DNA of 64,000 bases from Sinomonas cyclohexanicum. Its GTDB lineage: Bacteria > Actinomycetota > Actinomycetes > Actinomycetales > Micrococcaceae. A program made the translations under genes and the position numbers. Positions within the stretch are counted from its first letter, which is position 1, and every line of letters starts with the position of its first letter. This document shows positions 1 through 64,000 of the stretch, piece after piece. Below the pieces are notes generated by a model that was not told where the DNA came from, did not search any database, and saw nothing but the letters and a program-made list of their open reading frames with translations. The DNA is taken from positions 3,596,001-3,660,000 of the forward strand of contig NZ_AP024525.1 in assembly GCF_020886775.1 (NCBI RefSeq), written 5' to 3'.

Positions 1-2
1 AG

Positions 3-692
3 GCGTGGGAGCGGGCCATCGTCACGGCCCTGGACGAGTACCAGCGGGCGGTGGGGCCGCTCACCGAAGTGGTCGTGAAGCTCGTGGCGACGCGCGGCGT
101 CGAGGGTGCGCACGAGGCGACGTGCTGGGTCGCCGCCTCCGCCCCCGCTCCGGCGGCGAAGCGCCAGCGCGAGGAGGGCATCGACGTCCTGCTCCTGGAC
201 CGCGGCTACGACTCCGACCTCGGCGAACGCGCTCCGTGGCTCCTCCTCGGTGCCAAGACGCTCTCCTACGCGGTGAACATGGCCGCGCTGCGGTACGCGC
301 ACTCCCATGGCGCCGACGACGTCATCTTCACCTCCTCGGACGGCCAGGTCCTCGAGGGGCCCACCTCGACCGTGCTGCTCGCCCACGCCGAGACGGACGA
401 CGCCGGCCGGGTCACCGCCCGCAGGCTCGTCACCCCGCGCCTGGATTCCGGCATCCTCCCGGGCACGTCCCAGGGGGCCCTATTCGCCGCGGCCAAGGAG
501 GCCGGTTGGGAGCTCGGGTACGGGCCGCTCGTCCCGGACGACCTGTTCGACGCCGACGCCGTGTGGCTCATCTCCTCGGTGCGCCTCCTGACCCCCGTGA
601 ACCATCTGGACGGCAAGCCGATCGGGGCCGACCCGGTTCTGGCGAAGGCCCTCACGGACGAGCTCGCGGCCCTGTTCGACAAGATCCACTGA
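3..692 (+). CDS. Class IV aminotransferase / aminodeoxychorismate lyase-like (5' truncated)
   Basis: The window opens inside this gene; 229 codons plus a stop remain and the true start lies upstream. The fragment has the fold-type IV PLP enzyme pattern: a lysine in LGAKTLSYAVNM (codon at 255-257) that should hold PLP, then DDVIFTSSDGQVLEGPTSTV and GILPGTSQGALF, which in this family bind the cofactor phosphate and substrate. Family members are branched-chain aminotransferases, D-amino-acid aminotransferases and 4-amino-4-deoxychorismate lyase (PabC); the short spacing and the EGPTST motif favour a PabC-like lyase, but the fragment cannot separate these. It ends about 150 bp before mmsA and seems functionally unrelated to it. 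Confidence 0.8.
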   Translation, partial: AWERAIVTALDEYQRAVGPLTEVVVKLVATRGVEGAHEATCWVAASAPAPAAKRQREEGIDVLLLDRGYDSDLGERAPWLLLGAKTLSYAVNMAALRYAHSHGADDVIFTSSDGQVLEGPTSTVLLAHAETDDAGRVTARRLVTPRLDSGILPGTSQGALFAAAKEAGWELGYGPLVPDDLFDADAVWLISSVRLLTPVNHLDGKPIGADPVLAKALTDELAALFDKIH

Positions 693-701
693 CGTCGCGA
701 T

Positions 702-739
702 CGGGTCGGGTGCTCCGCTTGTCGCGCCCACACGACCCG
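702..739 (+). terminator. Candidate hairpin terminator
   Basis: CGGGTCGGGTG (702-712) pairs with CACACGACCCG (729-739) with one mismatch, just after the stop of the aminotransferase gene. No T tract follows. The right arm continues into CCCGACCTCGGCG (736-748), which recurs as the first half of the tandem repeat at 8996-9058. Confidence 0.4.
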
Positions 740-770
740 ACCTCGGCGGAAGCGGGCCACCTCTGGAATT

Positions 771-785
771 TAGTTGGAAGTCCGA
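771..785 (+). promoter_or_regulatory. Candidate operator upstream of mmsA
   Basis: TAGTTGGAAGTCCGA lies 58 bp before the mmsA start in a locally AT-rich stretch. It matches 12 of 15 positions of TAGTTGGACTTCCTA at 7309-7323, between the divergent acyl-CoA synthetase and acyl-CoA dehydrogenase genes. Both share TAGTTGGA-NN-TCC. A common regulator is inferred; the MarR protein at 4979-5482 is one candidate. Confidence 0.4.
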
Positions 786-842
786 GTATCTTCGATCTCA
801 GATGACTTGGATCACATCCGCCCCCAAGCGAAGGAGCTTGTC

Positions 843-2345
843 ATGGTCCGCGACCTCACGCACTACATCGGCGGCACGCGCGTCGACGGCACGTCCGGGC
901 GTTTCAGCGACGTCTACAACCCCTGCACGGGCGAGGTCCAGGCCCGCCTGCCTCTGGCCAGCAAGGAAGAGGTCGGTGAGGCGGTCGCCAGCGCCGAGAA
1001 GGGCCAGGCCGAGTGGGCAGCCATGAACCCGCAGCGCCGGGGCCGGATCCTGCTGAAGTTCGTGGACCTCGCCAACGAGCACATGGACGAGCTCGCCGAG
1101 CTGCTCTCCTCCGAGCACGGCAAGACGTTCGCGGACTCGAAGGGGGACGTGCAGCGCGGCCTCGAGGTCGTCGAATTCTCCGCCGGCGCGGCCCCGCACC
1201 TGCTCAAGGGCGAGTTCTCCGACAGTGTCGGGACGGGCGTTGACGTGCACTCGCTGCGCAAGCCCCTCGGCGTCGTCGCGGGCATCAGCCCGTTCAACTT
1301 CCCGGCCATGATCCCGCTCTGGCAGGCCGGCCCGGCCCTGGCCGCGGGCAACGCGTTCATCTGCAAGCCGTCCGAGCGGGACCCGTCGGTCCCCCTCCGC
1401 CTCGCTGAGCTCCTCACGGAGGCCGGCCTGCCGGACGGCGTATTCAACGTGGTGAACGGTGACAAGGAGGCCGTGGACGCGCTCATCGGGGACCCGCGCG
1501 TCAAGGCGATCGGGTTCGTCGGCAGCACCCCGATCGCCCAGTACATCTACGCGGAGGCCGCGGCGCACGGCAAGCGCGCCCAGTGCTTCGGCGGAGCGAA
1601 GAACCACATGGTCATCCTCCCCGATGCAGACCTGGACATGGCTGCGGACGCCCTCATCGGCGCGGGCTATGGCTCGGCCGGCGAGCGCTGCATGGCGATC
1701 TCGGTCGCCGTCCCGGTGGGCGAGGAGACCGCCAACGCGCTCGTCGGCAAGCTCCAGGAGCGCATCAAGGACCTGCGCGTGGGCGCGAGCATGGAGCCGG
1801 ACGTGGACTTCGGGCCGGTGGTCGCCCAATCGGCCAAGGACCGGATCGAGGGCTACATCGCCGCAGGCGTCGAGGCGGGCGCAGACTTGGTCGTGGACGG
1901 CCGCGGCCACACCGTCGAGGGCTACGAGGGCGGCTTCTGGGTCGGCCCCACGCTGTTCGACCGCGTCACGGAGGACATGTCGATCTACCGCGAAGAGATC
2001 TTCGGCCCGGTCCTGTCCGTGGTCCGCGCCGCGGACTACGACGAGGCCCTCCGCCTGTGCTCCGAGCACGAGTTCGGCAACGGCGTGGCGATCTTCACCC
2101 GCGACGGCGACGCCGCCCGCGACTTCGCGAGCCGCGTCGAGGTCGGCATGGTCGGAGTCAACGTGCCGATCCCCGTCCCGATCGCGTACTACACGTTCGG
2201 CGGCTGGAAGGCTTCCGGCTTCGGCGACCTCAACCAGCACGGCCCGGACGCCTTCCGCTTCTTCACGAAGACCAAGACCGTCACGTCCCGCTGGCCGTCC
2301 GGCGTCCGCCAGGGCGCGAGCTTCGTGATGCCGGCGGGCAGCTGA
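843..2345 (+). CDS. mmsA: Methylmalonate-semialdehyde dehydrogenase (CoA-acylating)
   Basis: A 500-residue aldehyde dehydrogenase. MmsA oxidises methylmalonate semialdehyde to propionyl-CoA (and malonate semialdehyde to acetyl-CoA) with NAD and CoA, in valine and inositol catabolism. Seen here: the NAD-fold stretch GISPFNFPAMIPLW, GFVGSTPIA, and the catalytic cysteine in GSAGERCMAIS (Cys283), whose GERCMA context is typical of MmsA rather than of other aldehyde dehydrogenases. ATG at 843 is chosen over an in-frame ATG at 774 because CGAAGGAG sits just before it and the family homology begins there (MVRDLTHYIGG). It is the first gene of a three-gene valine operon; the next gene starts immediately after its stop. 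Confidence 0.95.
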   Translation: MVRDLTHYIGGTRVDGTSGRFSDVYNPCTGEVQARLPLASKEEVGEAVASAEKGQAEWAAMNPQRRGRILLKFVDLANEHMDELAELLSSEHGKTFADSKGDVQRGLEVVEFSAGAAPHLLKGEFSDSVGTGVDVHSLRKPLGVVAGISPFNFPAMIPLWQAGPALAAGNAFICKPSERDPSVPLRLAELLTEAGLPDGVFNVVNGDKEAVDALIGDPRVKAIGFVGSTPIAQYIYAEAAAHGKRAQCFGGAKNHMVILPDADLDMAADALIGAGYGSAGERCMAISVAVPVGEETANALVGKLQERIKDLRVGASMEPDVDFGPVVAQSAKDRIEGYIAAGVEAGADLVVDGRGHTVEGYEGGFWVGPTLFDRVTEDMSIYREEIFGPVLSVVRAADYDEALRLCSEHEFGNGVAIFTRDGDAARDFASRVEVGMVGVNVPIPVPIAYYTFGGWKASGFGDLNQHGPDAFRFFTKTKTVTSRWPSGVRQGASFVMPAGS

Positions 2346-3440
2346 ATGGGGGCGGGGGAAACAGCTACGGCAGCTGAGCCGGAGGTCCTGTTCGAGCGGA
2401 AGGGGAGGCTCGGCGTCGTCGTGCTCAACCGGCCGCGCGCGGTGAACGCGCTCACCGAGGGGATGGCCGCGGCGATGCTCGCGCGGCTGACGGAGTGGGC
2501 GGAGGACGACGCCGTGCAGACGGTGCTCGTGCGCGGGGCCGGCGAGCGCGGGCTGTGCGCGGGCGGCGACATCGTGGCGATCTACCGCGACCTGCTCAAC
2601 GGCGGCGACGCGACCGCGCGCTTCTGGGCGACCGAGTACCGGCTCAACTCGCTCATCAGCCGGTACCCGAAGCCATACGTGGCGTTCATGGACGGGCTCG
2701 TGCTCGGTGGCGGCGTGGGCGTCTCGGCCCACGGCTCGCACCGGGTCGTCACGGAGCGGACTCGCACCGGCATGCCGGAGACCACGATCGGGTTCGTGCC
2801 CGACGTCGGCGGAACCCTCCTGCTCGCCTGCGCGCCCGGCGAGTCGGGCACGCACGCGGCGCTCACGGGAGCGCACCTCGACGGCGCGGACGCGCTGCAC
2901 CTGGGCCTCGCGGACTTCTTCGTGCCGAGCGATCGGCTCGACGAGCTCGCCGCGTCGCTGGAGACGGAGCGGGCGGACGCCGCCGTGGCGCGCCTCGCGT
3001 CCGAGCCTCCCCTCTCGGCGCTGGCCGAGCAGCGCGGCTGGATCGACGCCGCGTACTCCGCGGACGAGGCCGAGGAGATCGTGGCCCGGCTGCGAGCCTC
3101 GGACAACGCGACGGCCCGCGAGGCAGCCGACACGATCGCGTCGAAGTCCCCCACCTCGGTCAAGGTCACGCTCGAGGCGCTTCGCCGCGCCCGGGCGCGG
3201 GGACCCGTGCCGGCGGCGCTCGAGGAGGCCCTCGAGGAGGAGTACCGGATCGGGCTGCGGCTCCTGGCCGGGCATGACTTCCGCGAGGGCATCCGCGCCC
3301 AGGTCATCGACAAGGACCGCAGCCCCCGGTGGGAGCCCGCGACGCTCGAGGGAGTGCGCCGCGCCGACGTGGAGGCGTTCTTCGCGGCCTTGGGCGGGCG
3401 CGAGCTCGGCCTCGTCGCGTCGGTGGCAGCCGCGCCATGA
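2346..3440 (+). CDS. 3-hydroxyisobutyryl-CoA hydrolase-like (enoyl-CoA hydratase/isomerase fold)
   Basis: 364 residues, crotonase superfamily. The long form, with GERGLCAGGDIVAIYRDL (oxyanion-hole region) and GMPETTIGFVPDVGGT carrying the conserved glutamate, matches 3-hydroxyisobutyryl-CoA hydrolase, which releases 3-hydroxyisobutyrate from its CoA ester in valine breakdown; ordinary enoyl-CoA hydratases are about 260 residues. Its ATG directly abuts the mmsA stop (TGAATG), so it is probably translationally coupled. The position between mmsA and mmsB, which act after it in the same pathway, supports the call. Confidence 0.88.
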   Translation: MGAGETATAAEPEVLFERKGRLGVVVLNRPRAVNALTEGMAAAMLARLTEWAEDDAVQTVLVRGAGERGLCAGGDIVAIYRDLLNGGDATARFWATEYRLNSLISRYPKPYVAFMDGLVLGGGVGVSAHGSHRVVTERTRTGMPETTIGFVPDVGGTLLLACAPGESGTHAALTGAHLDGADALHLGLADFFVPSDRLDELAASLETERADAAVARLASEPPLSALAEQRGWIDAAYSADEAEEIVARLRASDNATAREAADTIASKSPTSVKVTLEALRRARARGPVPAALEEALEEEYRIGLRLLAGHDFREGIRAQVIDKDRSPRWEPATLEGVRRADVEAFFAALGGRELGLVASVAAAP

Positions 3441-3486
3441 CCGCACGCACTCGGACCGCATCAACCCGCAGCACGAAGGAGAAGCC

Positions 3487-4437
3487 ATGACCGACCAGTC
3501 GACGGCCCCCCAGCCGGGCGCCATCGCATTCCTCGGCCTCGGCCACATGGGCGGCCCGATGGCGGCCAACCTGATCAAGGCCGGGTACTCCGTCGTGGGG
3601 TACGACCCGATGCCCGCCGCCGTCGAGGCCGCGAAGGCCCACGGGGTCCCGATGGCCGGGTCCGCCGCGGAGGCCGTTGCCGGTGCCTCCGTGGTGCTGA
3701 CCATGCTCCAGAAGGGCCAGCAGGTCCTCGACGTGTACCGCGGAACCGACGGGCAGCCCGGGCTCCTCGCGGTGGCGGCTCCCGGCACGATGTTCCTGGA
3801 CTGCTCCACCATCAACGTCACGGAGGCGCAGGAGGCCGCCCAGGCCGCGATCGACGCCGGCCACCGCGCGGTGGACGCGCCGGTCTCCGGCGGTGTCGTC
3901 GGCGCGGAGGCCGGCACGCTCACGTTCATGGTGGGCGGGGCCGACGAGGACTTCGAGACCGTGCGCCCCCTCCTCGAGGCCATGGGCAAGCGTGTGGTGC
4001 ACTGCGGCGCGCACGGGCTCGGGCAGGCGGCGAAGGTCTGCAACAACATGATCCTGGGTGTGTCCATGATTGCCGTGAGCGAGGCTTTCGTGCTTGGCGA
4101 GAAGCTGGGCCTCACGCACGAGGCGCTGTTCGACGTCGCCGCGCACGCCTCCGGCCAGTGCTGGGCGCTCACCACCAACTGCCCCGTCCCCGGCCCGGTG
4201 CCCACGAGCCCCGCCAACCGCGACTACCAGCCCGGGTTCGCCGGCGCACTCATGGCCAAGGACCTGCGCCTGGCCGTGAACGCGCTCGAGCACGCCGGGG
4301 TCTCGGCCGAGATGGGCCAGCTGGCGTCCAGGATCTACGACGCGTTCGCCGCCGGCGACGGCGCGGGCAAGGACTTCTCGGGCATCATCAACACGATCCG
4401 CGACCAGTCCGAACCAGCCGCCCCGCCCTCCGTCTAG
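3487..4437 (+). CDS. mmsB: 3-hydroxyisobutyrate dehydrogenase
   Basis: 316 residues. MmsB oxidises 3-hydroxyisobutyrate to methylmalonate semialdehyde, the substrate of MmsA. The N-terminus has the NAD-binding GxGxxG variant FLGLGHMGGPMAANL, then DAPVSGGVVGAEAGTL (substrate loop) and the catalytic lysine in GQAAKVCNNMILG (Lys183), all typical of beta-hydroxyacid dehydrogenases. ATG at 3487 follows AAGGAG with good spacing; a longer in-frame ORF upstream is a shadow of the preceding gene. The last two sense codons and the stop lie inside the left arm of the inverted-repeat element described at 4430-4932. Confidence 0.95.
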   Translation: MTDQSTAPQPGAIAFLGLGHMGGPMAANLIKAGYSVVGYDPMPAAVEAAKAHGVPMAGSAAEAVAGASVVLTMLQKGQQVLDVYRGTDGQPGLLAVAAPGTMFLDCSTINVTEAQEAAQAAIDAGHRAVDAPVSGGVVGAEAGTLTFMVGGADEDFETVRPLLEAMGKRVVHCGAHGLGQAAKVCNNMILGVSMIAVSEAFVLGEKLGLTHEALFDVAAHASGQCWALTTNCPVPGPVPTSPANRDYQPGFAGALMAKDLRLAVNALEHAGVSAEMGQLASRIYDAFAAGDGAGKDFSGIINTIRDQSEPAAPPSV

Positions 4438-4493
4438 GGGTCACCTTCTGGGGGTCACCTCCTGGGAGTCACATTCTGGGGGCCACCTCCTGC

Positions 4494-4597
4494 GGGTCGC
4501 GTGGGCGAACTCCCCAACCTTCGATCGATGCCGCGCGCGACACGCCGGCAGAATCACCCGACACGCCGCGCATTGAAGCTTAAAGCTGGGCGCGAAG
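4494..4597 (+). repeat. Internal direct repeat, copy A
   Basis: About 104 bp that recurs as copy B at 4756-4859 with scattered substitutions. Shared landmarks are CTCCCCAACCTTCG, CCGCGCGCGACACGCCG and ATTGAAGCTTAAAGC. Both copies lie within the inverted-repeat element. Confidence 0.8.
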
Positions 4598-4665
4598 CCC
4601 GAAGGACCTGCCTCCCAGGAGGTGGCCGCAGAAGCTGGCGCGACCAGGGAACCTAGGCGCGGTCA

Positions 4666-4695
4666 CGCACGACGGCGACCACTCGCCGTCGTGCG
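4666..4695. repeat. Perfect hairpin of the CGCACGACGGCG family
   Basis: CGCACGACGGCGA (4666-4678) pairs perfectly with TCGCCGTCGTGCG (4683-4695) across a 4-base loop. The same arm sequence recurs in several other intergenic regions of the window (about 40254, 41462, 47030 and 55398). Confidence 0.75.
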
Positions 4696-4755
4696 CGACC
4701 TCCCCTGGCGCCCCGCGCCCCGTCTGAAAGTCAGCTTCTGGGGGTCACGTCCCGA

Positions 4756-4859
4756 AGGTCGCGCGTGGCGAGCTCCCCAACCTTCGGTCGATACCGCGCG
4801 CGACACGCCGACACAACCACCCGACACGCGGTCAATTGAAGCTTAAAGCCGGGCGCGAA
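4756..4859 (+). repeat. Internal direct repeat, copy B
   Basis: Second copy of the ~104-bp unit at 4494-4597. It is preceded by the internal copy of the TCAGCTTCTGGGGGTCAC motif and followed by the right inverted-repeat arm. Confidence 0.8.
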
Positions 4860-4978
4860 AGCACACCGACGAAAGGTGATCCCCGGAAGCTGACTTCTAG
4901 ATGGTGACCCCCAGAAGGTGACCCACAGACGGGGGCGTGGGCGTCGAGCCGCCTCCGTGCCGGGAAGTCCCCCCGCGT

Positions 4979-5482
4979 CTACGCGAAATCGCCCGCGTCG
5001 CGGCGGAATTCGCCGAGGATGCGGATCAGGTCCTCGACGTCGCTGCCCGTGAAGCCGGACCGCCCGAAAACCTCGGTGTTGAGGGCTGCCGTCGCCTTCT
5101 CGGCCAGCGCGCGCCCCTCGGCCGTGAGCTCGATGAGCGTGGTCCGTCCGTCCGTGGGGTGGCGCGTCCTGGTCACGAAGCCAGCGCCCTCGAGGCGGTC
5201 CACGGCGTTGGTCACGGACGTGGGGTGCACCTGGAGCAGGGCGCTTGCCTTGCTCATGGGCAGCGCCCCGGTCCGCGCGAAGCTCAGGAGCGCGAGCATC
5301 TCGTACCGGGCGAACGTGAGCCCGAGCGGCTTGAGCACGTCCTCGATGCGGGCGATCAGGATCTGCTGGGTCCGCATGATCGCGGTGATGGCGGCCATGG
5401 GCGCCGCGACGTCGCCCCACCCGTGCCGCTCCCAGTTGCGCTGGGCGTCGGCGATCGGGTCACGGGGAAGCGGGGCGCCCAT
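4979..5482 (-). CDS. MarR-family transcriptional regulator
   Basis: 167 residues with a winged helix: an N-terminal dimerisation helix, then LTFARYEMLALLSF, the recognition region ALLQVHPTSVTNAVDRLEGAGFVTR and the wing RHPTDGRTTLIELTAEG, which is the standard MarR signature. The start has a strong GGAGGA. It lies 32 bp downstream of the acyl-CoA synthetase on the same strand, so the two are probably co-transcribed and the regulator may control them; the ligand is unknown. Close relatives sit beside acyl-CoA synthetase and acyl-CoA dehydrogenase genes in other actinobacteria. Confidence 0.9.
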   Translation of the reverse strand: MGAPLPRDPIADAQRNWERHGWGDVAAPMAAITAIMRTQQILIARIEDVLKPLGLTFARYEMLALLSFARTGALPMSKASALLQVHPTSVTNAVDRLEGAGFVTRTRHPTDGRTTLIELTAEGRALAEKATAALNTEVFGRSGFTGSDVEDLIRILGEFRRDAGDFA

Positions 5483-5514
5483 GGTCCTCCTGTCGTGGTG
5501 TGGTGCGTGCGCGG

Positions 5515-7266
5515 CTAGTCCTTCAGGGACGGGAAGTCGGCCTCGGAGTACTCGATGCCGAACCCGCCCGCCGCCGGGACCTGACCCGCCGACGCCTCGG
5601 GGGCACCGTGCCGCGCCTCCTCACTGTGCCGCAGTTCGACCCGGCGGATCTTGCCCGAGATGGTCTTGGGCAGCTCGGCGAACTCGATGCGCCGGATCCG
5701 CTTGAACGGCGCCAGCTGCGCGCGGCAGAACCGCAGGATCTCCTCCGCGACGTCCGGCCCCGGCTCGTACCCGCCCGCGAGGACCACGAACGCCTTCGGC
5801 ACCGAGAGCTTCACCTCGTCCGGCGAGGGCACGACGGCGGCCTCCGCCACCGCGGGGTGCTCGATCAGCACGCTCTCGAGCTCGAACGGCGAGAGCCGGT
5901 AGTCCGAGGACTTGAACACGTCGTCGCCGCGGCCCACGTAGGTGATGACGCCGTCGGCGTCCCGCGTGGCCATGTCCCCGGTGTGGTAGTAGCCGTCGCG
6001 GAACGCGTCGGCCGTCTTCTCCGGGTCGCCGTGGTAGCCGATCATGAGCCCCACCGGGTGGGGGTCGAGGCGGAGGCACAGCTCGCCGTCGTCCGCCTCC
6101 TCGCCGGTGGCGGGGTCAAGGAGCACGACGTCGTAGCCCGGCAGCGGCTTTCCCATCGCGCCGACGGTGACGGGCTGGCCCGGGCAGTTGGCTATCTGGA
6201 CGGTGGTCTCGGTCTGCCCGAAGCCGTCGCGGATCGTGACTCCCCAGGCCTTCTCGACCTGGCCGATGACCTCGGCGTTGAGCGGCTCCCCGGCGGAGAC
6301 CACCTTGCGCGGCGGGGCCTTCAGGCGGGTCAAGTCGGACTGGATGAGCATGCGCCAGACGGTGGGCGGGGCGCAGAAGCTCGTCACGCCCTCGGCGTCC
6401 ATCTGGGCCATGAGGGCGGAGGCGTCGAACCGCTCGTAGTTGTAGATGAACACCGTGGCCTCGGCGATCCACGGCGTGAACACGTTGGACCACGCGTGCT
6501 TCGCCCAGCCGGGCGAGGCGACGTTGAGGTGGACGTCCCCGGGCTCGAGGCCGATCCAGTACATCGTCGAGAGGTGGCCCACGGGGTACGACGTGTGGGT
6601 GTGCTCCACGAGCTTGGCCCGGCTCGTGGTGCCGGAGGTGAAGTAGAGCAGGAGGGTCTCGTCGGCCCGGGTGGGGGCGCCGGGGACGAAGGCCGTGTCC
6701 GCGCTGGACGAGTCCGCATAGTCGAGGGCGTCCCGCTCGAGGCTCGCACCCGTCGTCGCGCCTCCGATGACGATGACGCGGTAGGCGCCGGGCACGTCGT
6801 CGAACTTGTGCGCATTCGCCTCGCCGACGGCCACCCACTGGGCGCCGCCCCGCTCCACCCGGTCCTCGAGGTCGCGGCGGCCCATGAGCGTGGTCGTGGG
6901 GATCATGACGATCCCGAGCTTGATCCCGGCGAGCATGAGCTCCCAGAGCTCGACTTGGTTGCCGAGCATGATGATCATGTGGTCCCCGCGCTTGACCCCC
7001 TGGGCGCGGAGCCAGTTCGCGACCTGCGCGGAGCGCGCCGAGAGCTCGGCGAACGAGCGGCGCGTCGAGCTGCCGTCCTGCTCGACGATGACGAGTGCAA
7101 GCTGGTTGCCGCGCGCCGGGTCGGCGGCGACGGCGTCGAACCAGTCGAGCGCGAAGTTGAACTCGGTGAAGCGGGGCCACTCGAACTCGGCGCGCGCCCG
7201 GTCGTAGTCCTCGCGGAGCTCGAGCAGCCTGTCCCGGGCAGCCCGGAAGTCCTCGGTGACAGTCAT
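5515..7266 (-). CDS. AMP-forming acyl-CoA synthetase (AMP-dependent synthetase/ligase)
   Basis: 583 residues, ANL superfamily; activates a carboxylate to acyl-AMP and then the CoA thioester. Motifs in order: LLLYFTSGTTSRAKLVEHTH (phosphate loop; unusual SRAK instead of GxPK), DGFGQTETT, YYHTGDMATRDADG, VGRGDDVFKSSDYRLSP (hinge) and PKTISGKIRRVELR with the C-terminal catalytic lysine. ATG at 7266 is preferred to one at 7299 because GAAAGG precedes it. It heads a two-gene operon with marR and is divergent from an acyl-CoA dehydrogenase, suggesting uptake and beta-oxidation-type breakdown of a short or branched acid. The exact substrate cannot be read from sequence. Confidence 0.9.
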   Translation of the reverse strand: MTVTEDFRAARDRLLELREDYDRARAEFEWPRFTEFNFALDWFDAVAADPARGNQLALVIVEQDGSSTRRSFAELSARSAQVANWLRAQGVKRGDHMIIMLGNQVELWELMLAGIKLGIVMIPTTTLMGRRDLEDRVERGGAQWVAVGEANAHKFDDVPGAYRVIVIGGATTGASLERDALDYADSSSADTAFVPGAPTRADETLLLYFTSGTTSRAKLVEHTHTSYPVGHLSTMYWIGLEPGDVHLNVASPGWAKHAWSNVFTPWIAEATVFIYNYERFDASALMAQMDAEGVTSFCAPPTVWRMLIQSDLTRLKAPPRKVVSAGEPLNAEVIGQVEKAWGVTIRDGFGQTETTVQIANCPGQPVTVGAMGKPLPGYDVVLLDPATGEEADDGELCLRLDPHPVGLMIGYHGDPEKTADAFRDGYYHTGDMATRDADGVITYVGRGDDVFKSSDYRLSPFELESVLIEHPAVAEAAVVPSPDEVKLSVPKAFVVLAGGYEPGPDVAEEILRFCRAQLAPFKRIRRIEFAELPKTISGKIRRVELRHSEEARHGAPEASAGQVPAAGGFGIEYSEADFPSLKD

Positions 7267-7308
7267 CGTCCGCCTTTCCGTCCTCGTGATCTGTGTCACG
7301 ATGAAATA

Positions 7309-7323
7309 TAGTTGGACTTCCTA
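7309..7323. promoter_or_regulatory. Candidate operator in the divergent acyl-CoA synthetase/dehydrogenase promoter
   Basis: TAGTTGGACTTCCTA, within an AT-rich patch (AAATATAG) between the divergent genes. It is similar to 771-785 upstream of mmsA. The short inverted GGA-NN-TCC core suits a dimeric regulator such as MarR or TetR. Confidence 0.45.
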
Positions 7324-7364
7324 GGGTTTGAACAGGGACTCCCCGAGAACTGCAGAGAGGCCAC

Positions 7365-8573
7365 ATGCTCCAGGCACCAGAATCGCCGCTCCGAGCCGCC
7401 GCAGCACCGACGGCCCCGCCCTTCCCCGACGCCGACCTCATGCGCGTCACGGACCTCCTGCCACCGGACGAGCGGGCCCGGCTCGCGGGGATCCGCGCGG
7501 TCCTGCAGGAGGACATCCGGCCGCTCACCGCGGCGTTCTGGAACCGGGAGGAGTTCCCGTTCGGCCTCCTGCCCCGGCTCGCCGCGCTCGGCCTCGGCCG
7601 GCTGCAGACGGACGGGTCCTCCCGCCTGTTCACGGGCCTCGCGTACATGGAGGTGGCGCGCGCGGACGTCTCGCTGTCCGCGCTCGTGGGGATCCACAAC
7701 GAGCTCGTGGTCGGCATGATCAACGACCTCGGCTCCGAGGCGCAGAAGGCGCGGTGGCTGCCGGGCCTCGAGTCCTTCACCGCCCTCGGCGCGTTCGCGC
7801 TCACGGAGCCGGACCACGGCTCGGACATCGCCGGGGGGCTCGCCACGACGGCGTCGCACGACGGCGACGGCTGGGTCCTGCACGGAGCGAAACGATGGAT
7901 CGGGGCCGGCACCATCGCGGACTTCGCACTGGTCTGGGCAAGGGACACCGCGGACGGAGCGGTGAAAGCCTTCATCGTCGAGACCGACAGGCCCGGGTTC
8001 ACGGCCACCAAGATCGAGAACAAGATCGGGCTGCGGATCATGCAGAACGCGGACATCGTGCTCGACGGCGTGCGCGTGCCGGATGCGAACCTCCTGCCGG
8101 GTGCGACCGCGTTCTCCCAGGCCAACGAGCTCCTGCGCGACTCCCGCGCGTGGGTGGGCTGGCAGGCCGCGGGGATCCAGCTCGGCGCGTTCGACATCGC
8201 GCGGGCCTACGCCCTCGAACGCCTCCAGTTCGGGCACCAGCTCGCGGGCTTCCAGCTCATCCAGCAGCAGCTCTCCGAGATCCTCGGCAACGCGCACGCG
8301 TCGCTGTCCCTCATGGTCGGGCTCGCGCGGATCCAGGAGGACGGCCACCTCGAGATGGTCCAGTCGGCGATGGCGAAGGCGACCACCACCCGGCTCGCGC
8401 GGGCATCCGTGGCGCTCGGCCGGTCCATCCTCGGCGGCAACGGGATCACCACGGACTACGAGATGGCCAAGCTGTTCGGCGACGCCGAGGTCCTCTACAC
8501 GTACGAGGGCACCTATGAGATCAACTCCCTCATCGTCGCCAGGGCCGTGACGGGGAAGTCCGCCTTCGTCTAG
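7365..8573 (+). CDS. Acyl-CoA dehydrogenase (glutaryl-CoA dehydrogenase-like subgroup)
   Basis: 402 residues. FAD-dependent alpha,beta-dehydrogenation of an acyl-CoA. Signatures: GAFALTEPDHGSDIAGG (FAD-binding), WVLHGAKRWIGAGTIADFAL, the substrate/FAD segment LERLQFGHQLAGFQLIQQ, GGNGITTDYEMAKLFGDAEV, and YTYEGTYEINSLIVAR, whose glutamate is the usual catalytic base in the glutaryl-CoA/short-branched-chain group. A GAGAGG precedes the ATG. It is divergent from the synthetase-marR operon. The substrate could be glutaryl-CoA, but the neighbouring valine genes and the shared candidate operator make a branched acyl-CoA equally possible. Confidence 0.9.
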   Translation: MLQAPESPLRAAAAPTAPPFPDADLMRVTDLLPPDERARLAGIRAVLQEDIRPLTAAFWNREEFPFGLLPRLAALGLGRLQTDGSSRLFTGLAYMEVARADVSLSALVGIHNELVVGMINDLGSEAQKARWLPGLESFTALGAFALTEPDHGSDIAGGLATTASHDGDGWVLHGAKRWIGAGTIADFALVWARDTADGAVKAFIVETDRPGFTATKIENKIGLRIMQNADIVLDGVRVPDANLLPGATAFSQANELLRDSRAWVGWQAAGIQLGAFDIARAYALERLQFGHQLAGFQLIQQQLSEILGNAHASLSLMVGLARIQEDGHLEMVQSAMAKATTTRLARASVALGRSILGGNGITTDYEMAKLFGDAEVLYTYEGTYEINSLIVARAVTGKSAFV

Positions 8574-8624
8574 CCCGGACCCACGTCCCTGCGGCCCGAG
8601 GCCTCCTCCCCGTCATGAAGCGGC

Positions 8625-8671
8625 CACGACGCGCCGCGGGGCGAACGGCTCTGGCGCGGCGCGGCGTCGTG
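8625..8671 (+). terminator. Hairpin downstream of the acyl-CoA dehydrogenase
   Basis: CACGACGCGCCGCG (8625-8638) can pair with CGCGGCGCGGCGTCGTG (8655-8671) with a 3-base bulge. GC-rich, without a T tract. The right arm overlaps the promoter region of the next small gene. Confidence 0.45.
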
Positions 8672-8675
8672 CGTC

Positions 8676-8687
8676 TACGGTGCCGGT
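8676..8687 (+). promoter_or_regulatory. -10 box of a leaderless transcript
   Basis: TACGGT (8676-8681) lies six bases before the ATG at 8688, and there is no ribosome binding site. The same spacing is seen at 39594, 48387, 49245 and 52481. Confidence 0.5.
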
Positions 8688-8993
8688 ATGGAACAGAAGG
8701 ATCGCGTGCCAGCCCCACCCGGCATGGCAGCATTCGACGAGGAAGCCCCGCTCGACGACGGCTACAGCCAAGAGGGCAGCTACGGGCACAACCAGGAGTC
8801 CTTCCAGCTCCGCGATCCGCGGAAGTACGCCGACACGCCGCCGGGCGAGCCCCTGCGGGAGCTCGAGGCCACGCCCGAGGCGGAGAAGAAGCCGCGGCGC
8901 CGACGCCTCAGCCTGGGGACGTCCGGGGCGGCAGGCATCCCCGATTCGTCGGGGGCGACCCACACGGGGTTCGGCGACCCGGATCGGGACTAG
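8688..8993 (+). CDS. Small hypothetical protein
   Basis: 101 residues, hydrophilic and probably largely disordered, with an acidic N-terminal half, QLRDPRKYADTPPGEPL in the middle, and a basic KKPRRRRLSLG patch around residue 70. No signal peptide or membrane segment. I do not recognise a family. Third-position GC matches the neighbours, and an actinobacterial -10 box at leaderless spacing supports translation. It stands alone between an acyl-CoA dehydrogenase and a tandem-repeat region. Confidence 0.6.
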   Translation: MEQKDRVPAPPGMAAFDEEAPLDDGYSQEGSYGHNQESFQLRDPRKYADTPPGEPLRELEATPEAEKKPRRRRLSLGTSGAAGIPDSSGATHTGFGDPDRD

Positions 8994-8995
8994 GG

Positions 8996-9058
8996 CCCGA
9001 CCTCGGCGCCACACGACCCGATCTCGGCGCCCCACGACCCGATCTCGGCGTCATACGG
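8996..9058 (+). repeat. 21-bp tandem repeat, three copies
   Basis: Three consecutive units (8996-9016, 9017-9037, 9038-9058) of consensus CCCGAYCTCGGCGCCMCACG-A. They begin two bases after the stop codon of the small hypothetical gene. A single partial unit occurs at 736-748 and its left flank. Confidence 0.85.
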
Positions 9059-9114
9059 GGCGGTCGACGCGGGGAGTGTCGCGGACCGCGGCGTCCATAG
9101 GCGAGACTGGCCCC

Positions 9115-10362
9115 ATGCCAAACGCTGCGCACAACACGGCTCCGAACGCCCTGCACAACACGGACTTCATCCAGACCACGCACGCCGGCTCGCTGCCGCG
9201 CACTCCCGCGCTGCTCGCGGCCAACGCCGCCCAGGCCGAGAACCCCGGGGACACCGAGGCGTTCGAGCGGCTGCTCTCCGATTCCGTCGTGGGGATCGTG
9301 GCGCAGCAGCTCGACGCCGGCCTGACGATCGTCAACGACGGCGAGTACGGCCACACGATGTCCAACTCCGTGGACTACGGCGCCTGGTGGAACTACTCGT
9401 ACGCCCGGCTCGGCGGCCTCACGCAGGGCGGCGTCGACCGGTGGCAGATGACCGAGCAGATCCGCTCCGAGCCCGGCAAGATCCGCCTCACCACGATGCG
9501 CGACCGCCGCGACCGTGTGCGCTTCGAAGAGGCGTACAACGACCCGAACTCGTTCATCCTCACCGGCCGCAAGGCCGTCCCGCAGCCGACCATCACGGGC
9601 CCGGTCACCTACATCGGCCAGGATCTGGTCCGCCGCGACGTCACGAACCTCGTCGGCGCGCTCGAGGCGCAGGAGGCCACTGCCGGCTTCCTCCCGGCGC
9701 TCTCCCCCGGCTCCGCGTCCCGCCTGGCCAACGAGTACTACAAGACCGACGAGGAACTCCTCTTCGCGTGCGCGGATGCCATGCGCGAGGAGTACAAGGC
9801 GATCATCGACGCGGGACTCACTGTCCAGATCGACGACCCGTCCATCGCCGAGAACTGGGACATGATCAACCCGGAGCCCACGGTCGAGGACTACCTCGCG
9901 TTCACGAAGCTCCGCGTCGAGGCCCTCAACCACGCGATCCGCGGCCTCCCGCCGGAGCAGATCCGCTTCCACCTGTGCTGGGGCTCGTGGCACGGCCCGC
10001 ACACCACGGACATCCCGTTCAAGGACCTCGCCGAGACGATGCTCTCGATCAACGCGGGCTCGTACTCGTTCGAGGCGGCCAACGTCCGGCACGAGCACGA
10101 GTGGAAGGTCTGGCGCGACCTCGACCTGCCCGAGGACAAGGTCATCGTCCCAGGCGTCGTCTCGCACGCGACCAATGTGGTGGAGCACCCCGAGCTCGTC
10201 GCCGACCGGATTGAGCGGTTCGCGCAGATCGTGGGCCGCGAGCGCGTCATCGCCTCCACGGACTGCGGGCTCGGCGGCCGCGTGCACCCGCAGATCGCGT
10301 GGGCCAAGCTCGAGGCGCTCACCGAGGGCGCGAAGATCGCCACCGAGCGGCTCTGGGGCTGA
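9115..10362 (+). CDS. Cobalamin-independent methionine synthase (MetE C-terminal)-like protein
   Basis: 415 residues, the length of a single MetE catalytic barrel rather than the two-domain MetE (about 750). Seen: TTHAGSLPRTPAL near the N-terminus (first metal-ligand/substrate region of the family), ITGPVTYIGQDLV, LTVQIDDPSIAENW, RFHLCWGSWHGPHTTDI with a His-x-Cys pair (likely Zn ligands), and IASTDCGLGGRVHPQIAW with the C-terminal Zn-binding Cys. Single-domain relatives include archaeal methionine synthases and alkyl-thiol transferases acting on other substrates, so a methyl- or alkyltransferase role is inferred. The start has no clear ribosome site; GAGACT lies six bases upstream, consistent with a leaderless message. 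Confidence 0.8.
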   Translation: MPNAAHNTAPNALHNTDFIQTTHAGSLPRTPALLAANAAQAENPGDTEAFERLLSDSVVGIVAQQLDAGLTIVNDGEYGHTMSNSVDYGAWWNYSYARLGGLTQGGVDRWQMTEQIRSEPGKIRLTTMRDRRDRVRFEEAYNDPNSFILTGRKAVPQPTITGPVTYIGQDLVRRDVTNLVGALEAQEATAGFLPALSPGSASRLANEYYKTDEELLFACADAMREEYKAIIDAGLTVQIDDPSIAENWDMINPEPTVEDYLAFTKLRVEALNHAIRGLPPEQIRFHLCWGSWHGPHTTDIPFKDLAETMLSINAGSYSFEAANVRHEHEWKVWRDLDLPEDKVIVPGVVSHATNVVEHPELVADRIERFAQIVGRERVIASTDCGLGGRVHPQIAWAKLEALTEGAKIATERLWG

Positions 10363-10367
10363 CCACG

Positions 10368-11381
10368 GTGACGCACGACGCCGCCCCGCATCCCGGCCCC
10401 GCCTCGCCTCCCGGGGCGGCAGCCGCCGCGGGCAACGAGGTCACCCTCCGCTTCCTCGCCGCCCCGACGGACAAGGGCCACTCCGGGTCGGTGGACGCGG
10501 GAACGGTCCTCGAGTGGGTCGACAAGGCCGCGTACGCGGCCGCGGTGGGCTGGGCCAAGGCGTACTGCGTGACCGCGTACGTGGGCAACATCCACTTCGC
10601 GGACCCGGTCAACGTGGGCGACATGGTCGAGGTCACGGCCACGATCGTCTACACGGGCCGCACGTCGATGCACATCCGCACGGTGGTCTCCTCGGGCGAC
10701 CCCAAGGGCGGCACCCCCACAATGCGCAGCCAGTGCCTCGTGATCTTCGTGGCCGTCGGGGACGACGGGCGCCCGGTCGAGGTCCCCCGGTGGGTCCCGC
10801 GGACGGAGGCCGAGCGCGAGGCGGAGGAGCACGCCGTCGCCCGTATCGCGGTGCGCGACGAGATCGTCGCGTCGATGAAGCGCCAGGAGTACACGGACGC
10901 CGGGACCGCCGAGCGGGTGGTGCTGCGGTTCCTCGCCGCGCCGACGGACGTGAACTGGGGCGGCAAGGTCCATGGCGGCACGGTCATGAAGTGGATCGAC
11001 GAGGCCGCGTATGTGTGCGCGTCGCGGTACTGCGGGAGGGACGCGGTGGCCGTGTTCTCCGGCGGGGTGCGGTTCTACCGGCCGCTGCTCATCGGCGACG
11101 TCGTGGAAGTCGAAGCCCGGCTGGTGTACACGGGCACCAAGGGCATGCACATCGCGGTCCACGTCCGCTCGGGCTCGCCGAAGGGCCGCGAGTTGAATCT
11201 GACCACGTACTGCCTCACCGTCATGGTGGCCCGCGACGAGACCGGCACCGCCGTCCCGGTCCCCCGCTGGGTGCCCGTCTCCGACGAGGACAAGCGGCTG
11301 TGGGAGCACGCCCGCGAGCTCCTCGAGATCCGCGGACGAGCGCCCGGCGGGCGCCTGCCGAACCACATGCTCGGGGCGTAG
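10368..11381 (+). CDS. Acyl-CoA thioesterase with two hotdog domains
   Basis: 337 residues: two tandem hotdog domains at about 20-165 and 180-320, each with the same pattern (VTLRFLAAPTDKGHSGSVDAG / VVLRFLAAPTDVNWGGKVHGG, then EWVDKAAY / KWIDEAAY and YTGRTSMHI / YTGTKGMHI). This is the BFIT/ACOT-type acyl-CoA thioesterase layout, which hydrolyses acyl-CoAs. The second repeat keeps GGKVHGGTVMKWIDEAA; the first has lost the HGG glycines (GSVDAG), so it may be structural. GTG at 10368, five bases after the MetE-like stop, begins the homologous region; the spacing implies coupled translation. Confidence 0.85.
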   Translation: MTHDAAPHPGPASPPGAAAAAGNEVTLRFLAAPTDKGHSGSVDAGTVLEWVDKAAYAAAVGWAKAYCVTAYVGNIHFADPVNVGDMVEVTATIVYTGRTSMHIRTVVSSGDPKGGTPTMRSQCLVIFVAVGDDGRPVEVPRWVPRTEAEREAEEHAVARIAVRDEIVASMKRQEYTDAGTAERVVLRFLAAPTDVNWGGKVHGGTVMKWIDEAAYVCASRYCGRDAVAVFSGGVRFYRPLLIGDVVEVEARLVYTGTKGMHIAVHVRSGSPKGRELNLTTYCLTVMVARDETGTAVPVPRWVPVSDEDKRLWEHARELLEIRGRAPGGRLPNHMLGA

Positions 11382-11429
11382 CCCGATTTCTTCATCCGGG
11401 TGTTGTCGTCCACCATGAACGGGGCTAAC

Positions 11430-11449
11430 CTACAACCAAATGGTTGTAG
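11430..11449. promoter_or_regulatory. Palindromic operator over the arsR start codon
   Basis: CTACAACCAAATGGTTGTAG is a perfect palindrome apart from its AA centre; the ATG of the ArsR gene (11440-11442) is inside it. A TAACCT box precedes it. Such a position suggests tight autorepression. Confidence 0.7.
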
Positions 11450-11820
11450 ATCAGAAACCCCGAGACTTCACCGACGAGGAGATCGACCGGATCTTCGGCG
11501 CCCTCGCGGACGCCACGCGCAGGGACATCCTGAGGCAGTCCATGCTCGGAGAGCAGTCCGTCTCGGGACTCGCCAAGAACTACGCCATGAGCTTCGCGGC
11601 CGTGCAGAAGCACGTCGCGGTGCTCGAACGGGCACTGCTCGTCACGAAGGAGCGGCGCGGGAGGGAGCAGATCGTGCACTCGAATCCCGCGGCGATCCGC
11701 AGGGCGGCGCGCCTCCTCGAGCGGTATGAGGAGCTGTGGCGCGACCGCATCGCCCGCATTGGGGCCATCCTCGACGCGGAGCCAGGACAGTCACGCACCG
11801 ACCAAGGGACACTGCCATGA
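11440..11820 (+). CDS. ArsR-family regulator (SRPBCC-partner type)
   Basis: 126 residues, winged helix: FGALADATRRDILRQSML, then GEQSVSGLAKNYAMSFAAVQKHVAVLERALLV (recognition helix) and KERRGREQIVHSNPAA (wing). No metal-binding cysteine pair is present, so it is not a classical metal sensor. It overlaps the SRPBCC gene by ATGA; ArsR-SRPBCC pairs of this kind are common in actinobacteria, the SRPBCC protein being a putative ligand-binding partner. The start codon sits in its own likely operator, so the transcript is probably leaderless or nearly so. Confidence 0.9.
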   Translation: MVVDQKPRDFTDEEIDRIFGALADATRRDILRQSMLGEQSVSGLAKNYAMSFAAVQKHVAVLERALLVTKERRGREQIVHSNPAAIRRAARLLERYEELWRDRIARIGAILDAEPGQSRTDQGTLP

Positions 11821-12359
11821 CGTTCGTCAGCAGCACCACGGACACCGAGAACCTCACCCTCACGCTCGTCACAGAGTTCACCGCAGACCCCGCCCGCGTG
11901 TGGCAGGTGTGGGAGGATCCACGCCAGCTCGAGCGCTGGTGGGGGCCGCCCACGTGGCCCGCCACGTTCGCCACGCACGACTTCACGCCGGGCGGCCGCT
12001 GCCACTACTTCATGACCGGCCCGGACGGCGAGACGGCCCACGGCTGGTGGCGCTTCATCGCCATCGACGAGCCGCGGCGCCTCGAGATCGAGGACGGCTT
12101 CGCGAACGAGGACGGCTCCCCCACCGACCCGGAGGACTCGGCCACCTTCGTCGTCACCCTCGAAGACTCGGGCGGCGGGACGCGCATGACGACGGTCTCC
12201 GCCTTCCGCACCCTCGGGCAGCTCGAGCGCATGCTCGCGATGGGCATGGAGGAGGGCATGAAGCAGGCCTCCGGCCAGATCGACGCGATCCTCGCCGAGG
12301 TGAGGGAGGACACTGCGTCGAGGGCAGACTCTGCGGCGACGGAGGACTCAGTCCGCTAG
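11817..12359 (+). CDS. SRPBCC/AHSA1-family protein
   Basis: 180 residues of the START-like (AHSA1) fold, which forms a hydrophobic ligand cavity: TLTLVTEFTADPARVWQVWEDPRQLERWWGPP at the N-terminus, then FTPGGRCHYFMTGPDG and the C-terminal helix LGQLERMLAMGMEEGMKQASGQIDAIL. Ligand and activity are unknown. ATG overlaps the arsR stop (ATGA), with AAGGGA upstream, so the two are co-expressed. It converges on the NADH dehydrogenase gene with only 10 bp between stops. Confidence 0.88.
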   Translation: MTFVSSTTDTENLTLTLVTEFTADPARVWQVWEDPRQLERWWGPPTWPATFATHDFTPGGRCHYFMTGPDGETAHGWWRFIAIDEPRRLEIEDGFANEDGSPTDPEDSATFVVTLEDSGGGTRMTTVSAFRTLGQLERMLAMGMEEGMKQASGQIDAILAEVREDTASRADSAATEDSVR

Positions 12360-12369
12360 TGGTGCGGGC

Positions 12370-13632
12370 CTAGTGGTGCGTCCCGTCCGGGCGGCTGAGC
12401 ACCACGAACGAGCGGCGATGGCTGATGTAGTCGCTCGGCCAGGTGGCCACGGCGCGGATCTTCTGCATCGTCCCGGACAGCAGCACGACGTGCACCCCGA
12501 GCCATCCCAGGAACGCGAGGGGCCCGGTCAGGAGCAGTCGCTTCGGGCCCGGGCCCACCTCGGCGACCGCCGCCCCGCGGCCCACCATCGCCATGTAGCC
12601 CTTGTCGAAGTAGGCGAAGGGCTCGCGGCCCCGGCCCTCGATGTCCGCGAGGATGTTCTTCGCCGCCCACGTGCCGGCCTGCAGGGCGCATGACCCCAGC
12701 TGGGGGAGGTTGTTGCCCTTGGCATCGGTCATGTTCGCCGCGTCGCCGAGCACGTACACGCCCTCGACCCCTGGGGCGGTCAGGTCCGGGTTGACGTCGA
12801 TGCGCCCGCCGCGGCCCTGGGGCAGACCCGAACCGGCGACGACGGGCCCAGCCTTGAGCCCGCCCGCCCACACCACGAGGTCGGCCGGGATCTCCGTGCC
12901 GTCCTTGAGCGCGACCTTGCCCTCCTCGATCCCCGAGACCGGAGTGCCGAGGTGCAGCTGCACGCCCATGCCGGCCAGCCGCCGTCGTGCGTATTCCTTG
13001 GACTTGTCCGCGAACGCATTGAGCACGTTCGGGATCATGTCAACGAGATGGACGCTGCAGCGGCTGGCGAGACGCGGGGAGAAGTAGTCCGGCAGGACGT
13101 ACTTGACCGTCTCCGCGAGGGCGCCTGCCGTCTCGACGCCGGTGGGCCCGCCGCCGATCACCACGAAGTTCAGGGGCCTGCCGTCGTCCTCGCGCTCCGC
13201 GTCCTCGAGCATCATCGAGAGGGAGCCGCCGAGGTTCACCGCGTCGTCGACCGAGTAGAGCGGAAACGTGCGTTCCTCGGCCCCGGGGGTGTTGAAGAAG
13301 TTCGCCTCGGCACCGGAGGCGAGGACGAGGAAACGCGCCTCGTAGGCCTTGCCGTCCGAGGTGGTGACGCGCTTGGCCTGGGGGTCGACGGCGGTGACCT
13401 CCTCCACGATGACGCGCACGTTCGGCTGTCCGCGGAAGATGTCGCGCAGGGAGCGCGCCACCTCGGAGACCCCCAGCTGCACAGTGGCGACCTGGTAGAG
13501 CAGGGGCTGGAACTGGTGGTAGGGGTTCTTGTCGATCAGGAGGACCCGGACGCCCTTGCGCCCGAGGGCGCGGGCCGCCGCGACCCCCGCAAACCCTCCG
13601 CCGACCACGATGACTTCGTAGTTCTCGTCCAC
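12370..13632 (-). CDS. ndh: Type II NADH dehydrogenase (NDH-2)
   Basis: 420 residues, a membrane-associated flavoprotein that passes electrons from NADH to quinone without pumping protons. FAD site VIVVGGGFAGVAAARAL at residue 7; quinone-side motif YHQFQPLLYQVATVQL; second dinucleotide fold FVVIGGGPTGVETAGAL; GVYVLGDAANM and QLGSCALQAGTWAAKNI near the C-terminus; and a hydrophobic C-terminal stretch LAFLGWLGVHVVLLSG typical of NDH-2 membrane anchoring. GTG at 13632 is chosen because the FAD fold starts right after it and TAGTGT lies seven bases upstream, again a leaderless arrangement; the longer ORF to 13902 has no support. Confidence 0.92.
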   Translation of the reverse strand: MDENYEVIVVGGGFAGVAAARALGRKGVRVLLIDKNPYHQFQPLLYQVATVQLGVSEVARSLRDIFRGQPNVRVIVEEVTAVDPQAKRVTTSDGKAYEARFLVLASGAEANFFNTPGAEERTFPLYSVDDAVNLGGSLSMMLEDAEREDDGRPLNFVVIGGGPTGVETAGALAETVKYVLPDYFSPRLASRCSVHLVDMIPNVLNAFADKSKEYARRRLAGMGVQLHLGTPVSGIEEGKVALKDGTEIPADLVVWAGGLKAGPVVAGSGLPQGRGGRIDVNPDLTAPGVEGVYVLGDAANMTDAKGNNLPQLGSCALQAGTWAAKNILADIEGRGREPFAYFDKGYMAMVGRGAAVAEVGPGPKRLLLTGPLAFLGWLGVHVVLLSGTMQKIRAVATWPSDYISHRRSFVVLSRPDGTHH

Positions 13633-13825
13633 GAGGCGCACACTACCCGGCGAATGGCACCCGTGTGAACCGCTCGCACGGGCATGGCGGGGACCTGCCA
13701 TGTTCCCCCGCCCAAGATGCGCGGCGGATTCCTGTGCGCCAACCCACAGGGCCACCGCTGTGAGCCGCCTAACATTGAGGCCACCGAGGCTCCGATGGGG
13801 CCAAGAGCGCTTCAAGGAAGAGGCA

Positions 13826-15430
13826 GTGAGCCCAACGATCAACGACATCCTCGCGGATCTCCCGCCAGGATGGGCAAGACTCAGGCTGGACGCGGCGGGC
13901 ACGGATCAGGACATCAACCGAGTCCTGGTGCTCGATGCCGACGATACGGACGCGAATCCTGACGTGCACTCCGCACTCGTGTGCCTCATCGGGGCACGGG
14001 GACGGGCGGCCGTCCCGGTCGTCGCGCGGCTCGTCGAGGCGGGCCCCGTAGCGGTGGCCGTCAAGACCGCTGGAGACCAGGCACCCGAGGCCGAGGAGCT
14101 CTGCAAGGCCGGTGGCGTCGGCCTCCTCCTCGTTGCCCCGGACGCGCCGTGGGACCAGATCGTCTCGATAGCGAAGTCCCGCGTCGAAGACATCGAACCG
14201 CAGGCCGCCGCCATGGCCCTCCTCGAGGAGGACCTGTTCGCCCTGGCCCAGACCATTGCCAGAGTCACGTCGAGCCACGTCGTGATCGAGGACGCTGCGA
14301 ATCGGGTCCTCGCGTACTCGACGCTGTCGAACAACATCGACGAACTCCGCATGGCCTCGATCCTGACCCGCCGCGGGCCGCGCGAGTACGAGCTCATGCT
14401 CAAGGACCTCGGCGCCTACCGCGAGATGCACCGCACGCGCGGCGTGGTCCGTGTGCCGGCCCGGCCGGAGCAGCAGCTGCGCGAGCGGGCCGCGATCGCC
14501 ATCTTCGCCGGGGACAGGATCATGGGCTACATCTGGCTCCAGGAGACCGGTTCGGGTTTCAGCGATGACGTCGCCTACGCCCTGACCGGTGCGGCCCGGC
14601 GCGCCGCATCCGAGCTGATCAGGTACAGGAACCAGCAGTCCGTCAACATGCACGAGGACCGCATCGACCGGCTGCTGTCGGGGCCCGCCGAGGCGGCGGC
14701 CTGCGCCAAGACCCTCGGCGTGGCAGCCGATACGCCCTCCTCCCTGCTCCTCGTCGGGGTGTCTCATGCGGACGCTTTGGCCGAGGACGCCGAGCTCGTC
14801 CACGGACAGCTCGCCGACCTTGTCGCACTGCACGCCGCCGCGTTCAAGGGCTCCTCGATCGTCGGCCAGTACGAGGGCCGCACGGCCGTAGGGATCCCTG
14901 CGCTGGCGGCACGCACCGCCGTCGCGGCCCTGCGCTCGCTCGGCAGCCTGATCGTGGCCGACGCGAGAAGGCATCTGGGCGTCACGGCGTTTGTCGCGGT
15001 CGGCCGGGTCGTCCCCGGGCTCACCGCCCTGCATTCCACGCGTGCCGAGACCTCCGCAGTGATGGACTGCCTCATCCGCCGCAATGACGTCCAGGTCGCG
15101 ATGATCGAGGACGTCGAGACGGAGGTCCTCCTGCACGAGGCCGTCACGCGCTTCGCATCCTCCGGTTTCCGGCACCGGGCCCTGACGGAACTGCTCACCG
15201 AAGACCGGGAGCTCGCCGAAACCCTCGCCGGCTACTTCGAGGCATCGATGGACGTGACCGCGTGCGCGCAGGCCATGCAGGTGCACCGGAACACCGTGTA
15301 CTACAGGGTGGGCAAGGCTTCGCGCCTCACCGGGTTGGACTTCGGGGATCCCGCGCACGCCACGATCGTCCAGCTCCACCTCGGCCTCTGGGCCCGCGGG
15401 GCGCTCGACGGCGCGGGGGCGGCGTCGTGA
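13826..15430 (+). CDS. PucR-family transcriptional regulator
   Basis: 534 residues. The N-terminal half is a PucR-type sensor region (about 10-130), followed by a GAF-like/GGDEF-like middle (LFALAQTIARVTSSHVVIEDAANRVLAYS), and the C-terminus has the PucR helix-turn-helix ACAQAMQVHRNTVYYRVGK (about 490-510). GTG at 13826 follows AAGGAAGAGG; the in-frame ATG at 13700 has no ribosome site. PucR proteins usually respond to nitrogenous metabolites (purines, GABA, amino acids). Its stop overlaps the glutaminase start, so it probably regulates glutamine/asparagine use by the two downstream genes. Confidence 0.9.
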   Translation: MSPTINDILADLPPGWARLRLDAAGTDQDINRVLVLDADDTDANPDVHSALVCLIGARGRAAVPVVARLVEAGPVAVAVKTAGDQAPEAEELCKAGGVGLLLVAPDAPWDQIVSIAKSRVEDIEPQAAAMALLEEDLFALAQTIARVTSSHVVIEDAANRVLAYSTLSNNIDELRMASILTRRGPREYELMLKDLGAYREMHRTRGVVRVPARPEQQLRERAAIAIFAGDRIMGYIWLQETGSGFSDDVAYALTGAARRAASELIRYRNQQSVNMHEDRIDRLLSGPAEAAACAKTLGVAADTPSSLLLVGVSHADALAEDAELVHGQLADLVALHAAAFKGSSIVGQYEGRTAVGIPALAARTAVAALRSLGSLIVADARRHLGVTAFVAVGRVVPGLTALHSTRAETSAVMDCLIRRNDVQVAMIEDVETEVLLHEAVTRFASSGFRHRALTELLTEDRELAETLAGYFEASMDVTACAQAMQVHRNTVYYRVGKASRLTGLDFGDPAHATIVQLHLGLWARGALDGAGAAS

Positions 15431-16392
15431 TGGCGGTCGCCGCCGCCGCGCGTCCAGTCAGCAATGCCATCGGACCCAGCGGCCTCGGGCTCGGCGGTGT
15501 CCTCGAGGACCTCGTCCGGCAGCACCGGCCCGCAAGCATGCTCGGTTCCGTTCCCCAGTCCATCCCGCACCTGGCGGGGGCCGACTTCAGGAGCTTCGGG
15601 ATCGCCGTGGCCATGGTCTCGGGAGAGGTCTTCTCGGCGGGGGATGCTGCAGTCCCCTTCTCGATCCAGAGCATCTCCAAGGTGTTCTCCCTCGCCTTGG
15701 CCCTCGGGCACGAGGGCGGTCCAGAACTCTGGTCACGAGTCCACCGCGAGCCCTCGGGCACCGCCTTCAACTCTCTCGTGCAGCTCGACGCCGAGGGCGG
15801 CATACCCCGGAATCCCTTCATCAATGCGGGGGCGCTGGTGGTGACGGACCACCTCATCGACGCGTTCGGGGACGCAAGCGAGGAGGTGCTCCGGCTCCTG
15901 GCCTCCCCCTCCGGACGCGGTGCGGTCAACACCGAGGCGGTCCAGTCCGAGCTGTCCAGGAGCGAGCGCAACTTCGCCCTCGCGCATTTCCTCGCGGACC
16001 TCGGCAATCTCCGGAATCCCCCCGCTGCCGTCGTCCGGCACTACGTCCGCCAGTGCTCCATCGAGATGTCGTGCAACGACGTCGCCCTCGCCGGGCTGTT
16101 CCTGGCGAACGACGGCGTGGGGCCCACCGGGCAGCGGGTCGTCTCCCCGTCCGTCGCCAAGCGCATAGGGGCAGTCATGCTCACGTGCGGGATGTACGAT
16201 GCGGCCGGCGAGTTCGCCTACCGCGTCGGACTGCCGAGCAAGAGCGGCGTCGGCGGAGGCATCCTCACCATCGTGCCGGGGGTGGGCTCCGTCTGCGTGT
16301 GGAGCCCGCGCCTCGACGCCCACGGCAATTCCCTCGCGGGGGCCTCGGCGCTCGCTGAGCTCTCGGATCGGACCGGCTGGTCCATCTTCTGA
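15430..16392 (+). CDS. glsA: Glutaminase
   Basis: 320 residues; hydrolyses L-glutamine to glutamate and ammonia. Serine-dependent beta-lactamase-like fold with the S-x-x-K motif in PFSIQSISKVFSLAL (Ser81, Lys84), EPSGTAFNSLVQL, NPFINAGALVV, SERNFALAHFL and SGVGGGILTIVPG near the end, all characteristic of bacterial GlsA. The ATG overlaps the pucR stop (TGATG); a GTG three bases earlier is an alternative. A pyrimidine-rich tandem repeat separates it from the downstream permease. Confidence 0.95.
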   Translation: MAVAAAARPVSNAIGPSGLGLGGVLEDLVRQHRPASMLGSVPQSIPHLAGADFRSFGIAVAMVSGEVFSAGDAAVPFSIQSISKVFSLALALGHEGGPELWSRVHREPSGTAFNSLVQLDAEGGIPRNPFINAGALVVTDHLIDAFGDASEEVLRLLASPSGRGAVNTEAVQSELSRSERNFALAHFLADLGNLRNPPAAVVRHYVRQCSIEMSCNDVALAGLFLANDGVGPTGQRVVSPSVAKRIGAVMLTCGMYDAAGEFAYRVGLPSKSGVGGGILTIVPGVGSVCVWSPRLDAHGNSLAGASALAELSDRTGWSIF

Positions 16393-16402
16393 CACCTCAC
16401 CT

Positions 16403-16449
16403 CCCCTTTCTGTCCCCTTTCTGTCCCTCTTCTGTTCCCTCTTTTCCCT
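16403..16449 (+). repeat. Homopyrimidine-rich 11-bp tandem repeat
   Basis: CCCCTTTCTGT (16403-16413 and 16414-16424), CCCTCTTCTGT (16425-16435) and a degenerate fourth unit fill the glsA-ansP gap, almost purely pyrimidine on the coding strand. It ends about 24 bp before the ansP start and could affect translation or transcript structure. Confidence 0.75.
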
Positions 16450-16473
16450 GACAGCACACCGTAAGGATCCACC

Positions 16474-17991
16474 ATGCCCACAATCAGGCCCACGGCCAGT
16501 CCCCTTCCCGACCATCTCGAAGACCATGGGCATGCCCATGTGGCCGACCATGTCATCCATGCCGAGGACGCCGGCTACCACAAGGGCCTCAAGGCGCGCC
16601 AGATCCAGATGATCGCCATCGGCGGGGCGATCGGCACCGGCCTGTTCCTGGGCGCCGGCGGGCGCCTGGCCGCCGCCGGGCCCTCCCTCGTGTTCGCCTA
16701 CGCCATCTGCGGGGCCTTCGTGTTCCTGATCCTGCGGGCCCTGGGCGAACTCGTGCTCCACCGCCCCTCCTCCGGCTCCTTCGTCTCCTACGCCCGCGAG
16801 TTCTTCGGCGAGAAGGCCGCCTACATCTCCGGCTGGTTCTACTGGATCAACTGGGCCATGACCACCATCGTGGACACCACCGCCGCGGCCCTGTACATGC
16901 ACTTCTTCGGCAAGTACGTCCCCTGGATCGCCGCCGTGCCCCAATGGGCCTGGGCCCTGATCGCCCTGGTCCTGGTCCTGGCCCTGAACCTGGTCTCGGT
17001 CAAGGTCTTCGGCGAGATGGAATTCTGGTTCGCCCTGATCAAGGTCGCCGCCCTCGTGGGCTTCCTGCTCCTGGGGATCTACTTCGTCCTCTTCGGCACC
17101 CCCACTGGCGCCCCCACCGGCCTGTCCCTGATCACCGACCACGGCGGCATCTTCCCGATGGGCATCGCCCCGATGATCCTGCTCATGCAGGGCGTCGTCT
17201 TCGCCTACGCCTCCGTCGAACTCGTCGGCACCGCAGCCGGGGAGACCCAGAACCCCGAGAAGATCATCCCCCGCGCGATCAACTCCGTCGTGGTCCGCAT
17301 CGCCGTCTTCTACGTCGGCTCCGTCATCCTGCTCTCCCTCCTGCTGCCCTACACCGCCTACCAGCAGGGCGTGAGCCCCTTCGTGACCTTCTTCGGCTCC
17401 ATCGGCGTCCAGGGCATGGACGTGATCATGAACCTCGTGGTCCTCACCGCCGCCCTGTCCTCCCTCAACGCCGGCCTCTACTCCACCGGACGCATCCTGC
17501 GCTCCATGGCCGCCGCCGGCTCCGCACCCAAGTTCGCCCTCCGGATGAACAAGGCCGGCGTCCCCTACGGCGGCATCGCCATCACCGCCCTGGTCTCCCT
17601 CCTGGGCGTGCCCCTGAACTACCTCGTGCCCGCCGACGCCTTCGAGATCGTCCTGAACGTCGCCTCCGTGGGCATCCTCTCCACCTGGGCCACGATCGTC
17701 CTGTGCCAGATCCAGCTCCAACGCTGGGCCAGGAAGGGCTGGACCCAGCGCCCCGCATTCCGCATGCCCGGCGCCCCCTACACCGGCTACACCACCCTGG
17801 CCTTCCTCGCCATCGTGTTCGTCCTCGTGCTCATCGACTCCCCCTGGACCCTCCTGGCCACCGCAATCGCCTCCATCCTCATGGTCATCGGCTGGTACGC
17901 CAGCCGAGAACGCATCCACGCCATCGCCGCCGAACGCAACGGCTACACCGGCGCAGCACCCGTCATCGCCAACCGACCCGCCGGGCGCTGA
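16474..17991 (+). CDS. ansP: L-asparagine permease (APC amino-acid transporter)
   Basis: 505 residues, about 12 membrane segments. The N-terminal [20 protein letters not shown] leads into [22 protein letters not shown]; later [57 protein letters not shown] and [20 protein letters not shown] are closely similar to enterobacterial AnsP as I recall it. AnsP is a proton-coupled asparagine importer; some relatives carry other neutral amino acids. The start is preceded by GTAAGGATCC. Placement after pucR and glsA suggests one amide-nitrogen acquisition unit. Confidence 0.88.
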
Positions 17992-18089
17992 TCAGCATCG
18001 GGCCATCTGGGCCTCACAGGCTGGGGATCTCGAATCCGCGTATTGCCAATCGTTACTGCCGGGCCGTGGTCGGCCACGGGGCCCCGTGC

Positions 18090-18095
18090 TACGTT
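18090..18095 (+). promoter_or_regulatory. Possible -10 box for the riboswitch transcript
   Basis: TACGTT lies 9 bp before the first paired bases of the riboswitch, a suitable position for the start of the leader RNA. No convincing -35 was identified. Confidence 0.35.
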
Positions 18096-18101
18096 CAATC
18101 G

Positions 18102-18190
18102 AAGAGTAATGAGCGCCAGTGCCAAGCCCTGACTTGCTGGCCGGCAACCCTCCAGGTGGCGGGGTGCCTCAGGTGAGTACTCGGCTTTTC
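18102..18190 (+). promoter_or_regulatory. SAM-IV-type riboswitch
   Basis: The leader upstream of the DUF1737-rhodanese-metZ genes contains GAGCGCCAGTGCCAAGCC, then CTTGCTGGCCGGCAACCCTC and GGCGGGGTGCCTCAGGTGAG, the conserved core of the actinobacterial SAM-IV class as I remember it. The outer stem is formed by GAGTA (18104-18108) with TACTC (18178-18182). SAM-IV elements sense S-adenosylmethionine and turn off sulfur/methionine genes, which fits metZ downstream. The start codon of the first gene is about 37 bp after the element, so control could be at translation or transcription. Confidence 0.85.
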
Positions 18191-18226
18191 GTTCTCTCGA
18201 TTCGCAAGCTACGAAGGAGCCCCGCC

Positions 18227-18565
18227 ATGTCCGACACCGCGACTGAGCAGCCCTCTCCGGCCGGGGTGCCGGTACCGGCCGCCGCGACGACCCCGCTCAA
18301 CGATCCCGCAGCCCCCGCCGGCCCCGCTGAGGAGAAGCTCGCCTACAGGCTGCTGACAGGCCCGGACACGCGCGAGTTCTGTGCGCGCATCTCGCAGGCC
18401 CTCGCGGACGGCTACGTGCTGCACGGCAGCCCCGCGGCGACGTTCAACGGCACGGACGTGATCGTGGCGCAGGCCGTGATCCTCCCGCACGCGGTGGCGC
18501 GCGCGGATGCCGCCGTGGCCTCAGCCGTCGATTCCCTCGAGTACGAGGGCGAGGGCCACGCGTGA
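18227..18565 (+). CDS. DUF1737-domain protein
   Basis: 112 residues. An Ala/Pro-rich N-terminal 35 residues precedes the small domain LAYRLLTGPDTREFCARISQALADGYVLHGSPAATFNG, the DUF1737 pattern (function unknown; usually a short stand-alone domain). GAAGGAG precedes the ATG. It is the first gene under the SAM-IV riboswitch and overlaps the rhodanese gene by GTGA, so a link to sulfur or methionine metabolism is inferred from context only. Confidence 0.8.
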   Translation: MSDTATEQPSPAGVPVPAAATTPLNDPAAPAGPAEEKLAYRLLTGPDTREFCARISQALADGYVLHGSPAATFNGTDVIVAQAVILPHAVARADAAVASAVDSLEYEGEGHA

Positions 18566-18969
18566 GCTACGCCGGGGACCTCACGCCGCTCGAGGCCTGG
18601 GAGAAGCTCGCGGGCGGCGACGCGATCCTCGTGGACGTGCGGACCGAGGAGGAGTGGGCCCACGTCGGGATTCCTGACACGAAGGGCACCGACAACGATC
18701 CGCTGTTCATCCCCTGGGTGTTCGACGGCGGCATCCCGAACCCGGACTTCATTATGGAGCTCGAGCTGCAGGGGCCCGAGGACAAGGCCACCGAGCTGCT
18801 GTTCCTCTGCCGCTCCGGGGCCCGCTCCGCCGCCGCGGCGGCCGTGGCCGCGAATCTCGGCTTCACCGCCTACAACGTGCTCGAGGGGTTCGAGGGCGTG
18901 CCCGGCCCCGACGGCGCAAGGACCGTCAACGGGTGGAAGAACCGTGGGCTGCCGACCAATCTGGGATAG
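18562..18969 (+). CDS. Rhodanese-like sulfurtransferase
   Basis: 135 residues, single rhodanese domain: DAILVDVRTEEEWAHVGIPD, WVFDGGIPNPDFI and the active-site loop LLFLCRSGARSAAAA with Cys83 as the likely persulfide carrier. It could move sulfane sulfur to or from the adjacent sulfhydrylase. GTG start overlapping the DUF1737 stop (GTGA). Transcribed with metZ under the SAM riboswitch. Confidence 0.9.
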   Translation: MSYAGDLTPLEAWEKLAGGDAILVDVRTEEEWAHVGIPDTKGTDNDPLFIPWVFDGGIPNPDFIMELELQGPEDKATELLFLCRSGARSAAAAAVAANLGFTAYNVLEGFEGVPGPDGARTVNGWKNRGLPTNLG

Positions 18970-18981
18970 GACGAAGAACTC

Positions 18982-20178
18982 TTGAGCTTTGACAACACCA
19001 TAGAAGTCACTGAGGGCTGGGCGGAGGACACCCGTGCTGTCCGTGGCGGGCTCCTCCGCACCGGCTTCCATGAGACCTCCGAGGCCGTGTTCCTCAATTC
19101 GGGGTTCGTCTATGAGTCCGCCGAGGCGGCCGAGCGGGCATTCACCGGCGAGGACGAGCGCTTCGTCTACTCCCGCTACGGCAACCCGTCCGTGGCCACG
19201 TTCCAGGAGCGGCTGCGGCTGCTTGAGGGCACCGAGGCATGCTTCGCGACGGCGTCCGGCATGTCCGCCGTGTTCACCGCGCTGGCCGCCCTCCTCGGCG
19301 CCGGCGACCGGGTCGTGGCCGCCCGGAGCCTGTTCGGCTCGTGCTTCGTGATCCTGAACGAGATCCTGCCCCGGTGGGGCGTGGAGACCGTATTCGTGGA
19401 CGGTCCCGATCTTGACCAGTGGCGCGAGGCCCTCTCCACGCCCACCACGGCGGTGTTCTTCGAGTCCCCATCCAACCCGATGCAGGAGATCGTCGACATC
19501 CAGGCGGTCGCCGACCTGGCCCACGCCGCCGGCGCGCAGGTCGTCGTCGACAACGTCTTCGCCACGCCCCTGCTGCAGCGCAGCCTCGACTTCGGCGCGG
19601 ACGTGGTGGTCTACTCCGGGACCAAGCACATCGACGGTCAGGGCCGCGTGCTCGGCGGCGCGGTGCTGGGCACCAAGGAGTTCATCGACGGGCCAGTGAA
19701 GAACCTCATGCGCCACACCGGCCCGGCGCTGTCCGCGTTCAACGCGTGGGTGCTCACCAAGGGCCTCGAGACGATGGGCCTGCGCGTGCGGCACTCGTCC
19801 GCGAACGCGCTCGCCATCGCCGAGTGGCTTGAGGCGCAGCCGCAGGTGAGGTGGGTCAAGTACCCGCACCTGCGCTCGCACCCGCAGTACGAGCTCGCAC
19901 GCAAGCAGATGAGCGCAGGCGGGACGGTCCTCACGTTCGAGGTGGCCGGCGGCAAGGAGGGCGCCTTCCACCTGCTCAACGGCCTGCAGGTCATCGACAT
20001 CTCCAACAACCTCGGCGACTCGAAGTCCCTCATCACCCACCCGGCCACCACCACGCACCGCGCCATGGGGGCCGAGGGCCGCGCGGCGATCGGCCTGGGC
20101 GACGGCGTGGTACGGCTGTCCGTGGGCCTCGAGGACGTCGGGGACCTCATTGGCGATCTGGAGCGGGCCTTGGGCTGA
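18982..20178 (+). CDS. metZ: O-succinylhomoserine sulfhydrylase
   Basis: 398 residues, Cys/Met-metabolism PLP family. MetZ makes homocysteine from O-succinylhomoserine and sulfide. PLP-binding lysine in VVYSGTKHIDGQG (Lys215), cofactor-binding SRYGNPSVATF and ATASGMSAVFTALAAL, and LITHPATTTHRAMG towards the C-terminus; GTKHIDGQGRVLGG is typical of MetZ as against cystathionine gamma-synthase. TTG start, 12 bp after the rhodanese stop. Under SAM-IV riboswitch control, consistent with the end-product of the pathway repressing it. An O-acetylhomoserine substrate cannot be excluded. Confidence 0.92.
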   Translation: MSFDNTIEVTEGWAEDTRAVRGGLLRTGFHETSEAVFLNSGFVYESAEAAERAFTGEDERFVYSRYGNPSVATFQERLRLLEGTEACFATASGMSAVFTALAALLGAGDRVVAARSLFGSCFVILNEILPRWGVETVFVDGPDLDQWREALSTPTTAVFFESPSNPMQEIVDIQAVADLAHAAGAQVVVDNVFATPLLQRSLDFGADVVVYSGTKHIDGQGRVLGGAVLGTKEFIDGPVKNLMRHTGPALSAFNAWVLTKGLETMGLRVRHSSANALAIAEWLEAQPQVRWVKYPHLRSHPQYELARKQMSAGGTVLTFEVAGGKEGAFHLLNGLQVIDISNNLGDSKSLITHPATTTHRAMGAEGRAAIGLGDGVVRLSVGLEDVGDLIGDLERALG

Positions 20179-20365
20179 GCACCTGCGGATGTCAATGCCC
20201 CGGAGGGTGTTGACAAACCGCCCGACGGCACTCGTGTGGATCGGTCTGCGAGAACCGTGTAGGTTGCTGGAGCAGGCGCGCTGCCGTTGGGGGCGGCCGA
20301 CGTCGCCATCATCCGTTGCTCGACACAGGGCAGACATGCGCACGACGCGCAGGAGGGACGGCCGT

Positions 20366-21532
20366 GTGGACTCCAACGCACTGAAGCGAACGTGGGCGAT
20401 GGCAGCCGCCCTCGGTGACGAGGTACCGCTGTACTTCTACTCGCACCTCTTCGCGACCCACCCGGAAGTACGGGACATGTTCCCCGTCGCCATGGGCGCG
20501 CAGCGCGACAAGCTGTTCGCGGCCCTCGGCCACATCATCAGCCACGCCGACCAGATCGACACTGTGGGCGCGTTCATCGCCCAGCTCGGCCGCGATCACC
20601 GGCGTTTCTCAGTGGTGCCGGAGCACTACTCGATGGTCGGCGCCTCCTTCCTGGCGACGCTCCAGCGCTATCTCGGTCCCGAATGGACGGACGAGGTAGC
20701 GCGGAGCTGGTCCGAGGCGTACGGCCTCATCGCGAAGGTCATGGTCGTGGCCGCGGAGGACGCCGCAGACGAGTCACCCGCGTGGTGGGACGGCGAGGTC
20801 ATCTCCGTGGACCGCCGCAGCCTCGACGTGGCCGTCCTCGAGGTCCGCATGCCGCACGACTTCACCTACGAGCCGGGCCAGGCCGTCGCGGTCGAGGTGC
20901 CCGCGCTCCCCCGCACCTGGCGCTACCTGAGCCCGGCGAACGCGCCGCGCCCCGACGGCGTCGTGCAGTTCCACGTCCAGCTCATCCCGGGCGGGCTGTT
21001 CAGCACAGCCGCCGTGCGGAAGACCGCCGCCGGCGACGCCATCCGCGTCGGCGCCCCGATCGGCGACCAGCTCGCCGTCGACGGCCAACGGGACCTGCTC
21101 CTCATCGGCGGCGGCACCGGTCTCGCGCCGCTGTCCGCCGTGCTGGACAAGGTGGCGGCCCAATGGCGCGAGACCGGGTGGGGTCCGCGCGTTGACCTGT
21201 TCCACGGCGCCCGGGTGCCATGGAACCTCTACGACCAGGGGCGGCTCGCCGACCTCGCGGGCCGTGAGCACTGGTTCTCGTTCCACCCCGTGGTCTCCGG
21301 CGACCCCACCTTCCCGGGACTCACGGGCTACGTGGGCGCCGCCGCAGCTGCACACGGCTCGTCGTTGGGGCGACTGGTCCTCGTGTGCGGCTCAACGCCG
21401 ATGGTGCGCCACACCGTCAGCGAACTCGTCGCGGTCGGAATCCCCCGCAGCGACATCCGCTACGAGGACTACGCCGGAGTCGAGGACAACTCTTCCCCGA
21501 CCGGAGAAGACCAGCTAGAAGGGACACGATGA
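20366..21532 (+). CDS. Globin-coupled FAD/NAD(P)H oxidoreductase (flavohaemoglobin-like)
   Basis: 388 residues: globin domain (about 1-130) followed by FAD and NAD(P)-binding ferredoxin-reductase domains. The globin has the probable proximal histidine in LGRDHRRFSVVPEHY. The FAD region reads FTYEPGQAVAVEVP and TWRYLSPANAP; the family's RxYS flavin motif is altered to RYLS. NAD site LLLIGGGTGLAPLSAVL and C-terminal LVLVCGSTPMVRHTV. GTG at 20366 follows AGGAGGGA with 8-base spacing; upstream ATGs lack this. Likely NO dioxygenase or a related electron-transfer role. It overlaps the DivIVA-like gene (ATGA). Confidence 0.85.
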   Translation: MDSNALKRTWAMAAALGDEVPLYFYSHLFATHPEVRDMFPVAMGAQRDKLFAALGHIISHADQIDTVGAFIAQLGRDHRRFSVVPEHYSMVGASFLATLQRYLGPEWTDEVARSWSEAYGLIAKVMVVAAEDAADESPAWWDGEVISVDRRSLDVAVLEVRMPHDFTYEPGQAVAVEVPALPRTWRYLSPANAPRPDGVVQFHVQLIPGGLFSTAAVRKTAAGDAIRVGAPIGDQLAVDGQRDLLLIGGGTGLAPLSAVLDKVAAQWRETGWGPRVDLFHGARVPWNLYDQGRLADLAGREHWFSFHPVVSGDPTFPGLTGYVGAAAAAHGSSLGRLVLVCGSTPMVRHTVSELVAVGIPRSDIRYEDYAGVEDNSSPTGEDQLEGTR

Positions 21533-22029
21533 GCACCTCCCCCCACGGCGGCCGGATCAGCCCCTCCGAGGTCCGCACCGCCACGTTCGAGCAAGTCGGC
21601 CAGGGCTACGACACCGGCGCCGTCCACTACTTCCTGAACGCGGTTGCCGACCAGATGGAAGCCGACCGCGTCCAGATCGAGGCACGCGGGGCCAACGCCC
21701 AGGATGAGATGGTCAAGATCATCAGCCAGGCGCAGGTCCTCGCCGAGAAGTTCGTCGCCGAGGCCGAGCAGTACTCCAAGGACCTCGTCGCGAGCGCGAG
21801 GACCCAGTACAGCGAGATCCTCCGCCGCGCCGAGGAGTCCGCGGGCAGCCGCTCCGGCGGCGAGGTCGCCACGACCAAGAGCGCCGTGCCTGAGTACACG
21901 ACGCCGATCGACGAGATCGAGTACGTCCGGACGTACACGAAGGTCGCGCAGGTACAGCTGCGCGCCGTCATCGACGCGCTCGCCGAGCAGGTCAACAAGC
22001 TCGGCGACGTCCCCAAGTCCAGCCAGTAG
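21529..22029 (+). CDS. DivIVA-domain-like coiled-coil protein
   Basis: 166 residues. The N-terminus ISPSEVRTATFEQVGQGYDTGAVHYFLNAVADQME follows the DivIVA pattern (SPxdVrxxxFxxxxxGYdxxxVdxFL), and residues 40-100 are predicted helical/coiled coil (EMVKIISQAQVLAEKFVAEAEQYSKDLVASARTQYSEIL). DivIVA/Wag31 proteins mark curved membranes and scaffold polar growth; this one is far shorter than Wag31 and lacks a long C-terminal coiled coil. It sits between two globin-reductase genes, overlapping the first and 42 bp before the second, an odd pairing with no obvious functional reading. Confidence 0.75.
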   Translation: MSTSPHGGRISPSEVRTATFEQVGQGYDTGAVHYFLNAVADQMEADRVQIEARGANAQDEMVKIISQAQVLAEKFVAEAEQYSKDLVASARTQYSEILRRAEESAGSRSGGEVATTKSAVPEYTTPIDEIEYVRTYTKVAQVQLRAVIDALAEQVNKLGDVPKSSQ

Positions 22030-22071
22030 CCCAGCCAACCCACCGCCGTCGTCAGTTCCCAAGGAGACCCC

Positions 22072-23271
22072 ATGCTCTCGTCAAGCTCTGCCCCGGTGAT
22101 CGAGGCGACGCTCCCCGTCGTCGGCGAGCACATCAAGACCATCGCCCAGCGGTTCTACGACCACCTCTTCGAGGCGCACCCGGAGCTCTTCGACGGGGTC
22201 TTCAACCGAGGCAACCAGGCCGACGGGCACCAGCAGCAGGCCCTCGCGGGTTCCATCGCGGCCTACGCCACGATGCTCCTCGAGCACCCGGACAAGGCTC
22301 CCGAGCACCTCCTGTCCCGCATCAGCCACAAGCACGCCGCGCTCGCCGTGACTCCCGAGCAGTACGACGTGGTCCACGAGCACCTGTTCTGGGCCATTGC
22401 CGACGTACTGGGCGAGGCCGTCACCCCCGAGGTGGCCGCCGCGTGGGACGAGGTCTACTGGCTCATGGCCAACACCCTGATCAACCTCGAGCGTGGGCTG
22501 TATGCCGACTTCGGGGGCGCTCCCGAGAACATCTGGCGCACGTGGCGCGTCGTGGAGAAGCGGCCCGAGACGGACGACGTCGTCTCGATCATCGTGGAGC
22601 GCACCGACGAGCGGGACGTCTACCCCTCGCAGCCGGGCCAGTACGTGACCCTCCAGATGCCGACTGCGGACGGCCTCAGGCAGCCGCGCCAGTACAGCCT
22701 CACGCGCGCCGACGACGGCCACCACCGCACCTTCGCCGTCAAGCGCGTGCACGAGGCCGGGCGTCCCGACGGAGAGGTCTCGACGCTCGTGCACGACTCG
22801 CTCAAGGTCGGCGACGAGGTGACCCTCTCCGCCCCGTTCGGCGACGTGGTCCTCGAGCCCGGCGACGGCCCGCTCGTGTTCGCCAGCGCCGGGATCGGCG
22901 TGACGCCGTACGCGGGCATGGTCAACCACCTCGCCGCGCAGGGCTCCCAGCGCGAGGTCCTGTTCCTCCACGCCGGCACGTCCCACGAGAGCTTCGTGCT
23001 CCGCGAGCAGATCACGAAGGACCTCGAGTCCCTGCCCAACGCCAGCCTGCACGCGTGGTACGAGCAGCCGGGCGAGCTGGGGGCCAACGAGCATGAGGGC
23101 CTCATGGACGTCAGCGCCGTGGACCGCCCCGCGGACGCCACCTACTACCTGTGCGGCCCGCTCCCATTCATGCAGGCGGTGCGCGAGAAGCTCCTCGGCC
23201 TCGGCGTCCCGGCCCGGAAGATCCAGTACGAGGTCTTCGGCCCGGACCTGTGGCAGGCCGACACCGAGTAG
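22072..23271 (+). CDS. hmp: Flavohaemoglobin (nitric oxide dioxygenase)
   Basis: 399 residues, the usual Hmp length. Globin domain 1-140 with RFYDHLFEAHPELFDGVFNRGNQADGHQQQALAG and the proximal histidine region ISHKHAALAVTPEQYDVV; FAD domain with QPGQYVTLQMP and RQYSL (RxYS); NAD domain with VFASAGIGVTPYAGMVNHL and YYLCGPLPFMQAV; C-terminal YEVFGPD. Converts NO and oxygen to nitrate using NAD(P)H. AAGGAGA precedes the ATG. No NsrR-type operator was recognised. Confidence 0.95.
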   Translation: MLSSSSAPVIEATLPVVGEHIKTIAQRFYDHLFEAHPELFDGVFNRGNQADGHQQQALAGSIAAYATMLLEHPDKAPEHLLSRISHKHAALAVTPEQYDVVHEHLFWAIADVLGEAVTPEVAAAWDEVYWLMANTLINLERGLYADFGGAPENIWRTWRVVEKRPETDDVVSIIVERTDERDVYPSQPGQYVTLQMPTADGLRQPRQYSLTRADDGHHRTFAVKRVHEAGRPDGEVSTLVHDSLKVGDEVTLSAPFGDVVLEPGDGPLVFASAGIGVTPYAGMVNHLAAQGSQREVLFLHAGTSHESFVLREQITKDLESLPNASLHAWYEQPGELGANEHEGLMDVSAVDRPADATYYLCGPLPFMQAVREKLLGLGVPARKIQYEVFGPDLWQADTE

Positions 23272-23284
23272 CCGCGAAGCACCG

Positions 23285-23758
23285 ATGGCACCGCGGCTGC
23301 GGCACTTTGTGGTGAACCTCGAAACGCCGCTTCCGGCCATCGAGGCGTGGGCGCGCGTCCTCGACCTGCGCGCCCACGACCGCTTCATCCCGTTCACCCG
23401 CGTCACGTCGGGCCTCGCGTCTGCGGCCGAGCTCCGTCCGGGCCACCGGTTCACGGCCTGCACGATGTTCGGGCGGGTGGGCTTCGACGACGAGATGGTC
23501 ATCGAGTCGATCGCCCCACCCAGCGGCACTTCGCCCGGGCATGCACGGATCGTGAAGACGGGCCGGTTCGTCCTCGGCGCGGTGGAACTGACCGTTTCCG
23601 TGCACGACGGCGGCTCCTCCCTCCGCTGGTCCCAGGACTTCGCGCTCGGTCGCCTCGCGCGGCCCGTCCGGTGGGCCGCCGGTCTCGTGGCGCCTGTGCT
23701 CTACCGGACCATGCTTCGCCGGCTCCTGCGGGGGACGACCGCGGCTACTGCTCCTTGA
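23285..23758 (+). CDS. Putative SRPBCC-superfamily protein
   Basis: 157 residues. HFVVNLETPLPAIEAWARVLDLRAHDRFIPFTRV resembles the start of SRPBCC/polyketide-cyclase-like folds, followed by alternating beta strands and LRWSQDFALGRLARPVRWAAGLVAPVLYRTML at the C-terminus. No catalytic motif is visible. It starts 13 bp after hmp, so it may be co-transcribed; the ribosome site is weak. Its 3' end overlaps the convergent GntR gene by 14 bp. Confidence 0.65.
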   Translation: MAPRLRHFVVNLETPLPAIEAWARVLDLRAHDRFIPFTRVTSGLASAAELRPGHRFTACTMFGRVGFDDEMVIESIAPPSGTSPGHARIVKTGRFVLGAVELTVSVHDGGSSLRWSQDFALGRLARPVRWAAGLVAPVLYRTMLRRLLRGTTAATAP

Positions 23759-24449
23759 GGACGTAGGTCCGCAGGTCGTCCATCGTCTGCTGCATGTGCG
23801 CGTCCATCGCCGCCCGAGCGGCGACCGGATCGCGCCGGTGCAATGCCTCAGCCACGGCGGCGTGCATGGCTATCGCGTGCTCCTGGATCAGCGGGACGGC
23901 CGACGTCTGTGAGCGCCGCTCCGCGAGCACGCGCCGGAGGGGCTCGAAAAGCACCGCCACGAAGGCGTTCTCGGACGCGTGCAGGATCACGTCATGGAAT
24001 GCCAGGTCTGCCGCGACGTACGCCTCCAGATCCGAGCGGAGGCTGGCCTCCCGCATGTCGTCAACGAACCCGTCAAGCGCGTCCAGGTCCGCGTCCGAGA
24101 TCCGGCGTGCCGCGAGTTCGCAGGCCCCGGTCTCGAGCATCCTGCGCAGTTCGACGAGCTGGACAGCGGCATCGTCCCCGCTCGTGCCCTCGCTCGTTGC
24201 GCGCAGGACGGCGTGGAGGGAGCTCCAGCGGTTGAGCGGATTCACGAAGGTGCCGCGTCCCTGCTCAACCCTCAGGATGTTCTGGGCTGCGAGCGTCTTG
24301 ACTGCCTCTCGCACCGTCATGCGGCTCACGTCGTGCCGTGCGCTCAGCTCAAGCTCGCCTGGAACGGAGGAATCTGGCGGGAACTCGCCTGCGATGATTC
24401 GGTCCAGCAACTCGTCGGCCACCTCTCCCACGAGGGATTTCCGTGCCAC
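23745..24449 (-). CDS. GntR-family regulator (FadR/FCD type), divergent from the DUF1537 kinase
   Basis: 234 residues. Winged helix at about 5-70 (LVGEVADELLDRIIAGEF, SRMTVREAVKTLAAQNILRVEQGRGTFV) and an FCD all-helical effector domain (ELRRMLETGACELAARR, DLAFHDVILHASENAFVAVLF, EHAIAMHAAVAEALHRRD), whose Asp/His residues usually bind a metal and a carboxylate ligand. GTG at 24449 has GGAAGGGG just upstream; the ATG at 24491 does not. Divergent from the otnK-like gene with a palindrome between them, so it very likely controls that operon in response to a sugar acid such as threonate. Confidence 0.9.
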   Translation of the reverse strand: MARKSLVGEVADELLDRIIAGEFPPDSSVPGELELSARHDVSRMTVREAVKTLAAQNILRVEQGRGTFVNPLNRWSSLHAVLRATSEGTSGDDAAVQLVELRRMLETGACELAARRISDADLDALDGFVDDMREASLRSDLEAYVAADLAFHDVILHASENAFVAVLFEPLRRVLAERRSQTSAVPLIQEHAIAMHAAVAEALHRRDPVAARAAMDAHMQQTMDDLRTYVLKEQ

Positions 24450-24585
24450 GAGTCCCCTTCCTGCCGCGGTCTGCGGGCGTTCTCCGCCCACGCGGACCCC
24501 CGCATGAGCACCGGTTCAAGTGTAGGTAGACGAGGGTGGCCTTGCGGCCGCCCTGAGCTCTGTGTCACTCTGGAGCTCAGACGTT

Positions 24586-24600
24586 AGATGTCTGACATCT
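24586..24600. promoter_or_regulatory. Palindromic operator between gntR and the DUF1537 kinase
   Basis: AGATGTCTGACATCT: arms AGATGT and ACATCT around CTG, 32 bp before the kinase start. It differs from the TCCTATAGGA palindromes used further along the island, so it is most likely the site of the adjacent GntR protein. Confidence 0.65.
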
Positions 24601-24631
24601 TACTAGCTCATCTGCACAAGGAAGTGTTGCG

Positions 24632-26104
24632 TTGCTCCTCGAATCCGACCTCCTCTCCTCCTATCCCGCCGAGCTAGATCTGGACGCGCGGACGGTGGCC
24701 GACGCCGTCTCCCGCTCGGGACGAGTCTTGGTGGTCCTCGACGACGATCCCACCGGCACCCAATCCGTCTCCGACCTCCCGGTCCTGACCCGATGGGAGA
24801 CCGACGACTTCCGCTGGGCATTCTCCCCGCGCGTGAACGGCGTCAGGCCCCCTGCCGTCTACGTCCTCACGAACACCCGCAGCCTCGACCCGGCTGGCGC
24901 CGCAGAGCGCAACCGCCAGGTCGTGGCCTCCGCTGCCGCGGCCGCGGGCGAGACCCGCACGGCGCTCGCGTTCGTGAGCCGCAGCGACTCGACCCTCCGC
25001 GGTCACTTCCCACTTGAACCACAGGTTCTGGCCGAGTCCATCGGCGCTCTCGGCGGTGCAGGCATCGACGGGATCGTCATGGCCCCCGCCTTCCCGGACG
25101 CCGGTCGCGTCACGATCGGCGGCGAGCACTACGTACGGACGAGGTCGGGAACCCTCACACCGGTGAGCGAGACGGAGTTCGCGAACGACGCCACGTTCGG
25201 CTTCTCAACCTCCTACCTGCCCGCCTACGTCGAGGAGAAGACCGGCGGCAGCATCAGAGCCTCGCAGGTGATCGTGCTCGACCTCGGCACGATCCGCGCT
25301 GGTGCGGACGCGATCGCCGACGCCCTCGCGCCGGCCGCTGATTCCACCCCGATCGTCGCAGACATCACGGGAGAGAACGATCTCCGCGCCCTCGCCCTCG
25401 GCCTCGAGGAGTCCGAGCGACGAGGCAAGAACCTGCTCTATCGCGTCGGGCCGCCCTTCGTCCGGGGCCGGATCGGGCAAGAGGTCCGGGCGCCCCTCAC
25501 GGCCGAGGAAATCTATGGCACGGCGGCCCGCAGGAGCGCCTCGGCGACCGCCAGCGAGTCAGCCCTCGGCGGCCTCATCGTGGTCGGCTCCCACGTCGGC
25601 CTCACCACGCGCCAGCTCGCGCGGCTGACCGCGCAGCACTCCTCCGCGCGCACCATCGAAATCGAGGTCGCACGGCTCCTCGATCCGCTGGCGGCGGAGG
25701 ACCACATCGAGGCGACCGTGAAGGCCGTCGTGCGAGCACTCTCCCAGGGCGACGTGATCGTCCACACCTCCCGGACGCTCGTGAAGGCCGATGACCCGGC
25801 GAGCAGCCTTGAGATCGCGAGGAAGGTGAGCGCCGCCGTCGTGAGTGTGGTCAACAGGGTCCTCAAGACCACTCCCCCGCGCTTCGTGATCGCCAAGGGG
25901 GGCATCACGTCCTCCGACGTGGCCGCGCACGGCCTCGAGATCCGTCACGCGATCGTGCGGGGCCCGATGCTCCCCGGAATCGTCTCACTCTGGGAGCCCG
26001 TGGATGGGCCCGCCGAGGGCATCCCGTATGTCGTCTTCGCCGGGAATGTCGGGGACGACGATTCCCTCGCCCAGGTCACCAAGACGCTCAGCGCGACCTT
26101 CTGA
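24632..26104 (+). CDS. Four-carbon acid sugar kinase (DUF1537, OtnK/DtnK-like)
   Basis: 490 residues. DUF1537 kinases phosphorylate 3-oxo-tetronate (OtnK) or D-threonate/D-erythronate (DtnK/PdxA2 pathway). N-terminal substrate domain VLVVLDDDPTGTQSVSDLPV with the DDxTG signature, FVSRSDSTLRGHFPLEP, and C-terminal ATP-binding domain with GGLIVVGSHVGLTTRQLARL and RFVIAKGGITSSDVAAHGL (GGxTS). TTG start after CAAGGAAG. It precedes an L-threonate-dehydrogenase-like gene: oxidation followed by phosphorylation of the 3-oxo acid is the OtnK arrangement. An OtnC-type aldolase/decarboxylase is not seen nearby. Confidence 0.88.
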   Translation: MLLESDLLSSYPAELDLDARTVADAVSRSGRVLVVLDDDPTGTQSVSDLPVLTRWETDDFRWAFSPRVNGVRPPAVYVLTNTRSLDPAGAAERNRQVVASAAAAAGETRTALAFVSRSDSTLRGHFPLEPQVLAESIGALGGAGIDGIVMAPAFPDAGRVTIGGEHYVRTRSGTLTPVSETEFANDATFGFSTSYLPAYVEEKTGGSIRASQVIVLDLGTIRAGADAIADALAPAADSTPIVADITGENDLRALALGLEESERRGKNLLYRVGPPFVRGRIGQEVRAPLTAEEIYGTAARRSASATASESALGGLIVVGSHVGLTTRQLARLTAQHSSARTIEIEVARLLDPLAAEDHIEATVKAVVRALSQGDVIVHTSRTLVKADDPASSLEIARKVSAAVVSVVNRVLKTTPPRFVIAKGGITSSDVAAHGLEIRHAIVRGPMLPGIVSLWEPVDGPAEGIPYVVFAGNVGDDDSLAQVTKTLSATF

Positions 26105-26162
26105 TCCAGCGGCCCACAGCCGATCCATCCTGAGCAGCCAATCCATCCTGAGGAGAATCCCC

Positions 26163-27089
26163 ATGCCCGAAACCTCGAGTTCCCCCGTGCACTCCGCCAG
26201 CCAGACCATCGCAGTCCTGGGGCTGGGTGCCATGGGGCTCCCGATGGCAGCACGCCTCGCGACTGGCCTGAGCGTTCGAGGCTTCGACGTCGCCCGTGAG
26301 CGCATGGACCTGGCGCGCGCGGCCGGCATCACGACGTTCGACTCGGCGCTCGACGCGGTCGACGGGGCGGACGCGCTCCTCCTGGCCGTACGCAATGGCG
26401 AGCAGCTCGCCGAGGTCCTCTTCGGGCCCCACGGTGTTGCGCCGTCGCTGAAGGAGGGCTCGGTGGTCATCCTGACCAGCACCGTGGGGACCGACGCCAT
26501 CCCAGGGGTTGCGGCACGCCTCGCCGAAGTTGGTGTGGGCCTTGTCGATGCGCCCCTGTCCGGAGGCCCTGTCCGCGCGGGCGAGGGCGATCTCCTGATC
26601 GTGGTGGGAGCCTCACCCGAGGACTACGAGAAGGCCCGCCCAGCGCTCGCGCTGCTCGCCTCGACCCTGACCGTGGTGGGAGACAGACCCGGCGACGGGC
26701 AGGCGCTGAAGACCGTGAACCAGCTCCTGTGCGGGGTCCACATCGCCGCGGCGGCTGAGGCACTGGCCCTCGCCGATGCCCTCGGCCTTGACCCGGAACG
26801 GACACTGTCAGCGCTGGAGGCAGGGGCCGCAGGCTCGTTCATGCTCTCCAACCGGGGCCCCCGGATCCTCGAGGCCTACACCGAGGGCGGCGCCGAGGTA
26901 CTTTCGCGGCTCGACATCTTCGTCAAGGACATGGGCATCGTGGGGAGGGCCGCCCGCACGGCCGGGCTGGCCGCTCCCGTCGCCGCAGCTGCGGAGCAGC
27001 TGTACCTCCTCGGTCAATCGCACGGCCTCGCGGCCGCGGACGATTCCGCGGTCATCAGGGTCGTAGCGCCCGCCCGACGGGACTCCTAG
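26163..27089 (+). CDS. L-threonate dehydrogenase-like (beta-hydroxyacid dehydrogenase)
   Basis: 308 residues. NAD site IAVLGLGAMGLPMAARL at residue 16, substrate loop LVDAPLSGGPVRAGEG and the catalytic lysine in QALKTVNQLLCGVHIA (Lys183). KTVNQLLCGVHIAAAAEA is the form seen in LtnD/YgbJ L-threonate dehydrogenases rather than MmsB, and the adjacency to the DUF1537 kinase supports this. Role: oxidise L-threonate to 2-oxo-tetronate. ATG follows TGAGGAGAATCCCC. Two copies of ATCCATCCTGAG lie in the short gap before it. Confidence 0.82.
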   Translation: MPETSSSPVHSASQTIAVLGLGAMGLPMAARLATGLSVRGFDVARERMDLARAAGITTFDSALDAVDGADALLLAVRNGEQLAEVLFGPHGVAPSLKEGSVVILTSTVGTDAIPGVAARLAEVGVGLVDAPLSGGPVRAGEGDLLIVVGASPEDYEKARPALALLASTLTVVGDRPGDGQALKTVNQLLCGVHIAAAAEALALADALGLDPERTLSALEAGAAGSFMLSNRGPRILEAYTEGGAEVLSRLDIFVKDMGIVGRAARTAGLAAPVAAAAEQLYLLGQSHGLAAADDSAVIRVVAPARRDS

Positions 27090-27120
27090 CCGGCGGCGCC
27101 GCCGGGACCTTTGAGACCCG

Positions 27121-27149
27121 TTGACACAAAGCATATTTCCTATAGGATA
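27121..27149 (+). promoter_or_regulatory. Promoter with TCCTATAGGA operator (dehydrogenase-transporter operon)
   Basis: TTGACA (27121-27126) and TAGGAT (27143-27148) are spaced by 16 bp, a good -35/-10 pair. The palindrome TCCTATAGGA (27138-27147; extended TTTCCTATAGGATA at 27136-27149) overlaps the -10 box, so bound repressor would block polymerase. The same 14-mer occurs at 33799-33812. Confidence 0.75.
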
Positions 27150-27202
27150 TTTGGTGAGTCGCATCACACGGCCTCATTTCCCACCATCTGCAACGGAGCA
27201 CC

Positions 27203-28138
27203 ATGTCGACCGAACCAGCGTTCACAGCTGAATCGTGGCCCATCGCTACCTGCCTCCACGGATTCCAGGCCGTGGACCGCACGGGACTCGCGATGCACGA
27301 CGCACCCGCCGAGGTCTGGGATGACATGTTCACCCAGATCGCCGACGTCGGCTTCAACCTCGCCGAGCTCGCCGACAGCCACGTGCGCCCGGCCGATCTT
27401 GAGCCCGCACGCCGGGACGAGTTCCTCTCGATCGCCAAGGCGCACGGGGTTGGCATTCCGTCCGTGCACCTCCAGCGCCAGAGCGTGATCATGCCGGGCC
27501 ACGAGGAGCGGAACCTCGAGTACGCCCACCGGACGATCGACGCCGCTGCCGAATGGGGCATGACGGTCTTCTCGACCGGGCTCCACCAGCCGTTCAGCGA
27601 GGCCCAGCGCAAGGCGCTCTGGTTCTGGACGGCAGAGGGTCCGAAGGACCCCGATGACCGCGAGGTATGGGACAGCGCCGTCGGACGGATCCGCGAGCTG
27701 GGCAAGCATGCTGCCGATCTCGGTCTCCGGATGTCCCTCGAGATGTATGAGGACACGTACCTCGGGACCGCGGACAGCGCGGTGCGCTTCATCGAGGAGG
27801 TGGGCCTCGACAACGTGGGCCTCAACCCCGACGTCGCGAACCTCATCCGCCTCCACCGGCCGGTCGAGGACTGGCGGGACCTGTTCGCGAAGACCCTCCC
27901 CTACGCCAACTACTGGCACGTCAAGAACTACACGCGCGACGAGGCTGCCGACGGCAGCTGGGCCACGTCCGTGCCCTCAACGATGGAGATGGGCCTCATC
28001 AACTACCGGCAGGTCTTCCGCGACGCCATCTCGGCCGGCTTCGACGGAATCATCCTCACCGAGCACTACGGCGGCGACAGCCTCGGCGTCTGCGCCACGA
28101 ACCAGAAGTACATCCGCACTCTGCTCCCCAAGGGCTAG
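27203..28138 (+). CDS. Sugar-phosphate isomerase/epimerase-like TIM barrel
   Basis: 311 residues, xylose-isomerase-like (AP endonuclease family 2) fold. Metal-ligand-type residues are visible in LRMSLEMYEDTYLG (Glu), VGLNPDVANLI (Asp), YWHVKNYTRDEA (His) and GIILTEHYGGDS (Glu). This pattern is typical of keto-sugar and keto-acid isomerases such as OtnI (2-oxo-tetronate isomerase) or of tagatose/erythrulose epimerases, but it is longer than OtnI (about 258). First gene of an operon with two dehydrogenases and an MFS transporter; isomerisation of a C4 sugar or sugar acid is inferred from context. Confidence 0.75.
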   Translation: MSTEPAFTAESWPIATCLHGFQAVDRTGLAMHDAPAEVWDDMFTQIADVGFNLAELADSHVRPADLEPARRDEFLSIAKAHGVGIPSVHLQRQSVIMPGHEERNLEYAHRTIDAAAEWGMTVFSTGLHQPFSEAQRKALWFWTAEGPKDPDDREVWDSAVGRIRELGKHAADLGLRMSLEMYEDTYLGTADSAVRFIEEVGLDNVGLNPDVANLIRLHRPVEDWRDLFAKTLPYANYWHVKNYTRDEAADGSWATSVPSTMEMGLINYRQVFRDAISAGFDGIILTEHYGGDSLGVCATNQKYIRTLLPKG

Positions 28139-28146
28139 GAGGAACC

Positions 28147-29124
28147 ATGCCTGACATCACCGTCGCCGTCGTCGGCTCCGGCTACATGGGCGGAGGGATC
28201 GCCCAGGTCCTCGCGCTCGCCGGCGCCACCGTGAAGATCGCGGACGTCTCCGAGGAGATCGCCGTCGCGAACTACGGGCGGCTGCTCGCCGAGGCCCGCC
28301 AGTTCGTGGCGGACGGGCTGTTCCCGGACGACGCCGTGGCGCGCCTCGAGGCGCACCTCTCGCCCGCCGCCTCGATCGAGGAGGCCGTGGCCGGCGCGGA
28401 CTTCATCGAGGAGGCCGTTCCCGAGAAGCTCGAGATCAAGCACGAGACGCTGCGCCGCATCAGCGCCGCCGCCCGCCCGGACGCCGTCATCGGCTCCAAC
28501 ACCTCGACGATCCTCATCGCCTCGCTCGCGGAGGCGGTGACGAACCCGGAGCGGTTCCTCGGCGTGCACTTCTCCAACCCGGCCCCGTTCATCCCGGGCG
28601 TCGAGCTCATCCCGCACCCGGGCACGGACGAGAGCGTGATCCCGCTCGTCGAGGAGCTCGTGGCCTCCGCCGGCAAGGAGACGGCACGGGTCAAGGACGC
28701 GACCGGCTTCGTGCTCAACCGGCTCCAGTACGCGCTGTTCCACGAGGCGACGCAGATCGTCGAGGAGGGCATCGCCACCCCGGAGGACATCGACACGATC
28801 GTCCGGACGACCTTCGGGTTCCGCCTTCCGGTGTTCGGGCCCTTCGCGATCGCGGACATGGCCGGCCTGGACGTCTACTCGTTCTGCTACGCGTCCCTGC
28901 AGACCCGCTGGCCGGAGCGTTTCGCGACGCCGGACTCCCTCAAGGAACTCGTGGACGCCGGGAAGTTCGGCACCAAGTCCGGCGCGGGCTATCTCGATGT
29001 GCCCGCCGACCGCACCCCCGAACTCGTCGCCTACCGCAACAGGGCCTACGTGGCCATCAAGAAGCTCATCGACGAGCTCGGCCCCGCCCCCATCCAGTCC
29101 GCCACCGCCGCGGCTTCACACTGA
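28147..29124 (+). CDS. 3-hydroxyacyl-CoA dehydrogenase-family oxidoreductase
   Basis: 325 residues. NAD site VAVVGSGYMGGGIAQVLALAG, then IEEAVPEKLEIKHETLRRI, SNTSTILIASLAEAV and GVHFSNPAPFIPGVELIP with the family's catalytic histidine, and a C-terminal domain (TGFVLNRLQYALFHEATQIVEEG). The fold covers 3-hydroxyacyl-CoA dehydrogenases and L-gulonate 3-dehydrogenase/lambda-crystallin. Given the sugar-acid neighbourhood, oxidation of a 3-hydroxy sugar acid is more likely than fatty-acid oxidation. GAGGAACC precedes the ATG, 8 bp after the isomerase stop. Confidence 0.8.
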   Translation: MPDITVAVVGSGYMGGGIAQVLALAGATVKIADVSEEIAVANYGRLLAEARQFVADGLFPDDAVARLEAHLSPAASIEEAVAGADFIEEAVPEKLEIKHETLRRISAAARPDAVIGSNTSTILIASLAEAVTNPERFLGVHFSNPAPFIPGVELIPHPGTDESVIPLVEELVASAGKETARVKDATGFVLNRLQYALFHEATQIVEEGIATPEDIDTIVRTTFGFRLPVFGPFAIADMAGLDVYSFCYASLQTRWPERFATPDSLKELVDAGKFGTKSGAGYLDVPADRTPELVAYRNRAYVAIKKLIDELGPAPIQSATAAASH

Positions 29125-29137
29125 GGAGAACCGACGC

Positions 29138-29905
29138 ATGACTGACTTCCCCGCATCCCGCACCGCGATCCTGACCGGAGCGGCCTCCCCGCGCGGCATC
29201 GGCCGCGCCTCTGCCCACTACCTTGCCGAGCGTGGCTGGAACATCGGCATCATCGATGTCGACGCCGAGGCCGCCAAGCGCGTGGCCGAGGAGATCGCCC
29301 TCGAACACGGCGTCCAGGCCACGGGCGCCGGCGCGGACGTCTCCGACGAGGCCCAGGTGCGGGCCGCGTTCGACGAGCTCGAGGGCACGCTTCCCCAGGT
29401 GGTCGCCCTCGTCAACCTCGCGGGCGTCTCCTCGCCCGTGCCGTACCTCAAGGTCACTGCCGACGAGTGGAACCGCGTCATGGGGATCAACATGAACGGC
29501 GTCCACTACGCGACGCGCCGCGCCGTCGAGTCCATGGTCAAGAACGGGGTGGGCCGCGTCGTCAGCCTCTCGTCCGTGTCCGCCCAGCGGGGCGGCGGAA
29601 CCTTCAGTAAGACGGTGTACTCGGCTGCCAAGGCCGGCGTCATCGGCTTCTCCCGCAGTGTTGCCCGTGAGCTCGGGCATGACGGCATCACCGTCAATGT
29701 CGTCTCCCCGGGTCCGATCGACACGGACATCATGGGGGGCACCCTCACGGACGAGCGCAAGGAGAAGATGGCGGCCGATGGCGTCCTGCCGCGTATCGGC
29801 ACCCCTCGCGACATCGCTGCGGCCATTGCCTACCTGATCAGCGAGGACGCCGGCTTCGTGACGGGCCAGACCCTGAACGTCGACGGCGGCCTCTACATGC
29901 ACTGA
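29138..29905 (+). CDS. Short-chain dehydrogenase/reductase
   Basis: 255 residues, classical SDR. Nucleotide site ILTGAASPRGIGRASAHYLA, NLAGVSSP (NAG-like motif), catalytic Ser in SLSSVSA, Tyr161 and Lys165 in YSAAKAGVIGFSRS, and VSPGPIDTD. It resembles FabG and sugar-alcohol dehydrogenases. In this operon it could oxidise threitol/erythritol or reduce a keto-acid; no specific substrate can be read. The ATG is 14 bp after the previous stop with GAGGAG. Confidence 0.88.
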   Translation: MTDFPASRTAILTGAASPRGIGRASAHYLAERGWNIGIIDVDAEAAKRVAEEIALEHGVQATGAGADVSDEAQVRAAFDELEGTLPQVVALVNLAGVSSPVPYLKVTADEWNRVMGINMNGVHYATRRAVESMVKNGVGRVVSLSSVSAQRGGGTFSKTVYSAAKAGVIGFSRSVARELGHDGITVNVVSPGPIDTDIMGGTLTDERKEKMAADGVLPRIGTPRDIAAAIAYLISEDAGFVTGQTLNVDGGLYMH

Positions 29906-29916
29906 GAGGACCCACT

Positions 29917-30024
29917 GTGAAGTCCGTGTTCGGGACCACTTGGTCCAAGTCACGCATCGCCTTCCTGGCGATCGGGATCGTCTTCACCGTCATCGGCGTC
30001 GTCACGATCCTGCAGGGCCGCTAA
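29917..30024 (+). CDS. 35-residue single-pass membrane peptide
   Basis: A GTG-started small ORF between the SDR and the MFS transporter genes. GAGAGGA lies just upstream. It encodes a short polar/basic N-terminus (KSVFGTTWSKSR) and then one hydrophobic helix (IAFLAIGIVFTVIGVVTIL) ending QGR. It starts 12 bp after the SDR stop and ends 66 bp before the transporter. The layout suggests a small accessory or regulatory subunit of the transporter, but no family was recognised. Confidence 0.6.
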   Translation: MKSVFGTTWSKSRIAFLAIGIVFTVIGVVTILQGR

Positions 30025-30089
30025 CGCCGCCCTCCCTGCTCCATCCCGACACCCGACCCACCATGGGTTCATCTCAAAGGAGAGCTGAA

Positions 30090-31460
30090 GTGTCCATCCC
30101 CGCACAGCGGACGCTCGCGCCGTCGGCGCATGACCTTGCGCTGAAGTCCGCTATCAGGAAGGCCGCACGGCACCTCATGCCGATGCTGGTCATCCTCTAT
30201 TTCGTCGCCTTCCTCGACCGGACCAACGTCGGCTTCGCCGAGGCGGCCCTCAAGGCCGACCGCGGCGTCGGCGACGCCGCGTTCGCGCTCGGCGCCGGCA
30301 TCTTCTTCATCGGCTATGCCCTCTTCGAGGTGCCGAGCAACCTCCTGCTCAAGCGCTTCGGGGCCCGCTTCTGGCTCGCGCGCATTTCAGTCACGTGGGG
30401 CATCGTCGCAGCAGCGTTCGCGTTCACCACTGATGACGTCATGTTCAACGTGCTGCGCTTCCTTCTGGGCGTCACAGAAGCCGGCCTGTTCCCGGGCGTC
30501 ATCATGTTCCTGTCCGAGTGGTTCCCGAACAAGGTCCGCGTGCAGATGTTCGCGATCTTCTACCTCGCTCAGCCCTTCTCGCAGATGATCGGTGCGCCGC
30601 TCTCGGGCGGTCTCATCAGCTTCGGTGACTCCCTGGGCTTCGCCCGCGGCTGGCAGGTCATGTTCTTCGTCGAGGGCCTGCTCGCGATCGCCGCCGGCAT
30701 CGCCGCCCTGTTCCTCCTCACGAACAGCCCGGCGAAGGCCAAGTTCCTCGGCGACGAGGAGAAGCTCGCGCTCTCGAACGCCATGGCGATCGAGGACCGG
30801 GCCCGCACCGAGGACGGCCCGAGGGGCATCTGGCGTGCCATGGCCAACTGGAAGGTCTGGTACTTCACCGTCATCTACTTCGCACTCCAGATCGCTGTCT
30901 ACGGGACCACGTTCTACCTGCCGCAGCAGGTCGCGGGACTGCTCGGCAAGAAGGTCGGCTGGGAGGTCGGCCTCGTCTCCGCCATCCCATGGTTCGTGGG
31001 CCTCTTCGCCTGCTACTTCCTCGGCAAGGCCGCACACACGCTCGCGCGCCGACGCAACTGGGGCACCCTGCTGTACATCGGCACGGGCGTGTTCATTCTC
31101 GCCTCGGGGTGGGCAGGGGCGAACAATCAGCCGTTCCTCGGGATCCTCTTCATCACCCTCGCGGTGGCGAGCTTCCTCTCGGTCGGCCCGATCACATGGG
31201 CCTACCCCACGGCGTTCCTTACCGGCACCGCCGCGGCGGCCGGGATCGGCCTCATCAACTCCCTGGGCAACCTTGGCGGGTTCGTGGCACCGCTCATGCG
31301 CACGGGCATCAACGCCGCCGCTCCGACGAGCTCGGGAGTCTGGGGCGTCGTATCGCTGGGTGTGTTCGCCTTCCTGGCGGCGGCCATGGTATTTGCGACC
31401 AAGTTCTTCCGGGGCGCGAAGTCCGATGAGCTCCTCGACGAGGTCGCGCCCGGACACTAG
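30090..31460 (+). CDS. MFS transporter (anion:cation symporter-like)
   Basis: 456 residues with about 12 membrane helices. LVILYFVAFLDRTNVGFAEAAL at the start of helix 1 and the loop VPSNLLLKRFGARFWLARISVTWG, followed by GVTEAGLFPGVIMFLSEWFPNKVR, are typical of the ACS family, which carries sugar acids such as galactonate, glucarate or hexuronates. GTG at 30090 follows AAAGGAGA; the longer ORF from 29940 overlaps the 35-residue peptide. Last gene of the 27.2-31.5 kb operon; import of a C4 sugar acid is inferred. A strong hairpin follows at once. Confidence 0.9.
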   Translation: MSIPAQRTLAPSAHDLALKSAIRKAARHLMPMLVILYFVAFLDRTNVGFAEAALKADRGVGDAAFALGAGIFFIGYALFEVPSNLLLKRFGARFWLARISVTWGIVAAAFAFTTDDVMFNVLRFLLGVTEAGLFPGVIMFLSEWFPNKVRVQMFAIFYLAQPFSQMIGAPLSGGLISFGDSLGFARGWQVMFFVEGLLAIAAGIAALFLLTNSPAKAKFLGDEEKLALSNAMAIEDRARTEDGPRGIWRAMANWKVWYFTVIYFALQIAVYGTTFYLPQQVAGLLGKKVGWEVGLVSAIPWFVGLFACYFLGKAAHTLARRRNWGTLLYIGTGVFILASGWAGANNQPFLGILFITLAVASFLSVGPITWAYPTAFLTGTAAAAGIGLINSLGNLGGFVAPLMRTGINAAAPTSSGVWGVVSLGVFAFLAAAMVFATKFFRGAKSDELLDEVAPGH

Positions 31461-31480
31461 CTGACCGTTCCGGCAGACAG

Positions 31481-31518
31481 ATTGTGCCCTTGGACCGCAG
31501 ACGGTCCAAGGGCACAAT
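31481..31518. terminator. Strong hairpin terminator between convergent operons
   Basis: ATTGTGCCCTTGGACC (31481-31496) pairs perfectly with GGTCCAAGGGCACAAT (31503-31518) across a 6-base loop. It lies 20 bp after the MFS stop and before the convergent GntR gene, so it can serve both strands. Confidence 0.85.
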
Positions 31519-31546
31519 TGCGTGCCTCGAAGGGTCCGATGTCGGA

Positions 31547-32269
31547 TCAGACCAGCGCGACGTCCAGACGCGCCCGTTCGCGGACCCTGTTGATGTGGCT
31601 GCACATTGCCGCGGATGCGGCGGCGCTGCTGCCCTGACGGAATGCGTCAAGGATGGCCGCGTGCTCCAGGACAGCCTCGTCAGCATCGCTGACTCCGGAC
31701 TGAACTGTCTGGCGCATGCGGTGGACGCGCGTCGAGATCGCCTCGGACATGTCAATGAGGAACGGATTCTGCGTCCCCTCAAAAATGAGGTGATGGAAGT
31801 TCCAGTCAATGGCGAAGTACTCGCGGAGGAGCCCAACTGAGAGCTTCTCCCCGTGAGCAACGCTCTTGTGCACAATCCGTGAGATTGCACGGTGCTCGGC
31901 AAGTGCCTGATCAAGCCGTGGGATGAGGTCCTCGGCGTGGCGCACTGCAAGCTCGGTGGCCCCTCCCTCGAGCACGAGGCGCGCATCGAAGAGTGCCTCA
32001 AGCTGCTCTGCCGCCAGCGGCGGCGCGACCCGATAGCCCTTCAAGGCCTCCCGCGTGACAAGGCCGGTGCGCTCAAGCTGCACGAGAGCTTCACGAACCG
32101 GCGTGGGGGAAACGCTGAGGTCGCGCGCGATGGCATCGATGGACAGCCGGGTGCCAGGCTCGATGTCCGCAGTCATCAGCATGTCCAGGACCAGGTCGTA
32201 GACACGGTCGCGGAGCCCCCTGCGCTCCAGGGAAGCGGCCCCGGCCAGAGGGTAGACGGTCTCGGACAT
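31547..32269 (-). CDS. GntR-family regulator (FCD type), paralogue 1
   Basis: 240 residues. Winged helix at about 10-80 (RGLRDRVYDLVLDMLMTADI, IARDLSVSPTPVREALVQLERTGLV, GYRVAPPL) and an FCD effector domain with FDARLVLEGGATELAVRHAE and DWNFHHLIFEGTQNPFLIDM. It is highly similar over its whole length to the GntR at 33986-34708, including the first residues MSETVYPLAGAA, which fixes this ATG (with AGGAGG) over an upstream one at 32341. A TACGAT -10 box lies about 20 bp before the ATG. Likely binds the TATCCTATAGGATA sites of the island or an overlapping set. Confidence 0.92.
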   Translation of the reverse strand: MSETVYPLAGAASLERRGLRDRVYDLVLDMLMTADIEPGTRLSIDAIARDLSVSPTPVREALVQLERTGLVTREALKGYRVAPPLAAEQLEALFDARLVLEGGATELAVRHAEDLIPRLDQALAEHRAISRIVHKSVAHGEKLSVGLLREYFAIDWNFHHLIFEGTQNPFLIDMSEAISTRVHRMRQTVQSGVSDADEAVLEHAAILDAFRQGSSAAASAAMCSHINRVRERARLDVALV

Positions 32270-32377
32270 GGGCGCCTCCTGCGCCACTGATCGTACCAGT
32301 CTGATCTGCGCCGACACCGGCCCGTCCCAGCGAGGACCCACACCTCGTCGCCGGCCCCAGGAGTTGGCCGACGCGAA

Positions 32378-32417
32378 GGCCCCCGCGGCGCCGTCGACGA
32401 CAGACGCTGCGGGGGCC
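32378..32417 (-). terminator. Hairpin downstream of MFS transporter 2
   Basis: GGCCCCCGCGGCG (32378-32390) and CGCTGCGGGGGCC (32405-32417) form a 13-bp stem with one mismatch. It follows the MFS stop (32469) on the minus strand and insulates it from the GntR gene beyond. Confidence 0.7.
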
Positions 32418-32468
32418 GTTCTGCGGTGTCCCGGCGCGGACTCCTTCCTTCAGGCGGTGCTGCGGGCC

Positions 32469-33785
32469 TCAGCCTCGCCGCTCCGAGGGGACCTCGCGGG
32501 AGGCGACCACCGCCGTCGGCCGGTCTCCGCGCTTGCGGAGCGAGAGCATCACGAGGCCCGCAGCCAGGAGGCAGGCGGCCAGGAAGATCGAGGTTGCCAT
32601 GAAGCTCCCGTGGGTGACGTCCTGGAGGAAGCCTCCGACGTAGGGGCCGACGAAGCCGCCGAGGTTTCCGACCGCGTTGATCAGGCCCATGGCGGTTCCC
32701 GCGACAACCACGGGCATGGCACGCGACGCCGAGGCCCAGAACGGCCCGTCGTAGGCGAGCGCACCGGCCATGGCGATGCTGATGAACACGACCGCGAGGA
32801 TCGGCATCGCGCTGCCCGTCGCCACCGAGATGACGAGCGCCACGGCACCGACGGCCATGGAGAGCAGCACATGCGTCGAGTAGCGGCCCGTGCGGTCCGC
32901 GGCCTTGGCGTTGTACCAGAGGGCGAACATGGCCAGCACGTACGGGATCGCCGTCACGAAGCCAACCTCGATGGAGGAGCCGGACGTGATCGTCTTGACG
33001 ACCTTCGGCAGCCAGATGTTCAGGCCGTAGAAGCCGATCTGGATGAGGAAGTAGACGAGCGTGAGGCGCCAGACGGCGCTGTTGGAGAACACGTCCTTGA
33101 TGCTGACGTGCTCGTGGTGCGGGGACGCGGCCTCGTCAGCGGCGAGCCCCTCCTCGATGTAGGCGCGTTCCTCGGGCGAGAGCCACTTCGCGTCGCGCGG
33201 GCGGTCGGCGATCAGGAGCCACCAGATCGGTGCCGCGATCACGAACGGGAAGATGCCCTCGATGATGAACAGCCAGCGCCAGTCGGAGAAGGAGAGGATC
33301 CAGCCCGAGAGCGGCGCCGTGATGATCGAGGCGATGGCGATGTTCATCATCCAGAAGGCGTACGCCCGGGCGCGTTCTGCGGCGGGGAACCAGTGGCTGA
33401 TGAGCACAAGGATCGCCGGCCAGATTCCGGCCTCCGCCACGCCGAGGAAGAACCGGACGACCAGCAGCTCCGTGAAGTTCTGGATGAAGCCGCCGAGAAC
33501 CGCCAGGACGCCCCAGACGAGGATCATGATCCCGACGAACTTCTTGGCGCTCCAGCGTTCGGCGAGGTGACCTCCCGGGATCTGGAGGGTCAGGTAGCCG
33601 ATGAAGAAGATCCCGGCGGCGAGGCCCTGCTGGGCAGCGTCGATCCCGAGATCGTTGTGGAGCCCGTTCAAGGCGAACCCGATGTTGGTCCGGTCCATGA
33701 ACGAGATGATGTAGACGATGATGGCCACGGGGATCAAGCGCGTCCAGCGCTTCCTACCCACGGTCTCGTGGACAGCCTGCGCCAC
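32469..33785 (-). CDS. MFS transporter (ACS family)
   Basis: 438 residues with about 12 membrane helices. VAIIVYIISFMDRTNIGFALNGL, FFIGYLTLQIPGGHLAERWSAKKFVG and GVAEAGIWPAILVLISHWFPAAERARAYAFWM are ACS-family signatures (tartrate/galactonate/phthalate-type carriers). GTG start with AGGGAGG. It has its own promoter (TTGACA, 17 bp, TAGCGT) with the TCCTATAGGA operator just downstream of the -10 box. Flanked by two near-identical GntR regulators. Substrate probably a C4 sugar acid or polyol, by context. Confidence 0.9.
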   Translation of the reverse strand: MAQAVHETVGRKRWTRLIPVAIIVYIISFMDRTNIGFALNGLHNDLGIDAAQQGLAAGIFFIGYLTLQIPGGHLAERWSAKKFVGIMILVWGVLAVLGGFIQNFTELLVVRFFLGVAEAGIWPAILVLISHWFPAAERARAYAFWMMNIAIASIITAPLSGWILSFSDWRWLFIIEGIFPFVIAAPIWWLLIADRPRDAKWLSPEERAYIEEGLAADEAASPHHEHVSIKDVFSNSAVWRLTLVYFLIQIGFYGLNIWLPKVVKTITSGSSIEVGFVTAIPYVLAMFALWYNAKAADRTGRYSTHVLLSMAVGAVALVISVATGSAMPILAVVFISIAMAGALAYDGPFWASASRAMPVVVAGTAMGLINAVGNLGGFVGPYVGGFLQDVTHGSFMATSIFLAACLLAAGLVMLSLRKRGDRPTAVVASREVPSERRG

Positions 33786-33798
33786 GATAGCCTCCCTG

Positions 33799-33855
33799 TT
33801 TCCTATAGGATATATCCCCCTTGGCCACGCTAGGCGTGACCCGTATCACTGTCAA
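33799..33855 (-). promoter_or_regulatory. Promoter and TCCTATAGGA operator of MFS transporter 2
   Basis: On the minus strand TTGACA (33855-33850), a 17-bp spacer and TAGCGT (33832-33827) precede the GTG at 33785. The 14-mer TTTCCTATAGGATA (plus-strand coordinates 33799-33812) lies between the -10 box and the ribosome site, covering the likely transcription start. Confidence 0.75.
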
Positions 33856-33897
33856 GGGGTCTCCTCGGGACAGCTGCCCCGGGAGGGGACGCACGGG

Positions 33898-33933
33898 CGC
33901 CGGCCGGTCACCTTCAGGGGTGACCGGCCGGCG
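33898..33933 (-). terminator. Strong hairpin terminator of the erythrulose operon
   Basis: CGCCGGCCGGTCACC (33898-33912) pairs perfectly with GGTGACCGGCCGGCG (33919-33933) across a 6-base loop, 52 bp after the stop of the GntR gene that ends the minus-strand operon. Confidence 0.8.
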
Positions 33934-33985
33934 TCGTCCGTAATCCGGAACCGGGAGCTGAATTGCCCCGGCGAGGAAAGGGTTC

Positions 33986-34708
33986 TCAGGCGGAGGCGAC
34001 GTCCCTGCGGGCACGCTCCCGGACCCGCTCGATGTGGTCCCGCATGGCGCGGGCCGCGGCGCCGCTCTCCCCGGAACGGAAGGCATCGAGGATGGCGCCG
34101 TGCTCGATCACGGCCTCGTCCGCATCGCTCACGCCGGACTCGACGGTCTGGCGCATCCGGTGGACGCGCGTCGAGATCGCCTCGGACATGTCGATCAGGA
34201 ACGGGTTCCGCGTGCCCTCGAAGATCAGGTGGTGGAAGTTCCAGTCGACTGCGAAGTAGTCCCGGATGAGGCCCACCGAGAGCTTCTCTCCCTGGTCCAC
34301 CGCCTCGTCGACGACATGCGAAATCTCGATGTGCTCGGCCAGCGCCTGCTCGAGGCGGGGCACGAGCGCCTCCGCGTGCCGGGCAGCCAGCTCCGTGGCG
34401 CCGCCCTCCAGCACGAGCCGTGCGTCGAAGAGGGCCTCGAGCTGCTCGGCTGCGAGAGGGGGCGCCACGCGGTAGCCCTTGAGCGCCTCACGGGTCACGA
34501 GCCCAGTGCGCTCGAGCTGCACGAGGGCCTCGCGGACAGGGGTGGGAGAAACCTTGAGGTCCCGCGCGATCGCATCGATGGACAGCCGCGTACCCGGCGC
34601 AATGTCCGCGGTCATGAGCATGTCCAGGACAAGATCGTAGACTCGGTCGCGCAGGCCCTTCCGTTCGAGGGCGGCTGCCCCGGCCAGAGGGTAGACAGTC
34701 TCAGACAT
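33986..34708 (-). CDS. GntR-family regulator (FCD type), paralogue 2
   Basis: 240 residues, same domains as the gene at 31547-32269: winged helix (IARDLKVSPTPVREALVQLERTGLV) and FCD domain (FDARLVLEGGATELAARHAE, DWNFHHLIFEGTRNPFLIDM). Most differences are conservative and clustered in the C-terminal third, as expected from a local duplication. The ATG follows AGGAGGAG and overlaps the TPI-like gene by 8 bp, so it is the last gene of the kinase-isomerase operon; a TAAGAT box just upstream may also give it a separate promoter. Confidence 0.92.
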   Translation of the reverse strand: MSETVYPLAGAAALERKGLRDRVYDLVLDMLMTADIAPGTRLSIDAIARDLKVSPTPVREALVQLERTGLVTREALKGYRVAPPLAAEQLEALFDARLVLEGGATELAARHAEALVPRLEQALAEHIEISHVVDEAVDQGEKLSVGLIRDYFAVDWNFHHLIFEGTRNPFLIDMSEAISTRVHRMRQTVESGVSDADEAVIEHGAILDAFRSGESGAAARAMRDHIERVRERARRDVASA

Positions 34709-35525
34709 GGGCTCCTCCTGCGGCCTTGATCTTACCAGCAGCGCGCGCCTCGACGAGCCGGGATACCTCCCCGAGAATCTCCTCGACGGCCGCGGGATCG
34801 TGGGCGAATCGGCCGAGGAACAGCCCGTCAACCGTGTCCGCGATCCTGGTCAGGAGGCCGGGGCCAGCGCTTCCGCCGTAGACCACCACCGAGCCCTCAT
34901 GCCCCGTGAGCGACCTCACGTGCTCGCGAAGCGGGGCGCAGACCGCCCGGATGTACTCCGTCTCGGCCGGCCTTTCCGCACCGATGGCCCATTGCGGCTC
35001 ATAGGCAGCCACAACCGCCCCCGACAGCCCTGACGTTCTGGCCTGGGCCAGTGCGTCGTCAATCTGTCGGATGCATTCGTCTGCCGCCGCTTCCGGTTCC
35101 CATCGTTCGGGCTCCCCGATGCACACCAGCGGTGTCAGCCCGTTGCGCAGGGCAGCGGCCGTCTTCGCGCGGACCACGGGCCCGTCCTCACCGAACAGGC
35201 GCCGACGTTCTGCGTGTCCCACCTCCGCGAGGGCGCAGCCCGCCTCGGCCAGCTGCGCCCCACTGACCTCTCCCGTATACGGACCGGAATCCTCGGTCGC
35301 GATGTCTTGGCCGCCGACCATCGCGAGGTCGCCGAGCACGGCGTGAGCGGCGGGGATCGAGAGATAGCCCGGCACGACGAAGAGCCGTGCATGTCCGCTC
35401 GTGACGGCGGGATGCACTCGTGCGATCGCTGCCACAGCGGTGCACCATGCGACGGTGGCCTCGTGGCTGAAGTACATCTTGGTGCTGGCGCCGATCAGGA
35501 AGGGCGGGGACGGGCTCACGCTCAC
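34701..35525 (-). CDS. Triose-phosphate isomerase-like (erythrulose-phosphate isomerase)
   Basis: 274 residues, TIM fold with all three catalytic residues: Lys16 (IGASTKMYF), His104 (EVGHAERRRLFGE) and Glu176 (AAYEPQWAIG), plus the phosphate loop YGGSAGPG. It differs from housekeeping TPI (usually GNWKMN) and sits with an RpiB-like and a DhaK-like gene. In Brucella/Rhizobium (TpiA2/EryH) and Mycobacterium (LerI) such paralogues convert L-erythrulose 1-phosphate to D-erythrulose 4-phosphate. GTG start overlapping the rpiB stop (GTGA). Confidence 0.85.
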   Translation of the reverse strand: MSVSPSPPFLIGASTKMYFSHEATVAWCTAVAAIARVHPAVTSGHARLFVVPGYLSIPAAHAVLGDLAMVGGQDIATEDSGPYTGEVSGAQLAEAGCALAEVGHAERRRLFGEDGPVVRAKTAAALRNGLTPLVCIGEPERWEPEAAADECIRQIDDALAQARTSGLSGAVVAAYEPQWAIGAERPAETEYIRAVCAPLREHVRSLTGHEGSVVVYGGSAGPGLLTRIADTVDGLFLGRFAHDPAAVEEILGEVSRLVEARAAGKIKAAGGAHV

Positions 35526-35980
35526 ATGCCTTCGTAGCTGCAGATCTCGCGCACCTTGTCATTGGAGGCGCTCGTCTCGTCGAATACATACGTCAGCCAT
35601 TCACGCACGTTGCGACGGGCCTGCTCGATGCCGACGACGCGCTGGCCCATGCAGAGCACCTGGGCATTGTTGGACAGGACGCTGCGCTCGACAGAGAAGC
35701 TGTCGTGAGCGGTCACGGCCCGGATCCCCTTGACCTTGTTGGCCGCGACGGCGACACCGAGCCCAGTGCCGCACAGGAGGATCGCGCGGTCGGCCTCCCC
35801 CCGCGCGATCATCTCGGCGGCTGCGGTGGCGATCGTCGGATAATTGGTGTGCCCCTCCGCGGTGACGCCGACGTCTGCGACGGAGGCAACGAGGTCGCTT
35901 GCCTCGAGGTCCTTCTTGATGACTTCCTTGTAGTCGAAGCCGGCGTCGTCTGATCCGACGACAATGCGCCACGTAGGCAT
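35522..35980 (-). CDS. rpiB: RpiB-family isomerase (D-erythrulose 4-phosphate to D-erythrose 4-phosphate)
   Basis: 152 residues, RpiB/LacAB fold. RIVVGSDDAGFDYKEVIKKDL at the N-terminus, active-site cysteine in AILLCGTGLGVAVAANKV (Cys70), and TAHDSFSVERSVLSNNAQVL. Relatives in erythritol clusters (EryI/RpiB, DerI) make D-erythrose 4-phosphate, feeding the pentose phosphate pathway; allose/ribose 5-phosphate isomerase is the default activity. Start after CAAGGAGCACCC. Between the kinase and TPI-like genes in one operon. Confidence 0.9.
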   Translation of the reverse strand: MPTWRIVVGSDDAGFDYKEVIKKDLEASDLVASVADVGVTAEGHTNYPTIATAAAEMIARGEADRAILLCGTGLGVAVAANKVKGIRAVTAHDSFSVERSVLSNNAQVLCMGQRVVGIEQARRNVREWLTYVFDETSASNDKVREICSYEGM

Positions 35981-36012
35981 GGGTGCTCCTTGAGTGTGAG
36001 GTGATGTCGCCG

Positions 36013-37743
36013 TCAGCCGGCGACGAGGACGGCGTGGACACGGTCTGCGATGAGGGCGAGGGACACGGCTCCGGGATCCGGGGTGCCCAGGGACTTCGCA
36101 CCGTGGGATCGGGCCCGCCCCATGGCCGGCAGGAGGTCCGCGGTGGCCTCCGCGGCCTCAGCTGCGGCGAAGGCTGCATGGCGCCAGGCGTCGGCAAGGG
36201 TCTCCCCCGCATCGAGGCGCGCAGCGAGCGTGTCGGCGAACGGCACGAGCGCGTCCACCATGGTCTTGTCCCCGACCTTGGCCTTGCCGTAGTCCATGAC
36301 TGCGGTCTTGGCCGCGACGATCCCCGAGGCGAGGCTCGCCGGCGTCGTGCTCTCTGTGTCGCCGAGGTGCGCGCCGAGGGTCCTCAGAATGAGGCCCCAG
36401 ATCGCGCCGGACGTGCCGCCGGCCCGGTCGGACCACGCGTCGCCGCAGCGGGCCAGGAGGCTTTCGGCCCCCGCACCTCGTGTGACGAGGCTGGCTGCGG
36501 TCTCTGCCGCAGCCACGGTGCCGCGCCGCATGCCGATGCCGTGATCGCCGTCCCCGGCGATGGCGTCGATCCGTCCGAGCTCAGCGGCCTGGCTGTCGAT
36601 GAGATCCCGCATCGCCTCGAGCGCGTGGCAGATCACCTGCGCGGCTCGCCGGGACTCCTCGGATGACGGGGGCAGTTCCACTTCGGCGGCCTCATCATCG
36701 CGCACGCTGACGGCCTCGAGCCCGGCGTGGTCAACAGATCCCGTCCTGAAGGCGGGAGTCTCGGCAGGTGCCAGCCAGAGCCGCTCGAGCTCGTCGTCAA
36801 CCCAGAAGAGGGTGAGCGAGACCCCCGCCATGTCGAAACTCGTGCAGAACTCGCCGACATGAGGATCCACGAGCGTGAGGCCCGCGCCTTCGAGCAGCTC
36901 GGCGATGCGCGCGTAGACAACGTACAGCTCCTCGTTCTTCACGGAGCCGAGCCCGTTGAGGATCGGGACCACGCGGCCGCCGCGGGCCGTGGCCCCCTCT
37001 GGGATCTCGGTCGGGTCGAGGAGCCGCTCGACGAACAGCTCCGCGAGACCGTCCGCACTGGGGATCTTGGTGATGTCAATGCCGGGCTCCCCGTGGATGC
37101 CGAGCCCAATGGCCATCTTGCCGTCGGGCACCGTGAAGAGTGGATCGTCGGCGCCGGGCAGCGTGCAGCCGGTGAAGGCAACGCCCATGGACCGCGTCCG
37201 CGCGTTCGCGGCGACCGCGACCCGTTCCACCTCATCGATTCCGTAGCCCGCTGCCGCGGCCCCGCCGGCCGCCTTGAAGACGGTGAGATCACCCGCAATC
37301 CCGCGACGCCGTTCCTTCTCCGAGGGAGGCGCGCTGAAGATGTCGTCGGTGACCACGACGGTTCGACAGTCGATGCCATCCTTGCGCACGGCATCCTGCG
37401 CTGCGCCGAAATGGAGCACGTCGCCGGCATAGTTGCCGAAGCTGAGGAGGACGCCCTGGCCGCGCTCGCTTGCGCGGATCACGCCCTCAACCTGATGTGC
37501 CGACGGGGAGGCGAAGAGGTTGCCCATGGCAGCGCCGTGTGCGAGACCGGGGCCGACGAGGCCTCCGAAGGCCGGGTAGTGGCCGGACCCTCCGCCGATG
37601 ACGACCGCCACCTCAGGGTCGGCCGACTGCGTTGTCCGGGAAACGCCGCCCGCCACCTTCCGGACCCAGCGTCCGTTCGCCAGTACGAACCCATCCACCA
37701 TCTCGTCCGCGAAGGACGCCGGATCGTTCCAAAGGCGGGTCAT
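36013..37743 (-). CDS. Fused DhaK-DhaL kinase (erythrulose/dihydroxyacetone kinase)
   Basis: 576 residues: DhaK domain (1-330) and DhaL domain (365-576), an ATP-dependent single-chain kinase. DhaK: VVIGGGSGHYPAFGGLVG, GNLFASPSAHQVEG, and His217 in GLGIHGEPGI, the residue that covalently holds the ketose carbonyl. DhaL: AIAGDGDHGIGMRRGT (397 onwards) for Mg-ATP, and DRAGGTSGAIWGLIL. With TPI- and RpiB-like partners this matches erythrulose kinases (LerK/DerK in mycobacteria) rather than glycerol metabolism. GAGGAG precedes the ATG. First gene of the operon, under a TATCCTATAGGATA operator. Confidence 0.88.
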   Translation of the reverse strand: MTRLWNDPASFADEMVDGFVLANGRWVRKVAGGVSRTTQSADPEVAVVIGGGSGHYPAFGGLVGPGLAHGAAMGNLFASPSAHQVEGVIRASERGQGVLLSFGNYAGDVLHFGAAQDAVRKDGIDCRTVVVTDDIFSAPPSEKERRRGIAGDLTVFKAAGGAAAAGYGIDEVERVAVAANARTRSMGVAFTGCTLPGADDPLFTVPDGKMAIGLGIHGEPGIDITKIPSADGLAELFVERLLDPTEIPEGATARGGRVVPILNGLGSVKNEELYVVYARIAELLEGAGLTLVDPHVGEFCTSFDMAGVSLTLFWVDDELERLWLAPAETPAFRTGSVDHAGLEAVSVRDDEAAEVELPPSSEESRRAAQVICHALEAMRDLIDSQAAELGRIDAIAGDGDHGIGMRRGTVAAAETAASLVTRGAGAESLLARCGDAWSDRAGGTSGAIWGLILRTLGAHLGDTESTTPASLASGIVAAKTAVMDYGKAKVGDKTMVDALVPFADTLAARLDAGETLADAWRHAAFAAAEAAEATADLLPAMGRARSHGAKSLGTPDPGAVSLALIADRVHAVLVAG

Positions 37744-37802
37744 GTGTTTCTCCTCGTCGTTGAGCGCCGTCGGCGGGCATCGCCAGCTGGCCCGTCTGCA
37801 TC

Positions 37803-37841
37803 TATCCTATAGGATATTGGACAGGCTCCTGAGGGCGTCAA
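37803..37841 (-). promoter_or_regulatory. Promoter and TATCCTATAGGATA operator of the erythrulose operon
   Basis: TATCCTATAGGATA (37803-37816) is a perfect 14-bp palindrome, the best of the three copies in the island. On the minus strand TTGACG (37841-37836) is a plausible -35, with CAATAT about 16 bp later; the operator directly follows and would cover the transcription start. Confidence 0.7.
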
Positions 37842-37876
37842 GCATTCCGTCAGAACCCGTGCGGAAGAATGGCCTC

Positions 37877-38334
37877 ATGGACACCCGCGGCCGAGACCTC
37901 AGGATCCCGCCGCAGCCCGGCGCGCGGCACGGGATCGTGATTCCGGCCGCGGAGCTCGTCGAACGGTTCAGCCGGTCGAGCGGCCCCGGCGGGCAGGGGG
38001 TCAACACCACCGACAGCCGCGTCGAGCTGCTGTTCGACCCCGGGTCAAGCGCCGCCTTCTCTGACGCCCAGCGCGAGCGCATCCTCGCCCGGCTCGGGGG
38101 CGCCTCGTGGGCGGCCGTCTCAGTGTCGTCGCCTCCGGCGAGCGGTCTCAGCTCCGGAACCGGGAGGCCGCCAGGGAGCGGCTCGTCACTCTGCTCTCCG
38201 ATGCCGTCCTGCCACCCGGACCAGTGCGCCGGGCGACCCGCCCCACCCGGGGATCCCAGCTCCGGCGCCTCGAATCCAAGAAGCGCCGGGCGGACATCAA
38301 GTCGGCCAGACGCCGCCTCCCGCCGCCCGCCTGA
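37877..38334 (+). pseudogene. arfB: arfB ribosome-rescue hydrolase, frameshifted
   Basis: ArfB/YaeJ (ICT1) frees ribosomes stalled on mRNAs lacking a stop codon. The first 73 codons give a normal N-terminus with the catalytic GGQ in RSSGPGGQGVNTTDSRVEL (38-40). Homology then jumps frame: GGRLSVVASGERSQLRNREAARER and the basic tail SKKRRADIKSARR are read from the next frame (38107-38334). Adding one G to the run of five G at 38096-38100 restores a continuous protein of about 152 residues (ARLGGRLVGGRLSVV). Either a real single-base deletion or a base-calling error at the homopolymer. The ATG lacks a clear ribosome site. Confidence 0.85.
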
Positions 38335-38393
38335 GCCCAGTCGGGTGACCGCGCTCCCCCGTCGAGTGGCGCGCGGCGGCGTGGGCGGGGGGT

Positions 38394-39497
38394 CTACGCG
38401 CCGCCGTCCCATCCGCCGTTGCGCTGCTGCGTCGCCGCAACGGCGGCGCTCACGACGTCGGCCAGCCCCTCGCCGTCGGACGCCGCCTCGCGCTGCATCC
38501 GCTCGCCGGAGCCCCTGGCGAGGAGGTCCCGGACGGCGTGTTCGGCGGCCGGCAGCTCGCCGGACTCCCGCAGCACCGTGCCCACGTGGGAGAGGAGCGC
38601 CGCCAGCGCGTCCGCCGCGGAGACCGGCACGCCCTCGACCGGGTGGACGAGCGAGCCGTTGAGCCCCGAGCGGCTCGCCCGCCACGAGGCCAGCCTCAGC
38701 ACGGCGACCGGCGTCCCGAGCGGCGGGACACCCAGTGCGGCCTCCCGGGCGGCAGTCTCCACAAGGCCCCGGACCAGCACGGCCACGAGGGCGGAATCGG
38801 CAGCGTCGAGGCATACGTCGGAGGCACGGACCTCCACGGTAGGGTGGCGGTGGGAGAGCCGGGCGTCGAAGTACACCATCCCCTCGTCGCTGATGGCTCC
38901 GCTGCGGACCATGGCGTCCACCAGCCGTCGGTACGCATCGAGGGACCCGAACACCTGCTGAGGCCCCGAGGTTGGCCAGCGGTTCCAGGCCTGGGTGCGG
39001 AAGCTCGCGTACCCGGTGTTGACGCCGCGCCAGAACGGCGAGTTCGCGCTCACGGCCACGAGCACGGGGAGCCACTCGCGGATCCGGTCCAGGACGAGCA
39101 CGCCCTCCGCCGGCGATTCCACGCCCACGTGCACGTGCAGCCCGCACGTGAGCTGCTCCTGGGACGTGATGCGGAACTCCTCCGCCATCGCCGCGTACCG
39201 CTCCCCCGGGCTCAAGTGGGTGGCCGCGCTCAGAGGCGAGGTGCCGAGGGCCGCGATCCGCGCGTCGACCTGCCGCGCGGCCCGGTCCAGCGCCCGGCGG
39301 CCGTGGTACAGCTGGCCGAGGAGCTCCTCGTGCGTGAGGCAGGGTTGGGTCTGGGTCTCGACCTGCTCGAGCTTGAACTCGCGCTCCACGTCCCCCGGCC
39401 GGCCCATGATGGCGAGCACCTGGTCCACGAGCGGGAGCGGCGCACCGGACCCGGGCTCGACGATGAGCAGTTCCTCCTCCACCCCAAAGGTCCGCAT
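38394..39497 (-). CDS. Carboxylate-amine ligase (YbdK/GCS2-type glutamate-cysteine ligase-like)
   Basis: 367 residues, GCS2 family. MRTFGVEEELLIVEPGSG at the start, LEQVETQTQPCLTHEEL, CGLHVHVGVESPAEGVLVLDRIREWLPVLVAVSANSPFW and YFDARLSHRHPTVEVRASDVCLD are the family signatures for metal/ATP binding. Members ligate glutamate to cysteine or other amines weakly; actinobacterial roles are mostly unknown. The start at 39497 has no ribosome site but CACAAT lies six bases upstream, a leaderless arrangement mirrored by the divergent gene at 39606. The ORF extends upstream to 39776 without support. Confidence 0.88.
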   Translation of the reverse strand: MRTFGVEEELLIVEPGSGAPLPLVDQVLAIMGRPGDVEREFKLEQVETQTQPCLTHEELLGQLYHGRRALDRAARQVDARIAALGTSPLSAATHLSPGERYAAMAEEFRITSQEQLTCGLHVHVGVESPAEGVLVLDRIREWLPVLVAVSANSPFWRGVNTGYASFRTQAWNRWPTSGPQQVFGSLDAYRRLVDAMVRSGAISDEGMVYFDARLSHRHPTVEVRASDVCLDAADSALVAVLVRGLVETAAREAALGVPPLGTPVAVLRLASWRASRSGLNGSLVHPVEGVPVSAADALAALLSHVGTVLRESGELPAAEHAVRDLLARGSGERMQREAASDGEGLADVVSAAVAATQQRNGGWDGGA

Positions 39498-39593
39498 GGC
39501 GCCATTGTGCCAAGCGACGCGGAGCCCGTGCAGGGCCCGGAGGCACATTGCCCGTGCCGACCCGATGCCCGAGCGGATCCCCGGCCCCGACCC

Positions 39594-39605
39594 TAGGCTG
39601 GTTCC
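39594..39605 (+). promoter_or_regulatory. -10 box of a leaderless transcript (TRIC-type gene)
   Basis: TAGGCT (39594-39599) is followed by six bases and the ATG at 39606, the same layout as at 48387-48398. Confidence 0.6.
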
Positions 39606-40253
39606 ATGGATACCGCCGCATGGTCCCTCGTGTTCGACCTCCTGGGTGTCTTCTTCTTCGCCGTCTCGGGCTGCCTCATGGCCGTGGAGAGGAACTACGA
39701 CATCATCGGGTCGGTCCTGCTCGGCGGGCTCACCGGGATCGGCGGGGGCGTGGTCCGCGACCTCATCCTCGGGCACTTCCCCAACTCATTCGCGCATCCC
39801 ATCTACCTCGTGCCGCCGGTGCTCGCGGCGGCCGTGGTCTACTTCCTCATGCCGGCCGTGCGGAAGCTTCGCCGCATGCTCCTGACGTTCGACGCCGCTG
39901 GGCTCGCACTGTTCTGCGTCACCGGCACCGTCACCGCGCACCTCTCCGGGGTCGGGCCCGTCCCGGCCGCGATCCTGGGCACCACGACGGCGATCGGCGG
40001 GGGCCTCTTGCGCGACACGGTCGCGAACGTGCGGCCGGGGCTGTTCGACCGGCACGACATCTACGCCGTCCCGGCCATGCTCGGCGCGGGCCTCGTGGCC
40101 CTGCTGTGGTGGCTCGGCGTGTACTCGACGGTCGCCGGTTTCGTCGTCGCGGTGCTCGTCTTCGCGCTGCGCATCCTGGCCCTGCGGTTCCGCTGGCGTG
40201 TTCCCCTCGCGGCGTCGAGCCGGCACCGGGGCCGGCTGCAGCCGCGGGAGTGA
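39606..40253 (+). CDS. TRIC-type (UPF0126) cation-channel-like membrane protein
   Basis: 215 residues with seven predicted helices in two homologous halves: FFFAVSGCLMAVERNYDIIGSVLLGGLTGIGGGVVRDLIL and, later, LFCVTGTVTAHLSGVGPVPAAILGTTTAIGGGLLRDTV. The paired GGG-RD motifs are the signature of the prokaryotic TRIC family, which forms potassium-permeable trimers in structural work on relatives; glycine export has been proposed for some (YadS-like). The C-terminus is basic. Leaderless start; divergent from the carboxylate-amine ligase. Confidence 0.88.
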   Translation: MDTAAWSLVFDLLGVFFFAVSGCLMAVERNYDIIGSVLLGGLTGIGGGVVRDLILGHFPNSFAHPIYLVPPVLAAAVVYFLMPAVRKLRRMLLTFDAAGLALFCVTGTVTAHLSGVGPVPAAILGTTTAIGGGLLRDTVANVRPGLFDRHDIYAVPAMLGAGLVALLWWLGVYSTVAGFVVAVLVFALRILALRFRWRVPLAASSRHRGRLQPRE

Positions 40254-40328
40254 GCGCACGACGGCGCGCCCGCACCTTCCCGGCGCGGGCCGGCCGCACG
40301 TTGACCCGACCGAGTCGACGTCGTGCGC
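40254..40328. repeat. Inverted repeat of the GCGCACGACG family
   Basis: GCGCACGACG (40254-40263), starting right after the TRIC-gene stop codon, pairs with CGTCGTGCGC (40319-40328), enclosing a GC-rich stretch (GCGCCCGCACCTTCCCGGCGCGGGC) that can form a smaller hairpin. Probably the terminator of the TRIC-type gene. Confidence 0.6.
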
Positions 40329-40367
40329 CCTTGACGAGGTGGCCACCCGAGGGGTTTGGCTTGGAGT

Positions 40368-41363
<996 letters not shown>

Positions 41364-41381
41364 CCTCGCCGGCGCCCTCGC

Positions 41382-41470
41382 CGGAAATGTTGGCGAACGC
41401 ACGGTGACGGCGTCTCGCACCCTGCTGGAGCCATCGTTTTGCGTGCTGGCGGCGGGGGAAGCGCACGACG
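41382..41470. repeat. Dispersed composite intergenic element, copy 1
   Basis: Starts CGGAAATGTTGGCGAACGC, continues GGTGACGGCG and CACCCTG, and ends at GCGCACGACG. The same order of landmarks occurs at 46960-47041. Both lie immediately 3' of a gene, between convergent genes. Confidence 0.7.
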
Positions 41471-41471
41471 C

Positions 41472-41506
41472 CGGGCCCGCACCTTCGAGCTGAAGGTGCG
41501 GGCCCG
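41472..41506. terminator. Bidirectional hairpin terminator
   Basis: CGGGCCCGCACCTTC (41472-41486) pairs perfectly with GAAGGTGCGGGCCCG (41492-41506), loop GAGCT, followed by TGTGTTT. Lies between the convergent aldo/keto reductase and substrate-binding-protein genes. Confidence 0.85.
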
Positions 41507-41510
41507 TGTG

Positions 41511-41532
41511 TTTCGACTCCGCTCAACCGCCG
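41511..41532. repeat. TTTCGACT-CGCTCAACC dispersed motif, copy 1
   Basis: TTTCGACTCCGCTCAACC followed by GCCG; 20 of 22 bases match 48355-48376. From memory, closely related motifs are frequent between genes in Micrococcales. Confidence 0.6.
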
Positions 41533-41542
41533 TGGGCGGCAG

Positions 41543-42646
41543 TCACCCGTTGTCGCCGGCGGGCGTCGTGGTGGTCTTCTCGCCGAGCGTCTGGTTCGCC
41601 TTGGTGGCGAAGCTGTTGTCGAACGTGTCGGTGTACTTGATCTTCGAGACGTCCTTGCCGAGGGTCGTGAACATGTCCGCGATCGTCTTCGGCCCGCCCG
41701 CGGGCATGAGGCCATCAGGGAGGAACTGCGCCTTGTCTGCCGTCAGGGCCTTGACGTAGTCCTCCTTCGTGATGTTCTTGTTCTGGACGTAGTCGGAAGG
41801 CAGCTTGTCCGCGATCTCCTGAGCTGAATGCGTGTTGATCCAGTGCATCGTCTTGACGAGGGCGTTGACGACCTTCTGGACGGTGTCCTTGTTGGCGTCG
41901 ACCCACTCCTTCTTCGCGATGATGCTCGCGGCCGGCCAGTTGCCGCCCACGGCCTTGGTGGCGCCGTCTGTGGTTGCGAGGTCGATCGCCGACTCGGCCA
42001 CGCCCTGGCTCTCCATCGCGGTGACGGTGGGCTGCGTGGTCATGACGCAGTCGGCCAGTCCGTTCTTGATGGCCGCGATCGCCGTTGCGCCGGCGCCTGC
42101 CTTGACGGTCTTGTAGTCTTTGCCCGCCTTGAGGCCGGCCTTCGACGCGATGAACTGGGTGAGGGTGTCCGTGCCCGAACCGAGGTCCGTGACGCCCATG
42201 TTCTTGCCCTTGATGTCGGCAGCCGAGTGGACGTTGGCCTTCGGGCTGCACATGATGCGCTCGCCGGGGGCGCCGGAGAGCTGGACGACGCTGATGATGT
42301 CTTTGCCCTGGAGCTGGAAATCGTACGTGTGGTTGTACCACGCGCCCGACATATCGACCTGACCGGAGACCATGGCGTCCTCGGCGCCGACGCCGCCGTC
42401 CTGCTCCGTGGAGAGCTGCATGTCGACGCCCTGCTCCTTGTAGTAGCCGAGCTGCTCCGCGAGCTTGTAGGGGAGGTAGATCTGCTTGTCGATGCCGCCG
42501 ATCATCATCTTCACGGTGGGCATCGGGCCGGAGGCACCCGCGCTGCCCGTCGCTCCGGCATTGGAGCTGGCGGCGCCGCCGCACGCGGTGAGGCTGAGCG
42601 CCGCCGCGGTGAAGGCCGCTGCGGCAAAGATACTGCGCTTCATCAT
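41543..42646 (-). CDS. ABC transporter substrate-binding lipoprotein (NMT1/SsuA-like)
   Basis: 367 residues. Lipoprotein signal peptide with hydrophobic core FAAAAFTAAALSL and lipobox LTAC-GG, so it is tethered outside the membrane. Then TVKMMIGGIDKQIYLPYKLAEQLGYYKEQGVDMQL (first domain), IIGxx-type loops and ADCVMTTQPTVTAMESQG, as in the NMT1/THI5/SsuA/TauA group that binds sulfonates, nitrate, pyrimidine precursors or aromatics. ATG at 42646 is preferred; an ATG at 42658 sits on top of the GAAGG ribosome site. Ends at a strong terminator; last gene of the permease/ATPase operon. Confidence 0.9.
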   Translation of the reverse strand: MMKRSIFAAAAFTAAALSLTACGGAASSNAGATGSAGASGPMPTVKMMIGGIDKQIYLPYKLAEQLGYYKEQGVDMQLSTEQDGGVGAEDAMVSGQVDMSGAWYNHTYDFQLQGKDIISVVQLSGAPGERIMCSPKANVHSAADIKGKNMGVTDLGSGTDTLTQFIASKAGLKAGKDYKTVKAGAGATAIAAIKNGLADCVMTTQPTVTAMESQGVAESAIDLATTDGATKAVGGNWPAASIIAKKEWVDANKDTVQKVVNALVKTMHWINTHSAQEIADKLPSDYVQNKNITKEDYVKALTADKAQFLPDGLMPAGGPKTIADMFTTLGKDVSKIKYTDTFDNSFATKANQTLGEKTTTTPAGDNG

Positions 42647-42700
42647 TGTTTTACGCATCCTTCGTGGATCAATGGGAATTGGCTGGTGAGTGGACAGAAA

Positions 42701-43626
42701 TCAAATGGCTTGGGCTTCGGACTTGTTCGCAGGCCGCCATTTCAGGAGCGAGTGCTCGAGCAGTCCGATGAGGAATTCGGCCAGCAGCGTGAAGACGGCG
42801 ATGATGATCATGCAGGCGAAGACGGTGTCCGGATCGAACTTCCCCTGGGCCTGGCTGATGATGAGGCCGAGCCCCTGCTGCGCACCCAGGACCTCGGCCA
42901 CGAGGGCGCCGATGATCGCGAAGCCGAAGGCGGTGTGGAGGCTCGCGATGATCCACGTCATGGCGGAGGGGATGGTCACGTGGATGGCCACCTGGAGCGG
43001 CGAGGCGCCCAGGACCCGGACGTTCGCGACGAGATTCTGGTCGACTTCGCGGACGCCTTGGAATGCGTTGAAGAACACCACGAAGAAGACGAGCACTGCC
43101 GCGAGCAGGACCTTCGGGAAGGTTCCGAGGCCGAACGCGACGATGAAGATCGAGCCGAGGATGATTCGGGGGATTGAGTTGACGATTCGGATGTACGGGC
43201 CTACCACGGCGGAGAGGTACCTGTTCGATCCGAGAAGCAGGCCGAGCACGATTCCCACGAACGTGCCGAGGAGGAAGCCGAGGATCGCCTCCTGGCCGGT
43301 CACCCAGATGTTCTCCCAGATCGAACCGAACGAGGCGTCCTCGGTGTTGGTGAAGAGCGTCACGAGGCTGTCCCAGATCTGCGTCGGCATGCCGAAGAAG
43401 AAGGGGTCGACCAGCGGGTGCCTGCCGTCAGGCTTCACGTTCGTGCAGAGCTGCCAACCGCCGATGATGATCACGGCGAGGACGATCCGTCCGGTCCAGA
43501 TCCACGTAGTGCGGCGCCGATGTGCCGCCCTGCCGGCGGCTGCCGGCGTCTGCCCGGGCCCGACGAGCGCGGCTGCCTGCTGCTTCTCCTGGGTGCTCAC
43601 CGTTGTCTCCTCGCGGGTAAGAGTCG

Positions 43627-43630
<4 letters not shown>
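42701..43630 (-). CDS. ABC transporter permease (SsuC/TauC-like)
   Basis: 309 residues. A 35-residue cytosolic N-terminus and six predicted helices (TWIWTGRIVLAVIIIGGWQL first). The EAA loop reads VLGASPLQVAIHVTIPSAMTWIIASLHTAFGFAIIGALVAEVLGA, which docks on the ATPase. ATG overlaps the ATPase stop (ATGA) and a 54-bp gap follows to the binding protein. Part of the importer at 41.5-44.5 kb. Confidence 0.92.
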
Positions 43631-44469
<839 letters not shown>

Positions 44470-44636
44470 GGCCCTGTGATAGATCCTTTCAACATGTCCG
44501 GTGAGCTGAATCACATCAACTGCCTCCACGGTAGAAAGGGCGGGGTCCCCGGGGCCACGCTTGCGAGTCTTGCGAGGGTTATTAGCCTTCATTCATGTTT
44601 TGAGCCTTTTGATCGCCGCGCCCCGGGAGCTTCGCG

Positions 44637-46271
44637 GTGACGGTGGCCAAGGGCTGGTGGCGTGCGCGCCCGCTCGCCTCGCAGATCCTCCTCTGGGTCC
44701 TGGGCCTCCTCATCGCCACGGTCGGCCTCGGCGGCCTCGTCTCCGCGCGCCTCGCGGGCCAGACCCTGGACGACCAGTTCCGTCTCCGGGCCCTCGGCGT
44801 CGCCGAGTCCGTGGCCCAGATGCCCGAGATCGCCGCGGACCTCGCGGATCGTGACCCGGCCCACCGGATCCAGGCGATCGCGGAGCAGGTGCGGACGCAC
44901 GCCCAGACGGACTACGTCGTGGTGACGGATCGGGACGGGATCCGCTTCTCGCATCCCACGCCCTCGCTCATCGGCCAGAAGCTCGAGGAGCCGGTGGCGG
45001 TGCTGGACGGCCGGACCCACGTGGGCACGGACCACGGCAGCCTGGGCGACTCGGCCAACGCCAAGGCGCCCATCGTCGACGCGTCCGGCAGCGTGATCGG
45101 CCAGGTATCCGTGGGCATCCTCGAGACGACGGTGACTTCGGAGCTCCTCGGCGACGCGGGCACCATCGCTGCATACTCGGCCCTCATCCTGTGCCTCGGC
45201 GCCGTCGGCTCCTTCCTGCTCGCCCGCGGCATCAAGCGCGACACGTTCGGGCTCGAGCCGTCCGAGATCGCGTCGCTGCTGCAGGAACGCGAGGCGCTCC
45301 TGCACGGCATCCGCGAGGGCATGGTGGGGCTCGACGACGCGGGCCGCGTCACGGTCATCAACACCGAGGCCCGCCGGCTGCTGCACCTCGAGAACACGGC
45401 ACTCGGGCGGCCCGTCCAGGAGCTCATCCCGGAAGGCCGCCTGCGCGACGTCCTCACCGGTCAGGCCCCGGGCGCAGACCAGTCCGTCATCACGGAGGAC
45501 TCCCTCCTCGTGGCCAACCGCATGCCGGTGAGCGTGGGCGGCCGCAGCGTGGGCGCCGTCGTGACCCTGCGCGACCGCACCGAGATCGAGGCCCTCATGC
45601 GGGACCTCCGCTCGCTGGAGGGGCTCATGGAGGCGCTGCGGGCCCAGGAGCACGAGTACGCGAACCGCCTGCACACCGTGGGCGGGCTCCTCGACCTCGG
45701 CGAGGCGGAACAGGCCCGCACCTTCATCTCGGGCATCGCGGACACGTCGCGCTCCCTCGGGGAGGGGCTGCGCGGGCGCATCGAGCCGCCCGAGCTGGCC
45801 GCGCTCATCCACGCCAAGATCACCGTGGCCGCGGAGCTGGACGTGCACGTCACGGTGTCCGAGGACTCGCGCCTGCGCGAGCCCGCCGTGGCCACGCAGG
45901 ATCTGCTCACCATCGTCGGGAACCTCCTGGACAACGCGGTCGACGCCGTCGCAGGGCTCCCCGGGGAACGCGCAGTCACGCTCACCCTCGACGACTCCTC
46001 CGGCGTCTTCGTTGCGGTGACCGACACGGGACCGGGGGTGCCCGCGGAGGCGGTGGACGACGTCGTGCGTGACGGGTTCACCACCAAGGCGGACAATCCG
46101 GGACGGCCCGAGAGGGCCGGGATGCGTCGCGGGATCGGGCTCGCGCTCGTGGCGCGGATTGTGCGGCGCGCGGGTGGCACGATGGACGTGTTCCCCGGGC
46201 CGGGCGGGCGGTTCGAGGTGTGGATCCCGGCGGGTCCGGCAGGCACAGACAAGGGCGAGGAGAGGGAATGA
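44637..46271 (+). CDS. Sensor histidine kinase, CitA/DcuS family
   Basis: 544 residues: N-terminal helix LASQILLWVLGLLIATVGLGG, extracytoplasmic PAS-like/sCache domain (40-170) with TDYVVVTDRDGIRFSHPTPSLIGQ, second helix AAYSALILCLGAVGSFLLA, cytoplasmic PAS (about 220-320), then His339 in QEHEYANRLHTVGGLLDLG (the HExxN form of this family) and an ATPase domain with NLLDNAVDAVAG and GIGLALVARIV. Family members sense citrate or C4-dicarboxylates. GTG start. Overlaps the regulator gene (ATGA); divergent from the ABC importer, suggesting a carboxylate or aromatic-acid cue. Confidence 0.92.
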   Translation: MTVAKGWWRARPLASQILLWVLGLLIATVGLGGLVSARLAGQTLDDQFRLRALGVAESVAQMPEIAADLADRDPAHRIQAIAEQVRTHAQTDYVVVTDRDGIRFSHPTPSLIGQKLEEPVAVLDGRTHVGTDHGSLGDSANAKAPIVDASGSVIGQVSVGILETTVTSELLGDAGTIAAYSALILCLGAVGSFLLARGIKRDTFGLEPSEIASLLQEREALLHGIREGMVGLDDAGRVTVINTEARRLLHLENTALGRPVQELIPEGRLRDVLTGQAPGADQSVITEDSLLVANRMPVSVGGRSVGAVVTLRDRTEIEALMRDLRSLEGLMEALRAQEHEYANRLHTVGGLLDLGEAEQARTFISGIADTSRSLGEGLRGRIEPPELAALIHAKITVAAELDVHVTVSEDSRLREPAVATQDLLTIVGNLLDNAVDAVAGLPGERAVTLTLDDSSGVFVAVTDTGPGVPAEAVDDVVRDGFTTKADNPGRPERAGMRRGIGLALVARIVRRAGGTMDVFPGPGGRFEVWIPAGPAGTDKGEERE

Positions 46272-46975
46272 TCCGGGTGCTCGTGGTCGACGACGACTAC
46301 CGGGTGGCACGGCTCCACGCCGCACAGGTCGGCAAGGTCGCGGGGTACGAGTGCGTGGGCGAGGCCCACACCGCCGCCGAGGCCCGGGCGGCGATCGCGC
46401 GCGGGCGGCCGGACCTGCTCCTGCTGGACGTCTACCTCCCGGACGAGGACGGCATCTCCCTTCTGCGCTCACTGCGCGAGGCCGGGGAGGATGTGGACGT
46501 CATCATCATCACCGCCGCGAGGGACGTCGCGACCGTCCGTGCCGCGATGCGCGGCGGGGCCGTGCACTATCTGGTCAAGCCCTTCGGGTTCGAGGAGCTC
46601 GCCGGGCAGCTCGGGGCATACCGGCGGTGGCGGGCGGACGCGGAGTCCCGCAGCGCCATCGGCATCACGGGGCAGACCGACGTGGACGCGCTGTTCGCCT
46701 CCCAGCGGGCCGGCGGCGCGTCCGCGCGCCCGGGTCCCGCGGCCGCGCGGCGCCTGCCGCCCACCATGCAGAAGGTCCTCGACGCGGTCCTCGACGCCGG
46801 GCGCCCCCTCGGCGCCCAGGACGTCTCTGGCCTCGTGGGCATCTCGAGGCCCACGGCCCAGCGGTACCTCAGCGAGCTCGAGCGCAAGGGCCGGCTCACG
46901 CTGCACCTCGAGTACGGCGCCACCGGCCGACCGGTCAACACCTACGTCCCGCGGAGCCCCGGAAATGGTGGCTAA
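46268..46975 (+). CDS. Response regulator, CitB/DcuR family
   Basis: 235 residues. Receiver domain with acidic pocket VLVVDDDYRVARLH, phospho-acceptor Asp54 in LLLLDVYLPDEDG and Lys104 in VHYLVKPFGFEEL; C-terminal helix-turn-helix LVGISRPTAQRYLSELERKGRL. Partner of the overlapping CitA-like kinase. The last codons (SPGNGG) are encoded by the start of the composite repeat at 46960, so the repeat has moved into, or defines, the 3' end of the gene. Confidence 0.93.
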   Translation: MIRVLVVDDDYRVARLHAAQVGKVAGYECVGEAHTAAEARAAIARGRPDLLLLDVYLPDEDGISLLRSLREAGEDVDVIIITAARDVATVRAAMRGGAVHYLVKPFGFEELAGQLGAYRRWRADAESRSAIGITGQTDVDALFASQRAGGASARPGPAAARRLPPTMQKVLDAVLDAGRPLGAQDVSGLVGISRPTAQRYLSELERKGRLTLHLEYGATGRPVNTYVPRSPGNGG

Positions 46976-47041
46976 CGCGGGGTGACGGCGCCCCCCACCC
47001 TGCCGAGCCCACCATTTCCGCGGGCGGTGCGCACGACGGCG
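46960..47041. repeat. Dispersed composite intergenic element, copy 2
   Basis: CGGAAATGGTGGCTAACGC, GGTGACGGCG, CACCCTG and GCGCACGACGGC in the same order as copy 1 (41382-41470). Here GGAAATGGTGG (46961-46971) pairs perfectly with CCACCATTTCC (47009-47019), a hairpin not preserved in copy 1. The element starts inside the response-regulator gene. Confidence 0.7.
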
Positions 47042-47081
47042 CGTGGTCGCCACGCTCGGGCCGGGCGCCCGCCGTCGTGCG
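47030..47081. terminator. Hairpin between convergent genes
   Basis: CGCACGACGGCG (47030-47041) pairs perfectly with CGCCGTCGTGCG (47070-47081) around a GC-rich loop, five bases before the stop of the convergent MFS gene. Member of the CGCACGACGGCG hairpin family. Confidence 0.65.
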
Positions 47082-47085
47082 TGGG

Positions 47086-48323
47086 TCAGGCTCCGGCGTC
47101 GCCGACGGTGCGGCGGCGACCGGCGAGGTAGCCGAACACCGAGGCGCCCACGCCGATGGCGAGGAACGCGTATCCCGCGAGCGTGAAGGCGCCGGTGGCC
47201 TGGTGGATCCCGGCGACGAGGAGGGTGCCGGTGGACCCGACGCCGTAGCCGATGCCCTGCATCATGCCGGAGAGGTTCACGGCGGTGCGGGCTTCGCGGG
47301 TGCGGAGCATGATCATGGTGAGGGCGGCCGCGGTCAGGGCGCCCTGGCCGAGGCCGAGGAGTGCGATCCACACCCAGATGAGCTCGAGCGGGCCGAGCAC
47401 GCTCAGGGCAAACCCGAGCGAGGTCATGACGGCGAGCGTGACGTTGAACGCGCGCTGGTCCCAGAACCGGGCGGCGAGGACCGGCGCGAACAGGGAGCCC
47501 AGCACCTGCAGGACGATCGACGCCGAGACCATGAGGCCCGCCGTGGCGCCGTCGATCCCCCGCTCGCGCAGGATCGGGGAGAGCCACGCGAAGACGCTGA
47601 ACGAGGTCATGGCCTGGAACAGCATGTACAGGGTCACGTGCCACGCCGTCGGGGAGCGCCACACGTTGGCTCCGCCGTGCTCGGCGGTCCGCCGCACGGG
47701 CCGCGCCCTCACGGCCACGGGCACGAACAGGAGCGTCACCGCGAGCGCCGGGAACGCCCAGAACAGCAGGGCCGCGTCCCACGAGCCCGACGCCTGGTAC
47801 ACGGGGTACGTGAAGCCCGCGCCGAGGGCGGCGGACGCGACGATGGCGGCGGTGTACAGGCCACCCATGAGCCCGAGCCGGTGCGGGAAGTCCTGCTTGA
47901 CCTCGCTCGGCAAAATCACGTTGCACAGGCGATGCCGCGCACGCCCGCGCACAGGCACGTGCCGAGGATCAGGCCCGGCAGGTACCCGGCGGATCCCCAG
48001 TCGGTGGGCCGGACGAACAGGCCGGCCGTGAGCACTGCCATCGCTCCGAGGAGCACGCGCTTGGGACCGAACCTGCGCGCGAGGACCGGAGCGAGCGGCG
48101 CGAACACGCCCAGGAGGGTCACGGGCGCCGTCGTGAGCAGGGAGACCGCCCACTCGGGCACCGAGCCGCTCGCCCTGATCTCGGTCAGCACGGCGGCGAA
48201 GCTCGAGAACGCCGTGCGCAGGTTCAGCCCGATGAGCACGAGGCACAGCCCGAGGAACACGAGCCGGCCCCGGGCAGCTCTGGCGGAGGGCGGTGCGTCG
48301 GCGGGGTCGGTCACGTGTGGCAC
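47086..48323 (-). pseudogene. MFS transporter (CynX/NimT-like), frameshifted
   Basis: The N-terminal part (LVFLGLCLVLIGLNLRTAFSSFAAVLTEI ... YLPGLILGTCLCAGVRGIA) and the C-terminal part (CNVILPSEVKQDFPHRLGLMGGLYTAAI ... GYLAGRRR) together form a normal 12-helix CynX/NimT (cyanate/2-nitroimidazole-type) transporter, but lie in different frames. The break is at about 47928, where GCCTGTGCAACGTG would read on correctly (G-I-A-L-C-N-V) if one C were added. As given, translation stops at 47916. A GTG at 48323 with TACGCT seven bases upstream is the likely leaderless start. Real mutation or sequencing error; substrate unknown. Confidence 0.82.
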
Positions 48324-48354
48324 GCGTCTGAGCGTATCGGTCAGACCACACGGG

Positions 48355-48376
48355 TTTCGACTGCGCTCAACCACCG
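48355..48376. repeat. TTTCGACT-CGCTCAACC dispersed motif, copy 2
   Basis: TTTCGACTGCGCTCAACC followed by ACCG; matches 41511-41532 at 20 of 22 bases. Lies between two divergent leaderless genes. Confidence 0.6.
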
Positions 48377-48386
48377 GACAGCCGCC

Positions 48387-48398
48387 TAGGCTGGTGTC
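48387..48398 (+). promoter_or_regulatory. -10 box of a leaderless transcript
   Basis: TAGGCT (48387-48392), six bases, then ATG at 48399. Identical hexamer and spacing to 39594-39605. Confidence 0.6.
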
Positions 48399-49154
48399 AT
48401 GAAGATTGCGGTGGTGGGCGGGACAGGCACGGCCGGGTCGCGGGTTGCGGCGCTCGCGCAGGAACGGGGGCACCGTGTGGTCCTGCTGACGCGCAGCGAG
48501 GGCGTCAACCTCGTCACGGGCGAGGGGCTCGAGGCGGCGCTTGACGGCGTCGACGTCGCCATCGACGCCTCGAGCCCCACACCGCCGGATGCGAGCATGA
48601 GCCGGTTCGACGCCGTCGTGCGCTCGGCACGGAACCTCGCCGACGCGTGCGTGGACGCGGAGGTGCGGCGGATCGTGATCCTCTCGATAGCGAACATCGA
48701 CAAGCCCGACTTCGACGCGTTCAGCTACTACGTGGCCAAGCGGGACCAGGAGGAGAGCATCCGCGACAGCGGGCTCGAGGTGTCCGTGGTCCGCTCCGCG
48801 CAGTGGTTCGAGTTCGCCGAGGGCTCGAGCGCCGTCTCGCCCGGGGACTCCGCCGTGACCGTCCAGGACTGGTACGTCCAGCCGATCGCGGTCGACGCCG
48901 TCGCCGAGGTCCTGGTTCGCGAGGCCGAGCGCACGACGGCGCGCGACGTCACCATCGCGGGGCCCGAGCCCATCCGGCTGCCCGACCTCGTGCGGCGGAT
49001 CCTGGCCGCCCGCCACGATGCGCGGCCCGTGAGCGTGGTGGAGGCCCCGCTGCCCGGTTTCTCGAACGGCGCGCTGCTCGCGCCGGCGGGCGCGGAGATC
49101 CTCGGCCCGGATGTGGCAGGCTGGCTCTCCGGCCGGGCTGAACGGCTCGCGTAA
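48399..49154 (+). CDS. NmrA-like NAD(P)-binding protein (atypical SDR)
   Basis: 251 residues. Rossmann start MKIAVVGGTGTAGSRVAALAQERGHRVVLLTR, GVDVAIDASSP, and YYVAKRDQEESIRDSGLEVSVVRSAQWFEFAE in place of a classical YxxxK active site. Such atypical SDRs include NADPH sensors and quinone or sugar-modifying enzymes; the fold is clear, the role is not. Stands alone, with a leaderless promoter. Confidence 0.82.
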   Translation: MKIAVVGGTGTAGSRVAALAQERGHRVVLLTRSEGVNLVTGEGLEAALDGVDVAIDASSPTPPDASMSRFDAVVRSARNLADACVDAEVRRIVILSIANIDKPDFDAFSYYVAKRDQEESIRDSGLEVSVVRSAQWFEFAEGSSAVSPGDSAVTVQDWYVQPIAVDAVAEVLVREAERTTARDVTIAGPEPIRLPDLVRRILAARHDARPVSVVEAPLPGFSNGALLAPAGAEILGPDVAGWLSGRAERLA

Positions 49155-49244
49155 CCTCGTCAGGGACGGACGGACTACGGGCGGACCCCGGCCGACTGAG
49201 CCGCCTCGCCGCTCCAGGCCCTTGAGCCCGCCCGCGCCCGCTGG

Positions 49245-49256
49245 TAGGCATGGGCC
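49245..49256 (+). promoter_or_regulatory. -10 box of a leaderless transcript (HAD-GH65 gene)
   Basis: TAGGCA (49245-49250), six bases, then ATG at 49257. Confidence 0.5.
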
Positions 49257-52200
49257 ATGCGCTCCCCCACGCTCTCGGCGCTGCAGCCGCCGTTCAGCGC
49301 CGTCATCTTCGACCTCGACGGCGTGGTCACCGACACCGCGTCCGTCCATGAGGCAGCCTGGCGGGAGCTGTTCGGTGCGGTCTTGGACGACCCCCGCCTG
49401 CCGCGTGGTGCGGATGCGCGGCCGTTCGTGCACGCCGACTACCTCGACCACGTGGACGGCCGGCCGCGCGAGGAGGGCGTCACGGAGTTCCTGCGCTCCC
49501 GCGGTATCGAGCTGCCGCCCGGTGACCCGACGGACGGCGCCGAGCAGTGGACCGTCCACGGCCTGGCCGCGCGCAAGGACGGGCTGTTCCGGCGGCGCCT
49601 CGACCAGACGGGAGTGGAGGTCTTCCCGGAGACCGCGGACCTGGTCGCGCGCCTGCGGGCGGCCGGCATCCCCGTGGCCGTCGCGACCGCGAGCCGGAAT
49701 GCGCACCGCGTCCTCGAAGCGGCCCGCCTCGAGGACGCGTTTGACCTCGTGCTTGACGGCATCGAGGCGGCACGGCTCAGGCTGCCCGGCAAGCCCGACC
49801 CCGCGGTCTTCCTCGAGGCCGCGCGCCGGATCGGCGTCGACCCGGCGAAGGCCGTGGTGGTGGAGGATGCCGAGGCGGGTGTGCTCGCGGCGCACCGCGG
49901 CGGGTTCGGCCTCGTGGTGGGCATCGACCGTGGGGGCGGGCGGCGAGCCGAGCTCGAGGGGGCGGGGGCCGACCTCGTGCTCCGCAACCTGGGCGAGCTC
50001 GACCTCGGCCTCGTCCTCGCCGATCCGTGGACCCTCGTCTACGAGGGGTCCGACGCCGAGAACGAGGGGCACCGAGAGGCCCTGACCACCCTCGGCAACG
50101 GGTACGTGCGGCGTGCGCGGGCCGCCCCGGAGAGCCGGCGCAGCGGCCCCGGCTACCCCGGCACGTACCTGAGCGGGGTCTACAACCGCGTGGCCAACGT
50201 GGTCCAGGGGCAGGAGACCGAGGACGAGCACTTGGTCAACGCCCCCAACTGGCTGCACCTCGATCTCCGCATCCCCGGGGGCGGGTGGTGGTCCGAGGGC
50301 GGGCTCACGCTGCGGCATGAGCGGCGCGTGCTGGACCTCGGGGCGGCCCTCCTGCGGCGCGAGGCTGACCTCGAGGACGACGCCGGGCGGCGGCTCCGCG
50401 TGGTCCAGCGCCGATTCGTCTCGATGGCCGCGCAGCAGATCATGGCCCTCGAGACCACGGTCACGGCCGAGGGCTGGAGCGGCGAGGTCGAGGTCCGCAG
50501 CGGTGTGGACATGGACGTGGCCAACGAGAACGTGCTGGAGGACGAGCTCCTGGCCCGCAGGCACCTCCGCGATGTGACGCCGCCCGGGACGATCGACGGC
50601 ACGGCCGACTGCAGCGGCACCGACGGGACTGCCGACGTCGTGGCCGAGGCCGAGACGCTGCAGAGCCAGGTGCGCATCGCGGTCGCGCTGCGCCACTGTG
50701 TCGATGGGGGAACGGCGGTGGGCGCAGCAGCGGTGGGCGCGGGGACGCCGTCGACCGCGGGAACAGTGGGCGGGCTGCACTACCGCCAGTTCGCCCTGCG
50801 GCTGCGCGACGGGGTGCCCGCCCGGGTCACGAAGACAGCAGCCTACGCGACGTCGCGGGACCGGGCGGTCTCATCGGCACGGACCGGCGCGGTCGCCGCA
50901 CTCGAGCGGGCCGCGGGCGGGTTCGAGGAGCTGCTCGCCGGGCACACCGCGGCGTGGCAGCGGATCCTGCGGCTCTTCACGGTCCGGCTCGACGCCGCCG
51001 CGGACGTGCAGCCCGTGCTGAACCTGCACGTCTTCCACGTGCTCCAGACGCTGGCACCGTTCGTCGAGGAGCTCGACGTCGGTGTCCCCGCCCGGGGGCT
51101 GCACGGCGAGGGATACCGGGGGCACGTCTTCTGGGACGAGCTCTTCGTGCTCCCACTGATCACCTCCCGCATCCCGGCGGTGGCCCGGGCCCTTCTGGCC
51201 TACCGCTGGCGCCGCCTTCCGACGGCGCGGAGGGCCGCCGCGGAGGCCGGGTTCGAGGGCGCCCTGTTCCCGTGGCAGAGCGGGAGCGACGGCCGCGAGG
51301 AGACGCCGCGCTGGATCTTCAACCGCCGCTCGGGGCACTGGATCCCGGACGTCTCGCGCCTGCAGCGCCACGTGGGCCTCGCTGTCGGGTTCAGCGCGTG
51401 GCAGTACTTCGAGTTCGAGGCGACCCAGGACCGGTTCTGGCTCCTGCGGCACGGCGCCGAGCTCGTGATCGAGGTGGCGCGCCTTGTCGCCTCGATGGCG
51501 GAGTACGACGCCGGCGCCGACCGCTTCCACTTGCGCGGAGTCATGGGCCCGGACGAGTACCACACGGGCTACCCCGGCCGCGCCGCGCCCGGGCTCGACG
51601 ACAACGCGTACACGAACGTCATGGCGGCGTGGGTGTGCGAGCGGGCCTGCCGCTGCCTCAGCACGCTCCAGGGCCATGACCGGGAGGACCTCATGGCGCG
51701 CCTCGGGGTCCGAGGCTCCGAGGTGGAGCGCTGGGAGCACCTCAGCCGGAGGATGGCCGTGCCGTTCCACGGCGACGGCATCCTGAGCCAGTTCGCCGGC
51801 TACGAGGACCTCGCCGAGCTCGAGTGGGACGCGTACCGCGCGCGGTACCGCAACATCGAGCGGCTCGACCTGATCCTCGAGGCCGAGGGCGACACGACCA
51901 ATCGGTACAGGCTCTCGAAGCAGGCGGACACGCTCATGCTGCTGTACCTGCTCGGCGAGGAGGAGCTCCTCGGGGTTCTGGCACGGCTGGGCTACGACGT
52001 CACGCGGGACCAGCTGGAGCGCACCGTGGTCTACTACCTCGCCCGCACCGCCCACGGCTCGACCCTCAGCCGCGTGGCGCACGCCTCGGTGCTCGCCGGC
52101 ATGGACCCCGAACAGGCCTGGGAAAGCTTCCGGGACGTGCTCGACGCCGACCTCGACGATACGCAGGGCGGGACGACGCAGACCGGGATCCACCTCGGCG

Positions 52201-52475
52201 CGATGGCGGGCTCGATCGACGTCGTGCAGCGCACGTTCGCCGGGATGCGCCTCACCGGGAATGCGCTCGTGTTCGCGCCGAGGCTGCCGGGCGAGGTGCG
52301 CTCCGTCGGCTTCCGCGTCCGGTACCGCGACCAACTCCTCGACGTGGCGCTCACGCCGTCACGCCTCGGGCTCACCGCCGCACCGGGCGACGCCGCGCCG
52401 GTCCGGATCCGCGTCGGGGCCCAGGAGGCGCTCCTCGCGGCCGGGGCGAGCTGCCACTTCACCCTTGGCACCTGA
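49257..52475 (+). CDS. HAD hydrolase/beta-phosphoglucomutase fused to a GH65 disaccharide phosphorylase
   Basis: 1072 residues, two enzymes in one chain. Residues 10-240: HAD domain of the beta-phosphoglucomutase type, with the nucleophile pair Asp19/Asp21 in VIFDLDGVVTDTASVHEAAW, ATASRNAHRVLEA and VVVEDAEAGVLAAHRGGFG. Residues 260-1070: GH65 (LTTLGNGYVRRA, YLSGVYNRVAN, HVFWDELFVLPLI, catalytic Glu767 in MGPDEYHTGYPG, YRLSKQADTLMLLYLL). GH65 phosphorylases split trehalose, maltose, kojibiose or nigerose to glucose and beta-glucose 1-phosphate, which the mutase turns into glucose 6-phosphate. Such fusions are known in actinobacteria. No sugar transporter adjoins. Confidence 0.92.
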   Translation: MRSPTLSALQPPFSAVIFDLDGVVTDTASVHEAAWRELFGAVLDDPRLPRGADARPFVHADYLDHVDGRPREEGVTEFLRSRGIELPPGDPTDGAEQWTVHGLAARKDGLFRRRLDQTGVEVFPETADLVARLRAAGIPVAVATASRNAHRVLEAARLEDAFDLVLDGIEAARLRLPGKPDPAVFLEAARRIGVDPAKAVVVEDAEAGVLAAHRGGFGLVVGIDRGGGRRAELEGAGADLVLRNLGELDLGLVLADPWTLVYEGSDAENEGHREALTTLGNGYVRRARAAPESRRSGPGYPGTYLSGVYNRVANVVQGQETEDEHLVNAPNWLHLDLRIPGGGWWSEGGLTLRHERRVLDLGAALLRREADLEDDAGRRLRVVQRRFVSMAAQQIMALETTVTAEGWSGEVEVRSGVDMDVANENVLEDELLARRHLRDVTPPGTIDGTADCSGTDGTADVVAEAETLQSQVRIAVALRHCVDGGTAVGAAAVGAGTPSTAGTVGGLHYRQFALRLRDGVPARVTKTAAYATSRDRAVSSARTGAVAALERAAGGFEELLAGHTAAWQRILRLFTVRLDAAADVQPVLNLHVFHVLQTLAPFVEELDVGVPARGLHGEGYRGHVFWDELFVLPLITSRIPAVARALLAYRWRRLPTARRAAAEAGFEGALFPWQSGSDGREETPRWIFNRRSGHWIPDVSRLQRHVGLAVGFSAWQYFEFEATQDRFWLLRHGAELVIEVARLVASMAEYDAGADRFHLRGVMGPDEYHTGYPGRAAPGLDDNAYTNVMAAWVCERACRCLSTLQGHDREDLMARLGVRGSEVERWEHLSRRMAVPFHGDGILSQFAGYEDLAELEWDAYRARYRNIERLDLILEAEGDTTNRYRLSKQADTLMLLYLLGEEELLGVLARLGYDVTRDQLERTVVYYLARTAHGSTLSRVAHASVLAGMDPEQAWESFRDVLDADLDDTQGGTTQTGIHLGAMAGSIDVVQRTFAGMRLTGNALVFAPRLPGEVRSVGFRVRYRDQLLDVALTPSRLGLTAAPGDAAPVRIRVGAQEALLAAGASCHFTLGT

Positions 52476-52480
52476 TGATC

Positions 52481-52500
52481 TAGCATTCTGTTGTGCAGAA
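52481..52500 (+). promoter_or_regulatory. -10 box and autoregulatory operator of the IclR gene
   Basis: TAGCAT (52481-52486), six bases, then GTG at 52493. Overlapping it, ATTCTGTTGTGCAGAA (52485-52500) is, on the opposite strand, TTCTGCACAACAGAAT, matching 15 of 16 bases of the site at 53285-53300. The operator covers the leaderless start codon. Confidence 0.75.
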
Positions 52501-53281
52501 CATTCGAATCGTGAAGCGTCCCGAGTACGCGATCGACTCGGTAGACAAGGCGCTCCAGCTCATCACGCTCCTCCAAGAACGCGAATGGGTGCGGATCGCG
52601 GACGCCGCGAGGGCGCTGGGAGTCGCCCCGTCCACCGCGCACCGCCTCATGTCCACGCTCGCGTACCGCGGCTTCGCGCTGCAGGACGACCAGCGCCGCT
52701 ACTGCGCCGGGCCCGTTCTGGCGGCCGACGCCGGCCGGGCCAGGATCCGCGCGCTCGTGGCCCGCGCGCGGCCCCACCTCGAGACCCTGGCCGCGGAATC
52801 CCGCGAGACCGTGAACCTCGTGGAGCGGGTGGGCGTGACGGTGCGGTTCCTGCATTGCGTCGAGGGGCCGCAGCTCCTGCGCGTCGGCAACCGCACGGGC
52901 ACGGTCCTGCCCGCCCGCACGTCCTCGGGCGGACGTGCTGCGCTCGCCGTGCTCCCCCATGCCACCGTTGACCAGCTCTACACCGGCCGCGGCGCGCAGC
53001 TGGGCGGCCACCGGCTCGATGCCGCAGAGCTGGCCGAGCTGCATGACGAGCTCGCACGGACCCGCGCGCGGGGCTACTCTCTCAACCTCGGTCGCACCGA
53101 GCCGGAGATCGCCGCCATGGGCGCGGCCGTGGCGCTCCCCCAGCGTCCAGGCGTCCTCGCGGTGACGCTGAGCGCCCCGATCTCCCGCGCCGGGCTCCTC
53201 GAGCAGCCCGCCACGGTCGCCGCCCTGCACGCCGCCGCTGACGCCATCCGCCGAGAGCTCGAACACGACCCCGACTACTGA
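52493..53281 (+). CDS. IclR-family regulator
   Basis: 262 residues. Winged helix 15-75 (YAIDSVDKALQLITLLQE, ARALGVAPSTAHRLMSTLAYRGFALQ) and an effector-binding IclR domain (LAAESRETVNLVERVGVTVRFLHCVEGPQLLRV, TSSGGRAALAV, GAAVALPQRPGVLAVTLSAPISR). GTG start without a ribosome site, probably leaderless. IclR proteins often govern aromatic-acid pathways (PobR, PcaR). It precedes mobA, and both genes carry the same operator, so control of 3-hydroxybenzoate hydroxylation is likely. Confidence 0.92.
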   Translation: MQNIRIVKRPEYAIDSVDKALQLITLLQEREWVRIADAARALGVAPSTAHRLMSTLAYRGFALQDDQRRYCAGPVLAADAGRARIRALVARARPHLETLAAESRETVNLVERVGVTVRFLHCVEGPQLLRVGNRTGTVLPARTSSGGRAALAVLPHATVDQLYTGRGAQLGGHRLDAAELAELHDELARTRARGYSLNLGRTEPEIAAMGAAVALPQRPGVLAVTLSAPISRAGLLEQPATVAALHAAADAIRRELEHDPDY

Positions 53282-53284
53282 GTT

Positions 53285-53300
53285 TTCTGTACAACAGAAT
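53285..53300 (+). promoter_or_regulatory. IclR operator upstream of mobA
   Basis: TTCTGTACAACAGAAT, four bases after the iclR stop and 84 bp before the mobA start. Inverted TTCTGT/ACAGAA arms. One mismatch from the copy over the iclR start codon (read on the other strand). Confidence 0.75.
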
Positions 53301-53383
53301 CTCTTTGCCGGATGGGTGACCACGGTCACTACCCTCGAACAAGCAGGGCAACGTGGCCCGTGAACATTTCTGAGGAGCATCCC

Positions 53384-55318
53384 GTGCAGTTCTACCTTGA
53401 CGGCTACCGCCCCGGCGACCCCGAGTTCCGCCCCGCAGCCCCCGGCATCGTGCCCTCCGGCAGCGGCACCCTGCCGGAGGAGGTGGACGTCCTCGTCGTC
53501 GGCACCGGCCCGGCAGGCGTGGTCCTCGCTGCCCAGCTGGCCGAGTTCCCCCACATCACCACCCGCGTCGTCGAGCGCCGCGGCGGCCCGCTCGAGATCG
53601 GCCAGGCGGACGGCGTCGCGTGCCGCACCGTCGAGATGTTCAACGCGTTCGGCCTCGCCGAGAAGCTCGTCCGCGAGGGGTACTGGGTCAACGAGGCCAC
53701 GTTCTGGGGTCCGGACGGCACACGCGCCGGCGGTGCGAGCATCACCCGCACGGGGCGCGTCCAGGACGTCGCGGACGGCCTGTCCGAGTACCCGCACGTG
53801 ATCGTCAACCAGGCCCGCATGCAGGAGTACCTGCTCGAGAAGATGCGCACCTCCCCCTCACGGCTCGAGCCGGAGTACGGCGTCGAGGTCACCAGCGTGG
53901 AGGTCCTCCCCGACGGCGGCGACCACGCCGTCAAGGTGACGCTGCGCCGCGAAGGCGGGGACACCGCCGTCGTGCGCGCCAAGTACGTGGTGGGGTGCGA
54001 CGGCGCCCGCTCGGCGGTGCGGAAGTCGCTCGGGATCGAGCTGCGCGGCGACGCGCGCAACCACGCGTGGGGCGTCATGGACGTGCTCGCGGTCACGGAC
54101 TTCCCGGACGTCCGCGTCAAGTCGGTGGTCCAGTCGCCGGGCGGCGGCAACCTCCTGATCATCCCGCGCGAGGGTGGGTACCTCGTGCGGTTCTACGTTG
54201 ACCTCGGCGACCTCGATCCGGCCGACCGCGACGCGCGGAAGCGGTTCACGTTCGACTCGATCGTGGAGGCGGCGCAGAAGGCGCTGCACCCGTACACCCT
54301 CGAGGTGAAGTCCACCGCGTGGTGGAGCGTGTACGAGGTGGGCCAGCGGATCGCGGACCGGTTCGACGACGTCCTCGACGCCGAGCGCGGCACCCGCACC
54401 CCCCGCGTGTTCATCGCCGGCGACGCGTGCCACACGCACTCGGCGAAGGCCGGCCAGGGCATGAACGTGTCGATGCAGGACGGCTTCAACCTCGGCTGGA
54501 AGCTCGCCGCAGTACTCGAGGGCCGCAGCCCGGAGTCACTGCTGGACACCTACTCCGAGGAGCGCCGCGTGATCGCGCAGGAGCTCATCGACTTCGACCT
54601 GCGCTTCTCGACCATGATGGCCGCGCACCCCACCGACCCGGCGCACCCCGAGCTGGGCGGCGTGGATCCGGCGGAGAAGCAGCGGATGTTCACCGAGGCA
54701 GGCCGTTTCACGGCCGGGTTCGCGACCGAGTACGCGCCCGGCCTGCTCACCGGTTCGGCTGAGCACCAGGCCGTGGCGACGGGCTTCCCCGTGGGGCAGC
54801 GCTTCTACTCCGCGCCGGTGATCCGCCTCGCGGACGCCAAGCCGGTGGGCCTGGGCCACGTGGCGCAGGCGGACGGCCGCTGGCGGATCTACGCGTTCGC
54901 GGGGGCCGGCAACCCGGCAGCAGCGGACTCGGGGATCGCCCGGCTCGCCGAGTTCCTCAGCGAGTCCGAGGACTCGCCGGTGCGCCGGTTCACGCCCGAC
55001 GGCGCTGACCCGGATGCCGTGTTCGACGTCCGCGCCGTGCTCCAGCAGGACCACCGCGAGCTCGAGGTCGAGGCTCTGCCGGCGTTCTTCCGTCCGGTCA
55101 AGGGCCCGTTCGGGCTCAAGGACTACGAGAAGGTGTTCACCCCTGACCTCAAGGGCGGCCGCGACATCTTCGACGAGCGCGGGATCGACCGCGGGCGCGG
55201 CGCGATCGTGGTGGTCCGCCCGGACCAGTACGTCGCGGCCGTGCTCCCGCTCGACGCGCACGCCGAGCTCGCGGGCTTCTTCGCGGCCTTCATGCAGCCG
55301 GCGGCTGCGCTGGTGTAG
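53384..55318 (+). CDS. mobA: 3-hydroxybenzoate 4-monooxygenase
   Basis: 644 residues, FAD-dependent aromatic hydroxylase of the phenol hydroxylase group. It makes protocatechuate from 3-hydroxybenzoate with NADPH and oxygen. The N-terminus VQFYLDGYRPGDPEF, the FAD motif VLVVGTGPAGVVLAAQL, ERRGGPLEIGQADGVACRTVEMF, VVGCDGARSAVRKSLG, RVFIAGDACHTHSAKAGQGMN and the C-terminal thioredoxin-like domain with GAIVVVRPDQYVAAVLPL follow Comamonas MobA closely as I recall it. GTG at 53384 has TGAGGAG with 6-base spacing. Under the IclR operator. Confidence 0.9.
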   Translation: MQFYLDGYRPGDPEFRPAAPGIVPSGSGTLPEEVDVLVVGTGPAGVVLAAQLAEFPHITTRVVERRGGPLEIGQADGVACRTVEMFNAFGLAEKLVREGYWVNEATFWGPDGTRAGGASITRTGRVQDVADGLSEYPHVIVNQARMQEYLLEKMRTSPSRLEPEYGVEVTSVEVLPDGGDHAVKVTLRREGGDTAVVRAKYVVGCDGARSAVRKSLGIELRGDARNHAWGVMDVLAVTDFPDVRVKSVVQSPGGGNLLIIPREGGYLVRFYVDLGDLDPADRDARKRFTFDSIVEAAQKALHPYTLEVKSTAWWSVYEVGQRIADRFDDVLDAERGTRTPRVFIAGDACHTHSAKAGQGMNVSMQDGFNLGWKLAAVLEGRSPESLLDTYSEERRVIAQELIDFDLRFSTMMAAHPTDPAHPELGGVDPAEKQRMFTEAGRFTAGFATEYAPGLLTGSAEHQAVATGFPVGQRFYSAPVIRLADAKPVGLGHVAQADGRWRIYAFAGAGNPAAADSGIARLAEFLSESEDSPVRRFTPDGADPDAVFDVRAVLQQDHRELEVEALPAFFRPVKGPFGLKDYEKVFTPDLKGGRDIFDERGIDRGRGAIVVVRPDQYVAAVLPLDAHAELAGFFAAFMQPAAALV

Positions 55319-55320
55319 CG

Positions 55321-55386
55321 CACCGCCGAGGAGTTACCTCCGCGGCGCCGAAGAGTCACTTCCGCACTGCCGAAGAGTCACCTCCG
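55321..55386 (+). repeat. 22-bp tandem repeat, three copies
   Basis: Units 55321-55342, 55343-55364 and 55365-55386 share the pattern CRCYGCCGARGAGTYACYTCCG; a fourth partial unit (CACCGCC) follows. Begins two bases after the mobA stop. Confidence 0.85.
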
Positions 55387-55404
55387 CACCGCCACACGCA
55401 CGAC

Positions 55405-55436
55405 GGCGCCCCTCACCACCCGTGGTGAGGGGCGCC
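55405..55436. terminator. Bidirectional hairpin terminator
   Basis: GGCGCCCCTCACCAC (55405-55419) pairs with GTGGTGAGGGGCGCC (55422-55436), between the convergent mobA and LysR genes. Preceded by ACGCACGACGGC, the recurring intergenic motif. Confidence 0.8.
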
Positions 55437-55472
55437 TCGCGTTGGTGCTCCACAGGGCAGAACGTCCACATT

Positions 55473-56396
55473 TCAGCAGGCCGGGCCATCCCCCTCAGTA
55501 ATCCCGAAGTGGGCTCGGACGGTCGCGAGGAATGCGGCGAGCGCAGGCGTGGGATTGCTCTCCCGGGAGTGCACGAGCGTGCCGTAGAGCGGAGGGATCT
55601 CCTCGCACAGCGGCTGTACTGCGACATCCCCCGTGAAGTCCGCGACGAACTGCTCGGGCAGGAGGCACACTCCCAGCCCTGCGGGGACGAGCGGGAGCGC
55701 GGTCGGCAGAGTCGTGACCTGCTGGATGGACGACGGCCGGAACCCTGCCCCGCGCCAGACTTCCTCGGCCACCTCGACCATGCCCGCGAACCCCGGCGGC
55801 GGAGCGGGCACGATCCACGTCTGGTCCGCGAAGTCGCGCGCGGAGGCGGTCTGCCGGGCGAGGGACCGCGGCACGACGAGCACGAGGGGCACCGGGACCA
55901 GTCCGAGCACCTCGAGCGTCGGGTGGGCGGCGGCCACGATGAGGGGATCCGACGTCGCGACGAAGCCGGCATCCGCCCCACCGGCGGCGACAACCCTCAG
56001 CACCTCGGTCGGATCGGGGTCGGAGATCTCCACAGCGATGCCTGGGTGGGAGGACTTGAAGTCCGCGAGCAGTGCCGGCAAGTGGGACCACATGAAGGTC
56101 GGCACGGAGGCCACGGTCACCGTGCCCTCCAGTCCCTGCCCCGTCCGGCGCACCTGATCCTCGAGTCGCTCTGCCCGCTCGAGGAGGTGCCGGCCCTGCT
56201 CTGCGAGAAGACGCCCGGCGGAGGTCGGCACCACGCCTCGGGGAAGGCGGTGAAGGAGCGGCGTGCTCAGCTCCCGCTCGAGGGCGAGGATCGCTTGGCT
56301 CAGCGGCGGCTGCGTCATGTGGAGCCGCTGCGCCGCCACCGAAACCGATCCGGCCTTGACGACGGCGAGGAAGTACTCGAGCCGGCGCAGATTCAT
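55473..56396 (-). CDS. LysR-family regulator
   Basis: 307 residues. N-terminal helix-turn-helix MNLRRLEYFLAVVKAGSVSVAAQRLHMTQPPLSQAILALEREL, linker helix, and a periplasmic-binding-protein-like sensor domain from about 90. Typical LTTR layout. Divergent from the second ABC importer operon, with an AT-rich shared promoter (56397-56515), so it probably controls the importer, the metallo-hydrolase and possibly its own expression. Confidence 0.93.
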   Translation of the reverse strand: MNLRRLEYFLAVVKAGSVSVAAQRLHMTQPPLSQAILALERELSTPLLHRLPRGVVPTSAGRLLAEQGRHLLERAERLEDQVRRTGQGLEGTVTVASVPTFMWSHLPALLADFKSSHPGIAVEISDPDPTEVLRVVAAGGADAGFVATSDPLIVAAAHPTLEVLGLVPVPLVLVVPRSLARQTASARDFADQTWIVPAPPPGFAGMVEVAEEVWRGAGFRPSSIQQVTTLPTALPLVPAGLGVCLLPEQFVADFTGDVAVQPLCEEIPPLYGTLVHSRESNPTPALAAFLATVRAHFGITEGDGPAC

Positions 56397-56515
56397 AGTC
56401 GAACTGTATATGGGTTGCCCGACTTATTGATATTTGTCATCTGGGAAGGCGGCCGCCACGCTGAATGTGATCCGCAGCACTTCATCCAGTGCACTGCCAG
56501 CTCAAGGAGGAGCCC

Positions 56516-57526
56516 ATGGACCGTGCCACGAGGCGTCAGGGCAGATGCCCTGACGCTCCGAGACGCACACGACTGCTCGGCGCCGTCGTCGCCCTCATCT
56601 GCGTCCTGTTCGCGACCACGAGCTGCGGGGTGGGCCAAGGCAGCGCCGTGATCATCGGGAAGGACGACGTCATCAAGGTCGGCGTCATCCCCGTGGCGGA
56701 CTTCGCGCCCGTCTACATCGCGCAGGAGGAGGGCTTCTTCGCCCAGGAGGGCCTCACCGTCAAGACGCAGGTCATGCAGAACGCGGCGGCCATCGCGCCC
56801 TCGGTCATCAACGGCCAGCTCCAGTTCGGCACGGCGGCGCTGCCCCCGTTCCTCTCGGCCGTGCATAAGGGGCTCCCCTTGGAGGCGGTGGCCAACGGCA
56901 CGTCCGCGCTGGCCGATCCCGCCAAGGACCCCTCGGCGATTGTCGCGGTCAAGGGCCGCTCCATCACGCGCCCCAAGGACCTCGAGGGCCACACGGTCGC
57001 CGTCAACGCCCTCGGCTCGGTGGTCCACGTCGCCGCTGCAGCAGCCATCTCGAAGGACGGCGGCGACCCCTCGAAGGTGACGTTCGTCGCCATGCCGTTC
57101 CCGGACATGATCGCAGCGCTCAGCCGTGGCTCGATCGATGCCGCCTCCCTCGTCGAGCCCTTCCAGGCGCAGGCAGTCGCGGCGGGCGCCACCGTCGTCG
57201 CGCACCCCTACTCCCAGGCGCTTCCCGAGGGCACGTTCACCGTCATCTTCACCGCCAGCCCATTCGCCGAGAAGAATCCGGAGACGGTGGCCAAGTTCAA
57301 GGCCGCCCTCGATCGGGCAAGCCGCCTCGCGGCCGCAGACCCGTCAAAGGTCGGCGCCGTCCTCGCCAAGTACGGCAAGCTCCCGCCCCAGGTCTTCGCC
57401 AAGATCCGCGTGCCCGAGTACACGGACACCCTGAGCGTGCCGGCCATCGAGGGCACGGCCGAGCTCATGGAGGGGCTGAAGTTCCTGCCGGGCCCCGTCA
57501 ACGTGGAAGGGGCGATCTGGAAATGA
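56516..57526 (+). CDS. ABC transporter substrate-binding lipoprotein (NMT1/THI5-like)
   Basis: 336 residues. Signal peptide with basic N-terminus, LLGAVVALICVLFATTS and a TSC-GVG lipobox. The binding fold shows IKVGVIPVADFAPVYIAQEEGFFAQEGLTVKTQ, GQLQFGTAALPPFLSAV and GHTVAVNALGSVVHVA. Relatives bind sulfonates, pyrimidines or aromatic carboxylates. AAGGAGGAG precedes the ATG. First of four importer genes in tight order; the flanking aromatic genes suggest an aromatic acid or phthalate-like ligand. Confidence 0.9.
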   Translation: MDRATRRQGRCPDAPRRTRLLGAVVALICVLFATTSCGVGQGSAVIIGKDDVIKVGVIPVADFAPVYIAQEEGFFAQEGLTVKTQVMQNAAAIAPSVINGQLQFGTAALPPFLSAVHKGLPLEAVANGTSALADPAKDPSAIVAVKGRSITRPKDLEGHTVAVNALGSVVHVAAAAAISKDGGDPSKVTFVAMPFPDMIAALSRGSIDAASLVEPFQAQAVAAGATVVAHPYSQALPEGTFTVIFTASPFAEKNPETVAKFKAALDRASRLAAADPSKVGAVLAKYGKLPPQVFAKIRVPEYTDTLSVPAIEGTAELMEGLKFLPGPVNVEGAIWK

Positions 57527-58368
57527 CCGCAACCACCCTCGCCAGGCCTGCGCGCCGGGCGGCCGCCGCGCAGCCCCGGCGTCCCCGGTTCGCGAGCACA
57601 CCTGCCGGCCGGTCCGTGCTCGGCACCGTCTCGGTCATCGTGGCCTTCGCCACGTGGGAAGCCATCGTTCGCACCGGCCTCGTCCCGGCCTCGGCCATTC
57701 CACCGGCCTCCTCGGTGCTGGCCGAGTTCGCGCGGCAGCTTGGGTCGGGCGCGTACTGGGCGATGCTGTGGGACACCGTCTCCGTCGTGCTGCTCGGCAT
57801 GGCCCTCATCGTGGTCATCGCCGCTCCCCTCGCACTGCTCATCGGGCTCGTCCGTCCCGTGGAGGAGTCCACGTGGTTCGTCCTCGAGTTCCTCAAGCCG
57901 ATCCCGCCCGTGGCGCTGATCCCGCTGGGCCTGCTGCTGTGGGGCCCGTCCCCGGGCATGAAGCTCTTCCTGATCGTGCTCGGCGCCGTCTGGCCGCTCC
58001 TCACCCAGCTCGTCTACGGGGTGCGCGAGGTCCACGGTGCGGGGACCGATCTTGCGAGGTCGTACCGGTTGGGGTGGTGGCTGACCACGAGCCGCATCGT
58101 CGTGCCGTCGATTCTCCCGTTCGCGCTCACCGGTGCCCGCATCTCCGCCGCCATCGCGGTCATCGTCTCCGTGGTCACCGAGATGATCGGCGGAGCCGCC
58201 GGACTCGGTCAGGGCATCACCGTTGCCCAGTCCGCCGGCGCGCTTCCGGAGACGTATGCGCTCATCCTCGCAGCCGGGCTCCTGGGGCTCGTACTCAACG
58301 CGGGATTCCGTGCTCTCGAGAAGCCCCTGCTCTTCTGGCACCCCTCCGTCCGGAAGGAGGCCGCATGA
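57523..58368 (+). CDS. ABC transporter permease 1
   Basis: 281 residues, six predicted helices; SsuC/TauC family. EAA loop: GTDLARSYRLGWWLTTSRIVVPSILPFALTGARISAAIAVIVSVVTEMIGGAAGLG. Overlaps the binding-protein gene by ATGA and the next permease by ATGA. Two different permease subunits rather than one repeated subunit imply a heterodimeric channel. Confidence 0.92.
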   Translation: MTATTLARPARRAAAAQPRRPRFASTPAGRSVLGTVSVIVAFATWEAIVRTGLVPASAIPPASSVLAEFARQLGSGAYWAMLWDTVSVVLLGMALIVVIAAPLALLIGLVRPVEESTWFVLEFLKPIPPVALIPLGLLLWGPSPGMKLFLIVLGAVWPLLTQLVYGVREVHGAGTDLARSYRLGWWLTTSRIVVPSILPFALTGARISAAIAVIVSVVTEMIGGAAGLGQGITVAQSAGALPETYALILAAGLLGLVLNAGFRALEKPLLFWHPSVRKEAA

Positions 58369-59138
58369 GCCTCAAGTCCTTGGCCCTGCGCGCGTGGCTG
58401 CCCGTGGTGCTGCTCATCCTCTGGTGGATTGCGTCCGCTGGCAGCACCTCGCTGTACTTCCCTCCCCTCGCGGAGATCCTCCGATCGCTCGGGACGGACT
58501 GGCTCGGCAGTGGGATCGCCAGTGGCCTCCTCCCGAGCCTCGGCAAGTTCGCCGCCGGCTTCGCCATCGCCGCCGTGTGCGGCGTGGGCCTGGGGCTCGT
58601 GATCGGGCTCTCCCCCGCGCTGAGCGCGCTCGCCGAGCCGATCGTGCAGTTCCTCCGCTCGCTCCCGCCGCCCGTACTGCTGCCGATCGGGCTCCTGCTC
58701 TTCGGGATCGGGCCCTCCATGAACATCGCGATCATCGCGTTCGGCGCCGTCTGGCCCACGCTGCTGAACACGGTCGACGGCGTCCGGTCGCTCGATCTGC
58801 AGGCGCTCGACGTCGCACGCTCGTACCGGCTCACGCTCCGGCAGCGCATCGTGTTCATGATCCTGCCGAGCGCCGGCCCGCAGATCTTCGCCGGTCTGCG
58901 CACCACGCTGCAGATCTCCATCATCCTCATTGTGGTCTCCGAGATGGTCGCCTCGGTCAATGGGATCGGGTACCGACTGCTGAACGCCCAGCAGACTTTC
59001 GAGGTCACCGACACCTGGGCGGGGACCCTGCTGCTGGGTCTGCTCGGCTACATCGCCGCCTTCCTCTTCATCCGCATCGAACGGCGGGTCCTCCGCTGGC
59101 AGTACGGCATGCGCGCCATCTCCGGAAAGGGAGCCTAA
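58365..59138 (+). CDS. ABC transporter permease 2
   Basis: 257 residues, six predicted helices. EAA loop ALDVARSYRLTLRQRIVFMILPSAGPQIFAGLRTTLQISIILIVVSEMVAS. ATG overlaps the permease 1 stop; GGAAGGAGG upstream. Pairs with permease 1. Confidence 0.92.
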   Translation: MSLKSLALRAWLPVVLLILWWIASAGSTSLYFPPLAEILRSLGTDWLGSGIASGLLPSLGKFAAGFAIAAVCGVGLGLVIGLSPALSALAEPIVQFLRSLPPPVLLPIGLLLFGIGPSMNIAIIAFGAVWPTLLNTVDGVRSLDLQALDVARSYRLTLRQRIVFMILPSAGPQIFAGLRTTLQISIILIVVSEMVASVNGIGYRLLNAQQTFEVTDTWAGTLLLGLLGYIAAFLFIRIERRVLRWQYGMRAISGKGA

Positions 59139-59140
59139 CC

Positions 59141-59950
59141 ATGTCACAGAGCCTCATGCCCCAGGCCGAGCAGCACACCCAGGCACTCCTCGAGCTGAGG
59201 GACCTCAGGAAGAGCTACGGGGACGCTCACATCCTTGCTGGCGTGGACCTCGAGATCCGCCAGGGAGAGTTCGTCTGCATCGTGGGCCCCTCCGGCTCGG
59301 GCAAGACGACCCTCCTGCGCTGCATGGCGGGCCTCCAGTCGCCGTCGTCGGGACGCACCGTCTTCGAGGGCACCGAGGTGACCGAGCCGCCCGCCAAGCT
59401 CGCCGTCGTCTTCCAGGACTACTCGCGCTCGCTCCTGCCGTGGATGAGCGTGGCAAAGAACATCGCGCTGCCCCTGCGCAACAGGCTGCCGAAAGCCCGC
59501 CGCGCAGAGCGCGTCGAGGAGGTCCTCACCGCGGTGGGGCTGGCCGGCAAGGGAACCCTCTTCCCGTGGCAGATGTCCGGCGGGATGCAGCAGCGCGCCG
59601 CGATCGCCCGCGGCCTCGCCTACCAGCCGGACGTCCTCCTGATGGACGAGCCCTTCGCCGCCGTCGACGCGCAGACCCGGATCGAACTCGAGGACCTCGT
59701 CCTCAAGGTGCGGGACGAGTTCGACATGACGATCGTCTTCGTCACTCATGACATCGACGAGGCCGTCTACCTCGCCGACCGGGTGATCGTCCTCTCGGGC
59801 GCGCCGACCACGGTCAACCGGGTGATCGAGGTCCCGCTGCCCACCCCGCGCGACCAGCGCGACACGAAGCTCCTGCCCGACTACGCGCGCCTCCGCGCCG
59901 AGGTCTTCGAGCTCATCGAGTCGGCCAAGTCGCACGCCTCCATCCGCTGA
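59141..59950 (+). CDS. ABC transporter ATP-binding protein
   Basis: 269 residues. Walker A GPSGSGKTTLL, Q-loop FQDYSRSLLPW, signature QMSGGMQQRAAIARGL, Walker B DVLLMDEPFAAVDA and H-loop VFVTHDIDEAVYLADR. Sulfonate/nitrate/taurine subfamily. Starts two bases after the permease stop with GGAAAGGGAG. Completes the importer at 56.5-60 kb. Confidence 0.93.
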   Translation: MSQSLMPQAEQHTQALLELRDLRKSYGDAHILAGVDLEIRQGEFVCIVGPSGSGKTTLLRCMAGLQSPSSGRTVFEGTEVTEPPAKLAVVFQDYSRSLLPWMSVAKNIALPLRNRLPKARRAERVEEVLTAVGLAGKGTLFPWQMSGGMQQRAAIARGLAYQPDVLLMDEPFAAVDAQTRIELEDLVLKVRDEFDMTIVFVTHDIDEAVYLADRVIVLSGAPTTVNRVIEVPLPTPRDQRDTKLLPDYARLRAEVFELIESAKSHASIR

Positions 59951-59975
59951 ACCGCCGCTCATCCTAGGACGCCCC

Positions 59976-61052
59976 ATGATCACCACCTACTCGCCTGAAC
60001 ACACCGCCGACGCCGCCGCCCACCGCACGCGCGTGACCCTCCTGGGAACCGCGGGCGGCCCGCCGTGGTGGGACAACTCGGACCGCACCGGCATCTCCAC
60101 CGTGATCTCGGTCGGGGACCAGCACTACCTCATCGACTGCGGAGAGGGCTGGGGACCGCAGTTCCGCAAGTCAGGGCTCGGGCCCGCCGGGTTCCAGAAG
60201 GGCCTGGACGGCCTGCGCGCAGTCTTCATCACCCACCACCATTCGGACCACACCGTGGACTACCCGAACCTCCTCCTCCTCGCATGGCACAACGGCTCGG
60301 ACGGCCTCCGGCAGCCCATCCAGGTCATCGGCCCCGGCGACCGCGGCGTCCTGCCGCCGATCTTCGCCGAGGAGAAGCGGGAGCACCTCCCCGAGGTCTT
60401 CAACCCCGCCTCCCCCACGCCCGGCCTGACCGAGTCCACGCGGAGGCTCATGGAGGCGTACGCGACGGACATCAACGACCGCATGCGGGACAACGCGAAG
60501 CAGGACTTGAGCGAGATCTTCGAGGTCCGCGACATCGAGCTCCCTGCTGGCACCGGCGGCGACCCCAACGGGGACCCGACGCCCGAGATGGACCCCTTCG
60601 AGGTGTACCGCGACGAGAACGTCCGTGTCACGGCGATCCTCGTGGACCACCGCCCGGTCTTCCCCGCGTTCGCGTTCCGCTTCGAGACCCCGGACGGCGA
60701 CATCGTCGTCTCGGGCGACACCGGCGTGTGCGACAACCTCGTGAAGATCTCGGCTGGCGCGGACATCCTGCTCCACGAATGCATCGACATGGACTGGGTC
60801 GACGGGCTGATGGGCCCAGGCTCGCCGAAGCCCGACCCCAACCTCATGCAGCACATGCTCGCCGCGCACACCGCGATCGAGGAGGTCGGCCCCCAAGCGG
60901 AGAAGGCCGGCGTCGAACACCTCGTCCTGACGCACCTCGTCCCGGGCAACACGCCCCCCGAGAAGTGGGCGAAGGCCCAAGTGGGATTCTCAGGGAACCT
61001 GACCGTGGGCGAGGACCTCATGGCGTTCGGGCTCGGTCCCGCGCGACAATAG
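59976..61052 (+). CDS. Metallo-beta-lactamase-fold hydrolase
   Basis: 358 residues. Zn-binding HxHxDH in AVFITHHHSDHTVDYPN, further ligands in VVSGDTGVCDN and LLHECIDMDW, and the C-terminal histidine in HLVLTHLVPG. Arylsulfatase/RNase Z-like subgroup. A 60-residue insertion (about 140-205) separates the first and second metal regions. Probably hydrolyses the imported compound or an intermediate; unknown substrate. Starts 25 bp after the ATPase, so it belongs to the importer operon. Confidence 0.85.
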   Translation: MITTYSPEHTADAAAHRTRVTLLGTAGGPPWWDNSDRTGISTVISVGDQHYLIDCGEGWGPQFRKSGLGPAGFQKGLDGLRAVFITHHHSDHTVDYPNLLLLAWHNGSDGLRQPIQVIGPGDRGVLPPIFAEEKREHLPEVFNPASPTPGLTESTRRLMEAYATDINDRMRDNAKQDLSEIFEVRDIELPAGTGGDPNGDPTPEMDPFEVYRDENVRVTAILVDHRPVFPAFAFRFETPDGDIVVSGDTGVCDNLVKISAGADILLHECIDMDWVDGLMGPGSPKPDPNLMQHMLAAHTAIEEVGPQAEKAGVEHLVLTHLVPGNTPPEKWAKAQVGFSGNLTVGEDLMAFGLGPARQ

Positions 61053-61057
61053 TCGGC

Positions 61058-62035
61058 ATGGCTGGCTTCAGCGGCGTCCTGCCTGCGGGCTTCACGCGCT
61101 TCTCCACCGACGGGCTCCCGGATTCGCACCGGATCCCGGAGTGGGAGGTGCACAACGCGCGCGCCCTCGTGGGGCTCGCGGCGAAGACCGACGGCAGGGC
61201 GCCGCTGCGCGCCACCGAGCTCAACCTCGCACTGCCCCGCCTCCAGCTGGCACGGGTGAGCGGCACGCCGCACCGGGTGGAGCGCGACGAGTCGCACATC
61301 TCCGCGCACCCCGCGCGGGGGATCGTGGCCTACTTCGCGCTCCAGGGCTCCGGGACGTTCTACCACCGGCACGGCTGCGAGACGGTGGCCCCGGGCCAGG
61401 GGATCGTCGTCGACGCCGACCAGCCGTTCGAGCGCGGCTTCGCGGACGGCCTCACCGAGCTCGCACTCAAGGTGCCGCGCGCCGCCGTCGTGCGCCTGCT
61501 GGGCTCCCCAAATCTGGCCCGGCCCCGCCTCTTCGACTTCCGGGCCGGTGCGCACGACGCCGGTCCAGCAGCTCCCGCCGCCCGGCTCGCCGGCGCGCTC
61601 GGGGCGGCGCTGAGGGGGCGCGCCGTCGCGTGGGACGAGTTCGAGGACGAGCTGATCGGCCTTCTGGGCGCGGTCCTCGCCCACGGCGGCGCGCACGACG
61701 GCGCCGGCCACTTCCGCGCCTCCCTCGCCGTGATCGCGGCCCGCCACAGCGACCCGGCACTCGACGCGGCCTCCATCGCGGCGGCGGTGGGTGTGTCCGA
61801 GCGGCAGCTCTCCCGCATCTTCTCCTCCGAGGGCACGAGCGTGCCCAGCGCCGTCATGGACGCCCGGCTGGCTGTCGCGAACCGACTCCTCATGGCGCCG
61901 GAGCACGCCGACCTGCCGATGGCCGAAGTCGCCGCCAGAACAGGCTTCGCCTCCCAGGCCCAGTTCTCGCGCAGCTACCGCCAGCGCTACGGACTGCCCC
62001 CGCTGCGGCACCGCCGCGAGCTGCTCGCGGGCTGA
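61058..62035 (+). CDS. AraC-family regulator
   Basis: 325 residues. An AraC-binding-like N-terminal sensor (about 30-190) of the type found in regulators of aromatic catabolism, and two C-terminal helix-turn-helix motifs: DAASIAAAVGVSERQLSRIFSSEG and PMAEVAARTGFASQAQFSRSYRQRYG. Starts 5 bp after the hydrolase stop; GACAAT seven bases before the ATG may give it a leaderless promoter of its own. The two GAHDAG/GAHDGAG stretches are coded by the GCGCACGACG motif that is common between genes here. Confidence 0.9.
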   Translation: MAGFSGVLPAGFTRFSTDGLPDSHRIPEWEVHNARALVGLAAKTDGRAPLRATELNLALPRLQLARVSGTPHRVERDESHISAHPARGIVAYFALQGSGTFYHRHGCETVAPGQGIVVDADQPFERGFADGLTELALKVPRAAVVRLLGSPNLARPRLFDFRAGAHDAGPAAPAARLAGALGAALRGRAVAWDEFEDELIGLLGAVLAHGGAHDGAGHFRASLAVIAARHSDPALDAASIAAAVGVSERQLSRIFSSEGTSVPSAVMDARLAVANRLLMAPEHADLPMAEVAARTGFASQAQFSRSYRQRYGLPPLRHRRELLAG

Positions 62036-62054
62036 CGAGCCGGTGAACCACGAA

Positions 62055-62093
62055 GCATCCCACGAACAGCGGTCTGGACTGTCCGTGGGATGC
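62055..62093 (+). terminator. Hairpin terminator after the AraC gene
   Basis: GCATCCCACGAACAG (62055-62069) pairs with CTGTCCGTGGGATGC (62079-62093), one mismatch, 9-base loop, 20 bp after the AraC stop. Confidence 0.75.
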
Positions 62094-62097
62094 ACGT

Positions 62098-62500
62098 GCG
62101 TTGGCCCTCGCCCACGCCCTCCACGGCCATACCAGCCTCACGGTCACTGCCCCCGCGCTCAACACCGTCCAGGAACTCTCCGACTCCCCCGGTATCCAGG
62201 TCGACTGTCTCGGAGGCCGGCTCCGGAGCGTGAGCCAGACCTTTGTCGGGCCGCTCGCCGAAGCCGCCCTCGAACGCATGACGTTCGACAGGGTGTTCCT
62301 CGGCGCGGACGCGGTCACCGCCCGGCCAGCGTCCCTTCCACGCGTGGGTACGCCTGCCACTTCCCTGGACGCTGGTCACCGACGCCAGCGCGGACCCCGA
62401 TCAGGTCGAGCTCTTCCGACGTGCGGGCACGCAGGTCCAAACCGTACCGGTCGAGCACGCGGCCCCTCGTGGCGATCTCCTCCGAGAAGAAGTGGGCTGA
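62098..62500 (+). pseudogene. Decayed DeoR-family regulator (C-terminal remnant)
   Basis: ALALAHALHGHTSLTVTAPALNTVQEL and GIQVDCLGGRLRSVSQTFVGPLAEAALERMTFDRVFLGADAV are clear DeoR sensor-domain sequence. The DNA-binding N-terminus is missing, and after GADAV about 40-50 family residues are absent; the domain's end then resumes in another frame (PFHAWVRLPLPWTLVTDASADPDQVELFRRAGTQ) up to TGA at 62498-62500. So the remnant has a 5' truncation, an internal deletion and a frame change. CAGCGGTCTGG occurs just outside both ends (62068-62078, 62503-62513). Confidence 0.8.
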
Positions 62501-62639
62501 CCAGCGGTCTGGTTCCGGTCCTGATGCGTTTTTGACGGAATCCGCCGTGATGCCGCGCACCCCGTCCTGTGGCCCCGATCACGGCGGACGATTGCTGACA
62601 GGAACCGGCACCGGCGCCGGCTCGAACGCAAGGAGCATC

Positions 62640-64000
62640 ATGGTTGTCTTCAACGACGGCGTGGCGGAGACCGCGACGCCAGAGACCAATGTTGTCGAGA
62701 CCGACGTACTGATCGTCGGCTCCGGCCCCGCGGGATCGTCCGCGGCCCTGTTCCTGTCCTCGCTCGGGATCGCGAACATCATGATCACCAAGTACCGCTG
62801 GACGGCGAACACCCCGCGGGCCCACATCACCAACCAGCGGACCATGGAGATCTTCCGCGACCTCGGCATCGAGGAGCAGGTCCTCGCGGAGGCCACTCCG
62901 CACCACATGATCGGCGACACGGTGTTCTGCACCTCGATCGCCGGGGACGAGATCGGCCGCATCCTCACGTGGGGCACGCACCCCGCCCGGCATGCCGACT
63001 ACGAGCTCGCCTCGCCGTCGCTCAACTGCGACATCCCGCAGACCTACCTCGAGCCGATCCTCGTCAAGAACGCGACGATGCGCGGCACTCAGACGCAGTT
63101 CTCCACCGAGTACATCTCCCACGAGCAGGACGCCGACGGCGTGAACGTGCGCGTGCTCAACCGGCTCACCGGGACCGAGTACACGATCCGCGCCAAGTAC
63201 CTCATCGGCGCGGACGGCGCCCGCTCGAAGGTCGCGGCCGACGTCGTGCTTCCGTACGAGGGGCAGATGGACATCGCCGGATCCATGAACATCACGTTCA
63301 AGGCGGACCTGGCCAAGCTCGTGGGGCACCGCCCCTCGGTCCTGTACTGGGTGGTGCAGCCGGGCTCGAACATCGGCGGAATCGGCGCCGGCCTCGTGCG
63401 CATGGTGCGGCCGTGGAACGAGTGGCTCATCGTCTGGGGCTTCGACATCACCCAGGGCACGCCCGAGGTGACCGAGGAGGACGCGCTGCAGGTGGTGCGG
63501 AACCTCATCGGCGTGCCGGATCTCGACGCCGAGATCACCGGCATCTCCCTGTGGGGCAACAACGAGCAGTTCGCCACGGCCCTGCAGAAGGGCCGCGTCT
63601 TCTGCGCCGGAGACGCCGTCCACAAGCATCCGCCGAGCAACGGGCTCGGCTCGAACACGTCCATCCAGGACTCGTACAACCTTGCGTGGAAGATCGCGGC
63701 CGTGCTCAAGGGCCAGGCCGATCCGAGCCTCCTGGACACGTACACCGCCGAGCGGGCGCCGGTGGCCCGGCAGATCGTGACCCGCGCGAACCAGTCGGGG
63801 CGCGAGTTCGTGAAGCTCTTCGAGGCGCTCGGCCTCACGGAGGCCGAGACGGAGGAGGAGATGCGCGCGGCGATCGAGTCCCGCAAGGACGCGACGCCGG
63901 AGGGTGCGGCCAAGCGCGCCGCCGTCCGGGAGGCGATGGAGCTGAAGAACTACGAGTTCAACGCGCACGGCGTGGAGCTCGGCCAGTACTACCGCTCCGC
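62640..64000 (+). CDS. FAD-dependent aromatic monooxygenase, TfdB/PheA (2,4-dichlorophenol/phenol 6-hydroxylase) family, 3' truncated by the window
   Basis: 453 complete codons to the end of the window. FAD fold TDVLIVGSGPAGSSAALFL at residue 22, RAHITNQRTMEIFRDLGIEEQ, YLIGADGARSKVAADVV, and RVFCAGDAVHKHPPSNGLGSNTSIQDSYNLAWKIAAVL, the motifs of the chlorophenol/phenol hydroxylase group. Such enzymes turn phenols into catechols. AAGGAG lies four bases before the ATG, a tight spacing. Catechol-cleaving genes, if present, would be beyond the window. Third piece of aromatic metabolism in 11 kb. Confidence 0.9.
   Translation, partial: MVVFNDGVAETATPETNVVETDVLIVGSGPAGSSAALFLSSLGIANIMITKYRWTANTPRAHITNQRTMEIFRDLGIEEQVLAEATPHHMIGDTVFCTSIAGDEIGRILTWGTHPARHADYELASPSLNCDIPQTYLEPILVKNATMRGTQTQFSTEYISHEQDADGVNVRVLNRLTGTEYTIRAKYLIGADGARSKVAADVVLPYEGQMDIAGSMNITFKADLAKLVGHRPSVLYWVVQPGSNIGGIGAGLVRMVRPWNEWLIVWGFDITQGTPEVTEEDALQVVRNLIGVPDLDAEITGISLWGNNEQFATALQKGRVFCAGDAVHKHPPSNGLGSNTSIQDSYNLAWKIAAVLKGQADPSLLDTYTAERAPVARQIVTRANQSGREFVKLFEALGLTEAETEEEMRAAIESRKDATPEGAAKRAAVREAMELKNYEFNAHGVELGQYYRS

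Follow-up and report, generated by a model that had tools for sequence, protein, structure and literature searches.

Related repeat systems

Mycobacterial interspersed repetitive units (MIRU) are intergenic tandem repeats of actinobacteria, which are polar with respect to genes and touch stop codons, as do the arrays described here. Their units, however, are longer (about 40–100 bp), and they do not face each other between convergent genes as the Sinomonas arrays do. Tandem polar roadblock terminators such as the eukaryotic TTF-I Sal boxes likewise consist of short oriented sites clustered just past the genes.

REP sequences and BIMEs are palindromes tagged with GTAG or CGTC (PMC3733652). They resemble the Sinomonas arrays in being short, multicopy, extragenic and mostly placed after genes, in lying between convergent or unidirectional ORFs, often as facing pairs, and in forming species-specific families (PMC3733652). 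By contrast, the array unit is repeated head-to-tail at a fixed period that differs by species, and its polarity follows the gene. A REP is a palindrome of 20–40 bp with an unpaired GTAG or CGTC tag, whereas the 14-nt unit RRGTCASSTYCTGR is not palindromic; arrays often begin with CGTCTG, in partial resemblance to the CGTC tag. The position expected of REPs, extragenic and mostly downstream of genes, is that of the A arrays. A REP/RAYT system was rejected because RAYT (Y1_Tnp, PF01797) was not found in any of 15 Sinomonas genomes, in searches where the positive controls were detected. CGTC-REPs have no known transposase either, and Actinobacteria are not named in the same article (PMC3733652). 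By this search for the Y1 family, and with many arrays shared at orthologous sites, the Sinomonas arrays are not a transposon of known kind.

DNA uptake sequences of the Neisseriaceae are likewise short motifs with species dialects, and they double as terminators where inverted pairs stand at gene ends, much like the facing pairs of arrays (PMC3630211). Uptake sequences characteristically occur in very high copy number, inside genes as well, and are needed for transformation. The Sinomonas arrays differ in being tandem, in numbering about a hundred, against at least a thousand, and, at the loci sampled, in being almost never intragenic. Repeats of this kind from Sinomonas or Arthrobacter were not found in the literature searched, the coverage of which was incomplete.

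The mmsB 3' end is a mosaic of three modules

The window analyzed is a 64,000-nt stretch of a 4.41-Mb Sinomonas chromosome (G000 in the comparisons). In this window, mmsB, which is 93% identical to its S. cellulolyticus homologue, is followed by a convergent marR-like gene (Table 1), and the gene finder gave no credible gene between the end of mmsB at 4437 and the marR-like gene at 4979. Rather than being a single inverted-repeat element, the intervening structure combines three kinds of repeat module in a mosaic, each of them recurrent across Sinomonas. Module A consists of tandem 14-nt units, module B is a hairpin, and module C is an element of ~85 nt.

Table 1. Features between and including mmsB and the marR-like gene (window coordinates)
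Feature	Position	Strand	Evidence
mmsB (3-hydroxyisobutyrate dehydrogenase-like), upstream gene	3487..4437	+	gene map, homologues
A array 1: CGTCTAG + 4 units of 14-nt repeat, sense to mmsB	4432..4492	+	TRF; model R1, E = 5e-19
Module C, copy 1 (~85 nt)	4508..4592	-	model R2, E = 3e-22; alignment
Inverted A array, degenerate (~3 units); end of first A-C-A' sub-unit	4603..4637	-	
Hairpin B, perfect 13 bp, CGCACGACGGCGA-CCAC-TCGCCGTCGTGCG	4666..4695	.	RNA fold, z = -6.3
A array 2, 2–3 units; opens second A-C-A' sub-unit	4723..4761	+	
Module C, copy 2, 88% identity to copy 1	4772..4855	-	model R2
A array 3, inverted (~4 units), in the sense of the marR-like gene	4871..4930	-	TRF; model R1, E = 7e-16
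marR-like regulator gene, convergent to mmsB	4979..5482	-	gene map

The original prediction was of an inverted-repeat element, and its description was confirmed by direct reading. The 14-bp tandem units, the perfect 13-bp hairpin and the gene-free interior are all present, and the inverted arms (4430–4459 versus 4903–4932) match at 28 of 30 positions with a perfect run of 22 bp. These arms are the outermost array of each side, and their pairing extends to 70 nt at 79% in a repeat search. Units of 14 nt can be read at 4438–4493 (+), 4728–4755 (+) and 4883–4924 (−), and a degenerate set at 4601–4641 (−). The left arm does include the mmsB stop codon, with the TAG at 4435–4437 lying within a truncated first array unit (CCGTCTAG GGGTCACC). 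The direct duplication, put at ~104 bp, is real; its length is 93 nt at 88% identity (4504–4596 and 4767–4859), the larger figure taking in weaker flanks. It corresponds to the repeated A-C-A' sub-unit.

Module C, in its first copy, has imperfect inverted ends and two GGCGTGTCG direct repeats. Hairpins of type B are also present at other gene ends within the window. As a regular centre between arrays, hairpin B was discarded: this position holds at mmsB and at the mixed loci described below, but a crude detector picked it up at few A loci. We infer that module C and hairpin B are 3'-end elements in their own right, which are nested at the mmsB locus.

Copy number and range

The arms are not unique to this locus; more than a hundred related sequences occur in the genome. 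Their number is not due to chance. Within the window, GGTCACCTTCTGGG has 8 matches with up to two mismatches, compared to 0.67 expected; genome-wide, it has 43 matches with up to one mismatch, compared to 4 for a control pattern. The A-array model (R1) gave at least 145 matches among the 150 candidates scored in G000, 138 in G013, 99 in G003 and 97 in G004, and lower numbers in seven other Sinomonas species. Four Sinomonas species had none (15 genomes searched), and no match was seen outside Sinomonas among 120 genomes of the family. Module C (R2) is present in 1 to 15 copies in 14 of the 15 Sinomonas genomes; beyond the genus, a single weak match was obtained. All six copies in G000 lie within about 20 nt of A arrays.

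Rfam covariance models of described structured RNA families did not match A, B or C; a weak, below-threshold match at one locus (L023) was taken as chance. At another locus (L021, 578–713, minus strand), a TPP riboswitch aptamer (RF00059) passes the gathering threshold; an A-C-A' composite lies about 300 nt away.

Placement and polarity of the A arrays

To place the arrays relative to genes, we applied a simple codon-model gene finder, written for the purpose, to 41 array loci in G000; these loci were sampled because of their strong arrays, and only the stretches around matches were analyzed. A stop codon is found 5' of 51 of the 73 intergenic arrays in this sample, at a median distance of 9 nt. 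For about a dozen arrays, the leading GTCTGR of the model spans the stop codon itself, as at mmsB. Two sampled arrays lie inside a predicted gene.

Gaps containing arrays in G000 were convergent in 18 cases, tandem in 20 and divergent in 2, compared to 6, 55 and 19, respectively, of 80 gaps without arrays. Arrays are hence enriched between convergent genes (18/40 versus 6/80, OR 10, P = 3e-6) and rare between divergent ones (2/40 versus 19/80, P = 0.01). Pooling of four genomes gave P values of 3e-14 and 1e-7 for the convergent and divergent classes, with orthologous loci in part counted more than once. Between tandem genes, the stop-adjoining array is in the sense orientation at 36 of 48 loci (P = 0.0007), and nine of the 48 carry antisense arrays only. 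It is because each gene has its own sense array that an inverted repeat appears between convergent genes. An exception to the 3'-end rule is a locus conserved in four species (L151/L211/L233/L254), where an antisense A array lies directly upstream of a start codon, between co-directional genes.

Many arrays occupy orthologous sites in G000, G003, G004 and G013, with differences in unit number and composition. In the dnaA-starting chromosomes of G000 and G013, the middle fifth (40–60%) is array-poor, with 5 of 78 listed loci (P = 0.002). This scarcity around the expected replication terminus is consistent with long residence near core genes.

Constraint on the 14-nt unit

We took 181 interior units in register, without selecting on the score of the unit itself. 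Among them, positions G3, C5, A6, T9, C11, T12 and G13 are fixed at 92–99%, positions 1, 2, 10 and 14 are near two-fold, and positions 7 and 8 are C or G. This profile is alike in four species; as the arrays were detected with a model of the same consensus, the degeneracy profile depends partly on detection. Mutual information revealed neighbor effects and correlation of the same position between adjacent units, and no complementary or compensatory covariation between unit positions. Variants common to adjacent units are expected from tandem duplication. Judged from these patterns, the constraint looks like recognition of sequence rather than of paired structure.

The A unit resembles the tail of 16S rRNA (GGATCACCTCC). 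Anti-Shine-Dalgarno mimicry was rejected as a general explanation, since positions 7, 8 and 10, which fall in CCTCC, rank with the least conserved, and the second array family, H, is without any such resemblance.

Species dialects and a second array family

The A core has the consensus GRGTCASSTYC and occurs at periods of 14, 19, 21, 22 and 32 nt overall. In other Sinomonas, the same core (as GRGTCACSTCC) is found at periods of 19, 21 or 32 nt, with the 21-nt period in G011 and G014 and the 32-nt period in G007/ASV322. The original prediction had named conservation with mmsB in all relatives, or arms without further copies, as grounds against it, and the outcome is mixed: the arms have many relatives, yet the 3' end of mmsB carries different arrays, or none, in different species. 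A arrays with module C are present in this species and in R1AF57 (G003). In ASV486 (G014) and G002, arrays of a 19-nt unit (GTTGAGGGGTCACGTCCCC) face each other, and in S. humi (G005) the facing arrays have a unit of ~31 nt (TTTCGGGTACAGATAATCCACCCC...), to which the unit in G001 (CGTCTCGGGTACAGAAACTCACCC) is related. In S. cellulolyticus, G012 and G007, the gap measures 14–17 bp and is array-free. In G013, mmsB is followed by an additional gene, and an inverted A array lies next to marR; a different gene lies next to mmsB in G004 and G008.

Family H comprises units of ~31 nt with the core GTYTCGGGTAC and is unrelated to A. Exact copies of the core GTYTCGGGTACRNA number 192 in G001, 99 in G009, 67 in G005, 56 in G013 and 23 in G000, with no match to a reversed control pattern. 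H clusters also lie between convergent genes (15 of 22 placed intergenic clusters), and A and H arrays can substitute for each other at a site. At two or three mixed loci (L135 in G000, L285 in G008, and the orthologous L213 and L259 in G013 and G004), one gene is followed by an H array and the convergent gene by an A array, around a strong hairpin, each in the sense of its gene; L213 and L259 also contain a short inverted A array. Because A and H cannot pair, the long hairpin is dispensable. These mixed loci argue most strongly against both a terminal-inverted-repeat reading and a hairpin requirement.

At one locus in G006 (L179), a third array family is seen, with seven 21-nt units of a TTCCCC core at 1850–2001. 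Across a C module from these lie seven inverted units of CTGAACTTGGGGAAGCAGGTC (2060–2200), and the ends of the C module (TCCCCAGCTT) resemble the TTCCCC core.

What the arrays may do

The anatomy of the arrays is well documented: they begin about 30 nt or less from a stop codon and mostly share the orientation of the preceding gene. The best reading of the mmsB-locus feature is that it would belong to a system of repeat arrays at gene 3' ends found across the genus. With some hesitation, we favor the idea that each array is a series of short sequence-specific sites for 3'-end formation or insulation, a function suggested by their placement, polarity, constraint and interchangeability, which fit clusters of recognition sites. 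Each unit would be recognized by a putative sequence-specific factor, which would either form a polar roadblock on the DNA or act on nascent RNA of the 3' UTR, and the cluster of sites would help end or insulate transcription, most usefully where two genes run into each other. Arrays would grow and shrink via tandem duplication, which would account for variable copy number and species dialects. Bacterial protein roadblocks (reviewed in PMC10310618) are comparable to the arrays in anatomy only. No candidate factor was found for the arrays, which counts against a functional reading. A more specific version, which we consider rather unlikely, is that clusters of oriented sites bound by dedicated, co-evolving putative factors act as polar 3'-end signals, with two or more unrelated motif/factor pairs (A and H; possibly also F, TTCCCCRGCTT) interchangeable at the same gene ends and drifting into species dialects. 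How convergent genes in high-G+C bacteria stop without collision is poorly understood, and the arrays bear on this question. They offer a handle on it, in the form of candidate sites, natural replacements, and array-free species as controls.

The strongest alternative to a functional role, and a quite conceivable one, is that the arrays are tolerated, functionless repeat DNA, comparable to REPs: they would spread, now or in the past, by some copying process, be amplified by slippage and survive mainly behind stop codons, where insertions would do little harm. REPs likewise are found after genes and rarely in divergent gaps (PMC3733652). Convergent pairs with A arrays are a minority, of order 10% as estimated from the convergent-pair density of the window, so the arrays are not generally needed. 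Array-free gaps of 14–17 bp exist. Private tandem repeats of Arthrobacter also favor the first 40 nt after stops (11 near, 6 far), so part of the placement of the Sinomonas arrays may be plain tolerance. Tolerance alone, however, would not be expected to generate the sense polarity or a unit constraint that is uneven and constant across species. The identity of arrays is, moreover, largely stable at orthologous sites, and the failure to find a Y1 transposase in 15 genomes speaks against a REP-like origin as well. Should the arrays be tolerated repeat DNA only, they would be a clear case of gene-polar repeats without RAYT.

Base pairing between facing arrays, in RNA or in a DNA cruciform, might instead produce an ordinary bidirectional stem-loop terminator, which we deem improbable. 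The original prediction had included a long-range mRNA structure, and such a structure can form at mmsB, where the transcript of 4400–4980 folds at z = -9.1 with the arms paired. Adjacent arrays mostly face inwards (53, versus 10 outwards and 5 in the same direction), and a perfect stem of at least 9 bp is found in 46% of convergent A gaps, compared to 2% of shuffled controls. An intrinsic terminator has a G+C-rich stem-loop followed by a T run; stems form where arrays face each other, though not at all loci. Single arrays are common, however, and, apart from L032, mostly fold no better than shuffled controls, no pairing can occur at mixed H/A loci, and correlations within units are not compensatory. 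Pairing is not required.

A mobile element bounded by terminal inverted repeats, either a MITE or a composite, as originally proposed, is already disfavored and highly improbable: inverted ends, a non-coding interior, multiple copies, and the short array-free gaps that S. cellulolyticus, G007 and G012 have at this site would suit it, but the arms are open-ended tandem arrays of varying length rather than fixed ends, arrays also occur singly and follow their own gene in sense, unrelated families can face each other, many sites are common to four species, no target duplication is seen by inspection, and a search of 15 genomes found no Y1_Tnp. Among the three interpretations put forward in the original prediction, which is supported in part, a rearranged repeat array comes closest.

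Other repeats and hairpins at gene ends in the window

All non-coding arrays detected by TRF in the window lie at gene 3' ends. One of them (55319..55393, plus strand) is a 22-nt tandem array (CGCACCGCCGAAGAGTCACCTC, 3.4 copies) with an A core (GAGTCACCTCC), which starts at the base after a TAG stop and has a GCACGACGGCGCC hairpin and then a convergent gene behind it. Three other tandem repeats, whose units of 21, 11 and 18 nt are unrelated, are present at 8996–9057, 16402–16440 and 26117–26152, starting 2, 9 and 12 nt, respectively, after predicted stops. Gene-end hairpins are located at 33888–33930, 40254–40330, 41480–41525 and 47030–47083, most with a GCGCACGACGGC-like stem start. This recurrent stem resembles hairpin B, and the hairpin at 33.9 kb contains GGTCACCTTCAGGGGTGACC.
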